Shown: one piece after another, positions 1-58,297 of the stretch
Layout of the letters: every line of letters starts with the position of its first letter
Numbering within the stretch: position 1 is the first letter of the stretch
Assembly: GCA_023621995.1 (NCBI GenBank)
Contig: JAMOAB010000149.1
Location: 1 to 58,297 of the forward strand
Direction: 5' to 3'
From: Bacillota bacterium
GTDB lineage: Bacteria; Bacillota; Clostridia; Caldicoprobacterales; Xylanivirgaceae
DNA length: 58,297 nucleotides
Notes under the pieces: model-generated
The model's database searches: none
Told to the model about the DNA's origin: nothing
Seen by the model: the letters and a program-made list of their open reading frames with translations, nothing else
Position numbers and translations under genes: made by a program

Positions 1-289
1 CCCCTGTAACTAACCCAGCCTGAGCTCCTCCATAGGAAGGAACTGTAGTATTCAACTGACTAAGTCTTGTACCATTTTCTATTAACATATCAATGTTTGG
101 AGTACTAGCTCCGGCTTTCTTTACATCTTCAAATAGCTTGTCTGACAGCCCATCTAATACTATGTGAAGCACATGTTTTTCGCCCTTTTCTTGCGCAGCA
201 TTTACTGTGGCAATTAAAAATCCATTGAATACTATATTAATGCACAACACAATGGCTAACATTAAAAATAATTTTCTTTTGAAATTCAT
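1..289 (-). CDS. Secreted phosphodiesterase/alkaline phosphatase superfamily protein, N-terminal part
   Basis: Reading leftwards from an ATG at 289, a reading frame runs off the window edge; only the first 96 residues are visible. Residues 1-32 form a Sec signal peptide (basic start, hydrophobic core, possible cleavage after VNA). Then HIVLDGLSD (Asp46) and, about 45 residues on, PSYGGAQAGLVTG match the first metal-binding Asp and the nucleophile loop of type I phosphodiesterase / nucleotide pyrophosphatase enzymes. The usual nucleophile Thr is not obvious in that loop, so catalysis is uncertain. A clean AGGAGGA site lies 7 bases upstream. It lies downstream of a sugar-type ABC importer and is the second enzyme of this superfamily in the locus, which suggests hydrolysis of phosphoesters outside the membrane (inference). 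Confidence 0.7.
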   Translation of the reverse strand, partial: MNFKRKLFLMLAIVLCINIVFNGFLIATVNAAQEKGEKHVLHIVLDGLSDKLFEDVKKAGASTPNIDMLIENGTRLSQLNTTVPSYGGAQAGLVTG

Positions 290-416
290 ATATATATCCT
301 CCTATAACTTGCTTCATTCCATTTCAATCTACAATATACTGGTTGTAGATATAGGAGTTTTATTTTTGTATAAACTTTTTCTTGTAAACACTGCATTCAT
401 ATAGCCATAAATAAAA

Positions 417-1922
417 TCATATTATGTACTGTTTATTTTGATATTTTGTAAGCATATCTACTCCCCAGTCCACCATGCCCACTGCTTCTAACGAATGGGC
501 ATCGCTACCTAAACTCACTGGAATAGAATGATCTTTAAGTTTTCTAATAACCTTTTCTCTGGGAGATTGAGTTATACAATGAAGTTCCAACGCTTTGCCA
601 GAAATTTTTAAAGCATCTATAAGCTTATCTATGTATTCATCATCAAAGTATTTATCAGCAATATTCCTAGACAATTCCTGCCTCTCATCAAATGTAGTTG
701 TGTTTGGAATTAGCATTTTACCATATGGTAGATAGCTCTCACTATGACCTAATATGTCACCTTCACCTCTTGCCATGTTTATAACTTTTTCTTTATATGC
801 CTCCCAATATTCCCCATCAAAATATTTGCCGGGAATAATCTCCCCATTATATTCTATATAATGGGGACTGGTTATTATTACATCACATTCCTTTAAAACA
901 GCATCACTCAAACGCAGATTCCCATAAAAATCTGTACACGTTTCAACTCCACACATGGCTTTTTGCCCTATCTTTGAAGCATATTCTCGAATTCTAAAAA
1001 AATGTTCTATAAGCTCTATTTCTGTTATGCTACTTATATCCTCGTTGGGATCATATTTATCAAAATGATCGGTAATAGCTATACAATCTAATTTTAAATT
1101 CTTTGCCCTATCTAATACTTCCCTATAACTACCTTCTCCATCTGAAAAATTAGTATGGACGTGATAGTCAACTTTTTTTATCATATTATCAGCCCTTAAC
1201 AGGTTGTAAGCATCATAATACTGACTGGAAAACTTGGCTATCGCTATGGGCAATGTCCTAAGTTCATCGCGATTTACTACCAATAATGGCCACTGAAATG
1301 CATTCCAACTGGCTATAAACTTATTAATTGTCACAACTGCAATTATAGGTTTTACAAGGGGAAGTATCAGTTTCCTAAATATATAAAATTCTCCTGCTCC
1401 ATCTATTCGCGCTGCTTCTATAAGAGAAGTAGGTATTGTCATCATAAAATTTCTCATCAAAAATATACTGAAAACATCGGCCATACCAGGAATTATGAGC
1501 CCAAAATAGGTATCTATTGCCTTTACCTTGTATGTCAATATATATAAGGGAATTATAGTTGCAACCCACGGAATCATTGTAGTAGACAATACCAATGTAA
1601 ACAAGAATTTTTTCCCCTTAAAATCATATTTAGCAAAGCCATACCCTGCCAATGTAACTATTAAGAGATTCATCAAAACTTGTATAACAGTGACAAAAAT
1701 ACTATTTAGGTAATAACGGCCAAAATTGGCCCGTTCAAATAGCTCTCTAAAATTATCCAATGTAAATTCCCTTGGCAAGATCTTAGGAGGTATTAAATAG
1801 AATTCATCTATACGCTTAAACGAGGAAAATATCATCCATACAAAGGGTACTACCACAAAAAGAGAGCCTATACACAATAAAATTATAGTTATAACTTTCT
1901 TTGCTATCTTATTTTTATTCAT
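417..1922 (-). CDS. MalG-type ABC permease fused to a PHP-domain phosphoesterase
   Basis: One 501-residue frame holds two proteins. Residues 1-246 are a carbohydrate-type inner-membrane permease with the EAA loop ([20 protein letters not shown]) contacting the ATPase. The match stops at AYNLL, just before the last transmembrane helix that MalG proteins (about 275 residues) carry. Residues 247-501 are a full PHP domain of the histidinol-phosphatase type: [35 protein letters not shown] and GSDAH supply the metal ligands. The PHP part begins with its own Met at 1184, with AAGGG 8 bases upstream, so it may also be made alone. The likely origin is a deletion that removed the end of malG and the start of the PHP leader, leaving the frame open. 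The permease may be impaired; the PHP enzyme looks intact. Confidence 0.85.
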
Positions 1923-1938
1923 TTAATACTGCCCTCCC

Positions 1939-2844
1939 TTAATCATTGTCTACCTCCAAGAGTCTATATTGCAATAATGTTACAATCAATATTACTATAA
2001 ATAGTAAAAATGATGCCGCACTAGCGTACCCCATCTCAGAACTCATGAATCCCTTTTCATATATATAATTTACAACTGTATATGTGCTCTTTAAAGGCCC
2101 TTGAAGCATGTAAGTCTCTTGGAATATCATAAATACTCCTATCACCCCTGTTATAGCCAGATACATATTCGCCGGTCTCAATAAAGGAAAAGTAATATAC
2201 CGGAATTTCTGCCATCCATTTGCACCATCTATGTCAGCAGCTTCTATAAGACTTTGGGGAACATCTTTAAGTCCTGCAAGATATATGAGCATTGCTGCAC
2301 CTGCATTTTTCCATACTCTAAAGATGATAACTGACATAACTGCTGTTTTGGCATCAGATACCCATCCTATACTGGGAAGACCTATTGCATTTAGAATACT
2401 ATTAAAAAGACCAAACGTAGGTTGAAAGAACCAGTCGAATAAAATTGCAGCAGCTACTGTTGATGTAATAACTGGAGAATAATATATGACTCTAAATACC
2501 GTCATACCTTTGTACTCGTTATTCAAAAGTAATGCAATTATTAGGCCTACTGCCATAACTATAGGTACTGAAATAAAAAACTTAGCCATCACTATAAGGG
2601 AATGTTTGAAAGTTGGATCTTTGAATAACCGTCTGTAGTTGTCTAATCCTACAAAATCCATCTTAGGGCTAAGAGCACTCCAGTCACTGAAACTTATAGG
2701 CAATGCCATTATGGCAGGTATTAATGTAACAGCTGCTAAGTATATCATGGCCGGTGCAATAAACAAATAGGGAGCTACCTGGAACTTCTTAGGCTGCTTA
2801 TATTGGGGACTTTTATTGGTTGCTTGGGATGGATTACTAGCCAT
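1939..2844 (-). CDS. MalF/UgpA-type sugar ABC transporter permease
   Basis: 301 residues, typical for the first permease of a carbohydrate (CUT1) importer. Six hydrophobic segments follow a short polar N-terminus; the EAA motif (EAADIDGANGWQKFRYITFP) near residue 200 is the cytoplasmic loop that docks on the ATPase. AAGGAGGT lies 7 bases before the ATG. It sits between the solute-binding lipoprotein and the permease-PHP fusion (16-base gap), so the three are one transcript. No ATPase gene is present in the locus; such importers often share a MsmX-type ATPase encoded elsewhere. The substrate cannot be read from the sequence; sugar or a sugar/glycerol phosphoester is plausible from the neighbours. 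Confidence 0.85.
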   Translation of the reverse strand: MASNPSQATNKSPQYKQPKKFQVAPYLFIAPAMIYLAAVTLIPAIMALPISFSDWSALSPKMDFVGLDNYRRLFKDPTFKHSLIVMAKFFISVPIVMAVGLIIALLLNNEYKGMTVFRVIYYSPVITSTVAAAILFDWFFQPTFGLFNSILNAIGLPSIGWVSDAKTAVMSVIIFRVWKNAGAAMLIYLAGLKDVPQSLIEAADIDGANGWQKFRYITFPLLRPANMYLAITGVIGVFMIFQETYMLQGPLKSTYTVVNYIYEKGFMSSEMGYASAASFLLFIVILIVTLLQYRLLEVDND

Positions 2845-2916
2845 ATAAATACCTCCTTGTGACTAACAGAGTAAAAATAAACTGAAAATTTCCACTCCCA
2901 TGAAATAAAACTTTCT

Positions 2917-2946
2917 GCATACAAGGTCCTAAAGGACCTTGTATGC
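2917..2946 (-). promoter_or_regulatory. Strong intergenic stem-loop between binding protein and permease genes
   Basis: A perfect 14-bp inverted repeat (arms 2917-2930 and 2933-2946, 2-base centre) lies between the stop of the lipoprotein gene and the permease start. No U-tract follows, so it is more likely an mRNA-stabilising or partial attenuation hairpin that raises binding-protein output relative to the permeases, as known for malE-malF. Confidence 0.6.
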
Positions 2947-2965
2947 AAAGTCATATCTTATTATT

Positions 2966-4309
2966 TTATTCTAAATCCTTGGCTATTTCGCTATTTAACT
3001 CCTGTTGTATATCTTGTAAAATATCCTCTATAGGATCATCTGTTAATATTAACCTTTCATACCCATTTTTCCATATTTCATAGGTAGATGGTAACTGTAA
3101 ATGACCTACATAAGAATCATCTAATGATGATAGCAATATTTCAAGTTGAGGATCTTCAGTTAGTTCCTCATCTTGTAGCAATGCTTTCCTTGCAGGCAAT
3201 TCGCCTGTCTGTTCAGTCCATCGTTTTTCTACATCTTCACTTCCTAAATATTCTATAAATTTCGTTCCCGCTTCTGCATTTGCTTTTGATGATAATACAT
3301 ATGCCCATGATGTAACTATTGTTGTATGTTTATCATCTTTAGCAGGTATAAGTCCAATACCTAGATCAACATTTGGTGCAGTTAATTTAAGGTTACCAAA
3401 CATAGCTGGATGTCCTAACATAATAGCTACTTTTTCTTGTCTGAATCCTGCCCAGTTTTTCATAAATTCTAAGTCATATACCTTATGTTCTTTGTATGCA
3501 TCTACCATAAATTTAATTGCCTCTACAGCATTTGGATCATCTGCAAATACGAAGTTTCCTTCATCATCCACCATTTCCCCACCATATTGGGCTATAATAG
3601 CTTCGACTTCTGGCGCATAACCTTTGGTTCCCCATCCAGATTGGATCATTGTGTCTCCTTCATGTTTTGTAAGTTTCTTTGCCCAATCTAGCAACTCATC
3701 CCATGTTTTAGGTCCGTTTTCAGCATCTAAACCTTCTTCTGCAACCAATTTCTTATTCCAATACATTACTATAGTCTGAACATCAGTAGGCAATCCATAA
3801 TATTTACCGTCTACATTTAAAGCATCTACAGTTGCAGGTACAAATTCATTCTCAATATCTGTGGCAGATAGTACACTCTCATCAAGCGGTTGTATAGAAT
3901 CGGATTTTACTAATCTTTTTACCATGCCTGATTGAACTTGCATTATATCTGGTGCTGAATCTGTTGCCAATGATGATATTAATTTTGTTGAATAGTCAGA
4001 CTCTGGTATAAACTCCATCTTAACTTTTATGTCTTCATTTTGCTCCATAAATTCGAATGCCAATGCCTTCATCATGTCATCCCTGGCTTGGCTACTATGT
4101 TGCCAGTAAGTAATTGTAGTTTCTTCTTCTTTTTCTTCTTTACTTTCTGTTTCTTTTTCGTCAGACTGATCAGTTGTTTCCCCTTGTTCTACATCTTTGT
4201 CGCCAGTTGTAACATCTCCACCTTCTTGATCTTTATTGCCACACCCTGTAAAGGCGACAACAAGCAATGTAAAACACAATAATAAACTAACAAATTTTAC
4301 CTTTCTCAT
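2966..4309 (-). CDS. Extracellular sugar-type solute-binding lipoprotein
   Basis: 447 residues. A lipoprotein signal (residues 1-23, lipobox AFTGC, Cys23 acylated) is followed by an acidic Glu/Asp/Thr-rich linker to about residue 66, then a family 1 solute-binding protein fold starting TITYWQH. Motifs of MalE-like proteins are present: YGLPTDVQTIVMYWNK, GPKTWDELLDWAKKL, and a C-terminal GELPARKALL. It is the receptor of the importer encoded downstream and would be anchored on the outer face of the membrane. AGAGGAGG precedes the ATG. The long acidic linker is a low-complexity tether. The ligand is unknown. Confidence 0.88.
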   Translation of the reverse strand: MRKVKFVSLLLCFTLLVVAFTGCGNKDQEGGDVTTGDKDVEQGETTDQSDEKETESKEEKEEETTITYWQHSSQARDDMMKALAFEFMEQNEDIKVKMEFIPESDYSTKLISSLATDSAPDIMQVQSGMVKRLVKSDSIQPLDESVLSATDIENEFVPATVDALNVDGKYYGLPTDVQTIVMYWNKKLVAEEGLDAENGPKTWDELLDWAKKLTKHEGDTMIQSGWGTKGYAPEVEAIIAQYGGEMVDDEGNFVFADDPNAVEAIKFMVDAYKEHKVYDLEFMKNWAGFRQEKVAIMLGHPAMFGNLKLTAPNVDLGIGLIPAKDDKHTTIVTSWAYVLSSKANAEAGTKFIEYLGSEDVEKRWTEQTGELPARKALLQDEELTEDPQLEILLSSLDDSYVGHLQLPSTYEIWKNGYERLILTDDPIEDILQDIQQELNSEIAKDLE

Positions 4310-4330
4310 TTTTAAACCTCCTCTTAAAGT

Positions 4331-4345
4331 TTCCCATTCTGGGAA
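4331..4345. promoter_or_regulatory. Short palindrome upstream of the binding-protein gene
   Basis: TTCCCA-N3-TGGGAA inverted repeat between the predicted promoter at 4353-4380 and the start of the lipoprotein gene. It could be a repressor site or a 5'-UTR hairpin. Confidence 0.35.
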
Positions 4346-4352
4346 GTACTGC

Positions 4353-4380
4353 TTTATATCAATGATCTGAAGATCATCAA
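4353..4380 (-). promoter_or_regulatory. Promoter of the sugar importer with operator in the spacer
   Basis: On the minus strand TTGATG (4375-4380), a 16-base spacer and TATAAA (4353-4358). A 16-bp palindrome, ATGATCTGAAGATCAT (4362-4377), fills the spacer. This is where a repressor such as the adjacent ROK protein would block RNA polymerase (inference). Confidence 0.5.
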
Positions 4381-4391
4381 TAACATTAAGG

Positions 4392-5573
4392 TTAAAACTC
4401 TATAGGGCTAAAAATCTTTTTCTCAAATACATCATTTGCCATTCCCATAAGAGCTGATTGGTTGCCCAATGTAGTATATTTTATGTCAACATCATCTTTG
4501 TATATATTAAGTGCAGTATTACGGCCTATTTCAAGGACTATACTCAAATAGTCCCATGTACATCTATTGAGGGGGCCTCCAATGACGATCAACTCTGGGT
4601 TTAACATATTTAAGATATTTGCAATACCTATTCCTAATATCTTTGCTTGTTCTTCTAAAACATGACGTGCTATATCGTCTCCATTATTAGACAGGGACAC
4701 TATATCTATTAGTCTGAACTCTTCATTTTTACTATGGGACATAGTCTTATACTTCTCTACAATATAGTCTTCTGATATTGTAGTACCAAGACAACCCCTA
4801 TTACCACATCTACATATGGGTCCATCTAAATCTATGGTCATATGTCCCAATTCAAAGCCCCCCATGCTACTGGGGCGAAACAATTTTCCATCTTTTATAT
4901 ATGACATGCCCACTCCATCTTCGACCATTATATAGGCAAAATTCCTATATTTCTTCCCTATACCAAAGTTATATTCTCCAAGTATGAGAGCATCAGTATC
5001 TTTAAATACAAAATAGTCCATATCATAGACCTCTGCTTTTAAAACCTCTACTATATCAAAATCTTTCACATTGAGTGGCGCTGAGTATAATATACAGCCA
5101 TCTTCTCCTATAATACCAGGAGCACTAATTCCTACACCGGCAATATTATATTTTATATCACCATATGTATTAAAGATATCTTCAATACACTGTCTTAGAA
5201 CAGTTGTGACACTATGTGTCCCTTTGATAGGACATTTTATATCATATTCTTCTACTATATTACATTCTAGATCTACCAGCGCACATATGGCCCCCTTGGG
5301 TTTTAAAATAACTGATATGGCATATCGGGCATTGGGGTTTATACCCAGCATAACCGGTCTTCTTCCTCCACTGGACTCTCCTATACCCAATTCTAAAACT
5401 AAATTTTTCTCTATAAGTTCAGATGTTATAAGTGATACTGTAGTGGGACTTAACTTGGTATATTCAGTCAGTTCAGCTCTTGATACCATATTGTTTTTAC
5501 GAATATAGTTGAGAACCATCTGTCTGTTTAATTTTTTTAACATCTCCTGATTTGCTTTTTTTACTCTTCCCAT
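4392..5573 (-). CDS. ROK-family (XylR/NagC-type) transcriptional repressor
   Basis: 393 residues. The N-terminal 70 residues are a winged helix-turn-helix (VSRAELTEYTKLSPTTVSLI), followed by a ROK sugar-kinase-like domain. The zinc-binding ROK signature is present (CRCGNRGCLG) with the ELGH motif just before it. The N-terminal ATP-phosphate motif of true ROK kinases is degraded, so it is a regulator rather than a kinase. Repressors of this type release DNA on binding a sugar or sugar phosphate. It lies directly upstream of the importer and probably acts on the palindrome within the promoter at 4353-4380. GAAGAGGTG precedes the ATG. Confidence 0.88.
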   Translation of the reverse strand: MGRVKKANQEMLKKLNRQMVLNYIRKNNMVSRAELTEYTKLSPTTVSLITSELIEKNLVLELGIGESSGGRRPVMLGINPNARYAISVILKPKGAICALVDLECNIVEEYDIKCPIKGTHSVTTVLRQCIEDIFNTYGDIKYNIAGVGISAPGIIGEDGCILYSAPLNVKDFDIVEVLKAEVYDMDYFVFKDTDALILGEYNFGIGKKYRNFAYIMVEDGVGMSYIKDGKLFRPSSMGGFELGHMTIDLDGPICRCGNRGCLGTTISEDYIVEKYKTMSHSKNEEFRLIDIVSLSNNGDDIARHVLEEQAKILGIGIANILNMLNPELIVIGGPLNRCTWDYLSIVLEIGRNTALNIYKDDVDIKYTTLGNQSALMGMANDVFEKKIFSPIEF

Positions 5574-5611
5574 AACACCTCTTCTTCCTTTTGCATTGGC
5601 TAAAACTTTTT

Positions 5612-6850
5612 CTACCTAATATTAGCCAATATATTAGTTAAAATTCTACCTGTAGCATTCTTAGGTAAGGGTATATCCATTGCATAACATATAGTGGGAA
5701 TAAAGTCTATATTATAGACCCTATCACTATATACAACGTTTCTTTTAAAGTCTGGTCCACTTAGAACTGCAAATATGTGTTGTGCTTTATCGTTAAGAGA
5801 ATCATGATTGGCCTTAAGTGTATAATGTCTATTCCTTTTAGTACTAAAATGATGGGGCGGAAATGGGGATATCAATATATCTGCAAAGAAATTTGCTGTT
5901 CCCCGCTCTTCCAGCTCCCTCTTAGTCATACATTTTTCAACAACATTCACTTTCTCTATTTCTCTCTTTATACAATCTAATTTTCTGTCTTCCATAGGTT
6001 CTCTAAAGTATAGCTGTAGTTGTATACTTGTTCCAACCATAATCACATCCCAATCTTCAGGTGGCAGCTCCCCTACATCAAGGGATAAAATCTTTTCAAA
6101 TCCCATATCTTCTAAAATCTCTATTATTCGATAGGTTTGCCCCTTACCTGTAAACGAAACCATACCATGATCAGTGGTCAAAAGTATGTTGGTTCTTTCA
6201 TATATGCCTAATTCATTAAGAAATTCTATAAATTCACCTAAACCTGCATCCATTTCTATCAAATGGGATATGACATTTTCAATGCGCCTTTTTTCAGAAA
6301 AGGCCTTAAACTTACCCCTGCCATACAATCTATTGTGTCCTATAGTATCTAGATCATCCATATAGATAAATAAGACCTTGGGCTTACATTCCATATTATT
6401 GCCTTTTAATATGGCCTTCGCCTCTTCAAATCTTTTACTATAATCTCCTTCTGGTTGTATATATAGATGACGTGTATTATTGCGATCTGCTCCTCTTCCC
6501 TCTAGAGTAAATTGTTGTATTGAGGCAAAACATATATTTTCCTCAGCTAATACCTCCCCTATGGTTTGACCTTCATTTGACCTCTTGCAAAGTACTACTT
6601 CATTTTTCCCTCTATCAAAATATTTATAGACATTTTTAGTTACATTAGAATATGCACCAGTAACTATGGCAGTTTGCATAGGACAAGTAATGGACGGTAT
6701 GCCTGTATAAGCGTCTGTAAATAATACACCATTCCTAGCTAGGGAATTTATATAGGGTGTACCCTTATATGGATATTCATTGGCTAATTTATAGTAATAA
6801 TAGCCAAATCCATCCCAGTTTATATATATAAAATACCTAGAACTGTCCAT
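5612..6850 (-). CDS. Type I phosphodiesterase/nucleotide pyrophosphatase family protein, cytoplasmic
   Basis: 412 residues from the ATG at 6850 (AGGGTGG 4 bases upstream; a TTG one codon earlier is too close to it). Counting from that TTG, the first metal Asp is in NWDGFG (residue 14) and the probable nucleophile is Thr56 in SITCPMQ, followed by VTG. Further metal ligands lie in DDLDTIGH, TTDHGM and near NHDSLND. There is no signal peptide, so it acts in the cytosol. The substrate is probably a phosphodiester or pyrophosphate brought in by the neighbouring importer (inference). With the secreted relative at the left edge and the PHP enzyme, three phosphoesterase-type proteins surround one transporter. 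The ROK repressor gene follows after a short gap and is probably co-transcribed. Confidence 0.8.
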   Translation of the reverse strand: MDSSRYFIYINWDGFGYYYYKLANEYPYKGTPYINSLARNGVLFTDAYTGIPSITCPMQTAIVTGAYSNVTKNVYKYFDRGKNEVVLCKRSNEGQTIGEVLAEENICFASIQQFTLEGRGADRNNTRHLYIQPEGDYSKRFEEAKAILKGNNMECKPKVLFIYMDDLDTIGHNRLYGRGKFKAFSEKRRIENVISHLIEMDAGLGEFIEFLNELGIYERTNILLTTDHGMVSFTGKGQTYRIIEILEDMGFEKILSLDVGELPPEDWDVIMVGTSIQLQLYFREPMEDRKLDCIKREIEKVNVVEKCMTKRELEERGTANFFADILISPFPPHHFSTKRNRHYTLKANHDSLNDKAQHIFAVLSGPDFKRNVVYSDRVYNIDFIPTICYAMDIPLPKNATGRILTNILANIR

Positions 6851-7044
6851 CAAACCACCCTAACTTATTCCAGTGGAAAAAGTAAGTCTATATAGAGTAT
6901 AACTTTAATAGTCAAGGATTGCAATATTTTTTACCTCTAGAAACACATAATGTGCAGCTATAAAAGATGTTTATTGTAGGTTTACTCGTGTTTACTGCTA
7001 TTTTGTCTGTTTTTTTACCTTATCTATATATGTCCCAATTAGCA

Positions 7045-7078
7045 TAAAAAAACAGCATGTAATCTTTTCACATGCTGC
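7045..7078 (-). terminator. Rho-independent terminator after the opp operon
   Basis: On the minus strand, CAGCATGT, a 9-base loop and ACATGCTG are followed by seven T. It lies just past the oppF stop codon. Confidence 0.85.
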
Positions 7079-7085
7079 TTTGTTT

Positions 7086-8054
7086 TTACTTATTATATAG
7101 ATAACATGAAACAAAATGCCCATCACCTTGATCTACAAGCTCCGGCGTCTTTTCCCTACATATGGGCATTACATGTTGACATCTACCCTGAAACTTACAC
7201 CCTTCAGGAGGATTGATTGGGCTTGGCACATCTCCAGATAAAAATATTCTCTTTCTACTAGCCTCCACTTCAGGATCAGGGATAGGTATGGCAGACATGA
7301 GAGCCTGTGTATATGGATGGAGGGCATTTTTGTATAGCTCTTTACTTGGTGCCAACTCCACTATTGCACCAAGGTACATAACCGCCACTCTATCACTTAT
7401 ATGCTTGACCATACTAAGATCATGTGCAATAAACAGGTAGGTGAGGCCTAAACTCTCCTGCAACTCCTCCAAAAGGTTTACCACCTGTGCCTGTATGGAC
7501 ACATCAAGGGCAGATATTGGTTCATCGCATACAATAAACTCTGGTTCTATTGCAAGGGCCCTTGCAATCCCTATACGCTGCCTCTGTCCACCACTAAACT
7601 CATGGGGAAATCGGTTGGCATGTTCCTCATTTAGCCCTACCATGGACAATAATTCATATATCCTTGCCTGTCTATCACTTCCCCTATATAGCTTATGAAT
7701 ATCTATTCCTTCGGCTATGATATCTGCAACTGTCATACGGGGGTTGAGTGATGCATAAGGATCTTGGAATATCATCTGCACTTTTTTAGTATAATTTTGG
7801 GCCTCTTTTCTATCAAGTTCAGTTATATCCTTACCATCATAATAGATAGAACCTGCAGTAGGTTCATACAATTTTGTTATAACCCGACCTGTAGTAGATT
7901 TACCACATCCACTCTCGCCTACTAAACCGAATGTTTCACCTTTATATATATTAAACGATATATCATCAATAGCTTTCAAAGTCTGTCTAGGACCTACATT
8001 AAAGTATTTCTTGAGATTTTTAACCTCCAACAGAGGTTTCTTGCCACTATTCAA
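7086..8054 (-). CDS. oppF: Oligopeptide ABC transporter ATPase OppF
   Basis: 322 residues with the full nucleotide-binding set: Walker A GESGCGKST, signature FSGGQRQRIGIARAL, Walker B FIVCDEPISALD and the switch His in FIAHDLS. The C-terminal Opp/Dpp extension contains CKFQGRCQHVMPIC, a Cys cluster that can hold an iron-sulfur centre in this family. It pairs with OppD on the inner face of the membrane to energise peptide uptake. The start is a TTG that overlaps the end of oppD by 8 bases, with AGGAGG 8 bases upstream. Last gene of the operon, followed by the terminator. Confidence 0.9.
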   Translation of the reverse strand: MNSGKKPLLEVKNLKKYFNVGPRQTLKAIDDISFNIYKGETFGLVGESGCGKSTTGRVITKLYEPTAGSIYYDGKDITELDRKEAQNYTKKVQMIFQDPYASLNPRMTVADIIAEGIDIHKLYRGSDRQARIYELLSMVGLNEEHANRFPHEFSGGQRQRIGIARALAIEPEFIVCDEPISALDVSIQAQVVNLLEELQESLGLTYLFIAHDLSMVKHISDRVAVMYLGAIVELAPSKELYKNALHPYTQALMSAIPIPDPEVEASRKRIFLSGDVPSPINPPEGCKFQGRCQHVMPICREKTPELVDQGDGHFVSCYLYNK

Positions 8055-9066
8055 TTTTCATACCTCCTAATGGTCTCTCTACTTTAGGAGCATCAGGATG
8101 GGTGAGCCAACATGACACCTTATGGGTCTTTGAACAGCTCGTCATCTCTGGATGTTGCTCTTTGCATATGACCATCGCATATTTACATCTGTCTGCAAAA
8201 GGACAACCCTTAGGGGGATCCAACAGATCAGGTGGTGTACCTGGTATTGGTACTAGAGGTTTATCTTCTGCCATGTCAAGACGGGGCACCGATTCTAAAA
8301 GTCCCCAAGTATACGGATGATATGGGTCATAGAATATTTCATTTAAAGTTCCTGACTCCACAATTTCACCTGCATACATAACGTTTACCCTATCGGCAAT
8401 ATCAGCAACCACACCTAAATCATGTGTTATTAATATTATTGATGTATTCATCTTCTTCTGAATCGCCTTCATGAGATCTATTATCTGAGCCTGTATCGTC
8501 ACATCAAGGGCCGTTGTAGGCTCGTCAGCTATGAGGAGCATGGGGTTACAAGCAATCGCTATGGCTATCATCACCCTCTGCCTCATTCCACCGCTAAATT
8601 GATGGGGATAGTTATTAGCCCTCTTTCTTGCATTAGGTATCTCAACTAATTCAAGAATCCTTATAGCCTCTTCAAAGGCCTCCTTTTTCGATACATCCTT
8701 ATGACGCATAATCCCCTCCATTATCTGTTGGGAAATGGTCATAGTCGGATTTAAAGAGGTCATGGGATCTTGGAAAATCATTCCCATCTTTGAACCACGT
8801 ACCTCATTCATCTGTTTCTCGCTTAAGCTTATAATATCTATGCCATCAAATATTATACTGCCTTCTTTTATCTTGCCTGGAGGTGAAGGAATCAGCCTCA
8901 TTAGAGAGTGGACAGTTACACTTTTCCCACAGCCTGACTCTCCCACAATTGCAAGAGTCTCTCCTTTATTTACATGGAAGCTTACACCCCTCACCGCCTG
9001 CACTTCACCTGCATAGGTAAAAAACGAAACTTTAAGATCATTAACTTCTAATAATTTTTCTGCCAT
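8047..9066 (-). CDS. oppD: Oligopeptide ABC transporter ATPase OppD
   Basis: 339 residues from the ATG at 9066 (MAEKLLEVNDLKV), chosen over an in-frame start 42 bases upstream because AAGGTAGGTG precedes it and overlap with oppC is avoided. Walker A GESGCGKSV, signature FSGGMRQRVMIAIAI, Walker B LLIADEPTTALD and ITHDLG are intact. The C-terminal CPFADRCKYAMVIC is the Opp/Dpp Cys cluster. It forms the ATPase pair with OppF. Confidence 0.9.
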   Translation of the reverse strand: MAEKLLEVNDLKVSFFTYAGEVQAVRGVSFHVNKGETLAIVGESGCGKSVTVHSLMRLIPSPPGKIKEGSIIFDGIDIISLSEKQMNEVRGSKMGMIFQDPMTSLNPTMTISQQIMEGIMRHKDVSKKEAFEEAIRILELVEIPNARKRANNYPHQFSGGMRQRVMIAIAIACNPMLLIADEPTTALDVTIQAQIIDLMKAIQKKMNTSIILITHDLGVVADIADRVNVMYAGEIVESGTLNEIFYDPYHPYTWGLLESVPRLDMAEDKPLVPIPGTPPDLLDPPKGCPFADRCKYAMVICKEQHPEMTSCSKTHKVSCWLTHPDAPKVERPLGGMKIE

Positions 9067-9079
9067 GTCTACACCTACC

Positions 9080-9997
9080 TTAATTACGCAACTTAGGATC
9101 GAGGGCATCCCTTAGCCCATCACCCAATATATTAAATGATAGCATGGTCAAAGATATCATTACAGCAGGGAATATTAGCATCCATGGCCTTTCCACAACT
9201 TGCTTAATGCCATCGCTTGCAAGACTACCCCAGCTAGCATTTGGCAACTTGATTCCAAGCCCTATATAACTTAAAAATGCTTCACTAAATATAGCACCAG
9301 GTATATCCATAGTCATCTGCACAATCATAATACCAAGAATATTTGGAAACATGTGTTTGGTAATTATGCGCCACGGACTAGCTCCAAGTGTCTTTGCAGC
9401 AAGTACAAATTCTTGATTCTTAAGCTGAAGTACTTGCCCCCTAACAAGACGAGCAGTACCCACCCAGCCAGTTATAGACATGGCTATAATAAGGGTGAGT
9501 TCCCCCGGTTCCATGAGTATCATAAGAAGTATTACAATTATCATATAAGGTATACCATATAATATATCTACTATTCTCATCATTATATCGTCAGTTCTTC
9601 CTCCGAAATATCCTGATATACCTCCATATATCATACCAACTACAATATCAATAAGTGCAGCAAAAAAACCTATCCTAAGGGATACGCGGGCACCCATCCA
9701 CACACGTACAAATAGATCTCTCCCAAGATCATCAGTTCCAAACCAATGGTCTTTGCTAGGAGGACTAAATATCTCCATATAGTCCTGCTCATCAAAGGTA
9801 TATGGCCTTAGATAGGGACCTATTATAGCCATGATCACTATTCCAATGAGTACATACAGACTTACCATAGCTAATTTATTCATCTTAAGACGTCGCCATG
9901 CATCTTGCCAGTAAGTGAGGCTAGGTCTCGTTATCCTCTCGCTATCCTCTATATCCATTCCAATTGGTTTAAATTTTTCTAGCTCTATTGCCGACAC
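9080..9997 (-). CDS. oppC: Oligopeptide ABC transporter permease OppC
   Basis: 305 residues beginning with GTG (AGGAG about 11 bases upstream). A cytoplasmic N-terminal tail with YWQDAWRRLKMNKLAM leads into the first helix. The HWFGTDDLGRDLF motif is typical of OppC/DppC, and the binding-protein-dependent transport signature (AAKTLGASPWRIITKHMFPN) is the ATPase-docking loop. It forms the membrane channel with OppB, encoded 7 bases upstream. Normal length and no defects seen. Confidence 0.92.
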   Translation of the reverse strand: MSAIELEKFKPIGMDIEDSERITRPSLTYWQDAWRRLKMNKLAMVSLYVLIGIVIMAIIGPYLRPYTFDEQDYMEIFSPPSKDHWFGTDDLGRDLFVRVWMGARVSLRIGFFAALIDIVVGMIYGGISGYFGGRTDDIMMRIVDILYGIPYMIIVILLMILMEPGELTLIIAMSITGWVGTARLVRGQVLQLKNQEFVLAAKTLGASPWRIITKHMFPNILGIMIVQMTMDIPGAIFSEAFLSYIGLGIKLPNASWGSLASDGIKQVVERPWMLIFPAVMISLTMLSFNILGDGLRDALDPKLRN

Positions 9998-10004
9998 CTA
10001 TCCA

Positions 10005-10934
10005 TCACTCCTTTCGCTCAACTAATGTAATTCTTGGATCGACAATTCCATATAATATATCTACTATAAAGTTCATAGTTACCAAAATCAAAGAATAAAA
10101 TAGTGTGAGTCCCATAATCAAAGTATAGTCGTTTTGATTTACACTAGATACTAAAAACTGGCCCAGACCTGGTATGGCAAATATATTCTCAACTACAAAC
10201 GTTCCTGTAGTGATACCTGCAACCAAGGGTCCTAATATGGTCACAACGGGAAGTATGGCATTTCTTATACCATGTCGCCATACCACAGCCCTCCTAGGTA
10301 AACCTTTAGCTTTAGCAGTCTTTATATAATCTTGATTTAATACATCTAACATGCTAGTTCGCATCATACGGGCCATTACAGCCAAAGTGCCTAAACCCAA
10401 GGCAAATGATGGTATTACAGTATGTTTAAAGCTTTCCCACCCTGTTACAGGAAACAGCCTGAGCTTTACACCTACAAAGTATTGTAGTAGACCTCCAATT
10501 ATAAAGCTTGGTACCGATACGCCAATTACTGCAATTATCATAGATACATAGTCCCATGTCTTACCATGGTTGACTGCAGCAATGATTCCCAAAAAAAGCC
10601 CAGCTATCAAGGCAAATGAAAGGGCTCTCAAGCCTAATGAAGCAGAAATGGGAAAACGTTCTTTTATTATGCTTCCTACACTCCTGTGTTTATGGACCAT
10701 AGACATTCCTAGATCGCCTCTTAGCAAGTTTTTCATATATATTACATATCTCTCATGTATTGGCTTATCAAGTCCATATTTTGCTTCCATATTCTTCCGA
10801 ATCTCTTCTGGTATAGGTTTCTCACCGGTAAATGGCTTACCTGGCATTAAATTCATTAGTATAAAGGTAACTGTGGCTATTATAAATAGAGTAAATATTG
10901 AATGTAGAAATCGCTTGCCTATATAACGTCCCAA
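10005..10934 (-). CDS. oppB: Oligopeptide ABC transporter permease OppB
   Basis: 309 residues, six predicted transmembrane helices. The N-terminus (RFLHSIFTLFIIATVTFILMN), the LMPGKPF segment and the docking loop (YIKTAKAKGLPRRAVVWRHG) followed by VVENIFAIPGLG are characteristic of OppB/DppB. It is the first of the four membrane and ATPase genes downstream of oppA, separated from oppA by a 182-base gap containing a hairpin. Confidence 0.92.
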   Translation of the reverse strand: MGRYIGKRFLHSIFTLFIIATVTFILMNLMPGKPFTGEKPIPEEIRKNMEAKYGLDKPIHERYVIYMKNLLRGDLGMSMVHKHRSVGSIIKERFPISASLGLRALSFALIAGLFLGIIAAVNHGKTWDYVSMIIAVIGVSVPSFIIGGLLQYFVGVKLRLFPVTGWESFKHTVIPSFALGLGTLAVMARMMRTSMLDVLNQDYIKTAKAKGLPRRAVVWRHGIRNAILPVVTILGPLVAGITTGTFVVENIFAIPGLGQFLVSSVNQNDYTLIMGLTLFYSLILVTMNFIVDILYGIVDPRITLVERKE

Positions 10935-11022
10935 CTGTTAACACCTCCTATGTCCATTGTAACAAGTCCATTCTATGAAATATATTATAAAAAAGTAAGA
11001 TTTTACATATAGTTACAATACA

Positions 11023-11062
11023 TACAGAAGGTATATACAACAAAGTGCATATACCTTCTGTA
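11023..11062 (-). promoter_or_regulatory. Intergenic stem-loop between oppA and oppB
   Basis: A perfect 14-bp inverted repeat (11023-11036 with 11049-11062) around a 12-base loop, with no U-tract on the minus strand. Same position relative to a binding-protein gene as the hairpin at 2917-2946; probably protects the oppA transcript end. Confidence 0.6.
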
Positions 11063-11116
11063 GTAGAATAAACTTCCTATTTAAAAACGTACAATGTAAT
11101 CTACAAAAAGTTCTAC

Positions 11117-12730
11117 TTATTCAAGTCCCAATTCTTCTATGCCTTTTTCTAAGCATTTCTTAGCTGTTTTAATATCATAATCTTGGAATAGGTCGCCTAC
11201 TTCTTCTCTAAAGGAACCAGATTTACCAGGCATAACTGGTGGAACAAATCCTAGCCCTACCTTAGAATCATCTTGGAGTATCTTCTCTACGAAAGCCTGT
11301 CTGTTTATTGAATAGGTAAGGGCTTTACGGATATTCTCGTTTGCAAGGATTTCATCTTCTAGATTAAAGAGGAAGTACCAAGATGAACCGTCGGCATAGT
11401 GTAGAAGCTCATAGCCTTCCTTCTTAACTTGCTCCTTCTGGTCACCACGTACACCGACAATGTCCAAGCCGCCTGTCAGGAATTCATTTAAAGCTGAGTT
11501 AGCATCTTTTATCATGAGACCTTCTATAGTCTCAAGTTTTATCTCATCTGCATTCCAATAATCAGGATTCTTCTTTAGAACTACTTTAGAATCGTGATCC
11601 CAAGTAGTCATTACAAAAGGCCCATTGTATATCATCTTGTCTGCTTCAGATGCATATTTGTCACCCACTGATTTATGGTACTCCTCATTGAGTGGCATAA
11701 AAGTTCCAAATGCTACTAGAGTATCGAAGAAAGGTGCAGGCAGAGCAAGTCGAACTTTTAAGGTAGTATCATCTACAGCCTCTACTCCAACATCATCTAC
11801 ACTAGCCTCGCCGTTATAGTATTCTTCTGCATTCTCAATGTAATATAGAATGTATGCATACTGGGAGGCAAGTTCTGGATCTAGTGCCCTCTTCCATGCA
11901 TATTCAAAGTCGTGGGCAGTTACAGGTTTACCATCACTCCACTTTGCATCATCCCTGAGGTTGAATGTCCACTCTAGACCATCGTCAGATACTTCCCAAT
12001 CCTTGGCCATACCTGGCATTGCTTTTCCTTCTTGATCTAATCTTGTAAGGCCTTCAAAAGTATGCCCTAATAGCTGGAAGGAAACTGTATCTGTTGTAGT
12101 CTGAGGGTCCATATCTGGGGGCTCAGTTCCTATATTGAAAGTAATGCTATCACCGTCTTCAATAGATGCCCAATAAAAATCAGGATCTGGAGCAAATGCT
12201 CGCCTTACTTCTCCCTGTAGTTTAGGATTTTTAATATAGTCTCTGTACCTAAAATAGATAGGCCCAATAGCCATGTCTTCTATGAGTATCTTCTCTGCCT
12301 GAGCCATAAGGTCCATCCGCTCGTCGTTATCTGGACTTGCCTTTGCCTTGGCAATGAGTTCATCATACTCAGGATTTGCATAACCACCTTCGTTAAAGGG
12401 ACCATCTGTTACCCACATGTCCATAAATGTCATTGGGTCATTATAGTCAGGACCCCATCCAGCCATTACAATCTGGAAATCACCCTCCTGAGTACGCTGT
12501 AGTCTGTCCTTAAAGGTTGTGCTGTCTATCTCCACTTTTATACCTAATTCTTTCTGCCACATACCTTGAAATGCCTGTGCATAGCGTTTTGCAGTATCGC
12601 TATCGTCGGTCAATATCTTAAGTGTGGGCAGTTTTGACGCACTACCTTTATCGGAACAGCCAGTAAATGCAACACTAGCTAACAAAACTGTGGCTAAAAG
12701 TAGTGTGATTAACTTTTTACCTCGTTTCAA
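11117..12730 (-). CDS. oppA: Oligopeptide-binding lipoprotein OppA with circularly permuted mature domain
   Basis: 537 residues from a TTG start (GGAGGAG 10 bases upstream). Residues 1-25 are a lipoprotein signal (FTGC, Cys25). The order of the rest is unusual. Residues 34-191 (LPTLKILTDDSDTAKR through GWGPDYNDPMTF to FYWASIE) correspond to the C-terminal third of a normal OppA/DppE. Residues 192-537 (DSITFNIGTEPPDMDPQ, WSDGKPVTAHDFEYAWKR, YNGPFV, up to EKGIEELGLE) correspond to its N-terminal two thirds. The end of the protein would join smoothly to residue 34. All family segments are present once, the frame is open throughout and total length is normal, so the protein may fold: the normal ends of this family lie close together in domain I. 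It is the peptide receptor for OppBCDF. Confidence 0.88.
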   Translation of the reverse strand: MKRGKKLITLLLATVLLASVAFTGCSDKGSASKLPTLKILTDDSDTAKRYAQAFQGMWQKELGIKVEIDSTTFKDRLQRTQEGDFQIVMAGWGPDYNDPMTFMDMWVTDGPFNEGGYANPEYDELIAKAKASPDNDERMDLMAQAEKILIEDMAIGPIYFRYRDYIKNPKLQGEVRRAFAPDPDFYWASIEDGDSITFNIGTEPPDMDPQTTTDTVSFQLLGHTFEGLTRLDQEGKAMPGMAKDWEVSDDGLEWTFNLRDDAKWSDGKPVTAHDFEYAWKRALDPELASQYAYILYYIENAEEYYNGEASVDDVGVEAVDDTTLKVRLALPAPFFDTLVAFGTFMPLNEEYHKSVGDKYASEADKMIYNGPFVMTTWDHDSKVVLKKNPDYWNADEIKLETIEGLMIKDANSALNEFLTGGLDIVGVRGDQKEQVKKEGYELLHYADGSSWYFLFNLEDEILANENIRKALTYSINRQAFVEKILQDDSKVGLGFVPPVMPGKSGSFREEVGDLFQDYDIKTAKKCLEKGIEELGLE

Positions 12731-12757
12731 AACGAACCAACTCCTCCATTTTTCTTA

Positions 12758-12786
12758 ATTATAACCGAGAGATATATTTTTGTCTA
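12758..12786 (-). promoter_or_regulatory. oppA proximal promoter
   Basis: Minus strand: TAGACA (12781-12786), 17-base spacer, TATAAT (12758-12763). The transcript would start only about 20 bases before the TTG codon. Confidence 0.5.
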
Positions 12787-12841
12787 TATATTTTGCAACG
12801 TTTATATTAATATCTCTCATTCTTATATTTTATAGTTTATA

Positions 12842-12870
12842 ATTATACCATGTAATCTAATAATGTTCAA
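12842..12870 (-). promoter_or_regulatory. oppA distal promoter
   Basis: Minus strand: TTGAAC (12865-12870), 17-base spacer, TATAAT (12842-12847), close to the sigma-A consensus. Confidence 0.6.
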
Positions 12871-13167
12871 ATATATTTACTCTGTTTTAAGTCTTTTTAT
12901 AGTATATTCTCCCATAATCTTTATATTTTCCTGCCTAATTTGCAAGCCCATATATAGTTCCCATCATTTCAATATATACACTATAAATATCAGATCAATG
13001 GTATTTCCATGCATAGTATCACAATTTAGACCTTATAGCAAATATATGGGTATTTTTTAAACATGTCAAGGATGCAACGCTGTTCTTAAAAGATACTTCA
13101 TTACACATTTTCAATATAGTGTATTTTTATACATCAAATTAAACCTTCCTTATATATATATCCTTTT

Positions 13168-13196
13168 TTGAGCACGTACATTAAATATTTGATAAT
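13168..13196 (+). promoter_or_regulatory. thpR promoter
   Basis: TTGAGC (13168-13173), 17-base spacer, GATAAT (13191-13196), about 35 bases before the predicted start codon. Confidence 0.45.
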
Positions 13197-13231
13197 ATAT
13201 ATTTAAGATGATAAAAGGAAGGATGATGATT

Positions 13232-13777
13232 GTGCGAGTATTTATTGCCATAGATTTTAATAAGGAGACAAAAGACTCAATAGCCCACATAGGAAATACC
13301 ATAAGGAAATATACTTCCTATGGAAATTTCACCCGAAAGGAAAACTTCCACATAACCTTGAAGTTTATAGGTGAAGTAGGTAGAGACAATATACATAATA
13401 TAGAGTCAGCTATAAAGAATACTACTAAGCACACCTCCCCCTTTACAATTGTTTTAGAGGATATAGGAAGATTTGTGCGCAAGAGAAAGAATCTTATATG
13501 GTTAGGTCTATCGGATGGGGAAGAAGAGCTTACCCATATCCATGATATGCTAGATAGGGAGCTTCAAATCTATAGATTTTCTAGAGATACAAGACATTTT
13601 AAACCCCATGTGACCATAGGAAGGGAAGTAGATCTACTCGTCCCATTTGAGGAGTTGCAAAAGGATATAGATATAGAGCCTATAACTATAAATGTAGACA
13701 GCCTCACACTTATGGAGAGCACAAGAGATAGGGGAAGACTTATCTATACACCTATATGTAGGTACCCTCTTAGCTAG
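13232..13777 (+). CDS. thpR: RNA 2',3'-cyclic phosphodiesterase (2'-5' RNA ligase family)
   Basis: 181 residues from the GTG at 13232 (MRVFIAIDF), chosen because GGAAGG lies 9 bases upstream and the family starts here; in-frame ATGs lie 6, 9 and 24 bases earlier. The two 2H-phosphoesterase motifs, HITLKF and HVTIGR, are intact and each gives a catalytic His. Family members hydrolyse 2',3'-cyclic phosphate RNA ends; the ligase activity is reversible in vitro. It stands alone, with its own promoter and terminator. Confidence 0.88.
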   Translation: MRVFIAIDFNKETKDSIAHIGNTIRKYTSYGNFTRKENFHITLKFIGEVGRDNIHNIESAIKNTTKHTSPFTIVLEDIGRFVRKRKNLIWLGLSDGEEELTHIHDMLDRELQIYRFSRDTRHFKPHVTIGREVDLLVPFEELQKDIDIEPITINVDSLTLMESTRDRGRLIYTPICRYPLS

Positions 13778-13796
13778 GAGGGTACCCTTGTTATTC
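13759..13796 (+). terminator. thpR terminator
   Basis: GGTACCCTC, an 8-base loop and GAGGGTACC, then CTTGTTATT. The stem overlaps the thpR stop codon and lies just before the convergent mntR-like gene, so it may serve both. Confidence 0.6.
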
Positions 13797-14270
13797 CTCT
13801 AGGCTTTTACTACAAAATTCTATAAATTGTTCCTTAATTTTGGGATAAACACGATAAAACTCATTAAAGCATTCGATCTTCTCCAGTGTCTCCAAACTTA
13901 CATTGTGCTCCACCATCTCTGTATCCATAAGTAGATTTTTCACAACTCCCAAATTGCTTAAAAATTCATATACTGCCTTGTGTCGTCTAAGTAAAAACTT
14001 ACCTATCTCTAAGCCCGAATCGGTAAGCCCAACTACCCCATACCCTTCGTATTTTACTAAACCCAACTCATGTAATCTCTTTACCGTCCTACTAGCAGAG
14101 GGAGCCTGTACATTTAAAAGATCTGCAAGAATGTTTATTCTTATATCTCCAATCTCCATACTATATCTGTATATCATCTCTAAATAATCTTCCATACTGG
14201 GAGTCAATAGCTTTTTATCTTGCCTTATGAGTTCATAGCCCCTCACAGTATAAAATTCATTACCTGGCAT
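13791..14270 (-). CDS. DtxR/MntR-family metal-dependent repressor
   Basis: 159 residues. A winged helix-turn-helix (LADLLNVQAPSASRTVKRL) is followed by the metal-binding dimerisation domain; there is no SH3 domain. Ligand residues can be placed against MntR: Asp28 and Glu31 in SMEDYLE, His97 in RRHKAV, and Glu118, Glu121 and His122 in EMVEHN. Asp at the first position is the MntR-type residue, whereas DtxR has Met. Even so, the gene is divergent from feoAB, so control of iron uptake is the likely role; the IR at 14360-14387 would be its operator (inference). A 20-residue N-terminal extension precedes the domain. Confidence 0.82.
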   Translation of the reverse strand: MPGNEFYTVRGYELIRQDKKLLTPSMEDYLEMIYRYSMEIGDIRINILADLLNVQAPSASRTVKRLHELGLVKYEGYGVVGLTDSGLEIGKFLLRRHKAVYEFLSNLGVVKNLLMDTEMVEHNVSLETLEKIECFNEFYRVYPKIKEQFIEFCSKSLEE

Positions 14271-14321
14271 CTCACATCACAATCCTTATCCCCTATTAAA
14301 CTTGTATATCTATCTATATAT

Positions 14322-14350
14322 GTAACAACTCTTTATTATATGCATATATT
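14322..14350 (+). promoter_or_regulatory. Candidate feoAB promoter
   Basis: GTAACA (14322-14327), 17-base spacer, TATATT (14345-14350). Modest match; supported by its position just upstream of the inverted repeat. Confidence 0.35.
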
Positions 14351-14359
14351 ATCCATAGG

Positions 14360-14387
14360 TTAAATATTACCCACGGCTAATATTTAA
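14360..14387. promoter_or_regulatory. Inverted repeat, likely metalloregulator operator for feoAB
   Basis: TTAAATATTA, an 8-base centre and TAATATTTAA form a perfect 10-bp dyad directly upstream of the feoA ribosome binding site, covering the probable transcription start. The adjacent DtxR/MntR-type protein is the natural candidate to bind it. Confidence 0.55.
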
Positions 14388-14405
14388 GAAAGGAAGGTAT
14401 ATACG

Positions 14406-14651
14406 ATGTCAAATAATATAAAAATTCCCCTCTCTAGCCTTCCCATAGGTAGACACGGAAAGGTTATGACCATCACTTCAGAAGGGCCAACTCGTAGGCG
14501 TATGCTAGATCTAGGTTTTGTTCGAGGCACAGATGTACTTGCACTTAGAAAAAGTCCTTTGGGAGATCCTACTGCATACAAGATTCGGGGTGCAGTGATA
14601 GCCTTACGTCAGGAGGAGGCTTCCTATATATATATCAGCGAATTAATATAA
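14406..14651 (+). CDS. feoA: Ferrous iron transport protein FeoA
   Basis: 81 residues, an SH3-like FeoA fold: IPLSSLPIGRHGKVMTI, then RRRMLDLGFVRGTDV and a C-terminal IALRQEEASYIYI. FeoA is a small cytosolic partner that modulates FeoB. AAGGAAGG lies upstream, and feoB follows after 19 bases in the same transcript. Confidence 0.92.
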   Translation: MSNNIKIPLSSLPIGRHGKVMTITSEGPTRRRMLDLGFVRGTDVLALRKSPLGDPTAYKIRGAVIALRQEEASYIYISELI

Positions 14652-14670
14652 CTTAGGGGAGGTAGATTAT

Positions 14671-16776
14671 ATGGGACTTACAAAGCAATCTATGGGCACT
14701 AATATAATAAAAACTATGCCTACTTTAAAGGATATGCATAACGAAAATTCAGCTGTGATCGCCCTCGCCGGCAATCCAAACACCGGAAAAAGTACTGTGT
14801 TCAATAGTCTCACAGGTATGAAGCAACATACAGGTAATTGGCCTGGAAAAACTGTAGCAACGGCTTTTGGCAGTTTTGAAGTAAAAGATTCAAGCTTTTT
14901 ATTAGTTGACCTTCCAGGGACATACTCCCTTCTTGCAAATTCAGCAGAAGAAGAGATAGCTAGGGACTTTATATGCTTTGATAAGCCAGATGCCACTGTA
15001 GTTGTAACAGATGCCACATGCCTTGAACGAAATTTGAACTTAGCTTTACAGATACTAGAGATAACCAGTTCAGTCATACTCTGTATAAACCTCATAGATG
15101 AAGCAAATAGGAAGGGTATATCTGTAAATACAGATGGGCTATCTGAAATTTTAGGTATACCCGTGATAGCCACAAATGCAAGGGATGGTGTTGGCCTCCA
15201 TGATTTAAAAAGCGCCATATATGATCTTACTATGGAAAACACACAGACAAATCCATATAGAATACAATATGACCAGTCAATCGAAGAGGCAATTGAAAAA
15301 CTTGAATCTCTGCTGCCATCGCCAGATCCCATATACAGAAGATGGGCAGCTCTTAGACTTATGGAAGGAGATATAGACCTTGGGCTAGATCAAGACACAC
15401 AGCATAAAATAAATAGAATTCTAAAGGATCTGAATATGAATAGGAACAAAAATAAAGATCTTATAGCCACTTCCATAGTAAAACAGGCCGAGGCCATTGC
15501 AAAACAGACAGTATCTTTTAAACATAAGACAAAAAAGTCTCTAGACGATAGGATTGATGACATAATAACCTCCAAGCTCTTTGGTATTCCCATAATGCTC
15601 TTAATGTTAGGTGTTATATTTTGGATCACCATAGAAGGGGCAAACTATCCATCCCATCTACTATATAATGGGTTCTTTACATTAGAAGGATATATACTCT
15701 CCATGTTTAGATGGCTCAAAATTCCTAAAGTCCTACAAGATATGCTTATATTTGGGGTATATAGAACGCTGGCATGGGTGATATCAGTGATGCTCCCTCC
15801 AATGGCAATCTTCTTTCCACTATTTACATTACTTGAAGATCTTGGCTATCTACCCAGGGTGGCATTTAATCTCGATAGTTTTTTTAAAAGGGCAGGGGCC
15901 CACGGCAAACAGTCCCTCACTATGTGTATGGGATTTGGCTGTAATGCAGCTGGGGTCATCTCATGCAGAATAATCGACTCGCCCCGGGAACGACTCATTG
16001 CCATAATAACGAATAATTTTGTGCCTTGCAATGGTCGATTCCCTTTGCTCATTGCCATCTCGTCTATATTTTTAGGCGGCCTAGTAAATAGCCAATTTAC
16101 TTCACTTATTGCCGCTTTAACTATCTTGGGAACAGTCATAATAGGCATATTTGTAACCCTTATTGTATCAAAGATTATGTCTAATACCCTACTTAAAGGT
16201 GTTCCCTCTTCCTTTTCCTTGGAGTTACCACCATATAGAAGACCTCAGATAGGAAGGATCATAGTCCGTTCGGTATTTGATAGAACCTTATTTGTATTGG
16301 GAAGGGCAGTGGCAGTTGCGGCACCGGCCGGCCTTGTAATATGGCTCATGGCAAATATTAGTATAGGAGGAGATATGAGTATACTCGACCTAAGTGCCAA
16401 TTTCCTCGACCCCCTCGGAAAAGCAATTGGCATGGACGGATATATCCTCATGGCCTTCATCCTAGGATTTCCAGCAAATGAAATAGTAATACCCATCATG
16501 ATAATGGGCTATACAAGGGCAAATATGCTCATAGATATGGAAAGTCTAGACGCCTTGAGAGAACTCTTTATACTAAATGGTTGGAGCTATCTAACTGGCA
16601 TATGTGTCATGCTCTTTTCTCTCCTCCACTTCCCGTGTGGTACCACACTCCTCACTATAAAAAAGGAGACGGGAAGCAACAAATGGACCTTCTTATCATT
16701 CGTCATTCCAACTGTCATAGGAATGGGAGTCTGTTTTATAATAACACAAATATTTAGAGGCTTTGGTTTAGCATAG
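14671..16776 (+). CDS. feoB: Ferrous iron transporter FeoB
   Basis: 701 residues. The N-terminal G domain has G1 GNPNTGKST (34-42), G3 DLPGTYSL and G4 NLIDE; a helical linker runs to about residue 290; the membrane part has two Gate-type repeats, with the conserved CMGFGCNAAGV and FVPCNGRFPLL motifs and the partner segments near residues 550-680. FeoB imports Fe2+ across the cytoplasmic membrane. Length and domain order are normal for the clostridial type; no FeoC gene follows. Probably repressed by the divergent metalloregulator. Confidence 0.95.
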   Translation: MGLTKQSMGTNIIKTMPTLKDMHNENSAVIALAGNPNTGKSTVFNSLTGMKQHTGNWPGKTVATAFGSFEVKDSSFLLVDLPGTYSLLANSAEEEIARDFICFDKPDATVVVTDATCLERNLNLALQILEITSSVILCINLIDEANRKGISVNTDGLSEILGIPVIATNARDGVGLHDLKSAIYDLTMENTQTNPYRIQYDQSIEEAIEKLESLLPSPDPIYRRWAALRLMEGDIDLGLDQDTQHKINRILKDLNMNRNKNKDLIATSIVKQAEAIAKQTVSFKHKTKKSLDDRIDDIITSKLFGIPIMLLMLGVIFWITIEGANYPSHLLYNGFFTLEGYILSMFRWLKIPKVLQDMLIFGVYRTLAWVISVMLPPMAIFFPLFTLLEDLGYLPRVAFNLDSFFKRAGAHGKQSLTMCMGFGCNAAGVISCRIIDSPRERLIAIITNNFVPCNGRFPLLIAISSIFLGGLVNSQFTSLIAALTILGTVIIGIFVTLIVSKIMSNTLLKGVPSSFSLELPPYRRPQIGRIIVRSVFDRTLFVLGRAVAVAAPAGLVIWLMANISIGGDMSILDLSANFLDPLGKAIGMDGYILMAFILGFPANEIVIPIMIMGYTRANMLIDMESLDALRELFILNGWSYLTGICVMLFSLLHFPCGTTLLTIKKETGSNKWTFLSFVIPTVIGMGVCFIITQIFRGFGLA

Positions 16777-16811
16777 GAAATAGACTTATTGGCTATTTCC
16801 CCATTTTTTTG
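16776..16811 (+). terminator. feoB terminator
   Basis: GGAAATAG, a 9-base loop and CTATTTCC, then CCA and seven T. It starts at the last base of the feoB stop codon. Confidence 0.8.
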
Positions 16812-16867
16812 ATAGAATATAGACATGCCCCTACAAGGGGCACATTACATGCAAGGAGAGTCTCCCC

Positions 16868-17515
16868 ATGTCTACCGACTTTATACAATGTATATATGAA
16901 GAACTTATAGGGTTCTATGGCCCACAAGGGTGGTGGCCTGGCGACAGCCCCTTTGAAGTCATGATGGGAGCCATACTCACCCAAAATACTTCATGGACCA
17001 ACGTGGAAAAGGCATTAGAAAATCTATCTTCATATATGGAGCCCCAAGTAATATATATGATGGATATGGATAAGCTAAGAAAGCTTATAAGGCCAAGCGG
17101 TTTTTATAATATAAAGGCAAGGAGAATAAAAGCCTTTTTAGAATGGTTTAAAGGCTATAATTTTTGCGTAAATGAACTAGGTAAAATGGATATAACTACG
17201 CTCCGTGGCGAACTCCTTGGCATATCAGGAATCGGAAATGAAACAGCTGACTCTATCTTACTATATGCTCTAGATATGCCTATATTTGTAATAGATGCAT
17301 ATACACGGCGTATGTTTTCAAGGCTTGGAGTCCCAATACCTAAAGAATACGAAGATGTACAAAAGCTATTCCATACCGCTATAGAGAAAAATACAGCAAT
17401 ATATAATGAATATCATGCCCTCATAGTTCGCCACTCCAAAGAGTGTTGTAGGAAGAAACCTGCCTGTAATGGCTGTTTTTTAAAGAATATATGCGATTTT
17501 TACATCCATGCTTGA
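16868..17515 (+). CDS. Endonuclease III-like HhH-GPD DNA glycosylase with 4Fe-4S cluster
   Basis: 215 residues. The helix-hairpin-helix LGISGIGNETADSIL is followed by VIDAYTRR, whose Asp is the conserved GPD catalytic acid. In Nth the hairpin ends in a catalytic Lys (GVGRKTAN); here that residue is Glu, so a monofunctional glycosylase without lyase activity is more likely, such as an alkyl-base glycosylase (inference). The C-terminus has the exact C-x6-C-x2-C-x5-C iron-sulfur pattern. AAGGAGAG precedes the ATG. A small hairpin (16826-16842) lies in the leader. Confidence 0.85.
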   Translation: MSTDFIQCIYEELIGFYGPQGWWPGDSPFEVMMGAILTQNTSWTNVEKALENLSSYMEPQVIYMMDMDKLRKLIRPSGFYNIKARRIKAFLEWFKGYNFCVNELGKMDITTLRGELLGISGIGNETADSILLYALDMPIFVIDAYTRRMFSRLGVPIPKEYEDVQKLFHTAIEKNTAIYNEYHALIVRHSKECCRKKPACNGCFLKNICDFYIHA

Positions 17516-17723
17516 AATTTCCCTATCTATCATACCCAACACGAAATGGTCACCAATTAACATTATGGCATAGTTTTTCCATAGGTGATATAATAAAGTG
17601 TATTCGCATATAGCTTCCTATACTCGCTCAGATATCCATAATAGGTCAATATAACCCTAATTGTGAAAACACTGGAAATCCGCAAACTATACAGAATACT
17701 AAAATAGAAGAGGAGGGATTTAT

Positions 17724-18362
17724 ATGGCATTAGGTAAACTAAATGCTGCAGTGCGAACTGAGAAAGGCTATAAAATTAGGCGAGAAGGATTGGTACCTGG
17801 TGTAGTATATGGTAAAGAGATAGAATCTACACCTGTTCAATTTGAAAAAAGGCATATAGAACAGGTATTGCGTACCTACGGTGACAGAGCAAGGCTTATG
17901 GTTTCTATAGACGATAAAGAACAACTAGGCATCATAAAAGAAGTGACAAAGGATATAATTAGCCAAGACCTGCTTCATCTAGATATCCAGCTTGTCAGTC
18001 TGACTGAGGAGATAAATCTAGATGTGCCTTTTGTATTTATTGGTACAGATACCCTTATCCCTAAGGGCTTAGTACTCCACACATATTTAAACGAAATTCA
18101 GCTTACCGGAACCGTAGATCGTATTCCTAACTCCATAGAAATTGATGTCACTGGCAAAGAAGACGGATATAATGTCCTATTAGGTGATATTGAATTACCT
18201 GAAGGAGTAACATATCTCGAACCTGATGATACACCAATAGCAGCAGTAGCCGTACCAAAGATAGAAGAAATTGAAGAAGATGCTGAAGAAGAAGTGGATG
18301 CTGCAGATGTAGAGGTAATAGGTGAAGACGAAGAAGAAGAAGATACTCAACCCGAAGAATAA
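17724..18362 (+). CDS. rplY: Ribosomal protein L25/general stress protein Ctc
   Basis: 212 residues, the long TL5/CTC form of L25 that binds 5S rRNA. The N-terminal domain includes RREGLVPGVVYGKE; the C-terminal beta domain covers DLLHLDIQLVSLTEEINLDVPF and DIELPEGV. The last 35 residues are an acidic tail (Glu/Asp-rich), common in this family. AGGAGGG precedes the ATG. Single-gene unit with a strong terminator. Confidence 0.93.
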   Translation: MALGKLNAAVRTEKGYKIRREGLVPGVVYGKEIESTPVQFEKRHIEQVLRTYGDRARLMVSIDDKEQLGIIKEVTKDIISQDLLHLDIQLVSLTEEINLDVPFVFIGTDTLIPKGLVLHTYLNEIQLTGTVDRIPNSIEIDVTGKEDGYNVLLGDIELPEGVTYLEPDDTPIAAVAVPKIEEIEEDAEEEVDAADVEVIGEDEEEEDTQPEE

Positions 18363-18363
18363 G

Positions 18364-18402
18364 ATAAAAAAAGTCAATGTCTAGACATTGACTTTTTTTA
18401 TC
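18364..18402 (+). terminator. L25 gene terminator
   Basis: AAAGTCAATGTC pairs with GACATTGACTTT and is followed by a T-tract, directly after the stop codon. Confidence 0.9.
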
Positions 18403-18453
18403 TATCATATATGATATTTCTCTTATAATTTCCAACTTTTATTACTCCATAGG

Positions 18454-18482
18454 TTGACAAAATACTTAACTTGGTTTATATT
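18454..18482 (+). promoter_or_regulatory. Promoter of the MarR gene
   Basis: TTGACA (18454-18459), 17-base spacer, TATATT (18477-18482), about 38 bases before the TTG start. Confidence 0.65.
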
Positions 18483-18519
18483 TATAATTATAAAGTATTT
18501 TTAATACAGGGGGATCATT

Positions 18520-18957
18520 TTGACATATAAACACGAAGCAATCCAACAATTTGACAATCTGACAGCACAACTATATAGACATCTAATGAGCATACTATCC
18601 AACAGTCTTCAAGGTGAGATTACTCCTTCCCAACTTCTAATAATGAGGCAAATACATGAAGACACAACTACGGTAGGGGATATAGCCAACAAATTGGAGA
18701 TATCGCCTGCAGCCGTATCAAAATTTGTTGATCACTTGGTTAAAGATGGGCTGGTATCTAGAAGACGATCGAAAAAAGATAGAAGGGTGTGCTATCTTGC
18801 ATTGACCCCACAGGGAGAGGCTGTTTACAACAATAATACAGCAATACGATATGATATTTTCAAAAACATTTTATCCTGTTTCAACAAAGATGAACTGGAG
18901 ACATTTATCGAACTTACTAGTCGGATTGTCGACAGGTTAGAATATATCGACAGATAA
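18520..18957 (+). CDS. MarR-family transcriptional regulator
   Basis: 145 residues starting with TTG, with AGGGGG about 8 bases upstream. The winged helix-turn-helix is clear: TTVGDIANKLEISPAAVSKFVDHLVKDGLVSRRRSKKDRR, with the basic wing, flanked by the dimerisation helices. The target cannot be told; the next gene is a small HEAT-repeat protein, possibly co-transcribed after an 82-base gap, and no transporter follows. It differs from the second MarR at 24854-25315. Confidence 0.85.
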   Translation: MTYKHEAIQQFDNLTAQLYRHLMSILSNSLQGEITPSQLLIMRQIHEDTTTVGDIANKLEISPAAVSKFVDHLVKDGLVSRRRSKKDRRVCYLALTPQGEAVYNNNTAIRYDIFKNILSCFNKDELETFIELTSRIVDRLEYIDR

Positions 18958-19039
18958 ATGTATAAAATTGGATTGCTTATCAACCTGTAATAATGCATAT
19001 TTCTGTGTTGTTGAACAAAAAATAAAGGGGTGTATATTC

Positions 19040-19387
19040 ATGCTTTTTGGAGTATCAGAGGAAAAAATAAAGAAGTGGGCGAATAAAGGTAAGGTAAACA
19101 AGGTTATAAAGGCCACTGAAAATTCAAAAGAAGAGATTAGAAATGCTGCAATCTTGGCATTAGGCGAACTCCATCAGGATGAAGCTTTCAACAAATTAGT
19201 ATTGTTTCTAAGGGATCCAAGTGCTGAAGTCAGAGGATTGGCATGTGAAGCTCTAGGTAAGCAAGGTAAACCCCTTGCAGTGGAACATCTTAGATATGTG
19301 GCAAGTAATGATGAAGACAAAAATGTACAGGAAAAAGCCATCGAAGCCCTCAAATTGTTAGATGTAGAGGAAGAAGAAGAGCAATAA
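19040..19387 (+). CDS. Small HEAT-repeat protein
   Basis: 115 residues from the ATG at 19040 (AAGGGGTG upstream); an open frame extends 72 bases further but without a ribosome binding site. Two to three HEAT/PBS-lyase type helical pairs are visible (RNAAILALGELHQDEAFNKL, VRGLACEALGKQGKPLAVEHL, VQEKAIEALKLL). These are protein-protein interaction modules. The end is acidic (EEEEEQ). No specific function can be assigned. Confidence 0.75.
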   Translation: MLFGVSEEKIKKWANKGKVNKVIKATENSKEEIRNAAILALGELHQDEAFNKLVLFLRDPSAEVRGLACEALGKQGKPLAVEHLRYVASNDEDKNVQEKAIEALKLLDVEEEEEQ

Positions 19388-19460
19388 TTTAACTACTTAT
19401 TTAGCTTTTATCTATATTATCATTTTAATTCTTTGTCGTATATTTTTTATATGTATGGGA

Positions 19461-19495
19461 AAACAGTGCTATTTTACTCATGGCACTGTTTTTCT
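19461..19495 (+). terminator. Terminator after the HEAT-repeat gene
   Basis: AACAGTGC, a 13-base loop and GCACTGTT followed by a T-run. Confidence 0.75.
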
Positions 19496-19558
19496 ATTAT
19501 TATAGAATATTAATACATATAAATAAGTATAATATTATTGGGATGTATATTAATGTTA

Positions 19559-19626
19559 TGGATAACCATTATGAATCAATCAACAAGGTTGTCCATGAAA
19601 TTATTTAAGTTCATATGCTAATATTT
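19559..19626. repeat. Diverged dispersed repeat, copy 1
   Basis: Shares the ordered blocks TATGGATAACC, GAATCAATCAA, TTATTTAAGT and a terminal C/TAATA with 26463-26540. In this copy GGATAACC can pair with GGTTGTCC. Confidence 0.35.
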
Positions 19627-19678
19627 TTTTGTATTGAACTTGAATAATTCTAATAAATATATTATTTGGGGTGAAAAT

Positions 19679-20158
19679 ATGGAAGACATTGGAGCGCTTA
19701 TTGAAAAACTACAACACACCGAAGAAGAAAAGGATAAGGCATCCCAAAGGCTGGAATATATAATAGAAGAAGCTGTATGCCAGATGTTAGATGTACTGTA
19801 CGAGCTCTATCCCACCCTATATAAAGATGATTTAAAGGTAAGAAGTTATTCTGGAAGCTCATTTGACATTGCTGAAGGTATAATAATCTATTCTAGGGGA
19901 ATTGATGAAAAGATCATTTTGGATAGAGAGAAAAAACTCATACACTATAAAGCAGTCAATAACGACCTTCTAGAAAATCAAGTAAGTCCACAAAAAGTTT
20001 TGGGAGAAATAGGCTTTGAAAAGATATATAATAATATAAAGGATATGGTCAAAGAAAAGATACGGATAAATAATGAAGAGATTCTCACCTATCGTAATCA
20101 AACCAGTAAAATCGAAAAATATATGACAGAACTACAAAATGATTCCCAGTCTCTTTAA
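19679..20158 (+). CDS. Coiled-coil protein of unknown function
   Basis: 159 residues from the ATG at 19679, which has GGGGTG 8 bases upstream; an in-frame ATG 45 bases earlier lacks one. I do not recognise the family. The N-terminal 40 residues (IEKLQHTEEEKDKASQRLEY) and the C-terminal 50 are heptad-like helices with a mixed segment between. No signal peptide or membrane segment, so cytosolic. A strong terminator follows. Confidence 0.65.
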   Translation: MEDIGALIEKLQHTEEEKDKASQRLEYIIEEAVCQMLDVLYELYPTLYKDDLKVRSYSGSSFDIAEGIIIYSRGIDEKIILDREKKLIHYKAVNNDLLENQVSPQKVLGEIGFEKIYNNIKDMVKEKIRINNEEILTYRNQTSKIEKYMTELQNDSQSL

Positions 20159-20174
20159 CACACAATACCCAAAA

Positions 20175-20225
20175 AGGAAGATAGTCCTCTGCTGGAGGGA
20201 ATACAAAGGACTATCTTCTCTTTTA
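20175..20225 (+). terminator. Bidirectional terminator between the coiled-coil gene and superoxide reductase
   Basis: GAAGATAGTCCT (20177-20188) pairs with AGGACTATCTTC (20207-20218), then TCTTTTA. It separates two convergent genes. Confidence 0.7.
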
Positions 20226-20232
20226 TTGCCTA

Positions 20233-20604
20233 TTAAAATTTCACCTGTGCACTATTACCCCACAGCCCATGGATATTGCAGTAGCTCACTGCGTATATTA
20301 CCCCAGGCTTATCTGTCTTAATATTCACAACAGCTACGGGATCGGTGAATATATCGTCTTCACCATGTGCAGAGAAGTCAAAATTGCCTACCTCAACAGG
20401 AAATTTAGATCCTTCAGCGTGGAAAAACACCTTAAACCATGCAATGTGGTGTTCAAGTGTGTTAGGGTGGGCTATTGCATCACCAATAGAAACCTTTACT
20501 TCAAAACTTTTATCTGCTTCAACTTCTTCAGGCAAGTGAATTACCGGTACATGTTTTTCGCCTTTCCAATCTCCAGTTTGGATTAAGTTACCTAAGATTT
20601 CCAT
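20233..20604 (-). CDS. Superoxide reductase (neelaredoxin, 1Fe type)
   Basis: 123 residues, class II superoxide reductase lacking the N-terminal desulforedoxin domain. The square-pyramidal iron site can be read: His18 (GEKHVP, with the catalytic Glu16-Lys17 pair), His46 and His52 (HPNTLEHH), Cys109 and His112 (YCNIHGLW). It reduces superoxide to peroxide with electrons from rubredoxin or similar; a typical oxygen defence in anaerobes. GAGGAGGAG precedes the ATG. On the minus strand TTGTTT-N17-TAAAAT about 30-60 bases upstream may be its promoter. Confidence 0.93.
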   Translation of the reverse strand: MEILGNLIQTGDWKGEKHVPVIHLPEEVEADKSFEVKVSIGDAIAHPNTLEHHIAWFKVFFHAEGSKFPVEVGNFDFSAHGEDDIFTDPVAVVNIKTDKPGVIYAVSYCNIHGLWGNSAQVKF

Positions 20605-20796
20605 ACGTGCTCCTCCTCTAGTATTTGATATTTATTTTATATATACCCTCATGGGAAAACAATAAAACACATTTTTTATTTTTTCTCCCATTCTATTGAA
20701 ATATATCTCTAGCAATGGCATATAAACAAAACATACATAGATGTAGCTTTTATGATATTATATCTATGTGTTGTGTAGAGAGGGGTAGAATTTTTT

Positions 20797-21186
20797 ATGA
20801 AAAAAATGTGGGAAGAGTTTAAAAAGTTTGCAGTCAAAGGCAATGTAATTGATATGGCAGTAGGTGTAATCATAGGGGGAGCATTTGGAAAGATCGTCAC
20901 CTCCCTTGTCAATGATATCCTAATGCCCCTTATAGGACTACTCTTAGGCGGTATTGACTTCACCGGACTTCAGATTCAGATAGGTGATGCTACCATCATG
21001 TATGGAGCTTTTATCCAGACCGTTATAGACTTTTTGATAATATCATTCTCAATCTTCCTGTTTGTACGTTCCATAAATAGACTTAAACATAAGGAAGAAA
21101 AAAAGACAGCACCTCCTCCATCTCCATCTAAGGAAGAGATACTTTTAACCGAAATTAGAGATCTTTTGAAGAATATGGGGGAATAA
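20797..21186 (+). CDS. mscL: Large-conductance mechanosensitive channel MscL
   Basis: 129 residues, normal length. The amphipathic N-terminus ([24 protein letters not shown]), TM1 with the gate [21 protein letters not shown], a periplasmic loop, TM2 ([18 protein letters not shown]) and the C-terminal helical bundle are all present. It releases solutes on hypo-osmotic shock. AGAGGGG precedes the ATG. A short Pro/Ser linker separates TM2 from the bundle. Confidence 0.95.
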
Positions 21187-21187
21187 A

Positions 21188-21218
21188 AAAGTACGCCTTC
21201 TAGGCGTACTTTTTTATA
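21188..21218. terminator. Shared terminator of mscL and the ABC exporter operon
   Basis: GTACGCC-N5-GGCGTAC flanked by A-run and T-run, so it works in both directions between convergent genes. Confidence 0.85.
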
Positions 21219-23100
21219 TGACCTCTGACTCCCACTTTGTACCGATAAACTGACTATTGTACAAGTCTGCATAAAAGCCCTCCTTGGCTAGTAGCTCATT
21301 ATGGGTCCCCACTTCAATTATGGCCCCATTATTCATGGCAAGTATCAAATCTGCATCCCGTATTGTAGATAGTCTATGGGCAATTACAAAACTTGTCCTA
21401 CCTTCCATAAGTTTCTCAAGTGCCCTTTGTATATATATCTCCGTTCGTGTATCTACACTGCTTGTAGCCTCATCAAATATGAGAATTGCCGGATCAGCTA
21501 GTATGGCACGGGCAATAGTGAGAAGTTGTTTCTGACCCTGTGATATATTAGAAGCCTCTTCATCTAATATGGTATTATAGCCATCTGGTAAGGTTCTAAT
21601 AAAATGGTCAGCATGGGCAGCTCTAGCAGCCTCCACCACTTCTTCAAACGACGCTCCTTCACGGCCATAGGCAATGTTGTCGGCTATAGTACCATTAAAG
21701 AGCCATGTGTCTTGCAATACCATGCCAAATATACTTCGCAGATTACCACGCTTTATATTCCTTATATCAATACCATCTATGGTTATCTGTCCATCCCCTA
21801 TCTCATAAAAACGCATAAGCAAGTTTACAAGTGTGGTTTTGCCCGCTCCAGTCGGCCCTACAATGGCAATCGTCTGCCCAGGTTCTACATCAATGTTCAT
21901 ATCTTCAATTAAAATATCATCTTCAGTATAGCCAAATTCTACATTCTTGAACCTAACCTCACCCTTAGGCGATTTTATCACCTTAGCATCCTCTCTATCT
22001 GGTATCTCTTCCCCTTCGTCTAAAAATTCAAATACACGCTCAGCTGATGCAATGGTGGACTGGATTATATTAGCTATATTGGCAGTCTGGGTTATGGGCT
22101 GACTAAATTGCCTTGAATATTGGATGAAAGCCTGAATATTTCCTATATCTATGGTACCCCTAGTTACAAATATACTACCCACCACAGATATGAGTACATA
22201 GCTTATGTTACCTATAAAACCCATAAGGGGCATTATTATTCCAGATATAAACTGCGCCCTCCATCCTGCGTCATATAACCTGTTGTTGATATTATTGAAT
22301 CCCTCTATTGAATTTTTCTCCTGACCAAAAGCCTTTATTATCTGATGACCTGTATACATCTCCTCCACATGTCCGTTAAGTTCACCCAAGGCCTCTTGCT
22401 GTTGCATGAAGTACCCCTGGGACTTAAAAGCAATCTTTTTTGTCACTATTGCATATAGGGGCAAGGTTATTATGGTAATAAGGGTAAGAATGGGACTTAT
22501 TGTAAGCATCATTATTATAACCCCTATAAATGTAATTACTGCTGTAATAAGCTGGGTTACACTTTGGTGCAACGTATTACTTATATTGTCCACGTCATTT
22601 GTCACTCTACTTAATATCTCGCCATGGGTATGGGTATCAAAAAATTTAAGCGGTAGTCTAGATAGCTTGTCATCTATATCTTTACGCATGACATATACCG
22701 TCTTTTGTGCAATGGTTGCCATTATAACTTGCTGAATATAGGTAAATATTGAGCTCATTACATACAGTATTCCTAAGATAAGCAATATTCTTCCTATATA
22801 TTCAAAGTCTATACCTGCACCATCCACGCCCTTTAATTTCATAACACTTCCCTCATACAGTGCAGTTATAGCCTTCCCCATAATTTTAGGACTGGCAACT
22901 GTAAAAATATTACTCAATATAGCCATTATAATTACCAATAAGAGAAGAAATTTAAAGGGGACTAGATATTTTAAGAGTCTTTTGAAGGTTCCTTTAAAAT
23001 CTTTTGCCCTCTCCATTGGTCTGCCCATAGGAGGCCCACCGCCAGGCCCTCCACCATGGCCCCTCCGTGGCTGACTGTAGCTCTTTCTGTCTTTACTCAT
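21214..23100 (-). CDS. ABC multidrug exporter half-transporter, subunit 2
   Basis: 628 residues: a Gly/Arg/Pro-rich cytoplasmic N-terminus (to about 30), six transmembrane helices, then a nucleotide-binding domain with Walker A GPTGAGKTT, signature ISQGQKQLL (non-canonical SQGQ in place of SGGQ) and canonical Walker B ILIFDEATSSVD. Paired with subunit 1, whose Walker B ends in DD, it gives one competent and one degenerate ATP site, as in BmrCD/LmrCD heterodimers. The start overlaps subunit 1 by 4 bases. Controlled with it by the upstream MarR gene. Confidence 0.9.
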   Translation of the reverse strand: MSKDRKSYSQPRRGHGGGPGGGPPMGRPMERAKDFKGTFKRLLKYLVPFKFLLLLVIIMAILSNIFTVASPKIMGKAITALYEGSVMKLKGVDGAGIDFEYIGRILLILGILYVMSSIFTYIQQVIMATIAQKTVYVMRKDIDDKLSRLPLKFFDTHTHGEILSRVTNDVDNISNTLHQSVTQLITAVITFIGVIIMMLTISPILTLITIITLPLYAIVTKKIAFKSQGYFMQQQEALGELNGHVEEMYTGHQIIKAFGQEKNSIEGFNNINNRLYDAGWRAQFISGIIMPLMGFIGNISYVLISVVGSIFVTRGTIDIGNIQAFIQYSRQFSQPITQTANIANIIQSTIASAERVFEFLDEGEEIPDREDAKVIKSPKGEVRFKNVEFGYTEDDILIEDMNIDVEPGQTIAIVGPTGAGKTTLVNLLMRFYEIGDGQITIDGIDIRNIKRGNLRSIFGMVLQDTWLFNGTIADNIAYGREGASFEEVVEAARAAHADHFIRTLPDGYNTILDEEASNISQGQKQLLTIARAILADPAILIFDEATSSVDTRTEIYIQRALEKLMEGRTSFVIAHRLSTIRDADLILAMNNGAIIEVGTHNELLAKEGFYADLYNSQFIGTKWESEVI

Positions 23101-24824
23101 GCCAACTCCTCCTCTGAAAGCTGCGACGATGCAATCTCCCTATATACTTTGCAGGTCGCTAGAAGGTCTCTGTGTACTCCCTTACCTACAACCTGCCCCT
23201 TGTCCATTACAATAATCTGATCTGCGTCCATAACAGTACTTATCCTCTGTGTGATTATAATTATGGAAGAATCCCTAGTCTCATCCTTAAGAGCCCTACG
23301 CAATTTAGCATCGGTCTTAAAGTCAAGGGCTGAAAAACTGTCATCGAATATATAGAGATCTGGGCGTCTCACCAATGCCCGGGCAATAGATAGGCGCTGT
23401 TTCTGCCCACCTGATAGGTTTGTACCGCCCTGGGCAACCATAGAATCTAAACCATCTTCCATATCTGATATAAAATCGACTGCCTGGGCAATGTCTACAG
23501 CATGCATAACTTCTTCATCAGTGGCATCTTCCTTACCGACCCTTATGTTCTCACCAATGGTGCCACTGAATAGAAGTGCCTTTTGAGGAACAAGTCCAAT
23601 TCTACTTCTAAGAGAGGCCTGGGTCATCTCACGGATATCTACACCATCTAACAAAATACTTCCCTTATCTATATCATAAAAACGTGGAATGAGATTTATT
23701 AGGGTAGATTTTCCCGAGCCAGTACCACCTATAATTGCCGTTACTTCTCCAGGTTTTACACTAAATGATACATTAGATAGAACTGGTTGTTCTGCACCTG
23801 GATAGCTAAAAGTTACATCTTTAAATTCTATACATCCTCTCCCAGCTTCAATATCTTTGGGAGCCAAAGGGTCTTCAATCTGTGCCGTAGAATCAAGAAC
23901 TTGGTTTATACGTACTGCTGAAGCCGAGGCCCTAGGAAGCATTATAAACATCATAGAAAACATTATAAGAGAAAACATTATATGCATTATGTATTGTATA
24001 AACGCCATCAAATCTCCTACCTGCATACTTCCGTTGTCTATGCGAATGCCTCCAAACCATATAACTGCAATAGTTGTAAAGTTCAATATCAACATCATAA
24101 TTGGCATAGAAATGGACATTATCCTGTTTACCCTTATTGCCGTGTCAGTAAGATCGCGATTTGCATCATCAAACCGCTCCTTCTCATAGTCTACACGATT
24201 AAAGGCACGTATCACCCTTATACCAGTGAGTTTCTCACGAAATACAAGATTTAACCTATCTATCTTCTCCTGCATTATTTTAAAGAGGGGCATACCCTTC
24301 CTACCTATTACAAACATGGTAATGGCAATCACAGGCATGACTACAACAATTATAATCGATAGCTTACTGTCCTTTGATACTGCCATTATTATACCGCCTA
24401 TACACATGAAAGGTGCCCTTAGCATCATACGGAGCATGATCATTATTACCTGCTGCATTTGATTGACGTCGTTTGTAGTCCTTGTTATGAGTGAAGAAGT
24501 ACCAAATTCATCAAACTCCTCAAGGGAAAAACTCTCTACTTTTTCGAATATTGATCGGCGAAGATCCCTACCAAATCCGGTTGCAGTTTTAGATGATAGG
24601 AGGCTAGCTATAATTGCACATATGACAGCTAACCCAGCCATAAGTAGCATCCACCCGCCAACTTTTATAATGTAGTCTATATCTCCATTTACTATACCCA
24701 CATCCACAATATCTGCCATAAGACTTGGAAGATATAGATCAAATATGGCCTGTAAAAACACCAATATAAATACAATGACTATAAATAGTCTATATGGTTT
24801 TAAATATCTAAAAAGCTTTACTAT
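23097..24824 (-). CDS. ABC multidrug exporter half-transporter, subunit 1
   Basis: Six transmembrane helices followed by a nucleotide-binding domain with Walker A GGTGSGKST, signature LSGGQKQRLS and Walker B YIFDDSFSALD, where the catalytic Glu is Asp (degenerate site). Homology-like sequence continues upstream of the first standard codon (TTG at 24764) for 20 codons (VKLFRYLKPYRLFIVIV), giving 575 residues from an ATA codon at 24824. The ATA has AGGAG 10 bases upstream, and a stop lies two codons before it. So either ATA is the start, the ATG was lost by mutation, or a shortened protein begins at TTG without the first helix complete. Forms a heterodimer with the next gene. Confidence 0.85.
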   Translation of the reverse strand: MVKLFRYLKPYRLFIVIVFILVFLQAIFDLYLPSLMADIVDVGIVNGDIDYIIKVGGWMLLMAGLAVICAIIASLLSSKTATGFGRDLRRSIFEKVESFSLEEFDEFGTSSLITRTTNDVNQMQQVIMIMLRMMLRAPFMCIGGIIMAVSKDSKLSIIIVVVMPVIAITMFVIGRKGMPLFKIMQEKIDRLNLVFREKLTGIRVIRAFNRVDYEKERFDDANRDLTDTAIRVNRIMSISMPIMMLILNFTTIAVIWFGGIRIDNGSMQVGDLMAFIQYIMHIMFSLIMFSMMFIMLPRASASAVRINQVLDSTAQIEDPLAPKDIEAGRGCIEFKDVTFSYPGAEQPVLSNVSFSVKPGEVTAIIGGTGSGKSTLINLIPRFYDIDKGSILLDGVDIREMTQASLRSRIGLVPQKALLFSGTIGENIRVGKEDATDEEVMHAVDIAQAVDFISDMEDGLDSMVAQGGTNLSGGQKQRLSIARALVRRPDLYIFDDSFSALDFKTDAKLRRALKDETRDSSIIIITQRISTVMDADQIIVMDKGQVVGKGVHRDLLATCKVYREIASSQLSEEELA

Positions 24825-24853
24825 AAGTCATCATCTCCTATCCTATTAATAGC

Positions 24854-25315
24854 CTAATTATCTGTTGTTTTTTCATCATGCTCACAGGCTTTTTCCAAAT
24901 TGTCACGCACTTGCATGAGGAGTCGTCTCAACAACACCTGTTCTTCAATGGTTAAATTGGCAATGCACTCTGATCCAATCTTTTGCTGTATCTTCTCTAG
25001 CTCTCTACATGTCTCTTTACCCTTATCAGTAAGATATACCCTAGACACTCGCTGATCATTTTGGTCTTGCCGGCGCTCTAGCAGCCCTACCTTCTCCATT
25101 CTATTTATCATTACAGTCACAGTAGCAGGCTTTATATTCAATCTGTTTGCAAGCTCACTTTGACTTTGACCACCTTTCTTCTTTAGTTCCAATAACATCG
25201 GTGGTTGCCCTGGGTATATTCCTACATCTTCCAGTAATTTATGCGTCCGGCAATAGTGAAAACGTATTACCTCTAGCAATATATCGTGTAGTGAACCTGG
25301 GCCGTTAAACCCCAT
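24854..25315 (-). CDS. MarR-family repressor of the ABC exporter operon
   Basis: 153 residues. The winged helix-turn-helix (QSQSELANRLNIKPATVTVMINRMEKVGLLERRQDQNDQR) with the DxR wing is typical of MarR. First gene of a marR-ABC-ABC operon, 29 bases before the likely start of the exporter; drug-responsive repression of the exporter and of itself is the usual role. The TTAG-N4-CTAA palindrome at 25335-25346, 20 bases upstream of the start, is the probable operator. Confidence 0.87.
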   Translation of the reverse strand: MGFNGPGSLHDILLEVIRFHYCRTHKLLEDVGIYPGQPPMLLELKKKGGQSQSELANRLNIKPATVTVMINRMEKVGLLERRQDQNDQRVSRVYLTDKGKETCRELEKIQQKIGSECIANLTIEEQVLLRRLLMQVRDNLEKACEHDEKTTDN

Positions 25316-25334
25316 TTTTTTGCCTCCTATTAGC

Positions 25335-25346
25335 TTAGTCGTCTAA
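25335..25346. promoter_or_regulatory. Probable MarR operator, proximal
   Basis: TTAGTCGTCTAA, a near-perfect palindrome of the TTAG-N4-CTAA type seen for MarR proteins, 20 bases from the marR start. Confidence 0.6.
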
Positions 25347-25408
25347 ACATTGTATATGTTATCACTATGCATTTTATCTGTCAATAAGAGATTCTAAATA
25401 TATGCCTC

Positions 25409-25436
25409 ATAGCTCTCATATTAATATGAGAGCTAT
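25409..25436. repeat. 28-bp perfect palindrome
   Basis: Arms ATAGCTCTCATATT and its exact complement meet with no loop. No U-tract on either side, so it is not an obvious terminator; a protein-binding site or cruciform is possible. Confidence 0.55.
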
Positions 25437-25584
25437 AGCTTGAGAAAAAATTACCAGCACTTTCGCCTTTATTTGAATAGCTTTCAAGGGTCCTTAAAGT
25501 ATGCTATTACTTTATAGCATTTCCACTTTTTGAATTGTGTATAAAAATATATACTCCTTGCCTCTTATATTGCCAGAATATAAT

Positions 25585-25596
25585 TTAGTCGGCTAA
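25585..25596. promoter_or_regulatory. Probable MarR operator, distal
   Basis: TTAGTCGGCTAA, differing from the proximal site at one position, 250 bp away. Possibly a second site for looping. Confidence 0.45.
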
Positions 25597-25623
25597 CTAG
25601 TTGTTAATATAAAAAGATATATA

Positions 25624-26379
25624 TTACATAGCTATCTCAAGTAAGACTGGACAATGATCACTCCCCATCACCTCTGAATGAATCTCAGAGTCTACTAGAT
25701 TCTCTTTTAACCTCTCGGATACAATAAAGTAGTCAATCCTCCAGCCTATATTCCTCTCCCGCGACTTTCTCATATATGACCACCATGTGTAGGCATCCTC
25801 CTTATCTGGGTAGAAGTACCTAAATGTATCTATGAAACCTGATTCTAAAAGCTTTGTCATCTTACTCCGCTCTTCATCGGTAAAACCTGCATTCCTTCTA
25901 TTGGTCTTTGGATTCTTTAAGTCGATCTCCCTATGTGCTACATTGAGATCTCCACAGAGTATAACAGGTTTTTTAGAGTCTAAATCCTTGAGGTAATCCC
26001 TAAACATATCTTCCCAATCCATTCTATAGTCAAGCCTTGTAAGCTCCCTCTGCGAGTTTGGTGTATATACATTCACTAGATAGAACTCTTCAAATTCTAA
26101 AGTTATGACTCGACCTTCTTGGTCGTGCTCTTCAATGCCCACCCCATAATTGACAGATAGTGGTTCTATCTTCGTAAATACAGCAGTACCTGAGTATCCC
26201 TTCTGCTCTGCGTAATTCCAATATTGTCTGTATCCTTCTAGATCCAACTCTATTTGCCCTTCTTGTAGTTTAATCTCTTGAATACAAAATATATCTGCGT
26301 CTATTTCTCTAAAATAATCCAAAAAGCCTTTCCTCACACATGCCCTAAGTCCATTGACATTCCATGAAACTAATCTCAC
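25624..26379 (-). CDS. xth: Exodeoxyribonuclease III (AP endonuclease)
   Basis: 251 residues from a GTG start with GGGGG 7 bases upstream. The EEP-fold catalytic residues are readable: NVNG and IQEIKL (metal Asn/Glu), YTPNS, CGDLNVAH (Asp/Asn), and GSDHCP with the catalytic Asp-His. Full length. It cleaves DNA at abasic sites and removes 3'-blocking groups in base-excision repair. Confidence 0.93.
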   Translation of the reverse strand: MRLVSWNVNGLRACVRKGFLDYFREIDADIFCIQEIKLQEGQIELDLEGYRQYWNYAEQKGYSGTAVFTKIEPLSVNYGVGIEEHDQEGRVITLEFEEFYLVNVYTPNSQRELTRLDYRMDWEDMFRDYLKDLDSKKPVILCGDLNVAHREIDLKNPKTNRRNAGFTDEERSKMTKLLESGFIDTFRYFYPDKEDAYTWWSYMRKSRERNIGWRIDYFIVSERLKENLVDSEIHSEVMGSDHCPVLLEIAM

Positions 26380-26462
26380 ATTATAACCCCCATATCTTTT
26401 TAAAAGTTATCTAAATGCATAAGCTTATGTCCTCAATGTTGAACTTTAATAATTATATCATA

Positions 26463-26540
26463 TATATGGATAACCTTTATCGACGCTTAGAATCAATCAA
26501 ATGAGCTATTCATAAAGTTATTTAAGTGGCAAGCCAATAC
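26463..26540. repeat. Diverged dispersed repeat, copy 2
   Basis: Ordered blocks shared with 19559-19626 (TATGGATAACC, GAATCAATCAA, TTATTTAAGT, terminal CCAATA) with spacing changes between them. Intergenic, just before the gene remnants. Confidence 0.35.
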
Positions 26541-26609
26541 GATTATAATCGAATTTTCAGCATGCAGCATGCCTTTATTATGATACAATGGCATATATGA
26601 GGTTATTAT

Positions 26610-26723
26610 ATGAAAATATTCATAGACGGGAATGGTTGCCCCGTTGTCGACATAGCCATAGATATAGCTAAAAAACATAATATAGACGTAATCGTGGTCA
26701 AAAACTATAACCACGAACTATAG
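26610..26723 (+). pseudogene. Truncated YaiI/YqxD (DUF188) protein remnant
   Basis: 37 codons starting MKIFIDGNGCPVVDIAIDIA and ending VVKNYNHEL-stop match the N-terminus of UPF0178 proteins (about 150 residues), where the motif is usually DADACPV. The rest of the gene is missing: the sequence passes at once into an M56/BlaR1 fragment, so a deletion joined two unrelated genes. Confidence 0.7.
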
Positions 26724-26725
26724 CC

Positions 26726-27098
26726 ATGTTTACAAATGCACTTCACTGGTTTAATCCATTAGTATATCTCCTATTTAGAGATATGGATAAGTGGTGCGAG
26801 TATTCATGTGACGAAGAGATAACAAGGAAGTTATCCCATGCTAAAATGAAAAATTATGCAATGGCAATATTAAATACCGTAACGCCTGGAAAAACGCCCA
26901 AATATTATTAAAAAGTCCTTTAATACTCCATTTAGCACCTCCAAATCTAAACTTAAAAGGAGATTGAGTTTTATGTTAAAGTTTTAAGACACCAATAGGA
27001 TGTGTAAAGTTATATCCCTGCTCATTGCAGTAGCAATCTTATGCTGTGATTCAATAGTTGCATATGCGCTTTCCCATCTGCAAAGCCTGATCTATTAA
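26726..27098 (+). pseudogene. C-terminal remnant of an M56/BlaR1-type sensor protease
   Basis: Frame 1 gives NALHWFNPLVYLLFRDMDKW and CEYSCDEEITRKL, the segment that follows the HEXXH zinc motif in BlaR1/MecR1-like proteins. After a stop (26909-26911) the frame shifts and continues as KSFNTPFSTSKSKLKRRL, then another stop and ISLLIAVAILCCDSIVAYAL, the last membrane helix. At least one frameshift and one internal stop; the HEXXH motif itself is absent. Not functional. Confidence 0.75.
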
Positions 27099-27189
27099 CC
27101 CCTCCCATGTCTAGACAAAATATCTAGATATTTATTATTTAATATAAATATTAGGTGCAATAGTAATAAAATGTCATATATAGAGAATA

Positions 27190-27426
27190 TCCGAGATCAA
27201 TAGTATCTATAACGAACTACTTCTAATGTTAGCCATAGGTGAAACACTATACTTACTTTTTAATCTTATAGGTAGATTTACAGCTGGACTTTTTTTAGAA
27301 ACATGGTATTATTACTCCAGAATAGTGCTATATAGTTTCCTTATTCCACCATATTATAAATTCTTATTTCTATTAGATTTGTCTGGGTACAGACATTGGA
27401 ATTGCAAGAAGATGCTAAATACGTAA
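27190..27426 (+). pseudogene. N-terminal remnant of an M56/BlaR1-type protein
   Basis: The translation NELLLMLAIGETLYLLFNLI then ETWYYYSRIVLYSFLIPPYY resembles the first two membrane helices of BlaR1-like proteins. No ribosome binding site. It lies downstream of the C-terminal remnant, the reverse of gene order, as if two tandem copies lost the parts between them. Confidence 0.5.
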
Positions 27427-27501
27427 AAGGTTTTGGCCTAACTACTGACATAAACTCAGTCAATGCAAATCCTGTGATATTACAAAACGAATATATAAGG
27501 T

Positions 27502-27600
27502 GTGTTCAGACTTCGAATTATACTACCAAACATTGATTTTACAGAAAGAGAATTGCAGCAGATATTTAGCAATAACAAAAGCACCCCATATGGAGTTTAA
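27502..27600 (+). pseudogene. Middle remnant of an M56/BlaR1-type protein
   Basis: RIILPNIDFTERELQQIF matches the segment just before the HEXXH helix of M56 peptidases; the frame ends soon after at a stop, and its tail forms part of the pflA terminator hairpin. Confidence 0.55.
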
Positions 27601-27622
27601 ACTTCACATGCGGTGCTTTTAT
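27575..27622 (-). terminator. pflBA operon terminator
   Basis: AAAAGCACC (27612-27620 on the complementary strand) pairs with GGTGCTTTT (27577-27585) around a loop; T-rich 3' end, right after the pflA stop. Confidence 0.7.
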
Positions 27623-28330
27623 TTAACCTACTCTTACTATCTTCTTAAGCTTCTCTATCTCTTTTTTATTCATGGGGTCTACTCCATCTAGTCTATAGGG
27701 AATACCCATCTTTCTATACTTGTTTACCCCAAGTACATGATAGGGAAGTAGCTCTACCTTCTCTACATTGTCAAACTCATCTATAAATTCATTTAACCTC
27801 TGTATATGCTCTTCTCCATCTGTTAGCCCTGGCACAACCACATGTCTAATCCATGTAGATGTATTGGCCTTCTCTAGAGCCGATACAAATTTTAGAAATT
27901 CCTTGGGGGGTCTACCTGTAATCTCTTTATATCCTATTTCAGTTACATGCTTCACATCTAAGAGCACAAGATCAGTATATTCTAGGATTTCTTCATATCT
28001 ACCCTTGCCAAATCCAGCCGTGTCAATGACAGTGTGTAGACCATTATCTTTACATAGTTTAAGGAAGTCTATCAAAAACTCAGGTTGAAGGAGGGGCTCG
28101 CCGCCGGAGCATGTAACCCCACCGCCGGAGCTTTTAAAGTATGGCTCAAACCTAAGAGCCCTCTCTACAAGCTCTTCAGCCGTAACCTCTTTTCCCCCAT
28201 TCATATCCCAAGTGTCAGGATTGTGACAATAGGCACACCTTAGGCTGCAACCTTGGAAGAATACTATGAATCTAATTCCCGGACCATCTGTCAGGCCCAT
28301 ACTCTCTACAGAATGTATCTTCCCTACCAT
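27623..28330 (-). CDS. pflA: Pyruvate formate-lyase activating enzyme
   Basis: 235 residues, radical SAM. The 4Fe-4S cluster motif is C28-x3-C32-x2-C35 (GCSLRCAYC); the SAM-binding GGEP follows at CSGGEPLLQPEF. It takes a hydrogen from the glycine of PflB to create the glycyl radical, using SAM and reduced flavodoxin or ferredoxin. GGAGGTGA precedes the ATG, 20 bases after pflB, so they are co-transcribed. Confidence 0.95.
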   Translation of the reverse strand: MVGKIHSVESMGLTDGPGIRFIVFFQGCSLRCAYCHNPDTWDMNGGKEVTAEELVERALRFEPYFKSSGGGVTCSGGEPLLQPEFLIDFLKLCKDNGLHTVIDTAGFGKGRYEEILEYTDLVLLDVKHVTEIGYKEITGRPPKEFLKFVSALEKANTSTWIRHVVVPGLTDGEEHIQRLNEFIDEFDNVEKVELLPYHVLGVNKYRKMGIPYRLDGVDPMNKKEIEKLKKIVRVG

Positions 28331-28350
28331 AGTGTCACCTCCGTATATTG

Positions 28351-30576
28351 CTACATTGCCTCGTGGAATGTCCTCTTAATAACCTCAAGCTGCTGCTCCC
28401 TTGTTAGTCTATTGAAGTTTACAGCATAGCCTGAAACTCTAATTGTCAGTGTAGGATATTTATCAGGATTCTCCATAGCATCTATTAGCATTTCCCTATC
28501 CATAACGTTTACATTCAAGTGATGGGCTTCTTGAGCAAAATATCCATCTAGTATGGAGCATAGATTGTCTACCCTACTATCAAAGTCGTTACCTAATGCA
28601 TCTGGTACTATGGAAAATGTATTCGAGATACCATCTTCACATACACACGCATATGGTATCTTGGCTACAGAGTTAAGGGATGCCAATGCTCCACTTGCAT
28701 CTCTTCCATGCATTGGATTTGCACCAGGCGCAAAAGGCTCTCCTGCCTTTCTTCCATCTGGAGTTGAACCTGTCTTCTTACCATAGACCACATTTGATGT
28801 AATTGTGAGTACCGATAGAGTATGTTCTGCATCTCTGTATGCCTTATGCTTTCTAAGTTCAGCCATAAATGTCTTTAAGAGATTAACTGCTATCTCGTCT
28901 ACCCTATCATCATCATTACCGTACTTGGGGAAATCGCCCTCTATTTCAAAGTCTACTGTTATTCCGTCTTCTCTTATAGGCTTAACCTTTGCATATTTTA
29001 TAGCACTGAGTGAGTCGGCAGCAACAGATAGTCCAGCTACACCAAATGCCATAGATCTCTTGACATCTGTATCATGGAGAGCCATGAGCCCAGCCTCATA
29101 GGCATATTTATCATGCATATAGTGTATTATGTTCATGGTATTTACATAAAGGTCTGCAACATACTCTAAGACCTTTAAGTAGTTTTTATATACCTCGTCG
29201 TAGTCTAGTACATCTCCCTCTATCTTAGAGATTCCAGGTACAACTTGCATCTTCTTCTTCTCATCCACACCACCATTTATTGCATATAATAGGGCCTTTG
29301 CTAGGTTACACCTTGCTCCAAAAAACTGCATCTGCTTACCCATCTCCATTGCTGAAACGCAGCAAGCAATTCCATAATCATCCCCATATACAGGACGCAT
29401 TACATCGTCATTTTCATATTGGATGGCATCGCTCTTTATCGACATCTTTGCACAATACTTCTTGAAGTTTTCAGGAAGTCCTTGTGCCCAAAGTATTGTC
29501 ATATTAGGTTCAGGAGCAGGTCCTAAATTGTCCAGTGTATGGAGGAACCTATATGAAGTCTTAGTTACAAGATGCCTCCCATCTTCGCCCATTCCTCCTA
29601 TGGACTCTGTCACCCAGTTAGGATCCCCTGCAAACAGATCATTATACTCAGGCGTTCTCAAATGTCTTACCAGTCTGAGTTTTATTACTAGCTGATCGAT
29701 GAGCTCTTGAGCTTCAGCCTCAGTCAAAACTCCATTTTTAAGATCTCTCTGTATATATATATCCATAAAGGTACTTGTTCTACCTAGGGACATGGCTGCA
29801 CCGTTGTTTTCCTTTATGCCTGCTAAATAGCCAAAATATAGAAATTGAATGGCTTCCCTTGCATTTTCTGCAGGTCTTGATATATCAAAGCCATACGACT
29901 TTGCCATATTCTCCATCTTGTCAAGTGCTCTTATCTGCTCAGTCACTTCTTCCCTTAGCCTTATAAGTTCATCGTTCATGGGGCCTTTTAACTTCTGCAG
30001 ATCTTCTTTCTTTTTGAGCTTCAAAAATTCTGTACCGTATAGAGGTATTCTCCTAAAATCACCTATTATACGTCCTCGACCATATCCATCTGGAAGCCCA
30101 GTAAGTAGACCTACTGTCCTTGCCACCCTTGTCTCCTCAGGATAGGCATCAAATACACCTTGGTTATGTGTCTTCCTGTATTCATGGAATATTTTGGAAT
30201 TCTCTTCTCCTAACTCATAGCCATATGCCTCAAGAGCTTGCTCTACCATTCTTATGCCACCAAAGGGATTTATCATCCTCTTAAGAGGTGCATCTGTCTG
30301 TAAACCGACTATTACTTCATTATCTTTATCTATATAACCTGGCTTAAAGCTGTCTATCCCTGATACAGTTTCAGCGTCAACAGCCAAAACTCCTTTTTTT
30401 AGCTCTTCTGCCAATAAATCTGTACAAATATCCCATACCTTTTTAGTTCTTGATGAAGGACCTTCTAAAAAACTCTCATCTCCATCGTAAGGTTCATAGT
30501 TTTTCTGGATAAAATCTCTAACATCTATGTTTTCTGTCCAATTACCTTCTTTGAAATCTTTCCATGCTTGCTGCAT
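28351..30576 (-). CDS. pflB: Formate C-acetyltransferase (pyruvate formate-lyase)
   Basis: 741 residues, full length. The adjacent catalytic cysteines are C405-C406 (IACCVSAME) and the glycyl-radical site is Gly716 in [11 protein letters not shown] near the C-terminus. It converts pyruvate and CoA to acetyl-CoA and formate, and supplies formate for C1 metabolism. AGAGGAGG precedes the ATG. A ZTP riboswitch in the leader links expression to folate/C1 status. Confidence 0.96.
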
Positions 30577-30613
30577 TTAAAAACCTCCTCTGTTATTGGT
30601 GAAAATATTTGAA

Positions 30614-30658
30614 ACCAAAAATATAGACCACCCGGACTCTTTTTTTGCCCAGGCGGTC
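30614..30658 (-). terminator. Riboswitch expression-platform terminator before pflB
   Basis: GACCGCCTGG (with G-U pairs) and CCGGGTGGTC form a 10-pair stem followed by TATATTTTT. Its 5' arm is the conserved 3' part of the aptamer, so ligand binding and termination exclude each other. Confidence 0.75.
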
Positions 30659-30717
30659 GGCATATCTCCAAATCACACTCCCGTATGGTCAATTCCATTC
30701 CCGCCAGTCATGTGATT
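30644..30717 (-). promoter_or_regulatory. ZTP (pfl motif) riboswitch
   Basis: On the minus strand the P1 stem is ATCACA with TGTGAT; inside lie ACTGGCGGGAATGGA and GACCATACGGGAG, and after the linker comes the hallmark CCGACCGCCTGGGC. The GGCGG of the first domain can form the pseudoknot with CCGCC. The pfl motif senses ZTP/ZMP (folate limitation) and often precedes pfl, purH, glyA and folD genes; binding prevents terminator formation and turns pflBA on. Confidence 0.9.
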
Positions 30718-30785
30718 GTTTACATAACTATCTTTACCCCATATTAAATTGAACTCAATAGTATAACAAACTATTAAGCATAATC

Positions 30786-30814
30786 ATAATAGCAATACTC
30801 ACGCCCTTTGTCAA
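30786..30814 (-). promoter_or_regulatory. pflBA promoter
   Basis: Minus strand: TTGACA (30809-30814), 17-base spacer, TATTAT (30786-30791), placing the start about 60 bases upstream of the riboswitch. Confidence 0.75.
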
Positions 30815-30976
30815 TATGTTTTTTTATCCAAGCCTAGAGTTCACAGTACTTTAGATAGCAAAAAGTCTATTTATCGAGTCCTTTATATGAATAACCAAAT
30901 ATGTTATACTAAAACACAAGTTAATGAAATTGTAATAATATTTTTCGAAAATTATAACATAGATGAGGGGTAATGT

Positions 30977-32215
30977 ATGGCTATGGGGAGAAAACGGGTC
31001 ATTGTAATAGGAGGCGGGGCAGCTGGAATAATGGCTGCTATCTCTGCTAAGAGACAGGGTGCTGACGTCATAATACTAGAGAGGAACCCTAGGATTGGCA
31101 AGAAAATACTCGCAACTGGAAATGGGAGATGTAATTTTACCAATATAAATACAGATATTAGTTATTATAACGGCAATAACCCTAAATTTGCATATAGTAC
31201 ACTTGCACAGTTTGATAACTATGCCACTATAAACTTCTTTGAAAAACTGGGAATTGCCCATAAAGTTGAAGACTTTGGTAAGGTCTTTCCAATGTCAGAT
31301 CAAGCTTCAAGTGTGTTAGATGTGCTCTTATATGAATTGAATGAGTTAGGTGTAGATATTATATGCAATGCCTATGTGAAAGATGTAAAAAAAGAAGACA
31401 AGAGATTTAGAGTTGAACTAAATGACAGCCCGCCCATATATGGTGACAGTTTGATAATCGCCACAGGTGGCAAAGCTATGCCCTCCACTGGATCGGATGG
31501 AAATGGTTTTGAACTAGCCAGGAGATTAGGCCATTCTATAACAGATATATTCCCTGCCCTCGTACAGCTAAAATTGGAAGGATCATTTTTTAATCAGATT
31601 CAAGGCGTAAAATTTATAGGCACTGCTGAAGTATTACACGGCAATAAGTCAGTGGCAAAAGATAGGGGAGATATCCTATTTGCCAACTATGGCGTCTCAG
31701 GTCCCCCCATTTTACAGATTAGCAGAAAGGCAGGAGAGCTACTACAAAGAGGTAAAAAGACTATACTCAAAATAACCATAATGGACACCATGTCTGAGGA
31801 AGAATTGAGACATCTTATGGTAGGGCGCTTTAAAAATAGCGTTAAGAAGTCAGTTGAGTTTAGCTTAGTAGGACTTATAAATAAACGACTCATTCCTGTA
31901 CTCCTTCGTGAGGCCGGAATCAAAGATTTAAATAAGCCTGTAGCCGAGCTCTCCTCAAGGGAACAAGAGAAGATAATCCATATACTCACCGACTGGAGAT
32001 TCAATATACGAGGCACAAGGAGCTGGCCTAGTGCACAGGTTACAGCAGGTGGAATCAACACAGATGAGATAGATCCTAGCACCTTGGAGTCTAAACTTGT
32101 GGAGGGCTTATTCTTTGCCGGCGAAATAATAGACATAGATGGACTTTGTGGTGGGTTTAACCTACAATGGGCTTGGTCTTCTGGATTTGTAGCAGGACAA
32201 AATGCCGCTCATTAA
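30977..32215 (+). CDS. HI0933/YhiN-family FAD-dependent oxidoreductase
   Basis: 412 residues. The N-terminal Rossmann motif VIVIGGGAAGIMAA binds FAD; ILERNPRIGKKILATGNGRCNFTN is the family hallmark. A central beta domain and the C-terminal AGEIIDIDGLCGGFN flavin motif are present. Homologues (HI0933, BaiN-like) are flavoproteins of poorly defined substrate. GAGGGG precedes the ATG. Stands alone, convergent with the methionine operon. Confidence 0.88.
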   Translation: MAMGRKRVIVIGGGAAGIMAAISAKRQGADVIILERNPRIGKKILATGNGRCNFTNINTDISYYNGNNPKFAYSTLAQFDNYATINFFEKLGIAHKVEDFGKVFPMSDQASSVLDVLLYELNELGVDIICNAYVKDVKKEDKRFRVELNDSPPIYGDSLIIATGGKAMPSTGSDGNGFELARRLGHSITDIFPALVQLKLEGSFFNQIQGVKFIGTAEVLHGNKSVAKDRGDILFANYGVSGPPILQISRKAGELLQRGKKTILKITIMDTMSEEELRHLMVGRFKNSVKKSVEFSLVGLINKRLIPVLLREAGIKDLNKPVAELSSREQEKIIHILTDWRFNIRGTRSWPSAQVTAGGINTDEIDPSTLESKLVEGLFFAGEIIDIDGLCGGFNLQWAWSSGFVAGQNAAH

Positions 32216-32230
32216 AAGAACCTAGATACA

Positions 32231-34606
32231 TTATCCAAAAACTTTGTTTGCAATGACCACGGCTTCTTTTGCATCCTTGGCATAGTAATCGGCACAGATT
32301 GCATTTGCATATTCTTCATTTAACACTGCTCCCCCCACCATGACTTTACAGGTAGGATGAGCCTCTTTAAGTGCCCTTATTGTCTCTTCCATACTCTTCA
32401 CAGTGGTGGTCATAAGTGCACTAAGCCCCACTAACTTAACTTCATTTTTTATAGCTTCATCCACTACCGTCTCCGAAGGCACATCCTTACCTAAGTCAAT
32501 TACTTCAAACCCATAACTCTCAAGGAGCACTTTGACAATGTTCTTCCCTATGTCGTGGATATCGCCCTTCACTGTAGCCAATACAATCTTACCCTTAGAA
32601 AGTTTCTCAGCCGAATTTTCCCCCAATTTTTCCTTTATGATCTTGAAAGATTCCCCTACCGTCTCGGCAGACTGTATGAGCTGTGGGAGAAATGCCTCGC
32701 CCCTTTCATACCGTTTCCCAACTAAATCTAAGGCAGGTACAATGTCCTCATCTACAATCTCCAAAGGCCCCTTATCTTGCAATAATCTTATGGTAGCCTC
32801 CTGCGCCTCGTCTCTATTGCCTTGAACTACTATATCAAACAACTCCTTAGTTGGTTTGTTAGATACTTGAGGCTCAATAGCGGTATTAGTATTGTACGAC
32901 TCTAGATAATCTATGGCCCCACTATCGTAGTTCCACAGCACGTTAAAGGCTTTAATGGTATCCATCATATCTTGATCGTTAGGATTTATTATGGGTAAAT
33001 CTAATCCTGCAGCAAGGCTAGCTACTAAAAAAGTTCTATTTAAGAGATCCCTATTAGGTAGACCAAAGGATATATTAGATACACCCAATATGGTCTTTAC
33101 ATTTAGCCTCTCTTTCACCAATCGAAGAGCCTTTAATGTCTCTACTACGTCCTCCTGGTGTGCCGCTGCCGTCAATGTTAGACAATCTATGTAAACATCT
33201 TCCCTATCTATGCCATACTCGCCTGCCCGATTTACAATCTTTTCAGCTATCTTAAATCTGTCCTCTGCCCTAGATGGAATACCACTCTCGTCTAAGGTCA
33301 AACCCACTACTGCAGCGCCATATTTTTTCACTATGGGAAGAATAATATCTAGTGTGTCGTCCTCTCCATTCACCGAATTTACTATGGCTTTACCATTGTA
33401 ATATCTCAAAGCCCCTTCTATAACCTCTGGATCGCTTGAATCTATCTGAAGTGGCACATCTAATATAGATTGGATACTCCTTATCACTTTGATCATAGTA
33501 GCTCTCTCATCTATCTCTGGTAAACCTACGTTGACGTCTAATATATGGGCTCCTGCGTCAACTTGGCCTATTGCTTCGTTTAGTATATAATCCATATTCC
33601 CATTTTTTAGGGCTTCCTTGAATTTTTCCTTCCCTGTAGGGTTTATCCGCTCTCCTATCACCTTTATTCCATCGATAAATACCGTCTTAGTCGATGTACA
33701 AACTCCACTAAATGAGATATAAGGCCTGTCTTGTACATCCATACCTCCAATTTTATCTGTAAGCTCCTCTATATGGTCATAATTAGTACCACAACAACCG
33801 CCCACTACTCTTACACCCTTTTTTACAAATCTATATCCCCAATCGCCAAACTCTTTAGGTGAAAGCTCAAAGACAGTACAGTCATTGAGCACTGTCGGCA
33901 ATCCTGCATTTGGTTGCACTATAACTGGTACCTTTGATATATGTAGTATCCTATCTACAATAGGGGCAAGTTCTTTAGGACCTAGAGAGCAATTTACACC
34001 TAGGGCATCCACACCTAGTCCCTGTAGCACCATGACCATGGAATCCACACTACAGCCTGTAAATGTCCTCATATTCCCTTCAAAGCTCATAGTACAAAAC
34101 ACAGGTAGATTTGAATTCTCCTTTGCAGCAAGTACTGCAGCCTTTGCCTCATAAAGATCTGTCATAGTCTCTATCAATATGAGGTCAACTCCACTTTTTA
34201 CCCCTTGTATGACCTGCCTTTTAAAGATGTTGTAAGCTTCATCGAATGTCAAAGTTCCCATGGGTTCTAATAGCTCTCCAATGGGACCTATGTCTAGAGC
34301 TATAAATACTTCAGTCCCTCCTATGGCCTCCATTGCATTACAGACAGCTGCATGTACTACCTCCTCCACAGTAAAACCTTTGTCCATTAATTTTATCTCG
34401 TTAGCACCAAATGTATTAGTAGTTATGATTCTTGCACCTGCATCAATATATCCTCTATGTATAGCTGTAATCTCTTCTGGCTTTTTTATATTCAAAAGCT
34501 CAGGCAGTTCTCCTGCCTGTAGCCCTCTACTTTGTAGCATAGTACCCATGGCCCCATCAAATATTAAAATCTCTTTATCTAGTGACTCTCTAACATCCAT
34601 GTGCAT
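32231..34606 (-). CDS. metH: B12-dependent methionine synthase without activation domain
   Basis: 791 residues from the ATG at 34606 (GGAAGG upstream). Domains in order: homocysteine-binding barrel to about 290 with zinc ligands in GVNCSLGP and GGCCGT; pterin-binding barrel about 310-560 (GERINPTGK, DVNVG); helical B12 cap about 580-660; and cobalamin-binding Rossmann domain with the DIHDIGKNI motif whose His binds cobalt. The reactivation domain of E. coli MetH is missing and is supplied by the gene just upstream, a split typical of Clostridia. Transfers methyl from methyltetrahydrofolate to homocysteine. Confidence 0.94.
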   Translation of the reverse strand: MHMDVRESLDKEILIFDGAMGTMLQSRGLQAGELPELLNIKKPEEITAIHRGYIDAGARIITTNTFGANEIKLMDKGFTVEEVVHAAVCNAMEAIGGTEVFIALDIGPIGELLEPMGTLTFDEAYNIFKRQVIQGVKSGVDLILIETMTDLYEAKAAVLAAKENSNLPVFCTMSFEGNMRTFTGCSVDSMVMVLQGLGVDALGVNCSLGPKELAPIVDRILHISKVPVIVQPNAGLPTVLNDCTVFELSPKEFGDWGYRFVKKGVRVVGGCCGTNYDHIEELTDKIGGMDVQDRPYISFSGVCTSTKTVFIDGIKVIGERINPTGKEKFKEALKNGNMDYILNEAIGQVDAGAHILDVNVGLPEIDERATMIKVIRSIQSILDVPLQIDSSDPEVIEGALRYYNGKAIVNSVNGEDDTLDIILPIVKKYGAAVVGLTLDESGIPSRAEDRFKIAEKIVNRAGEYGIDREDVYIDCLTLTAAAHQEDVVETLKALRLVKERLNVKTILGVSNISFGLPNRDLLNRTFLVASLAAGLDLPIINPNDQDMMDTIKAFNVLWNYDSGAIDYLESYNTNTAIEPQVSNKPTKELFDIVVQGNRDEAQEATIRLLQDKGPLEIVDEDIVPALDLVGKRYERGEAFLPQLIQSAETVGESFKIIKEKLGENSAEKLSKGKIVLATVKGDIHDIGKNIVKVLLESYGFEVIDLGKDVPSETVVDEAIKNEVKLVGLSALMTTTVKSMEETIRALKEAHPTCKVMVGGAVLNEEYANAICADYYAKDAKEAVVIANKVFG

Positions 34607-35264
34607 CACCAGCCTTCCTAAACTTACAATCTAAATATCTACTACAGTTTAAACAGCCCTTTTCCCCTTCTGCCTGCTTTATATCTACAATGCCAACAAT
34701 TGCTGTAACAGACTTCCTTGGCACTAAAATGCTATGGGAAGAGACATTTAAACCTATGCCTCTATCGGCCCTGAGAACTGATATAAAATCCCTCTGTATA
34801 TCTATGGAGAAATCTCCATAGCCTGGACTGTATCTATATGTCAATTTTTGGCCCCTATACCTCAGCCCATCCTCGATTTCATTGCATAGGTTGTCACAAA
34901 CTTCTTCTACAGCTGTAGTTGCACAGGCATCTAATATCAATGCCTTCGTCATATCAACTTTTTCGTAATATCTTATCTTAGTATCTATAGCATTACCTAG
35001 AGTCACTGCCATTAGTATGCACAAATTTGCATTCTCTAGCTGCCTAGCTATGTCTCTACCTTCTAACGTTAAAGTACATCCCATAAGATGTATATTCCCG
35101 TCTCTTCTAACTATTTGGAATGCCTTGTAGGTATACCTAGGCTTAATTATCGACTTTGTCTCATCAATACACTCCCCTATCAGTGAATCTAGATCACTAC
35201 CTATATACTGACCCCTATAGCCTAGGTATCTCAAAACTTCTTTCCTATCAATACATAAAGTCAT
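34590..35264 (-). CDS. Stand-alone methionine synthase activation-domain protein
   Basis: 224 residues from the ATG at 35264 (TAGGAG 11 bases upstream); an in-frame ATG at 35291 lacks proper spacing. It carries the SAM-binding RYSPGYGDFS motif and LNVSSHSILVPRKSVTAIVGI, as in the C-terminal domain of MetH, with a C-terminal Cys cluster (GCLNCSRYLDCKF). It would reductively remethylate inactive cob(II)alamin of MetH. It overlaps metH by 17 bases and follows metF closely. Confidence 0.88.
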   Translation of the reverse strand: MTLCIDRKEVLRYLGYRGQYIGSDLDSLIGECIDETKSIIKPRYTYKAFQIVRRDGNIHLMGCTLTLEGRDIARQLENANLCILMAVTLGNAIDTKIRYYEKVDMTKALILDACATTAVEEVCDNLCNEIEDGLRYRGQKLTYRYSPGYGDFSIDIQRDFISVLRADRGIGLNVSSHSILVPRKSVTAIVGIVDIKQAEGEKGCLNCSRYLDCKFRKAGDAHGC

Positions 35265-35294
35265 AATATCGCTATCTCCTACATAAAGCATACC

Positions 35295-36188
35295 TTAACA
35301 CTCTATCCCTTCATTTTTATTTGCAAAATTCATAACTGCACTTATATTATTTGTTATCTTTCTAGCTATATATGGGTTATTCATGGTGTAGAGGTGGATT
35401 CCCCTGACTCCTGTAGATATTAGATCTATAATCTGCTCTGTGGCATAGGCTATACCCACCTCCCTGAGGATTTCTTCATCATGTTCGTACTTATCCATTA
35501 TATTGGTAAATTTGTGTGGAACAGTGGCACCACAGAGTGAGACTATCCTTTCAATCTGCTTTTTGTTGGCTATAGGCATTATACCAGCTTGAATGGGAAT
35601 ATTTATTCCCTTTTGCTCTGCAAGGTTTAAAAATTCATAGAAATAGTTGTTGTCAAAAAATAGCTGGGAAATCAAATAGTCTGCTCCGGCATCTACCTTT
35701 ATCTTTAAATTCTCTATATCCCGCTCTAGACTCCCACTATCCATATGTCCTTCCGGATAACATGCAGCTGCTATACCAAACCCTCCTATTTTATTTATAT
35801 ATTCAACTAGTTCAGAAGCATATTTAAATTCTCCTATGGCTTCCGATTTCTTTGGTATATCTCCCCTTAAAGCCAATATATTTTTCACACCCTGGCCCCT
35901 TAATTCATCTAGCATACTATCTATAGTTGCTCTACTAGAGTTTATACAAGTTAAATGTGCCAACGATTCAATGCCATACTCGTTTTTAACCAGTGATGAG
36001 AGTTCACACGTCCTATTGTGGTTAATATTCCCACCGGCCCCATAAGTGACACTTATATAGTCAGGTTTCAAATCTCCAAGTGCTTCCAGGGTATCATATA
36101 TGGTCTGTATAGGAGACGTTGGCTTAGGGGGAAAGATTTCAAAGGAAAATACTACTTCTTTGTCTTCAAACATCTCTTTAATATACAT
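35295..36188 (-). CDS. metF: Methylenetetrahydrofolate reductase
   Basis: 297 residues from the ATG at 36188, which has AAAGGAGG 5 bases upstream; the frame extends further but without support. The barrel has FSFEIFPPKP (catalytic Glu), SVTYGAGG, ALRGDIP (flavin contact), and QLFFDN. It reduces methylene-THF to methyl-THF for MetH. First gene of the SAM-riboswitch operon. Confidence 0.94.
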   Translation of the reverse strand: MYIKEMFEDKEVVFSFEIFPPKPTSPIQTIYDTLEALGDLKPDYISVTYGAGGNINHNRTCELSSLVKNEYGIESLAHLTCINSSRATIDSMLDELRGQGVKNILALRGDIPKKSEAIGEFKYASELVEYINKIGGFGIAAACYPEGHMDSGSLERDIENLKIKVDAGADYLISQLFFDNNYFYEFLNLAEQKGINIPIQAGIMPIANKKQIERIVSLCGATVPHKFTNIMDKYEHDEEILREVGIAYATEQIIDLISTGVRGIHLYTMNNPYIARKITNNISAVMNFANKNEGIEC

Positions 36189-36231
36189 TTTGACCTCCTT
36201 TCTGTAGTGCTTCACATGCTACTTAAAATAT

Positions 36232-36260
36232 AAAAAACCTCTTAACTGAAAGAGGTTTTT
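36232..36260 (-). terminator. SAM riboswitch terminator
   Basis: Minus strand: AAAACCTCTT, a short loop and AAGAGGTTTT, then a T-run, between aptamer and metF. Confidence 0.85.
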
Positions 36261-36268
36261 ATCTATGA

Positions 36269-36375
36269 TCTTATCTTTCAGCTTGTGCTGCAGGATTTAG
36301 CACCATGTATATAGAAAACTATATACTGGTTGCCGGGCTTCATAGGGCCTATCCCTCCACCTCTCTCGATAAGAT
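36269..36375 (-). promoter_or_regulatory. SAM-I (S-box) riboswitch
   Basis: On the minus strand the P1 stem is CTTATC with GATAAG; inside are GAGAGAGGTGGAGGGA, the conserved GAAGCCCGGCAACC, the P3 hairpin, GGTGCTAAATCCTGC and GAAAGATAAG. SAM binding promotes the terminator downstream, shutting off the metF-metH operon when SAM is plentiful. Confidence 0.95.
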
Positions 36376-36392
36376 ATTATTCAATTTTTATC

Positions 36393-36421
36393 ATTATATC
36401 AAACTTACCGTGAAAAGTCTA
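36393..36421 (-). promoter_or_regulatory. Promoter of the metF-metH operon
   Basis: Minus strand: TAGACT (36416-36421), 17-base spacer, TATAAT (36393-36398), just upstream of the aptamer. The rest of 36422-36597 holds no gene. Confidence 0.6.
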
Positions 36422-36597
36422 TAAAACGTCTTTCTTTCAGTTCATTGCCTGCATGTTGGAAAACAGTATAATAGATAAAGATACCTTTAAATATTGTAAT
36501 TTTAAGACGTTTTCCTTGCTATATGCTTTCCATAATGATAAAATCAAAACGACTATAGTTTGTCTAAATTTTTTTGAAATATAAAGGAGATACGAGT

Positions 36598-37362
36598 ATG
36601 AATGATATTTCTATACTAGCAAAAAACTTAACTAAAAAATTCGGTAATTACACCGCTGTAGACAATGTGAATTTAAATATTAAAGAGGGAGAGATCTATG
36701 GATTCCTTGGCCCCAATGGAGCAGGTAAGACCACGTCCATAAGAATGCTCACAGGCACACTGACCCCTACAGAAGGAGAGATATCTATTCTCGGCCTTTC
36801 TATGTCAAAATCCGAGCTCGATATAAAGAGGGCCATTGGAGTGGTGCCCGACGAACCAAAGATATATGAGGGGCTCCGGGGTAGAGAATTTTTAGATTTC
36901 GTAATTGGAGTCTATAGGCTAGAGAAAAACGATGTCTTACCACGTATTGAAGAGCTGACATCTGCCTTTGATGTAGACTATTTAGAGGACTATATTGGCG
37001 ACTATTCCCATGGTATGAGCCAAAAACTTATGCTCATATCTGTCCTAATGCGCCAACCTAAAGTATTATTTCTAGATGAACCTACGGTTGGGTTGGATGC
37101 CCGTGCTTCACGTATACTCAAAGAACTTTTAAACAAATATGCCGAAGAGGGATGTACTGTGTTTCTAACTACACATGTCCTTGAGATTGCCGAGAAGATG
37201 TGCCATAGAATAGGTATAATAGACGATGGACGACTTATAGCAGAAGGTAGTCTTGAAGAGCTCAGACATCTCAGCCATGAAGGCCATACAAGCCTTGAAG
37301 ATCTATTCTTAGAACTTACAGGCAATGAAGATGTCGGTGATGTTGTGGAGGCCCTACAATGA
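36598..37362 (+). CDS. ABC-2 exporter ATPase
   Basis: 254 residues from the ATG at 36598 (AAGGAG upstream). Walker A GPNGAGKTT, a somewhat degenerate signature YSHGMSQKL, Walker B LFLDEPTVGLD and TTHVLE are present. It overlaps the permease by 4 bases (ATGA), so a two-gene exporter. The substrate is unknown. Confidence 0.87.
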   Translation: MNDISILAKNLTKKFGNYTAVDNVNLNIKEGEIYGFLGPNGAGKTTSIRMLTGTLTPTEGEISILGLSMSKSELDIKRAIGVVPDEPKIYEGLRGREFLDFVIGVYRLEKNDVLPRIEELTSAFDVDYLEDYIGDYSHGMSQKLMLISVLMRQPKVLFLDEPTVGLDARASRILKELLNKYAEEGCTVFLTTHVLEIAEKMCHRIGIIDDGRLIAEGSLEELRHLSHEGHTSLEDLFLELTGNEDVGDVVEALQ

Positions 37363-38930
37363 GAGATTTGAAATTATTATATAGATATGCTACAAAGACA
37401 TATAAACCTAAGAAGACAAAAGTGAGTGTAAATAGTTTTCTGTCTACAATATCTGTAATACTCATTATGGCTGCCTTTGTTCTTCCCATGACGCTAATGA
37501 TATATGGGCTGTTTGAAGCTGTAGCCATACCTGTATCAAACATAGGGCTACCATATTCAGGCTATATAGCAGATATATATATGTTTTTCTTTCCTGTTAC
37601 ATTGGGGTTAATGCTCATTCTTACATTGGTCCCCAGTATGATATTCAATATATATGAAGCTGATGATATGACCTTTTTGCTCAGTCTACCAATCAAAAAA
37701 GGCAGTATATTTATTTTTAAAGCTCTAATGGGCCTCTCCAGCGGAATAATCCCACTACTGATGTTGGGAATAAGTAGTATTTGCTACGCTATTGTCTTGA
37801 AACTCAACATCCTCTGGGCTATACTCGGTATCATATTATTTTTACTGTTTATGTTTTTATTCTCACTAGCCCTAGGCTCCCTTATGACCCGATTTATTAG
37901 TAAGTCTACCGCACGCATAGTCTCTCAAATATTTCTATATATAAGCCTTATCTTTTATGTAGTAGTTATGAATGTATTTCCAAGGCAGATGGAAAACCCC
38001 CAGGCAATTGGCGAACAGTTTAGCAATATATTCAATATACTAGAGGGTAGACATTCATGGTTAATACCTACCAATTGGGCGCTCTACGCAGTTAGAGGCG
38101 ACATGAGAGCCTTAGGACTTTTAGGGTTTTTATGTCTAATACTCATATTCGTAGTCATAAGGGGATCGAATTTAACCAATATGTATAATGGTAGGAGTAA
38201 AGTTCGTAAAATGCATAATATTGAAATCTCCCGCTATCCCGTTGTAAAAAAAGAACTGCGAACCCTCTTTAGAAATCCCCAAAATTTGTTTAGTATATCA
38301 TATGCCATCATATTTCCCCTGGTTATGATGTATGTCAACCGTTCAGCTACAAGCGGCGCTATATTCGTAGGAATATTTGCCACCATATATGCCTCTAATC
38401 TAAGCCTACAGCTCATAGCGGAAGAGAAAAAGATATGGCCCTTTGTTAAACTTCTACCTATAGATATGAAGAAGGTACTACAATACAAGATGTTTATACC
38501 TGCTTCTATTTTTACGGTAGGGTATGCAATAGTATTAATCGTCTCTTATTTCTTAATTGACATGCAGCCCATAATGTTTTTAAGTATTATACCCATGTCA
38601 GTGGTCATATTGTATTCAGCGGCACTGGGATTGAATCTCTTTTTTAACGATCCTCAGAGGGGTATGACAGCAAACGTTGTAACCCTTAAATTTGGTGAAG
38701 CATTAATACTCCAGCTTAAAACTATGTTCCTAACTCTTGGCATTATAATTCCATTCCGTATGTGGAGTGACATGTATTCTGAAAGCTCACTCTTGTTTGA
38801 AATCATTGTGCCTCCATGGTGGTATAAGTTTTTGGTTATTGGACTTCCTTGGGTCATCATGGTCATTGGTGTAATGCTTGTCAATAGGACTTTTAAAAAA
38901 ATAGATGCAAAAATAGGTGCTTGGGAGTAA
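37359..38930 (+). CDS. Large ABC-2 type permease
   Basis: 523 residues with about twelve hydrophobic segments, twice the usual six, as in the clostridial putative ABC exporter family. Tandem halves separated by a cytoplasmic stretch near residue 280 (RKMHNIEISRYPVVKKELRTLFRNPQN). It works with the ATPase upstream. No motif defines the cargo. Confidence 0.75.
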   Translation: MRDLKLLYRYATKTYKPKKTKVSVNSFLSTISVILIMAAFVLPMTLMIYGLFEAVAIPVSNIGLPYSGYIADIYMFFFPVTLGLMLILTLVPSMIFNIYEADDMTFLLSLPIKKGSIFIFKALMGLSSGIIPLLMLGISSICYAIVLKLNILWAILGIILFLLFMFLFSLALGSLMTRFISKSTARIVSQIFLYISLIFYVVVMNVFPRQMENPQAIGEQFSNIFNILEGRHSWLIPTNWALYAVRGDMRALGLLGFLCLILIFVVIRGSNLTNMYNGRSKVRKMHNIEISRYPVVKKELRTLFRNPQNLFSISYAIIFPLVMMYVNRSATSGAIFVGIFATIYASNLSLQLIAEEKKIWPFVKLLPIDMKKVLQYKMFIPASIFTVGYAIVLIVSYFLIDMQPIMFLSIIPMSVVILYSAALGLNLFFNDPQRGMTANVVTLKFGEALILQLKTMFLTLGIIIPFRMWSDMYSESSLLFEIIVPPWWYKFLVIGLPWVIMVIGVMLVNRTFKKIDAKIGAWE

Positions 38931-38945
38931 GCACCTATTTTTCTC
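38911..38945 (+). terminator. Terminator of the ABC exporter pair
   Basis: AAATAGGTGCTT pairs with AAGCACCTATTT, then TTCTC; the stem includes the permease stop codon. Also serves the convergent gene. Confidence 0.75.
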
Positions 38946-40402
38946 TATAACATATAGTCAAATAGATATACAATAACCGATAAAACCCTTACTAGCCATA
39001 ATTTCAAAGTAGAGACAGGTTTTGCATCCACCTTTGGACTGTATTGGTATGAATAATCCCCTCCCACCAATAGACTATTGGCAATCTGATCGTCAATTGC
39101 ATCCCTTAGATGGGCAGCAAATTCCTCACTATCGATTACAACCATGGTCTCTGTGCTAAGATATGCACTCCTTGGATCAACATTGAACGAGCCTACAAGG
39201 CTTAATCTGTCATCAAATATGAATGATTTGGCATGTATTGACCCTGGCCCTTGAAATTCATACACATTTACTCCTGAGTCTATTATTCTTTTCCGATATT
39301 TCCTATATCCAGAGGACGCCAGAAAATTTGGGCTAGCTGCAAGTGAATTGGTCAATATATCTATTCTGTCGGCCATGAGCTCCTCTGTGCTAAGGGGGCT
39401 TAACATCTTTTTCGTAGGAATTACATATGGACTTTGAATGAATATAGAATGCTCTGCCTCCTTCATCAAGTTTATAATCTCATACAGACACCACGGTTCT
39501 TTGTTTAAACGCTGAAGGGGATTGTGTATGAGGGTGATGTTATTTGTAGGTAGGGAAGTCTCCATCCAGTCAATATTGTTACCAAATATATGGGGCCTGG
39601 TTTGGCGTACCTCTTCCACATAATTACTCAGATATTCTATACGATCCTGCCCCTTCCTGTGTTGGCTCTTAGATAGGGCCGGCGCTGGATACTTTGAGAA
39701 TTCATGATCCCACAGAGTATTAAAATAACGTTTTATCTGCCAAACGGCGCTGCCTTTTGGGTTTTCTTCATCTGTATTAACAATCACCACATCCCTATCA
39801 TCTACAGTTGGCTTTTTGTAACCTTCCTTGGCAAAATATTTATCACCAATATTCCTGCCGCCTATCATGGCTAGTTTATCGTCCACTATTACAAGCTTGT
39901 CGTGGAGGATATTGTTCCATGTCCACGGGCGAAAGAAGTCAAATGGCTCATAGAACTTGAGTTCAATATTGGGATGTGAAGAAAAGGCATATATGGTATC
40001 CTTTAACTTCCCCCTTAGATTATGAAAAAGGCCATCCAATATGAATCTGACCTGTACGCCCCTATCTGCAGCATCTAAAATGCTTCCCAAAAATATATTT
40101 GTAGACACTCCATCATGTATCGTATAATAGGAGATGTCAAGGGACTCCTTGGCATTTTCAATGAGGCTTATACGGGCAATGCCTGATTCGTATCTATCCT
40201 CTACCAGGGCAACCCTATCTTGACATATTTCATTGCCCAAGAAACGCTCCACCCTATGGGTATCTATATAATCAGTTGCCTTAGGCCTGTGGAGTCCGAA
40301 TATTATGACGCCAAAGATTGCAGCATATAGGGCATATACCTTCAAAATATCTGCTATAAATTTTAGTATATCGTCAATGGTTAGCTTAGCTATTTTAAAC
40401 AC
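38945..40402 (-). CDS. Phospholipase D-family (cardiolipin synthase-like) protein
   Basis: 485 residues. One N-terminal membrane segment (LYAAIFGVIIFGL), then two HKD motifs: HDKLVIVDDKLAMIGGRN and HAKSFIFDDRLSLVGSFN. Two intact motifs form a single PLD active site; the arrangement resembles ClsC-type cardiolipin synthases. The start is a GTG placed almost directly after AAAGGA, an unusually short spacing, so the true start is uncertain. Confidence 0.83.
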   Translation of the reverse strand: MFKIAKLTIDDILKFIADILKVYALYAAIFGVIIFGLHRPKATDYIDTHRVERFLGNEICQDRVALVEDRYESGIARISLIENAKESLDISYYTIHDGVSTNIFLGSILDAADRGVQVRFILDGLFHNLRGKLKDTIYAFSSHPNIELKFYEPFDFFRPWTWNNILHDKLVIVDDKLAMIGGRNIGDKYFAKEGYKKPTVDDRDVVIVNTDEENPKGSAVWQIKRYFNTLWDHEFSKYPAPALSKSQHRKGQDRIEYLSNYVEEVRQTRPHIFGNNIDWMETSLPTNNITLIHNPLQRLNKEPWCLYEIINLMKEAEHSIFIQSPYVIPTKKMLSPLSTEELMADRIDILTNSLAASPNFLASSGYRKYRKRIIDSGVNVYEFQGPGSIHAKSFIFDDRLSLVGSFNVDPRSAYLSTETMVVIDSEEFAAHLRDAIDDQIANSLLVGGDYSYQYSPKVDAKPVSTLKLWLVRVLSVIVYLFDYML

Positions 40403-40623
40403 TCCTTTAAAATAAATCTATTACCCAAAACCAAAAGTTCAATATCTATTATTATATCTAACCATTTTTACAATAAAGTAAACTTCATATTCTCCCTGCC
40501 CTACATTTCCCTATTTGAGATCCCCAAGACAAAGTTTCAATAAAGTCGTTCACAAGTCTTAAATAGTATTTTAAATGGTACTATACGCCAAGAATAGTTT
40601 TAACTTTCTCAAGCTCTCTGCTG
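40403..40623. other. Intergenic region upstream of the phospholipase D gene
   Basis: About 220 AT-rich bases; I see no gene. It leads into the ABC-permease remnant at 40624. Confidence 0.5.
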
Positions 40624-40765
40624 AACATTAGAAAAATATAATCCCATTAGTCAAAACGCCACGGCAAATAATAGCTGCATAGAAAGTTCATACCCCATAT
40701 CGAAAACTTAATTTATGCTCATCTTGTTTATCCATACATAATAATACGTAGGAAAGAACTTAGCT
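40624..40765 (-). pseudogene. C-terminal remnant of an ABC-2 permease
   Basis: About 140 bases closely match the 3' end of the intact permease gene near 45900-46040 (for example AAATAATAGCTGCATAGA is shared exactly), with scattered changes and small gaps that break the frame. It is the left side of a deleted duplicate of the exporter/two-component locus at 45.9-50.9 kb. Confidence 0.75.
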
Positions 40766-40771
40766 ATCACC

Positions 40772-40967
40772 AAGGGAGATGAATATCCTGCTTCTTGTGG
40801 CAGAAGGGTTAAACAATAAGGAGATTGCAAATAGGCTATATTTAAGCGAAGGAACTGTGAGAAACTATATCTCCAATATGCTGGGAAAACTTTCTCTTAG
40901 GGATAGGACTCAGTTAGCTATCTACTATTATAAGCTAAAATTTGGTATGGATGATAACAGTCAATAG
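40772..40967 (+). pseudogene. C-terminal (LuxR-type HTH) remnant of a NarL-family response regulator
   Basis: Codes LLLVAEGLNNKEIANRLYLS then EGTVRNYISNMLGKL, almost identical to the end of the intact regulator at 50254-50877; the receiver domain is missing. It abuts the permease remnant, so the duplicate lost everything between the last part of its permease and the last part of its regulator. It could still encode a 62-residue DNA-binding fragment from an internal ATG (40779), but no good ribosome site is seen beyond AGGGAG. Confidence 0.78.
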
Positions 40968-41037
40968 GAGCCTATCTTTTTGAGTAAACCTATATCTATT
41001 GGGTATATATATATAAGTTTTAAAGGAGGTGTTCTAT

Positions 41038-42150
41038 TTGGCACGTGAGATATTAGGCCTTATAATAGGTAATGCCCAAAATGCCTTTATAGAAGTAACA
41101 GTCTTTGTCCCTACTCGGCCTTACTCCTGGGTGTGGCGGCGCAATATTTGTAATGCCCTTGTTCCCAAGTGGTGTGGTAAGCTTTGGCACAGTAGTAGCT
41201 ACTCTCATTGCCACAATGGGCGACTCTGCGTTTGTGCTCATGTCAGTATAGTGAGCATATTATCTTTTATAGTTGCTGTCATAACAGGATATATTGTAGA
41301 CTATTTTGGCTTTGGCGACAGGCTATTTGAAGGCATTCAAGCTCGTACGTTGGATACAAAAGAGGTTGAGTCCCTCCATAGTAATTTTGATCATTCCTTT
41401 GAAGATACACTCTCTCACATAGGCCATGAAGAGGGAGATGAACTAGACTTAATTCTTCATCACGAGATAAAAGGCCACCAGGATGTAGATACATTGGGCT
41501 ATAAGTTTACCCATACACTATATCCAATATATTGGATAGTCATATCTATAGGACTAGTGCTTGGAATACTGGATCTATTTCAGGTGGATATAAATGAAAT
41601 GCCCATACCAAACCTTGGCACTATACTAGGCATCTTGGGAATAGGACTATCCATACTGATGATGATAATGAGTAAAAAGTTTATACAGGACGACACACAT
41701 GAAGAGACAGAGTTAAAGGCTCTAGATTTAAAAGAGACCATAATACATAATGCACAAGAGACGGCTTTCGTAGCTTCGTGGGTTTTTGTAGCATATCTAG
41801 TATATGAAATGTTCATATTGGGTTTAGGTTCTGGGAATTATGCTACTGGTGAGGCACTTATGACCTCCTTCCTCACTCAGACAGGTCTCGCTGCGGTAAT
41901 AGTTGGAGCACTCATAGGTATAATACCGGGCTGTGGCCCACAGATCATTTTTGTAACACTATATACTAGAGGCCTAGTACCCTTTGCAGCGCTACTGGCC
42001 AATGCCATCTCCCAAGACGGCGACGCTCTCTTCCCACTTATAGCCATAGACAAAAGATCTGCTCTGTGGGCAACTGTGTTTAATACCATAGCTGCCCTAG
42101 TAGTAGGCATCCCTGCCTATATAATTGAAATGAGGTTTTTCCTTCCTTAG
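41038..42150 (+). pseudogene. Manganese-transporter-like membrane protein with an out-of-frame middle
   Basis: Start TTG at 41038, AAGGAGG 8 bases upstream. The frame is open for 370 codons, but residues about 25-70 make no membrane sense. In the +1 frame, 41114-41248 encodes LGLTPGCGGAIFVMPLFPSG then VVATLIATMGDSAFVLMSV-stop. This is the first-repeat counterpart of IIPGCGPQIIFVTLYTRG and ISQDGDALFPL in the second half. So a lesion before 41114 and another near 41248 shift the frame out and back. The family (multi-helix proteins described as putative manganese transporters, with a duplicated PGCG motif) would need this block. The His/Glu-rich loop and second half are intact. Confidence 0.65.
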
Positions 42151-42165
42151 TAACTCTACTATCAT

Positions 42166-42191
42166 GGGCTATATTCTTGACTATATAGCCC
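42166..42191 (+). terminator. Possible terminator
   Basis: GGGCTATA, 10 bases, TATAGCCC between two convergent genes; T-tract weak on both strands. Confidence 0.4.
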
Positions 42192-42842
42192 TTATACCCT
42201 CCCCTCTTTCTTTCTTCCATATTCCTGGCACTTTTCCATAAATATTTTAACATACCCATATTCCTCTGCTATTCTCTCATCTGACATAGGCTGTCTACCT
42301 AGACGATCACATAGGCCAAGGAGTCCAATCTCACGTGGAGATACCTCCTCAAGCATGCTTTCAATATTGGCAAAGGGAAGATCCTTAACCACATAGAGGA
42401 TCTGCATATGCCACCTTACCATCTTTTTTATCTTATCAATAAACTTTCTGTCGTCAGTCAGCTCCTTTAGAAAGTCTTCTGCCATCTTAGCCCCTACCCT
42501 ATCATGGTCATAGGCAGTGATTCTCCCCTTGCGCCGCTTAGTAGTTGGCGCCTTACCCAAATCATGAAGTAGTGCTGACCACATAAAGACTCTGGGATCT
42601 CTACTTTTGTGTCTATGAAATGCTCCCGCGTCTACTACCTGCATAGTATGATTCCACACATTCCCCTCAGGATGATACTTCGGTGATTGTTCAATTTTCT
42701 TTAAATCCCCTAGCATAGTAAAGGGATAATCTTCTATAAATAAATTGCTTTTTGCATACAGTTCATTAAAATAGATGGAGGGCCTAGAGCTCTCCATTAG
42801 CTGTCTGTCAAATTCATTAAAGAGCTCCTCTTTTTTACACAT
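42192..42842 (-). CDS. HD-domain hydrolase
   Basis: 216 residues. Metal-binding HD motifs: WNHTMQVVD, LLHDLGKAP and YDHDRVGAKMAEDFL, then RWHMQ, as in the HD half of tRNA nucleotidyltransferases and related phosphohydrolases. There is no nucleotidyltransferase domain. It probably cleaves a phosphoester or nucleotide; substrate unknown. Single gene. Confidence 0.8.
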   Translation of the reverse strand: MCKKEELFNEFDRQLMESSRPSIYFNELYAKSNLFIEDYPFTMLGDLKKIEQSPKYHPEGNVWNHTMQVVDAGAFHRHKSRDPRVFMWSALLHDLGKAPTTKRRKGRITAYDHDRVGAKMAEDFLKELTDDRKFIDKIKKMVRWHMQILYVVKDLPFANIESMLEEVSPREIGLLGLCDRLGRQPMSDERIAEEYGYVKIFMEKCQEYGRKKEGRV

Positions 42843-42947
42843 TTTTCTACTCTTCCGCCTTTCATACCCACTTATTCTATAAGTCCATATATTATCTGCT
42901 TCTATTAGGTTCTATATGCATATTCTTATAGACTTCTATTTGAACAT

Positions 42948-44330
42948 CTATTTTCTGTTTTTTTGTACTCCCTTCTTACTTGCTCTATAGAATAACACTC
43001 CCAGCAATACTCCAAAGTAGAGAAGTAGGGCTACAAATGTATATACATACATTATTGGCTGATTTTGTACATAGCCCACCACAGGAATATTTAAAATAAG
43101 TAGTAGCACAAAGCCAAATATAATGGCTGTAGCACTTCCCATGACCAAATTGTCTGGTGTATTCGATTGAAACCTTGGATCTACTGCTTTTACAAGTGCC
43201 ATGCCTGTAGATATTGTGCCCGTAAGCATGCCATAAAATCCTAATACATTGGCCAGCTGGTCTTCGCGAAAAATTCTAGGAACCACCCAGAGCATAAATA
43301 TAATAGTCACTATCCCGCCTAAGGTAGTCAGTATCAACACGGGTATCAAGTATTCTTCCAGTGCATATATAGAAATAGCAGATATAGAAGCTGCAATCAT
43401 ATAATCAAAAGAAAAGCCAGAAATTCGCTGCAATAAATAGTTATTAGGCGAATGTTCAAGTTTAAGTCCGGCACCTTCTAATTTGTTTAGTATATATCTA
43501 AATAGCATTGCATATAGACTTCCTATCAAAAAATGGAAGCCAATTAATAGTTGGGCTAGTGTCTCACCATAAGTTCCAAGAGGGACCAATATCTTCTCTA
43601 GGCCAAAAATCGTAAGATAAGTTATTAAATATATAAATCCTATTAATGCAGCCTGGTAAGTGAGCTTATCTATAGCATCACTCAATGGAATTTCGTCCGG
43701 AGCAGACTCTTCCACAATTTTTCTATGACTCTTCGTTGTACCCAAATGACCTTGTTTAAACCTCTTACTACGAACTAAAAAGTTTATCAAAACAACACCT
43801 ACAAAAGTTGCCCAGATAAATCCAAATCCTGCAACAGTCAAACCAAGGTTTCCACCGCCCACAACGCCAAGCTCTTCCCATTGACTCCCAATGGAATATG
43901 CCTGTCCAGGACCCTGACCGTAGCCAAGAGGCAATAAAAGACCAATACCAGGAAATAGCTTTGGATAAGCAGTCTTAGCCAACAATAAAAAGAGACCAAA
44001 GCCGACTATCCCCTGAATTAAATAAGTAGAGACAATTAACATACCCGAGTTTATGAGGTCAGGACTCTTTTTAATATCTCTCTCCTTCAAAGATAAGGCA
44101 ATAAAACCAATCCCCATTAAATGGTACACAAAATCTCCCAATATATCCATATTAAATGGTAGCCACCCGAGTAGCTCCGGCCCTAATATTAGACCTAAAA
44201 ATCCTGCCACCATACAGGTAGGGATAATTAGTTTTCGCAAAAATGGAAGCCGAGCCTTTAAAATAGCGCCAACAAAAATCAGGAAAGATAGAAAGGTAAA
44301 ATCCACAATCAAGGTCCAAGAATTATTCAT
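42948..44330 (-). CDS. GltS-like sodium/glutamate symporter
   Basis: 460 residues, about ten to eleven transmembrane helices. The GYGQGPGQAYSIGSQWE segment and VAGFLGLILGP are characteristic of the Glt-type sodium:glutamate symporters, with the second inverted repeat carrying GFYGMLTGTISTGMALVKAVDP. It overlaps the acyltransferase gene by 4 bases (ATGA) and is translated from GGAGGATG, so the two form an operon. Substrate is presumed to be glutamate or another anion. Confidence 0.83.
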   Translation of the reverse strand: MNNSWTLIVDFTFLSFLIFVGAILKARLPFLRKLIIPTCMVAGFLGLILGPELLGWLPFNMDILGDFVYHLMGIGFIALSLKERDIKKSPDLINSGMLIVSTYLIQGIVGFGLFLLLAKTAYPKLFPGIGLLLPLGYGQGPGQAYSIGSQWEELGVVGGGNLGLTVAGFGFIWATFVGVVLINFLVRSKRFKQGHLGTTKSHRKIVEESAPDEIPLSDAIDKLTYQAALIGFIYLITYLTIFGLEKILVPLGTYGETLAQLLIGFHFLIGSLYAMLFRYILNKLEGAGLKLEHSPNNYLLQRISGFSFDYMIAASISAISIYALEEYLIPVLILTTLGGIVTIIFMLWVVPRIFREDQLANVLGFYGMLTGTISTGMALVKAVDPRFQSNTPDNLVMGSATAIIFGFVLLLILNIPVVGYVQNQPIMYVYTFVALLLYFGVLLGVLFYRASKKGVQKNRK

Positions 44331-45544
44331 AACACATCCTCCAAAGTTTGATTATAGTATAGTCCCTGTAATGCTTCCAATGCATTTAGCCATTTATAAG
44401 CTGAGGTTCTAGGTAGGTAAAATTTCAGCCTATATAGCTTATCCTTGTAGAAAAAGTTTAAATTGTTGTGAAGATGGATATTTAAGGATCTAATATCTTC
44501 CAGTGAGAATTCATATTCATTTCCTCTACTGCTTTCAAAAATAAGACTCTTATCTTTTAACATTAAGTTCCCAATAGATATAAGCTTGAATTGACTTGCT
44601 CCATCGGATATAAATAACTTTACATCATCTTGCAATGCCCTATCCCAGTAGAGTTTAAAATCTAAACAGGATATCCTCTCTTTCAAAAATTTAAGCTGCC
44701 ATCTATTCCAATCTCTCGTTGTGGTAAAATACAACGGGTAATTGACCTGTTCAAGGGTTCCCAAGGCCGTATATCGCACAGTATAATTGCAATTTTTGCA
44801 GTGAAGTATGTCGTCATCAGAATAGAGATTGGATGGTTCCTTACAGTGGGGACATATAAATAAAAGCCTTTCTAGATAATTGGCAAGATCTCTACCTCTA
44901 TATGAAATCATATTTTGGGATTGCCATTCCATTTCGTCGTGGCTAAGAGAATCGTTTAATTTCTGATGTATAGATTTAATAGACTCCTCTTTTAAATCTT
45001 CACTATCCCATAATTTAACTAAAGAAATAGAAATTAGGCCCTTACGATGACCTTTTGCCCATCTAGGATGACTTAGGTGTCCTCCAGAGATAGTTGCAAT
45101 AACTACAGGGATATTTAATAACTTAATTAGCTTTGCAGTTGCATTATCAATAGGTTCAAAGCAACCATCCCAAGTTATGTTCCCTTCCGGAAATAGACCA
45201 ATGATCCGCCTATGTTTCTTAGCCTTTAATATACCGCGGATGGTGCTTATATCGCTTTTGCTTTTAGTCTTTGGAATTATCCCTATATAGTCTAGTATTC
45301 CTTTTAAAAAAGGGTTATAAAAAAGAGAATCCGCTGCTATGAAACTAATGGGCTCATCTATGCAATAGTTTACAAAAAACGGATCCCAATTATTTACATG
45401 ATTCCCCAATATGATATATGGAGGTTCAATCTCCATTGCATCATTTCGTTCAATGACAATCTCTGAACGACTCTTTAGATATGTGCGGATAAGTCTTAAT
45501 AGCATGTTGGTTATAAATGTATTTGGTTTTTGCTCAATACTCAT
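44327..45544 (-). CDS. PlsC-like acyltransferase with C-terminal zinc ribbon
   Basis: 405 residues. The acyltransferase domain (to about 220) has the catalytic NHVNNWD box, FPEGN and later substrate motifs of 1-acylglycerol-3-phosphate acyltransferases. Next comes a zinc-ribbon-like module, CPHC-x14-CKNC (near 240), and about 140 residues I do not recognise. Usual PlsC is 200-250 residues, so the C-terminal half is an added domain. It may modify membrane lipid or another acyl acceptor. First gene of the operon with the symporter. Confidence 0.8.
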   Translation of the reverse strand: MSIEQKPNTFITNMLLRLIRTYLKSRSEIVIERNDAMEIEPPYIILGNHVNNWDPFFVNYCIDEPISFIAADSLFYNPFLKGILDYIGIIPKTKSKSDISTIRGILKAKKHRRIIGLFPEGNITWDGCFEPIDNATAKLIKLLNIPVVIATISGGHLSHPRWAKGHRKGLISISLVKLWDSEDLKEESIKSIHQKLNDSLSHDEMEWQSQNMISYRGRDLANYLERLLFICPHCKEPSNLYSDDDILHCKNCNYTVRYTALGTLEQVNYPLYFTTTRDWNRWQLKFLKERISCLDFKLYWDRALQDDVKLFISDGASQFKLISIGNLMLKDKSLIFESSRGNEYEFSLEDIRSLNIHLHNNLNFFYKDKLYRLKFYLPRTSAYKWLNALEALQGLYYNQTLEDVL

Positions 45545-45888
45545 TTCCCATTCCCTCCAAGTTCCTGTTTACACTTTCTATAGCACTTTAGCTTCAACTA
45601 TTTTATAATCACTACATAAAATATCGCAAATGACGCCATCTCCTTCCAAAGATAATTTAGGGGGCAACATTAACACGAATATCTATCAGCTGTTATATAT
45701 ATATTCCTTTTTTAGCTTACTATATCTCAAAATTCCTCAATACACTATAAATATCCACTATTTAACCTCTCAAAAATCATGTATAATGTCTAAAGTATAT
45801 CATAAAATATAGGGTTCGATATAGCCATCTAATCTTTCCAGCAACTAAGATTATAGTCAAAATAAAGAGACTGCCCGAGAGCAGTCTC
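45545..45888. other. Intergenic region between the acyltransferase and ABC-2 genes
   Basis: About 340 AT-rich bases with no gene. It holds the promoter at 45602-45629 and the terminator hairpin that enters the end of the ABC permease gene. Confidence 0.6.
45602..45629 (-). promoter_or_regulatory. Promoter of the acyltransferase-symporter operon
   Basis: Minus strand: TTGCGA (45624-45629), 16-base spacer, TATAAA (45602-45607). Confidence 0.45.
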
Positions 45889-45890
45889 TT
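45855..45890 (-). terminator. Terminator of the ABC-2 exporter operon
   Basis: AAGAGACTGC, a 6-base loop and GCAGTCTCTT, then TTATTTT on the minus strand; the stem begins in the last codon. Confidence 0.6.
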
Positions 45891-47016
45891 ACACTCTTTG
45901 TCTCACTTTAGAAAAATACAGTCCCATAAGCAAAAACGCCAATGCAAATAATAGCTGCATAGATAATTCATACCTTATATCTAAAAGCGAATTTATATTC
46001 ATATCGTTTATCCGTACATAGTAGTAAGTCGGAAAAAACTTAGCTATTGCTAAAACCTTATCCCCTAAAAACTGCTGTGGCACCATTACTCCCGATATAA
46101 ATGAGACTCCTAAAGCTAATGCCGTACTGAGCCCATTTATCACGAATTTATTTCTCGTTATATTGTTAATCAAAAATGTGAGACACAGTATGGAAAATGA
46201 AAATACAATTATATTGATAAGGTGCTTACTAAAGTTCACCCCTCCAATATCCCTCCACTTTATACCCACACTCCCCAATATAAATACAAGTGTAATCAGG
46301 GCTGCTACAGTCAGCTGACCTAGGTATATCTCCATATTAAACGTAAAAAACTTCTTTGATGCCATTTTCATTCTATCTGCAATGTTTTTATTTGTAAAGT
46401 CAGACATTATCACACCTATTACTGCAATATATATGGCTATAATAATATAGCTTGCGAAGTTATAGTAAATCTTGAACCATGCAGCTACGCCATAGTTATC
46501 TACCTTTTCTTCGGCACCTATAAGTTCTATCTTGACCTCTTCATCTAATGCCAATTTCACTTCTGCTAGGTTGAACTCTCCATCTTCATAGGTCGCATTG
46601 ACAAATGTGAGAAATTTATTCACCTGATTTTGAAGCTGTATAGATTCTGCTCTCCTGTCATCTCTATACAATTCAATGGCCTCTTCTTGTCTACTCACCT
46701 TTTGATCAAATTCTTCAGGGATTATTATTGCAGCATTTACTACTTCCAAAAACATCTGCTCCCTTATGACCTCTTCATCATCTACTATCTCTATCAAATT
46801 ATGACTCTTCCCTAGATAGTCTTTTAAGCTTTGAGATAGTTGACTATTACTATTGTCAACTATGCCAACATTGAGCTCTACGGGTACAAAAGAAGCCTCT
46901 CTCTCGGTTATATTAGAGCCATTAATTAAAGATATCAGAAAGAATATAAAGATATAGCTTAGGATAATTCCTCTATTTTTCAATGCTATCTTGGTAAAAT
47001 ACTTATATACTGTCAT
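45889..47016 (-). CDS. ABC-2 type permease, subunit 2
   Basis: 375 residues: one N-terminal helix, a large extracellular domain (about 40-170, with many acidic residues), then five to six helices at the C-terminus, the YhgE/Pip-like ABC-2 (DrrB) arrangement. It overlaps subunit 1 by 14 bases. The C-terminal part exists a second time as the remnant at 40624-40765. Confidence 0.83.
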   Translation of the reverse strand: MTVYKYFTKIALKNRGIILSYIFIFFLISLINGSNITEREASFVPVELNVGIVDNSNSQLSQSLKDYLGKSHNLIEIVDDEEVIREQMFLEVVNAAIIIPEEFDQKVSRQEEAIELYRDDRRAESIQLQNQVNKFLTFVNATYEDGEFNLAEVKLALDEEVKIELIGAEEKVDNYGVAAWFKIYYNFASYIIIAIYIAVIGVIMSDFTNKNIADRMKMASKKFFTFNMEIYLGQLTVAALITLVFILGSVGIKWRDIGGVNFSKHLINIIVFSFSILCLTFLINNITRNKFVINGLSTALALGVSFISGVMVPQQFLGDKVLAIAKFFPTYYYVRINDMNINSLLDIRYELSMQLLFALAFLLMGLYFSKVRQRV

Positions 47017-48058
47017 AGCTTTGCCTCCTCAAAAACACATAGGATATAGAGGGTAATATTATAGAATAGGCGCCCAGCAAAAATATGCCTTCACCTACAT
47101 TTTTTGTGCTCTCCAATAGATTTATCCTATATAGTCCGTTGGTAATTATGGCTATTGGATTTAATCTAGCCAAAATTGGAACATGTCTGTCAAGCATAAC
47201 TTTTATCCAAGGTCCCATCATACCGGATAAAAAAGACAGTGATAGTGTTATTATTATACCTACAATCCGTTTGACGTTAGCATCTCCCCTATTAGAAGCC
47301 CCTATGAATATCCCTAAAGTCACCCCAAATAGATTGCCCATGGCTATGAGAACAGCACTATATTTTAGGTCTCTAAATATATGAATCTTCAAGACAAACT
47401 CTGTAAATATAAACAATATACAATTGGCAAGCAAATTTAACAGCAGCGAAACTATGGCTCCCGATAATAAGAAGTTTTGCTTCTTTAGTGGAGTCATATT
47501 AATTCTTGTGCCTATATTTGACAGGTTGGCTTGGATTGCCGTTATAGTCTCAATTCCAGCAAATAGCCCATAGGTGGAGACCATAGCAAAAAGAGAATAA
47601 AAGGCAATAATTATGGAATCTCCCCTTTGAGTTTTTGCAGATACATAATTTTTTGTAAAGTCATAACTTTCGATTGGTCTATTGAGTTTTCCTATCTGCT
47701 TTATCTGTTCTACTATTTCTTTCACTATGGTCTGTTCTATCCCAGATGTTTTGACTAAAATATTAAAGTCCCTATCAATAAATGCATGAATGGCCTCATC
47801 ATTCAACTTCTTTTCTGCCTCAGTACTAGAGATCTTCTCTACATTTAAGATGTCTATCTCTTCCAATATACTCAAAATAGGATTTTCGGCATCTACACCT
47901 ACGCTTATATCTTCCATTTCTATATTTAGAAGTCCGCTGAAGGCTATATTGAAGAAAACAGCCAACAATATTGGATATGTCAGAGTCCAGAAGAGAAAAC
48001 CAAAGTCTCTACACATATTTTTTCCTTGATATATACAATTCCTAAATAGCTTTCTCAT
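47003..48058 (-). CDS. ABC-2 type permease, subunit 1
   Basis: 351 residues with the same plan as subunit 2 (N-terminal helix, extracellular domain to about 150, then about five helices). The two probably form a heterodimeric channel with the ATPase upstream. Antimicrobial peptide or lipid export is a common role for TCS-linked ABC-2 systems, but nothing here proves the cargo. Confidence 0.82.
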   Translation of the reverse strand: MRKLFRNCIYQGKNMCRDFGFLFWTLTYPILLAVFFNIAFSGLLNIEMEDISVGVDAENPILSILEEIDILNVEKISSTEAEKKLNDEAIHAFIDRDFNILVKTSGIEQTIVKEIVEQIKQIGKLNRPIESYDFTKNYVSAKTQRGDSIIIAFYSLFAMVSTYGLFAGIETITAIQANLSNIGTRINMTPLKKQNFLLSGAIVSLLLNLLANCILFIFTEFVLKIHIFRDLKYSAVLIAMGNLFGVTLGIFIGASNRGDANVKRIVGIIITLSLSFLSGMMGPWIKVMLDRHVPILARLNPIAIITNGLYRINLLESTKNVGEGIFLLGAYSIILPSISYVFLRRQSYDSI

Positions 48059-48059
48059 C

Positions 48060-48992
48060 TCAATCTCTAAGCTCCTTTCCTGTCAGCTCTAAGAATACAT
48101 CGTTTAGTGAAGGCATCTGGCTGTACAGCTTTGTATATACTAAATCATTCTCCTTTATAAACTCTAAGAGGTTCATAAGATTGTTGACCCCATTCTCAAA
48201 TTTTATAATGTAATCATCTTCATCTTCTTCTATATCAATCACATGGGGAATATGTCTCATCTTCTCGACCATCTCAACTTTGTTTTCTGCAAAGCCTACT
48301 ATTGTCTTCTCTGTAGTGGTTATCATGGCTTTAAGTTCCTCTTTAGTCCCAGTCACTAAGTTTTTTCCCCTATCCATAATTACAATTCTATTGCAAAGCG
48401 TCTCCGCCTCTTCTAAATAGTGGGTGGTATATATAATAGTACTACCTGATCTATTTAGCTCCTTTATTCCGTCTAATATAAAATTTCTGCTCTGAGCATC
48501 CACTGCAACAGTGGGCTCATCTAGGAAAATTAGCTTTGGTCTGTGAACTATGCCACAGGCAATATTTAGTCTCCTCTTAAGGCCACCACTTAGCTTTTTG
48601 GGATAAAACTTCACATAGCTTTCTAGCTCTACAAATTCTATTGCCTCTTTGACATATTGTGCTCTCTTATCTTTATCGTCTATATATAGCCCGCAAAAAT
48701 AATCTATATTTTCCCTCACCGTCAAATTTTCGAACACTGCCACTTCTTGGGGGACCATACCTATCTCCCTTTTAATATCGTAGGAATTAGGCGTCATTTT
48801 CCTACCAAACAGCTCTATCTCTCCCTTATCAAATTCTAATAGGGACAGAATACAGTTTATAGCAGTAGTCTTTCCGCAGCCGTTAGGCCCTAGAAGGCCT
48901 AGGATCTCTCCTTCTTCTACATCCATATTGAAATGATCCAGGGCGATCAAGTCTCCATATCTCTTTACTAAATTATTTACTTTGACTACCAT
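48060..48992 (-). CDS. ABC-2 exporter ATPase
   Basis: 310 residues: Walker A GPNGCGKTT, signature LSGGLKRRLNIACGI, Walker B LIFLDEPTVAVD, TTHYLEEAE, and a C-terminal accessory domain of about 90 residues ending SLNDVFLELTGKELRD. First gene of the exporter operon, divergent from the histidine kinase. Confidence 0.9.
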   Translation of the reverse strand: MVVKVNNLVKRYGDLIALDHFNMDVEEGEILGLLGPNGCGKTTAINCILSLLEFDKGEIELFGRKMTPNSYDIKREIGMVPQEVAVFENLTVRENIDYFCGLYIDDKDKRAQYVKEAIEFVELESYVKFYPKKLSGGLKRRLNIACGIVHRPKLIFLDEPTVAVDAQSRNFILDGIKELNRSGSTIIYTTHYLEEAETLCNRIVIMDRGKNLVTGTKEELKAMITTTEKTIVGFAENKVEMVEKMRHIPHVIDIEEDEDDYIIKFENGVNNLMNLLEFIKENDLVYTKLYSQMPSLNDVFLELTGKELRD

Positions 48993-49037
48993 TCATATCC
49001 TCCTCCGCTCTATCCATATCATATTATCTATAGTATA

Positions 49038-49071
49038 ATTATATAGATTTACATAGGTACACTGTAGTGTA
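49038..49071 (-). promoter_or_regulatory. Exporter promoter with palindromic operator
   Basis: Minus-strand TATAAT at 49038-49043. The palindrome TACACTGTAGTGTA (49058-49071) is centred near -34, a typical place for an activating response regulator. Confidence 0.5.
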
Positions 49072-49110
49072 TGAAGTCACAATAGCGTGTTACATTTGTC
49101 ATATTTTAAA

Positions 49111-49139
49111 TTGTATTTTCCTATAAATACCAGTATAAT
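49111..49139 (+). promoter_or_regulatory. Histidine kinase promoter
   Basis: TTGTAT (49111-49116), 17-base spacer, TATAAT (49134-49139), reading towards the kinase. Confidence 0.6.
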
Positions 49140-49189
49140 GTAGATAGATTTTACAACCTTATAAGGCTATCACAGAGGGGAAGTGTATT

Positions 49190-50233
49190 ATGCGTAAGTT
49201 TATAGAGAAGTTATTCATCTCTCTAGCCTGTCTATATAATATATATAGGGTGGATTCGGCAATAGATTTTGTGCTTTACTTCCTCGTAAGTATCATTATC
49301 TCTCTGGCTGTAGATTTGATCAGTGAAAGGAAATATAGGATCGTCGTCTACTTTGTATTTATGGCTCTCTGTCTCTATAATGACCTATTTATATTCTATC
49401 TACCTCTGATCCTATACAATATGTATATTGATCTAAACACATATACCGTTCTAATACTTCCTATAATCTTTACTAGATTTGCTATAAACAATTTAGCTCT
49501 ATCCATAATCTCTATTTACCTTGCAGCTATGGCCAAAAAATATAATATGCTATTGGAGGAGAACAAGATAGTAAGAGATGAACTAAAGGAAGACACCTTG
49601 ACGCTGGAGAAATATAATAGACAGCTAAGAATAGATAGAGAGAAAAACATCCATATAGCCATACTTACAGAGCGAAATAGAATTGCAAGGCAACTGCATG
49701 ATTCAATCGGCCATGCCATAAGTAGCAGCATTTTACAAGTAGAGGCCCTAAAAATAGTATCTAATGATGAGAATTTTGTAGAGGAGTTTACAATACTTCA
49801 AAATACTCTAAGTAGTGGAATGGATGACATTAGAAGGAGCATTCACAATCTATATAACGAATCTTTGGATCTAGAACGTGAGGTTGAGAGGCTTTGTAGC
49901 GGGATGCCCAGTATCGAAGTTAGACTCCTCTATCGGATTGACCACAATCTGAGTTACGATCTCAAGTTTGACATCCTGTCTGTAGTAAAAGAGGCTATGA
50001 CCAACTGTGTAAAGCACTCAAATGCTACAAGGCTCAAAATTAGCTTGATAGAACATCCAAAATTTTATTCCATAGTCATAGAGGACAATGGAAGCAAAGT
50101 GCCCCATGACCCTATGACTACAAGGGGTATAGGGCTTTCGTCCATGAGTGAAATAGCTAGAAAATACAACGGATTTTTAAACTATAAATTTGATAATGGG
50201 TTTAAAGTGCACTTGACTTTAATGAAAGGATAA
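49190..50233 (+). CDS. NarL-type sensor histidine kinase
   Basis: 347 residues. The N-terminal 115 residues contain about five to six short membrane helices with little outside loop, so sensing is probably within the membrane. A coiled coil leads to the HisKA_3 domain with the phosphorylated His170 (ARQLHDSIGHA), then the ATP-binding domain (VKEAMTNCVKHSNA; EDNGS; GIGLSSM). Pairs with the regulator 20 bases downstream and probably senses the condition that calls for the divergent exporter. Confidence 0.9.
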   Translation: MRKFIEKLFISLACLYNIYRVDSAIDFVLYFLVSIIISLAVDLISERKYRIVVYFVFMALCLYNDLFIFYLPLILYNMYIDLNTYTVLILPIIFTRFAINNLALSIISIYLAAMAKKYNMLLEENKIVRDELKEDTLTLEKYNRQLRIDREKNIHIAILTERNRIARQLHDSIGHAISSSILQVEALKIVSNDENFVEEFTILQNTLSSGMDDIRRSIHNLYNESLDLEREVERLCSGMPSIEVRLLYRIDHNLSYDLKFDILSVVKEAMTNCVKHSNATRLKISLIEHPKFYSIVIEDNGSKVPHDPMTTRGIGLSSMSEIARKYNGFLNYKFDNGFKVHLTLMKG

Positions 50234-50253
50234 TGGGGTAAGGGAGGATAGAT

Positions 50254-50877
50254 ATGAATCTTATAATTGTAGATGACGACCCCTTAGTAGTAAATTCCTT
50301 AGAGACGATTATCACCGCTAGCGGAATAGATGTTTTAGCCGTAGGCTATAATGGACTTCAGGCTGTGGAGCTGTTTGACATGCATAGACCTGATGTAGTA
50401 CTCATGGATATAAGAATGGAGGGAATGAGCGGCATAGAGGCGACTAAGGAGATTCTAAAAATAGACGATAATGCCAGGATACTCCTAATAACCACATTTC
50501 AAGATGATGAATATATCGGAGCAGCACTCTCTCTAGGTTGCAAGGGCTATATCTTAAAGCAAAATATAAAAGGGATTATCCCTGCAATTAATGCAGTTCA
50601 CTCCGGGAATTTGGTCTTTGATTCAAGAATTGTATCTAACATAAAAAGTTATTCTCAGCGAAATATAAATGTAGATCTATCTGAAAGAGAACTGGATATT
50701 CTACTCCTAGTGGCGGAGGGGCTAAACAATAGAGAAATTGCCCACAAGCTCTTTCTAAGCGAGGGAACCGTCAGAAACTATATCTCCAATATGCTAACAA
50801 AACTTGAACTCAGAGATAGAACCCAACTGGCAATATACTATTATAAGCTAAAATTTGGTGTCGATGAGGAGTACTAA
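50254..50877 (+). CDS. NarL/LuxR-family response regulator
   Basis: 207 residues. Receiver domain with acidic pocket DDD (7-9), phosphorylation site Asp52 (LMDIRM), switch Thr in LLITTF and Lys in YILKQ; C-terminal LuxR helix-turn-helix (LSERELDILLLVAEGLNNRE, then EGTVRNYISNML). Its likely site is the palindrome 49058-49071. The DNA-binding end is duplicated as the remnant at 40772-40967. Confidence 0.92.
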   Translation: MNLIIVDDDPLVVNSLETIITASGIDVLAVGYNGLQAVELFDMHRPDVVLMDIRMEGMSGIEATKEILKIDDNARILLITTFQDDEYIGAALSLGCKGYILKQNIKGIIPAINAVHSGNLVFDSRIVSNIKSYSQRNINVDLSERELDILLLVAEGLNNREIAHKLFLSEGTVRNYISNMLTKLELRDRTQLAIYYYKLKFGVDEEY

Positions 50878-50879
50878 CA

Positions 50880-50910
50880 AAGAAAACACCTCCCAAAGAG
50901 GTGTTTTAAC
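50880..50910. terminator. Bidirectional terminator after the response regulator
   Basis: AAAACACCTC-N5-GAGGTGTTTT; A- and T-rich flanks serve both convergent genes. Confidence 0.75.
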
Positions 50911-51292
50911 TTCCTAACTTATCTTTTAGGCTAGATATTTCAGCAGTATGCATGATAGTTTCTCCCGCCAGGTGCCTAATGGCCCCTTCTATTAAATTTG
51001 TTTTCTCCTCAAATTCGGCCATCATTTCCCTATGTTGCCTTTCATTTTGTTCCATATGACTTGTCTGAACTTCTGCTATGGTCTTAATATCTCTGTCCAT
51101 GTTCTCCTGCAAAACTTCTATTCTGGAGAGTCTACTTGTGGTATCTTCCTTAAAGTCTGTCATCTCATCCTTAAAATCCGTCATCTCATCTTTAAAATCC
51201 GTCATCTCATCCTTAAAGGCCATCATCTCATCCTTAAAACCTAGAAATTCGGCATACATTTTTTCAAGCAGTTCAAAAGTTCTATCTTCCAT
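50906..51292 (-). CDS. Coiled-coil protein with heptad-repeat array
   Basis: 128 residues, AAAGGAGGG before the ATG. Residues 19-48 hold four near-identical heptads (FKDEMTD), then a long helical stretch and a conserved-looking C-terminus (AEISSLKDKL). The repeated heptads are encoded by 21-bp tandem units that could expand or contract. Cytosolic; resembles small coiled-coil proteins of Clostridia of unknown function. Confidence 0.7.
   Translation of the reverse strand: MEDRTFELLEKMYAEFLGFKDEMMAFKDEMTDFKDEMTDFKDEMTDFKEDTTSRLSRIEVLQENMDRDIKTIAEVQTSHMEQNERQHREMMAEFEEKTNLIEGAIRHLAGETIMHTAEISSLKDKLGS
51155..51245. repeat. 21-bp tandem repeat
   Basis: About four copies of a 21-bp unit (AAAATCCGTCATCTCATCTT on the plus strand with one or two differences each), all inside the coiled-coil gene and in frame. 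Confidence 0.85.
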
Positions 51293-51407
51293 GGAATCCC
51301 TCCTTTCAGCAAAATCTATACTCGTCCCGTGTATTTATTAGATGACTTTATTATATCACATATCGCCTATTCTATGGTGAAACCCTACAAAAAACATATA
51401 TCGCCGC

Positions 51408-52007
51408 TTATACCAGCCTATATATTAAAAACTTATCGTTTTTGTCGCTCACTCCTGGTATCCTCACTTTATCTATAAGCTCAAAGGGAGTTTCATGTTT
51501 TAAAAACTTCTTATACTTAGGCATTGGATAGTATAGGATAATATCTACAGTACGACTATGCTCCCATACAGAGCCTAAAATATTGCCAACAACTTCTCTA
51601 AATATCTTAATTGAAAACGGATTAAAAAAGTAAAATATATTATCCTTGGGCTTCACCTCATAGTGCTCTGCAAGGCCATATTCAAATCGTATAGGGGCCT
51701 CTATATGTCTTGCCCTCTTTTTGTATCTCATCTTATTGTAAAGAGCCTCATCATATGTTATATCATGTACCTCAATTCCTGTCACCGGCACATGGAATCT
51801 ATTATGTATATAAAATGCCACCCTCCCTCTTCCGCATCCGAAATCTACCACTCTATCCGTCTTTTTTATCTTATAGGTTTCAAATAGTCTATCCAACGCC
51901 TCATAAGGAGTAGCTTCATAGCGACTATAGTGAACCGCCTGACCTCTCCATTCTCTCTTCCCGATAGTCTTAATTCCTAATAAGTTATCGTATTTTCTCT
52001 CGTGCAT
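51408..52007 (-). CDS. SAM-dependent methyltransferase
   Basis: 199 residues, GGGGAG before the ATG. A class I Rossmann motif, VVDFGCGRGRVAFY, is followed by GIEVHD (motif II) and FYFFNPF in place of motif IV. It resembles small clostridial methyltransferases of unknown target. Single gene. Confidence 0.75.
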   Translation of the reverse strand: MHERKYDNLLGIKTIGKREWRGQAVHYSRYEATPYEALDRLFETYKIKKTDRVVDFGCGRGRVAFYIHNRFHVPVTGIEVHDITYDEALYNKMRYKKRARHIEAPIRFEYGLAEHYEVKPKDNIFYFFNPFSIKIFREVVGNILGSVWEHSRTVDIILYYPMPKYKKFLKHETPFELIDKVRIPGVSDKNDKFLIYRLV

Positions 52008-52419
52008 TGATGCTCCCCTTTGTATAAATTATGTTCTCATTTTTGCTTCTTTAATTATACCATATATCATCTGTATATAGAAAATATGGGTCTATGTATA
52101 TCTTGCAGGTTGCTTAAATCAAAAAGTCCTTATTTAGTTTGTTTTTTATCTCCTAATAAGACTTCACCCGCTTTAGGTATTCTTTTTTCTAACGAACGCT
52201 AAATCATAGAAAGTGAATCCCAAAGATATACCTAAAGGAATATTACATAGCCTATTATCAATTTATAGAAAAATGAATTATCAACTTCATTAAAGTCTTT
52301 CCCCCATCGTAACATCAATCTACTAATACATAATGTATAAGGATTATGTATTAACTACTCTTTAATAATTGATCAGTTAGTTGATTTTAAAAATAATTTT
52401 AATAGAATGACTGCTTTGC
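52008..52419. other. Intergenic region, no gene recognised
   Basis: About 410 AT-rich bases. The only structure is a 9-bp inverted repeat, AATACATAA-N10-TTATGTATT (52325-52352), and a weak pair around TTTAGGTAT. No credible open frame with a ribosome site. Confidence 0.5.
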
Positions 52420-53052
52420 TTATAATATATAGTCAACAATTATCTCATCCCACACACTGTTAATATCTATATTATCCAATGTGGCCTTAGTTAATAAATC
52501 TTCAGATGAATAAAAGGTTTGAGTGCTTTTTGTTTGTTCACAATATAGATACCAATTATTTACTTTGTGCCTACTGATAAAGTAGTTTTTATCCTTATAA
52601 CGAAACTCAATTTCTCTACCCATTTCCAATGCATGAGATATTAAACCTCGGTTATCATTTATGGTAATTTCCCCAAGTTCAATTATAAAATACGGCTTGT
52701 CCATTCCCGTGTTGGCATATGCCTCACCTGCAATATTCCAATTTCGTAAAGTAACTGGAATGTCTTCAATATTACCTTCAATTTTGTTACAAGGGAGCTC
52801 GCCCTTTACGCAATAATAGACATAATATCTACGTTTCAAATCTCTATCATCAATTCCATTATCCATAATTTCTAATGGATAATCTACATCCACTCCAAAC
52901 TCTGAAAGAAAAGAAACTGCTGTCGGATAATTCTTGGAAAATTGGCTTCTGAACAAGGTACATTTTCTGCATTTGCACTGCTCATTGTATTTATCACGAT
53001 AAGAATAGGTATATTTTTTATCGAAAATAATACCTGATTTAATGATATTCAT
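52420..53052 (-). CDS. Protein of unknown function, possibly two-domain
   Basis: 210 residues from the ATG at 53052 (GGAGTG upstream), preferred over an ATG 36 bases earlier with no site. Not recognised with confidence. The first part (to about 120) has a C-x-C-x2-C motif (CKCRKC) and YPLEIMDNG; the second begins NDNRGLISHALEMGREIEFRYKDK and looks like a separate small alpha/beta domain. Layouts like this occur in immunity or contact-system proteins, but there is no toxin beside it. Confidence 0.55.
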   Translation of the reverse strand: MNIIKSGIIFDKKYTYSYRDKYNEQCKCRKCTLFRSQFSKNYPTAVSFLSEFGVDVDYPLEIMDNGIDDRDLKRRYYVYYCVKGELPCNKIEGNIEDIPVTLRNWNIAGEAYANTGMDKPYFIIELGEITINDNRGLISHALEMGREIEFRYKDKNYFISRHKVNNWYLYCEQTKSTQTFYSSEDLLTKATLDNIDINSVWDEIIVDYIL

Positions 53053-53159
53053 TTCACTCCACCTTTTAAAAAATATATAATTGTACAATACGCAATATAT
53101 AAAGAGTACGACATATTTATAGCTATTATTACCACATTATGTATAATATGAATCTGTGA

Positions 53160-53402
53160 TTAATTGTTTTTTAGTTTCTTTTTGATTAAGAGCTTGAGAG
53201 CAATAGCAATGAATATAACTACAAAAGTAGATAAACCATATATTTGAATACTCGTGTACCAAGGTGCTGATTGTATTTCATATAAACCAGGATGTTTTTT
53301 ATAATCAAAATATATATACATTGAATGGCCCATAAAAACACCAATAAATGAACCAATTATAGTATTTAAATTCATATTCCATTTTTTTAATCTTTCCAAC
53401 AT
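53160..53402 (-). CDS. Small two-helix membrane protein
   Basis: 80 residues, AGAGGGGG before the ATG. Two hydrophobic segments (TIIGSFIGVFMGHSMYIYF; LSTFVVIFIAIALKLLI) around a short polar loop, Lys-rich at both ends. No family recognised. It is adjacent to the broken BceB-like permease, possibly part of the same old resistance cluster. Confidence 0.55.
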   Translation of the reverse strand: MLERLKKWNMNLNTIIGSFIGVFMGHSMYIYFDYKKHPGLYEIQSAPWYTSIQIYGLSTFVVIFIAIALKLLIKKKLKNN

Positions 53403-53779
53403 TATTCCCCCTCTTATTAGGTCGTGTTATCCTACTTATAAGACATATCTAATATAGATATTATAACATCTATTTTTCTAATAATGAAGTTATTTCTCTC
53501 AGTTTTTCAAAGCCCTTTATACTGACAAAATAGATTATGTCACAACAACGCTATGAGCAATATCGAAAGCTATGACCTTCATAATACATAGGGTATGAAG
53601 CTATCTTCCTGCTTTTGTACCAAAAAACAAAACATCATAGTTGCTATATCTCTTGCTAATATATAGATTTTCAAAGCAAAATTTGAAAATCTATTATAAT
53701 CGGTATAGTATTCTCAAAACATTTGAATAGTTATGTCTTCGGAACAGAGTGAATTTTCCAATCAGAACTGGCTACCCAA
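53403..53779. other. Intergenic region with an AT-rich hairpin
   Basis: About 380 bases without a gene. A 13-bp inverted repeat with a 6-base loop (53663-53675 with 53682-53694) is the only clear structure; no T-tract follows. Confidence 0.5.
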
Positions 53780-54336
53780 CTATAGATATAAACACTTTCT
53801 CCTAGTAAATATATAAAACAAGCCGTACATAAAAGCAAACACTCCTATACTTGTGATTGTCGATATAATTAAACTACATTTCATGAGATCACTCAATACT
53901 GATATAGCAACTATGCTGTGAGCTATACCCACTACTGGTGGAAGTATAAAAAACATGCCTACTTGTTTCGAAACCGCTTTGCCTATCTCTAAATCCGTCG
54001 TTCCCAATTTCTTAAGTATCTCATATTTGTTCTTATCCCTAAAAGATTCGCTCAGCGTCTTAAAACAAATTATGTTTCCAGTTGCAAACACAAATACTTA
54101 AAATAAGAAAGCACCGATAAAATAGACAACTCCAACAATATCATAAAAAGTGGCACCAGCTAGAAAATAAGTATATAACCTAGATTCCTCTGTCAACACT
54201 TTTGCTAGTTCAATAGTTAAATCCTTTGTATCTTCTGAGTTGTCTAATATAATTCCGTTAAATTGTTGTTCATTAAATTGAGTCTTCAAAACTTCATATT
54301 CCTCTTCATTGACAACTATACAGGAGAAAGATAATC
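53780..54336 (-). pseudogene. C-terminal remnant of a BceB-type (FtsX-family) permease
   Basis: Reads VVNEEEYEVLKTQFNEQQFN, then two membrane helices split by a single in-frame TAA (54098-54100) between GAFLF and VFVFATGN, then the cytoplasmic FRDKNKYEILKKLGTTDLEI and two more helices. This is the final third of bacitracin/lantibiotic-resistance BceB permeases (about 630-650 residues). The first two thirds and the partner ATPase are missing. Inactive. Confidence 0.8.
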
Positions 54337-54435
54337 AGATATCTTATAAGACCTTATCAGCTATGAGCTCACCTATTGACAGCTAATGTGATAAATGGGA
54401 AATACTACACGATTTTACAATAATCAAATTTCCTA

Positions 54436-54466
54436 TTGACTATCACGTTGCGTAATACCTTATAAT
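54436..54466 (+). promoter_or_regulatory. MerR-type promoter with 19-bp spacer
   Basis: TTGACT (54436-54441), a 19-base spacer and TATAAT (54461-54466). Within the spacer TATCACG-TTG-CGTAATA is an interrupted dyad. Over-long spacers with a dyad are the mark of MerR-family activation (DNA untwisting). It lies 55 bases upstream of the DUF2268 gene. Confidence 0.7.
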
Positions 54467-54520
54467 AGCAGTTGAGCAGGGTATAAACTCCTATAAATAA
54501 AGACAATAGAGGTGGTCAAA

Positions 54521-55417
54521 ATGAAGATAGTCATTGAAAATACAATAGAACAATATAGGGAATTGTGGTCATTAAAGGGAAAAAGGGAGAATTATTTCCG
54601 GTATAAGATGATGAAACCTCTTGAGGACATGTGGAATACAATTAATGTACCTCTAAAGGCTAAAGAGGTTGGTGGCTATGATGTGATTATGGCAACACAA
54701 ATGCTGGGATTCTTAGATATTGACGAAATCACTTTTGCAGAAAAAGCCTTGAAAGATTTAGAAAAAATGAATGCATTAGAAATGGCTGAAACGACCCTAA
54801 AAGATTGCTTAGATTTTTCATATAGACATGGACTAAAAATAGACGCTGAAGAACTGAGACTCGGCATATATATTGGAAATCCTAAAAAACTGGAGACACA
54901 ATATGGCTATACCGGCTTTGGTGGTATTCCAGGGTATATTATGACAATAATTTATCCAAATGACTACAACATTCCACGCTTCCCAGCACTGATTGCCCAT
55001 GAATTTCACCATAATTTACGATTCTCATATTTTGACTGGGATCATGGAGATGTATCTGTAGGGGATTATATAGTTATTGAAGGACTGGCTGATTCTTTTG
55101 CGACGTCACTTTACGGCGAGGAATATCTAGGTCCATGGGTTACCTCCATCAATGATGAAGAACTGGAATATTCTATCTATGTAATCGGCGAAGGTCTCAA
55201 TGTTAAAGGATTCGACCAGGTCAGTAGCTATATGTTTGGCGATGAGCATGCTAATGAGAAGGGTTATCAGCCAGTGGGCCTATCAGCCGGAGCAGGGTAT
55301 GCCGTAGGATATCACGCCGTTCAATCTTTTATACAAAAAAATAATGTTACGATCCAAGAAGCCACGCTTTTGAGTACAGATGAGATAATTGACAATTGCG
55401 GGTTGTTTGCTAAGTAA
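54521..55417 (+). CDS. DUF2268-type predicted zinc protease
   Basis: 298 residues from the ATG at 54521 (AGAGGTGG upstream). The zinc site HEFHHN is near residue 165, with an IEGLAD motif about 30 residues later that gives the third ligand, as in gluzincin-like DUF2268 proteins. No signal peptide. Downstream SAGAGYAVGYHAVQ is conserved in the family. Expression is probably controlled through the MerR-type promoter; no MerR gene is seen in the window. Confidence 0.8.
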   Translation: MKIVIENTIEQYRELWSLKGKRENYFRYKMMKPLEDMWNTINVPLKAKEVGGYDVIMATQMLGFLDIDEITFAEKALKDLEKMNALEMAETTLKDCLDFSYRHGLKIDAEELRLGIYIGNPKKLETQYGYTGFGGIPGYIMTIIYPNDYNIPRFPALIAHEFHHNLRFSYFDWDHGDVSVGDYIVIEGLADSFATSLYGEEYLGPWVTSINDEELEYSIYVIGEGLNVKGFDQVSSYMFGDEHANEKGYQPVGLSAGAGYAVGYHAVQSFIQKNNVTIQEATLLSTDEIIDNCGLFAK

Positions 55418-55422
55418 TACTA

Positions 55423-55467
55423 TCCTACTTATGATACGGTTCACCGTATCGACTCTACTCGCAAAAC
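55423..55467 (+). repeat. Left direct repeat of the arsR-ABC cassette
   Basis: About 45 bp sharing TTATGATA, GTTCACCGTATC, TCTACT and GCAAAA in order with 57973-58017. In this copy GATACGG-TTCA-CCGTATC is a perfect inverted repeat. Confidence 0.6.
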
Positions 55468-55575
55468 TTATTTGATAATAGATGTAATGTAATAAAATTA
55501 ACTTAAATTCTTGCAATATTATATAAAGCAAAATAAACATCCCCTATATCTTCTCGCTATTGTTCCCTAAACAAC

Positions 55576-56310
55576 CTAAAGAATCCAATTCTTTTTTATG
55601 TTTCTCTGGCATAAGTAAAATAATGAAATAGCAAATATTAACATTATCGAGATACTAAATGTAGTGTTTAAAATAGAGTTACCTGTAATCATACCGTTAA
55701 GTATATCGGTTCCATAAGTTAAAGGCAAACAAAATGATATTGGTTTCAAAAAATTAGGTAATTGTTCAATTGGCATAAACAGTCCACATAAAAATAACAT
55801 TGGAAATCTAAAGAAGTTTGAAAAAGTTTGTGCTTCAAAAACTTCCTTAGCAGATACAGCAATCAACAAACCTATTAAGGCAGAAGTTACTGCAATTAAA
55901 AAAATTGCAATAATTATAATTCCCCAGTTTATTCCATTTAAGTCAGCAAAGAATGCACCAAAGGCAACTGGAACAAATGCATTAATCATCCCAAACATTA
56001 TTGCTCCTGACAATTTAGCAAAAACTAATGTATTTAAACTAATAGGTGCTAATAACAATCTATCAAAAGAACGTCCTTTTCTTTCAAATGTAATTGTAAC
56101 TGCCAACATTGAAGTTGTCCCAAACAATACACTCATTGCCATTAAACCAGGTAATAGTTCAATAATTTCTATATTACCTGGTGAACGAATGAGTTGCATT
56201 AGTGTCCATGACAAAGGGAAGATAATGCCCCAACTAATATTAGGTGGTTTTAAATAATAATTATGAATATCCTTTTTTAAAATATTCCAAAATGCTATAA
56301 GAGTTCTCAT
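55576..56310 (-). CDS. ABC-2 type permease
   Basis: 244 residues, six helices, of the YhaP/DrrB-like ABC-2 group; FERKGRSFDRLLLAPI and SFCLPLTYGTDILNG are typical. It overlaps the ATPase accessory frame by 4 bases. Part of the arsR-ATPase-permease cassette; such cassettes export drugs or metals, but cargo is not known. Confidence 0.85.
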   Translation of the reverse strand: MRTLIAFWNILKKDIHNYYLKPPNISWGIIFPLSWTLMQLIRSPGNIEIIELLPGLMAMSVLFGTTSMLAVTITFERKGRSFDRLLLAPISLNTLVFAKLSGAIMFGMINAFVPVAFGAFFADLNGINWGIIIIAIFLIAVTSALIGLLIAVSAKEVFEAQTFSNFFRFPMLFLCGLFMPIEQLPNFLKPISFCLPLTYGTDILNGMITGNSILNTTFSISIMLIFAISLFYLCQRNIKKNWIL

Positions 56311-56618
56311 TTTTGCATCCTCCCCTTTTCTTTTTCTCTTTTTAGTTTAAAGGCTTCAATTCCTGTTATTTTAACAAAGACATCTTCTAATGATGGCTTT
56401 ATTTCTTTGGCTTCATAAACGGAAACTCCTTTACTATCCAGTAGTTGAAGAATAGGTAATAATGCTACACGTTCTTTAGAAATAATTAAACAAGAATTTT
56501 CGTCTGGAATCTCTACCTTGCAATTTTGAAAATTATTTTCTAGTTCTTCTCTTATTTCTTTTATACTATCATTAAGTACCAATTTAATTTTATGTTCATG
56601 TTCTGCATTTTCCATCAA
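56307..56618 (-). CDS. Separated C-terminal domain of the ABC ATPase
   Basis: 103 residues starting at a TTG that overlaps the previous stop codon. HKIKLVLNDSIKEIREEL and LLDSKGVSVYEAKEIKPSLE, then DVFVKITGIEAF, match the accessory domain normally fused behind drug-exporter ATPases. In the expected product, the text GKIVK would run on to ELMENAEHEH; here the frame is shifted, so this is either a frameshift lesion or a translationally coupled second polypeptide. Confidence 0.6.
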   Translation of the reverse strand: MMENAEHEHKIKLVLNDSIKEIREELENNFQNCKVEIPDENSCLIISKERVALLPILQLLDSKGVSVYEAKEIKPSLEDVFVKITGIEAFKLKREKEKGRMQK

Positions 56619-57262
56619 TTCTTTACAATCTTGCCATTTACAATAAAAGCAATCCTATCACAGATTCGTTCAGCCTCTTCAATATAATGAGTAGTAATAA
56701 AGATAGTTTTTCCTTGATTTTTTAAGTTCAATATAAGTTCTCTTATTTGCCTTGCACTTTCAACATCTATTCCTGTAGTTGGTTCATCTAAAAATAATAT
56801 TTTAGGATTATGTATAATTCCAGCAGCTATTGTAAGTTTTCTTTTCATTCCTTTTGAATATGTTTTAAAAGGGCGTTTTCCTGCGTTAGTTAAATTAAAT
56901 TGCTCCAACAATTTCATTGCTCTTTTTTCACGTTCTTCTTTACCCATTCCATATAACGAAGCACAAAAACAAAGATTATCGAAGCCATCCATTTCATCAT
57001 ACAGATTGTTTTCATCAGGAATAACACCTATAATCCTTTGAACCTTTTTAATATCTTTTATTGCATCAATTCCATCAATCATAATATTTCCACTGGTAGG
57101 TCTGGATAACCCAATCATCATATTGATTGTTGAAGTTTTCCCTGCTCCATTTGGCCCTAAGAATCCAAATACTTCACCCTGTTCAATACCAAAAGAAATA
57201 TTATTAACTGCTTGAAATTCTCCATATACCTTTTTAAGATTTGTTACATTAACAATTTCCAT
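56615..57262 (-). CDS. ABC-2 exporter ATPase, catalytic domain, frame broken near the end
   Basis: 215 residues with a whole nucleotide-binding domain: Walker A GPNGAGKTS, signature YSKGMKRKL, Walker B LFLDEPTTGID, TTHYIEEAE. Usual length is about 300; it ends NGKIVKN-stop, exactly where the accessory domain should begin, and that domain is found in another frame at 56307-56618. The catalytic part is undamaged. Confidence 0.85.
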   Translation of the reverse strand: MEIVNVTNLKKVYGEFQAVNNISFGIEQGEVFGFLGPNGAGKTSTINMMIGLSRPTSGNIMIDGIDAIKDIKKVQRIIGVIPDENNLYDEMDGFDNLCFCASLYGMGKEEREKRAMKLLEQFNLTNAGKRPFKTYSKGMKRKLTIAAGIIHNPKILFLDEPTTGIDVESARQIRELILNLKNQGKTIFITTHYIEEAERICDRIAFIVNGKIVKN

Positions 57263-57268
57263 GATGTT

Positions 57269-57667
57269 TTACACTTCCTCTCTTTCTTCCTCATGACAAG
57301 AGGACTGAACTTCATTAGAACACTTATAACTACTCCCTTGTACATGACATCTTTTATACTCAGAAGATTCACACCCTACGTTTTGAGGATTACAAACTTT
57401 CCGTTCAATTGTAGCAAGTTCTTCAATTTTAAAAGCAAGTTCGTGCAGGGTATCTCGGTCTACATCATAGTGCACAAAATAACCTTTTTTCACCCCTACA
57501 AGTAAACCTGCTTCCCGTAAAACTTTTAAATGTTGCGATATTGCAGATTCTGATAATTCAAGTTTTCTTGATAATGCTCTTACACAATAGTTATGCTGTA
57601 AAAGCAATATGAGAATTTTAAATCTCGTTTCATCAGCTATGGCTTTTAACACCTTTGTTGTTTCCAT
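57269..57667 (-). CDS. ArsR-family repressor with Cys-rich tail
   Basis: 132 residues. The winged helix-turn-helix (CVRALSRKLELSESAISQHL and KVLREAGLLVGVKKGYFV) is standard. Residues 92-126 form a tail with cysteines in CNPQNVGC, RCHVQG and SSCHEEE, which may bind metal or sense redox. It heads the operon and probably represses it at the palindromes 57681-57745. Confidence 0.85.
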   Translation of the reverse strand: METTKVLKAIADETRFKILILLLQHNYCVRALSRKLELSESAISQHLKVLREAGLLVGVKKGYFVHYDVDRDTLHELAFKIEELATIERKVCNPQNVGCESSEYKRCHVQGSSYKCSNEVQSSCHEEEREEV

Positions 57668-57680
57668 AATTAACCTCCAT

Positions 57681-57745
57681 TATACTTTAATTAAGTTATA
57701 ACTTAATTAAAGTATAATTCTTTTTTTGATTAAGTCAATACTTAA
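57681..57745 (-). promoter_or_regulatory. arsR promoter with two palindromic operators
   Basis: Minus strand: TTGACT (57733-57738), 16-base spacer, TATACT (57711-57716). A 36-bp perfect palindrome (57681-57716; centre AAGTTATAACTT) covers -10 and the start; a second dyad, TTAAGT-N4-ACTTAA (57730-57745), covers -35. Binding at either would block transcription. Confidence 0.75.
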
Positions 57746-57972
57746 TTAAATATAAAATGAAACAACTCAAATCAGACTCTAAAACTTATTCCATAAACAA
57801 AACCATAGTTCCAAGGTAATCCTTATACCTTTTCCCTATGGTTTCTAATAATACTTTATTTATTTATTTCCTATTAAGAATTTGCATAGTGATAAAAGTT
57901 TGTTTTGACTATGTATAAATATATAAACAAGGTTCTATCCCCTTCTATTCTACAACAAATTGGAATAGCTTG

Positions 57973-58017
57973 TCCTATTTATGATAGAGTTCACCGTATC
58001 AGTTCTACTAGCAAAAT
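57973..58017 (+). repeat. Right direct repeat of the arsR-ABC cassette
   Basis: Same orientation and block order as 55423-55467, about 80% alike by eye, 2.55 kb away. The inner dyad is degenerate here (GATAGAG). Confidence 0.6.
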
Positions 58018-58037
58018 AAATAGAATGTGTTTAATAG

Positions 58038-58297
58038 TTAATATTGATTATTAAAATCATTTGCCATTTCTAGAACTGAAATATATCTTTCCAATTCTTC
58101 TTGTATATATTCTTCAATCATTTCTATTAACATCTGAGGATTAGAATTATTTAAGTGAAAATCTGTAAAACAATTATAATATCTTTTTCTATCCTTAAAC
58201 TTGATATTAATAGGAGGATATCCTTCTTTCATAAGTTCAAAATTCATAATTAAACGTCCAGTCCTACCATTTCCATCTATAAATGGATGTATAGCTT
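58038..58297 (-). CDS. Fic-domain protein, C-terminal part
   Basis: The frame enters from the right edge. It begins [20 protein letters not shown], which is the Fic active-site motif HPFxDGNGRxGR (catalytic His), and runs to a stop at 58038, 86 residues in view. Fic enzymes transfer AMP or other phospho-groups to proteins. The inhibitory helix and start lie outside the window. Confidence 0.9.

Follow-up and report, generated by a model that had tools for sequence, protein, structure and literature searches.

A circularly permuted OppA-type lipoprotein encoded in a Bacillota opp gene cluster, and permuted relatives that point to recurrent rearrangement at two loops

Natural circular permutation is usually regarded as a rare one-off event that is inferred between distant relatives, and its known cases include concanavalin A, swaposins, DNA methyltransferases, and RsgA-type GTPases. 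Periplasmic binding proteins have also been circularly permuted by design to make biosensors, which shows that such proteins generally tolerate new ends. The closest described counterparts of the protein analyzed here are the OppA and DppE proteins of family 5 (cluster C), such as B. subtilis OppA (8ARE) and DppE (8AZB). In OppA-type proteins, lobe 1 consists of domain II and of domain I, which is built from three pieces and holds both chain ends, and lobe 2 is domain III, comprising residues 297 to 582 in AliD (PMC11192437). Two hinge strands connect the lobes, as described for EppA (PMC7312458), and the W-x-x-D motif of AliD (W498 and D501) clamps the amino end of the peptide (PMC11192437). 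In the domain-swapped dimer of pneumococcal AliC, lobes exchanged at the hinge still form the same clamp (PMC11192437).

We analyzed a 58,297-nucleotide stretch of DNA from a Bacillota bacterium (here called the window), in which positions 11117 to 12730 encode an OppA-type lipoprotein with its blocks in a different linear order. Our main reading, to which we assign a probability of about 0.87, is that this is a real, naturally permuted OppA that acts as membrane-anchored substrate-binding subunit for the OppBCDF importer encoded next to it and that arose via tandem duplication, fusion, and loss, a change that recurred at two loops (A and B). The features of the locus are as follows.

5612-6853, minus strand: type I phosphodiesterase/nucleotide pyrophosphatase-like gene, immediately downstream of oppF in the same orientation
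7086..8054, minus strand: oppF, ATPase (Pfam ABC_tran, oligo_HPY)
8047..9108, minus strand: oppD, ATPase (Pfam ABC_tran, oligo_HPY)
9080..9997, minus strand: oppC, permease (Pfam OppC_N, BPD_transp_1)
10005..10934, minus strand: oppB, permease (Pfam BPD_transp_1, BPD_transp_1_N)
11117..12730, minus strand: oppA, circularly permuted; open frame of 537 amino acids with a TTG start and a TAA stop
11120..12157, minus strand: residues 192-537, the N-terminal block of ordinary OppA (domains I and II with the initial portion of domain III; phmmer, and model residues 192-537 on 8are 18-363, Z 33)
12158..12631, minus strand: residues 34-191, the C-terminal block of ordinary OppA (latter portion of domain III, after which the chain returns to domain I; contains W92 and D95; phmmer, alignments, PMC11192437)
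12632..12655, minus strand: residues 26-33, short tether from the lipidated cysteine to the first block (read from the sequence)
12656..12730, minus strand: residues 1-25, lipoprotein signal peptide with the lipobox AFTGC at residues 21-25 (sequence inspection)
12741..12747, minus strand: ribosome-binding site GGAGGAG (read from the sequence)

The secretion signal and the lipobox were recognized by eye, and the 3' end of the gene reads EELGLE followed by a clean TAA. Pfam SBP_bac_5 (PF00496) was matched in two stretches with 313 bits (cut-off, 32.4), and the NCBIfam OppA equivalog NF011684 gave 264 bits, which is below its curated whole-protein cut-off of 947. In a phmmer comparison with B. 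subtilis OppA (8are_A), residues 195 to 536 aligned with chain positions 21 to 362 (288 bits) and residues 30 to 175 with positions 364 to 510 (91 bits). These two stretches tile the ordinary protein in swapped order, with the cut at 362/364 and without gap or overlap, and the second block of the window protein starts at residues 192 to 195 (DGDS). The full set of OppA family blocks is present, one copy of each, and only their linear order is not the ordinary one. Judged by its sequence, the window protein is a permuted variant of the family, and its homology to SBP_bac_5 is unaffected. Homologues of both orders align completely once rotated, as is the case for natural permutants. The preliminary description had proposed a circular permutation with residues 34 to 191 placed first and residues 192 to 537 last, and the swapped, tiling phmmer stretches confirm this order; the single-copy blocks, the open frame, and the block boundaries given there were likewise recovered from the ORF, Pfam, and phmmer data. 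The first block did not match the N-terminal region of OppA but its C-terminal part, chain positions 364 to 510. Pfam and similarity scores look normal for such a permuted OppA, and annotation pipelines miss the permutation.

The window protein thus has the Pfam family, the blocks, the ligand motif, and the oppBCDF linkage of OppA and DppE, but it differs from them in block order and in the predicted position of the chain ends and the lipid anchor, which would now be in lobe 2 and no longer in lobe 1. The ordinary ends, both in lobe 1, would be joined via a linker of a few residues, and the new ends would be opened in a surface loop of domain III (lobe 2), between a helix ending in ELG(L/Y) and the strand LPTLKIL. 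In the structural alignment, the last residue of the model (537) pairs with residue 363 of 8are and with about residue 358 of 1ola, so that the break falls well inside domain III, as had been claimed. The permuted chain would probably still adopt the two-lobed clamp of the family. An AlphaFold model of the window protein (pTM, 0.74; mean pLDDT, 75) had low confidence at the new junction (residues 175 to 189) and at residues 93 to 115. Its residues 192 to 537 superposed on OppA/DppE at Z ~33, the sequential structural alignment (VIA-align) covering the second block only. W92 and D95 correspond to W498 and D501 of AliD and were invariant in all 20 of the 20 permuted proteins aligned. The AliC swap differs from the case in the window in that it is a three-dimensional exchange between two ordinary-order chains without any gene rearrangement, whereas here the gene itself is permuted.

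The permuted order was also found in other genomes. Single colinear alignments over residues 31 to 537 were obtained with G003 (64% identity) and with G119 and the one-contig genome G065 (60% identity), and near-full-length permuted homologues with 41% to 50% identity occurred in families f134 (five genomes), f196 (two), and f177 (two). The one-contig genome G587 is among those that carry permuted homologues of other families at 40% to 50% identity. Contigs of Candidatus Fermentithermobacillaceae, a Limnochordaceae bacterium, Mageeibacillus, and further Bacillota metagenome-assembled genomes also carry the permuted order, and these homologues sit within or next to opp operons. The dN/dS ratios between close pairs of permuted genes were 0.02 to 0.05, showing that the permuted protein is maintained by selection. 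The permuted order is inherited by descent and is under purifying selection.

In the window, the permuted oppA lies directly upstream of oppB-C-D-F, a linkage also seen in relatives, and it occupies the customary first position of the oppABCDF cluster as its sole binding-protein gene. Its product is most likely the working peptide receptor of the adjacent importer; a peptide would be caught by its amino end through W92 and D95 and then passed to OppBC. The same genome encodes three further family-5 binding proteins, on other contigs, that are less than 35% identical to the permuted OppA, and two of these contigs carry their own OppD-type ATPase.

The possibility that the permuted gene is an assembly or binning product, an ordinary gene rearranged in silico, comes to mind because the window genome is a draft of 175 contigs, but it can be given next to no weight. 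The order is kept at 38% to 64% identity across many independent assemblies, some of them single contigs, the signal peptide is joined in frame to what is mid-protein in ordinary OppA, a stop codon follows right after the new end, and the gene region at 11117 to 12730 contains neither Ns nor repeated 15-mers hinting at a collapsed repeat. Relatives with the same order, which the preliminary description had proposed to look for, thus refute the artefact. A real protein could still have left peptide import for sensing, a chaperone function, or adhesion, with ordinary binding proteins feeding the transporter, and the three other family-5 proteins and the two other OppD-type loci of this genome would be consistent with such a shift. 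We consider this quite improbable, since those proteins are distant and placed on other contigs, the opp cluster contains no second binding-protein gene beside the permuted one in first position, and the permuted protein has retained the ligand-anchoring W-x-x-D motif.

To locate the break, each ORF was aligned to a doubled copy of an ordinary-order sequence, which resolved two breakpoints. Break A, the form of the window gene, is at native position about 337 to 347 of 504, inside lobe 2 and ahead of LPTLKIL. Break B is at native position about 268 to 270, ahead of a helix with the pattern N.R.A(I/L)...D+ and just past the first hinge strand, and is carried by L042:1138-2793, L070-L084, L150:875-2515, L198, and L199; L128, the 5' end of which runs off its contig, is of the break B form by block order. 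In family f59 (L042 and L070-L084), break B was present in 20 of the 71 genomes, including the one-contig genome G830, with as many as seven matching copies in one genome, some of them arranged in tandem. The preliminary description had also suggested an altered linkage between the lobes. This is not supported for break A, where a cut within domain III would retain both lobe-to-lobe crossovers, but it fits break B, where the lobes would be covalently joined by the second hinge strand only. A model of the break B protein L150, built from a two-row alignment, reached a pLDDT of only 42 and a pTM of 0.35, too low for the model to be used.

We also searched 398 genomes from the phylum and 321 from the class with a profile built on the junction of the ordinary ends, a feature that permuted proteins share whatever their breakpoint, and every intact spanning match that was classified there belonged to break A or break B. 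Each breakpoint falls at nearly identical residues throughout its clades. The breakpoints tended only weakly to lie in the most indel-rich loops: break B ranked among the top 16% of windows and break A among the top 33%, too slight a tendency to count as evidence. Two candidates were rejected: L056 had appeared permuted in the doubled-reference test because its alignment had run into the signal region, and the spanning match in G783 consisted of two adjacent genes with three stops between them.

Trees were built on sequences rotated into the ordinary order (151 rows, or 99 rows under a mixture model). Break A proteins formed three separate clades and break B proteins two or three, a further tree with L198 and L199 having been built for break B, and every one of these clades was nested within ordinary OppAs. 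In AU tests on quick trees, with groups chosen once the order was known, a single clade was rejected for all break A proteins (p = 4e-48), for the window clade together with the Fermentithermobacillaceae clade (p = 1e-71), and for the break B proteins (p = 2e-4). Trees of the N-block only and of the C-block only agreed with each other, indicating that both blocks of a permuted protein derive from one parent lineage. The place in the operon also varies by clade. The permuted gene opens the oppABCDF cluster in both the window clade and the Fermentithermobacillaceae clade, is convergent to oppBCDF in the Mageeibacillus clade, and follows oppF at L150, L198, and L199.

The closest pair of different order was the permuted L199 (G441:C58) and the ordinary L034 (G027:C245), the proteins of which are 73% identical over 483 columns in ordinary order. 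Both genes occupy the same position after oppF, in different genomes, and the DNA of the two loci is ~70% identical across oppF and across the largest OppA segment, and 64% identical across the other segment. This pair appears to represent a fairly recent circular permutation. On the trees, OppA appears to have been permuted several times independently, at the two loops A and B, and the window gene, which the preliminary description had taken for a single oddity, is one of at least five or six cases of independent origin.

The same distribution could also have arisen if each breakpoint was created once, long ago, and reversions or recombination with ordinary genes came later. The constancy of each breakpoint among its clades would agree with this history, and parsimony counts alone cannot separate gains from losses. 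We nevertheless regard it as unlikely: monophyly of either breakpoint group is rejected, the N- and C-block trees are concordant, operon contexts differ among the clades, L199 and L034 combine different orders with 73% identity at the same operon place, and a reversion must restore the ordinary ends each time, which seems far less likely than repeated permutation. A related question is the route by which each permutation arose. The most likely one is a tandem duplication of oppA, followed by an in-frame fusion of the C-terminal end of one copy to the mature N-terminal end of the next; the outer parts would then have been lost and the signal peptide retained. This route is favoured because tandem oppA copies occur in many relatives. 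In addition, both blocks of the window protein share the same nearest ordinary relatives. The linker that joins the old ends consists of only a few residues of a VEDGDS-like sequence (IEDGDS in the window protein). Duplication and loss as proposed in the preliminary description are plausible, although the intermediate stage of the scheme was not seen, no fused double-length OppA having been noticed among the ORFs listed. Because no search recovered such an intermediate, we also considered a fission into two genes that were re-fused in the other order, or a C-terminal segment that had moved alone. This is doubtful given how common tandem oppA copies are among relatives, and no free-standing half genes were seen beside opp operons, the apparently split gene of G056 having a 2-base N gap at its junction. 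Tandem duplication, fusion, and loss is thus the route that we prefer.

Both the protein family and natural permutation as a phenomenon are already known, and the surprise is the recurrence within one family at two loops. Searches of open-access literature for circular permutation combined with OppA or with solute- or peptide-binding proteins, and broader searches as well, turned up no account of an OppA permuted in nature, which is weak evidence of absence. The window OppA resembles other natural permutants in having its ordinary ends joined, new ends in a loop, and a fold that is expected to be kept. However, it is unlike them in being a secreted binding protein of an ABC transporter, in the recurrence of the permutation at two loops, and in the occurrence of both orders at the same operon place. 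It also differs from the engineered permutants, which are designed, in that permuted OppAs are natural and under selection.

One possible, still tentative, explanation of the recurrence is that permutation at the same two loops is useful, that is, a recurrent and selected retuning of the binding protein. If so, break A, by placing the anchor and chain ends on lobe 2, or break B, by leaving one hinge strand as the only covalent link, would alter permease docking or hinge motion and, through these, the peptides taken up. Alternatively, the recurrence may reflect only tolerant loops and frequent tandem copies. With several apparently independent permutations, two fixed sites, a clear job, and both orders found down to 73% identity at the same operon place, the OppA family makes several questions accessible to experiment: the origin of permutations, the kinds of loop that accept new ends, and the roles that the pair of hinge strands and the site of the lipid anchor play in ABC importers.

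Three loci deviated from the forms described above. A split two-gene form considered for L011 (G056:C153) was rejected on account of the 2-base N gap, which lies exactly at the junction (locus positions 613 to 614) with the permuted oppA blocks in different frames on its two sides, and it is probably an assembly gap. L055 (G762:C1:903823-905460), from a single-contig genome, is a permuted oppA with one in-frame TGA, which could reflect decay, a sequencing error, or recoding. Finally, L030:747-3024 (G051) encodes an ordinary OppA-type protein with ~250 additional residues on the N-terminal side.
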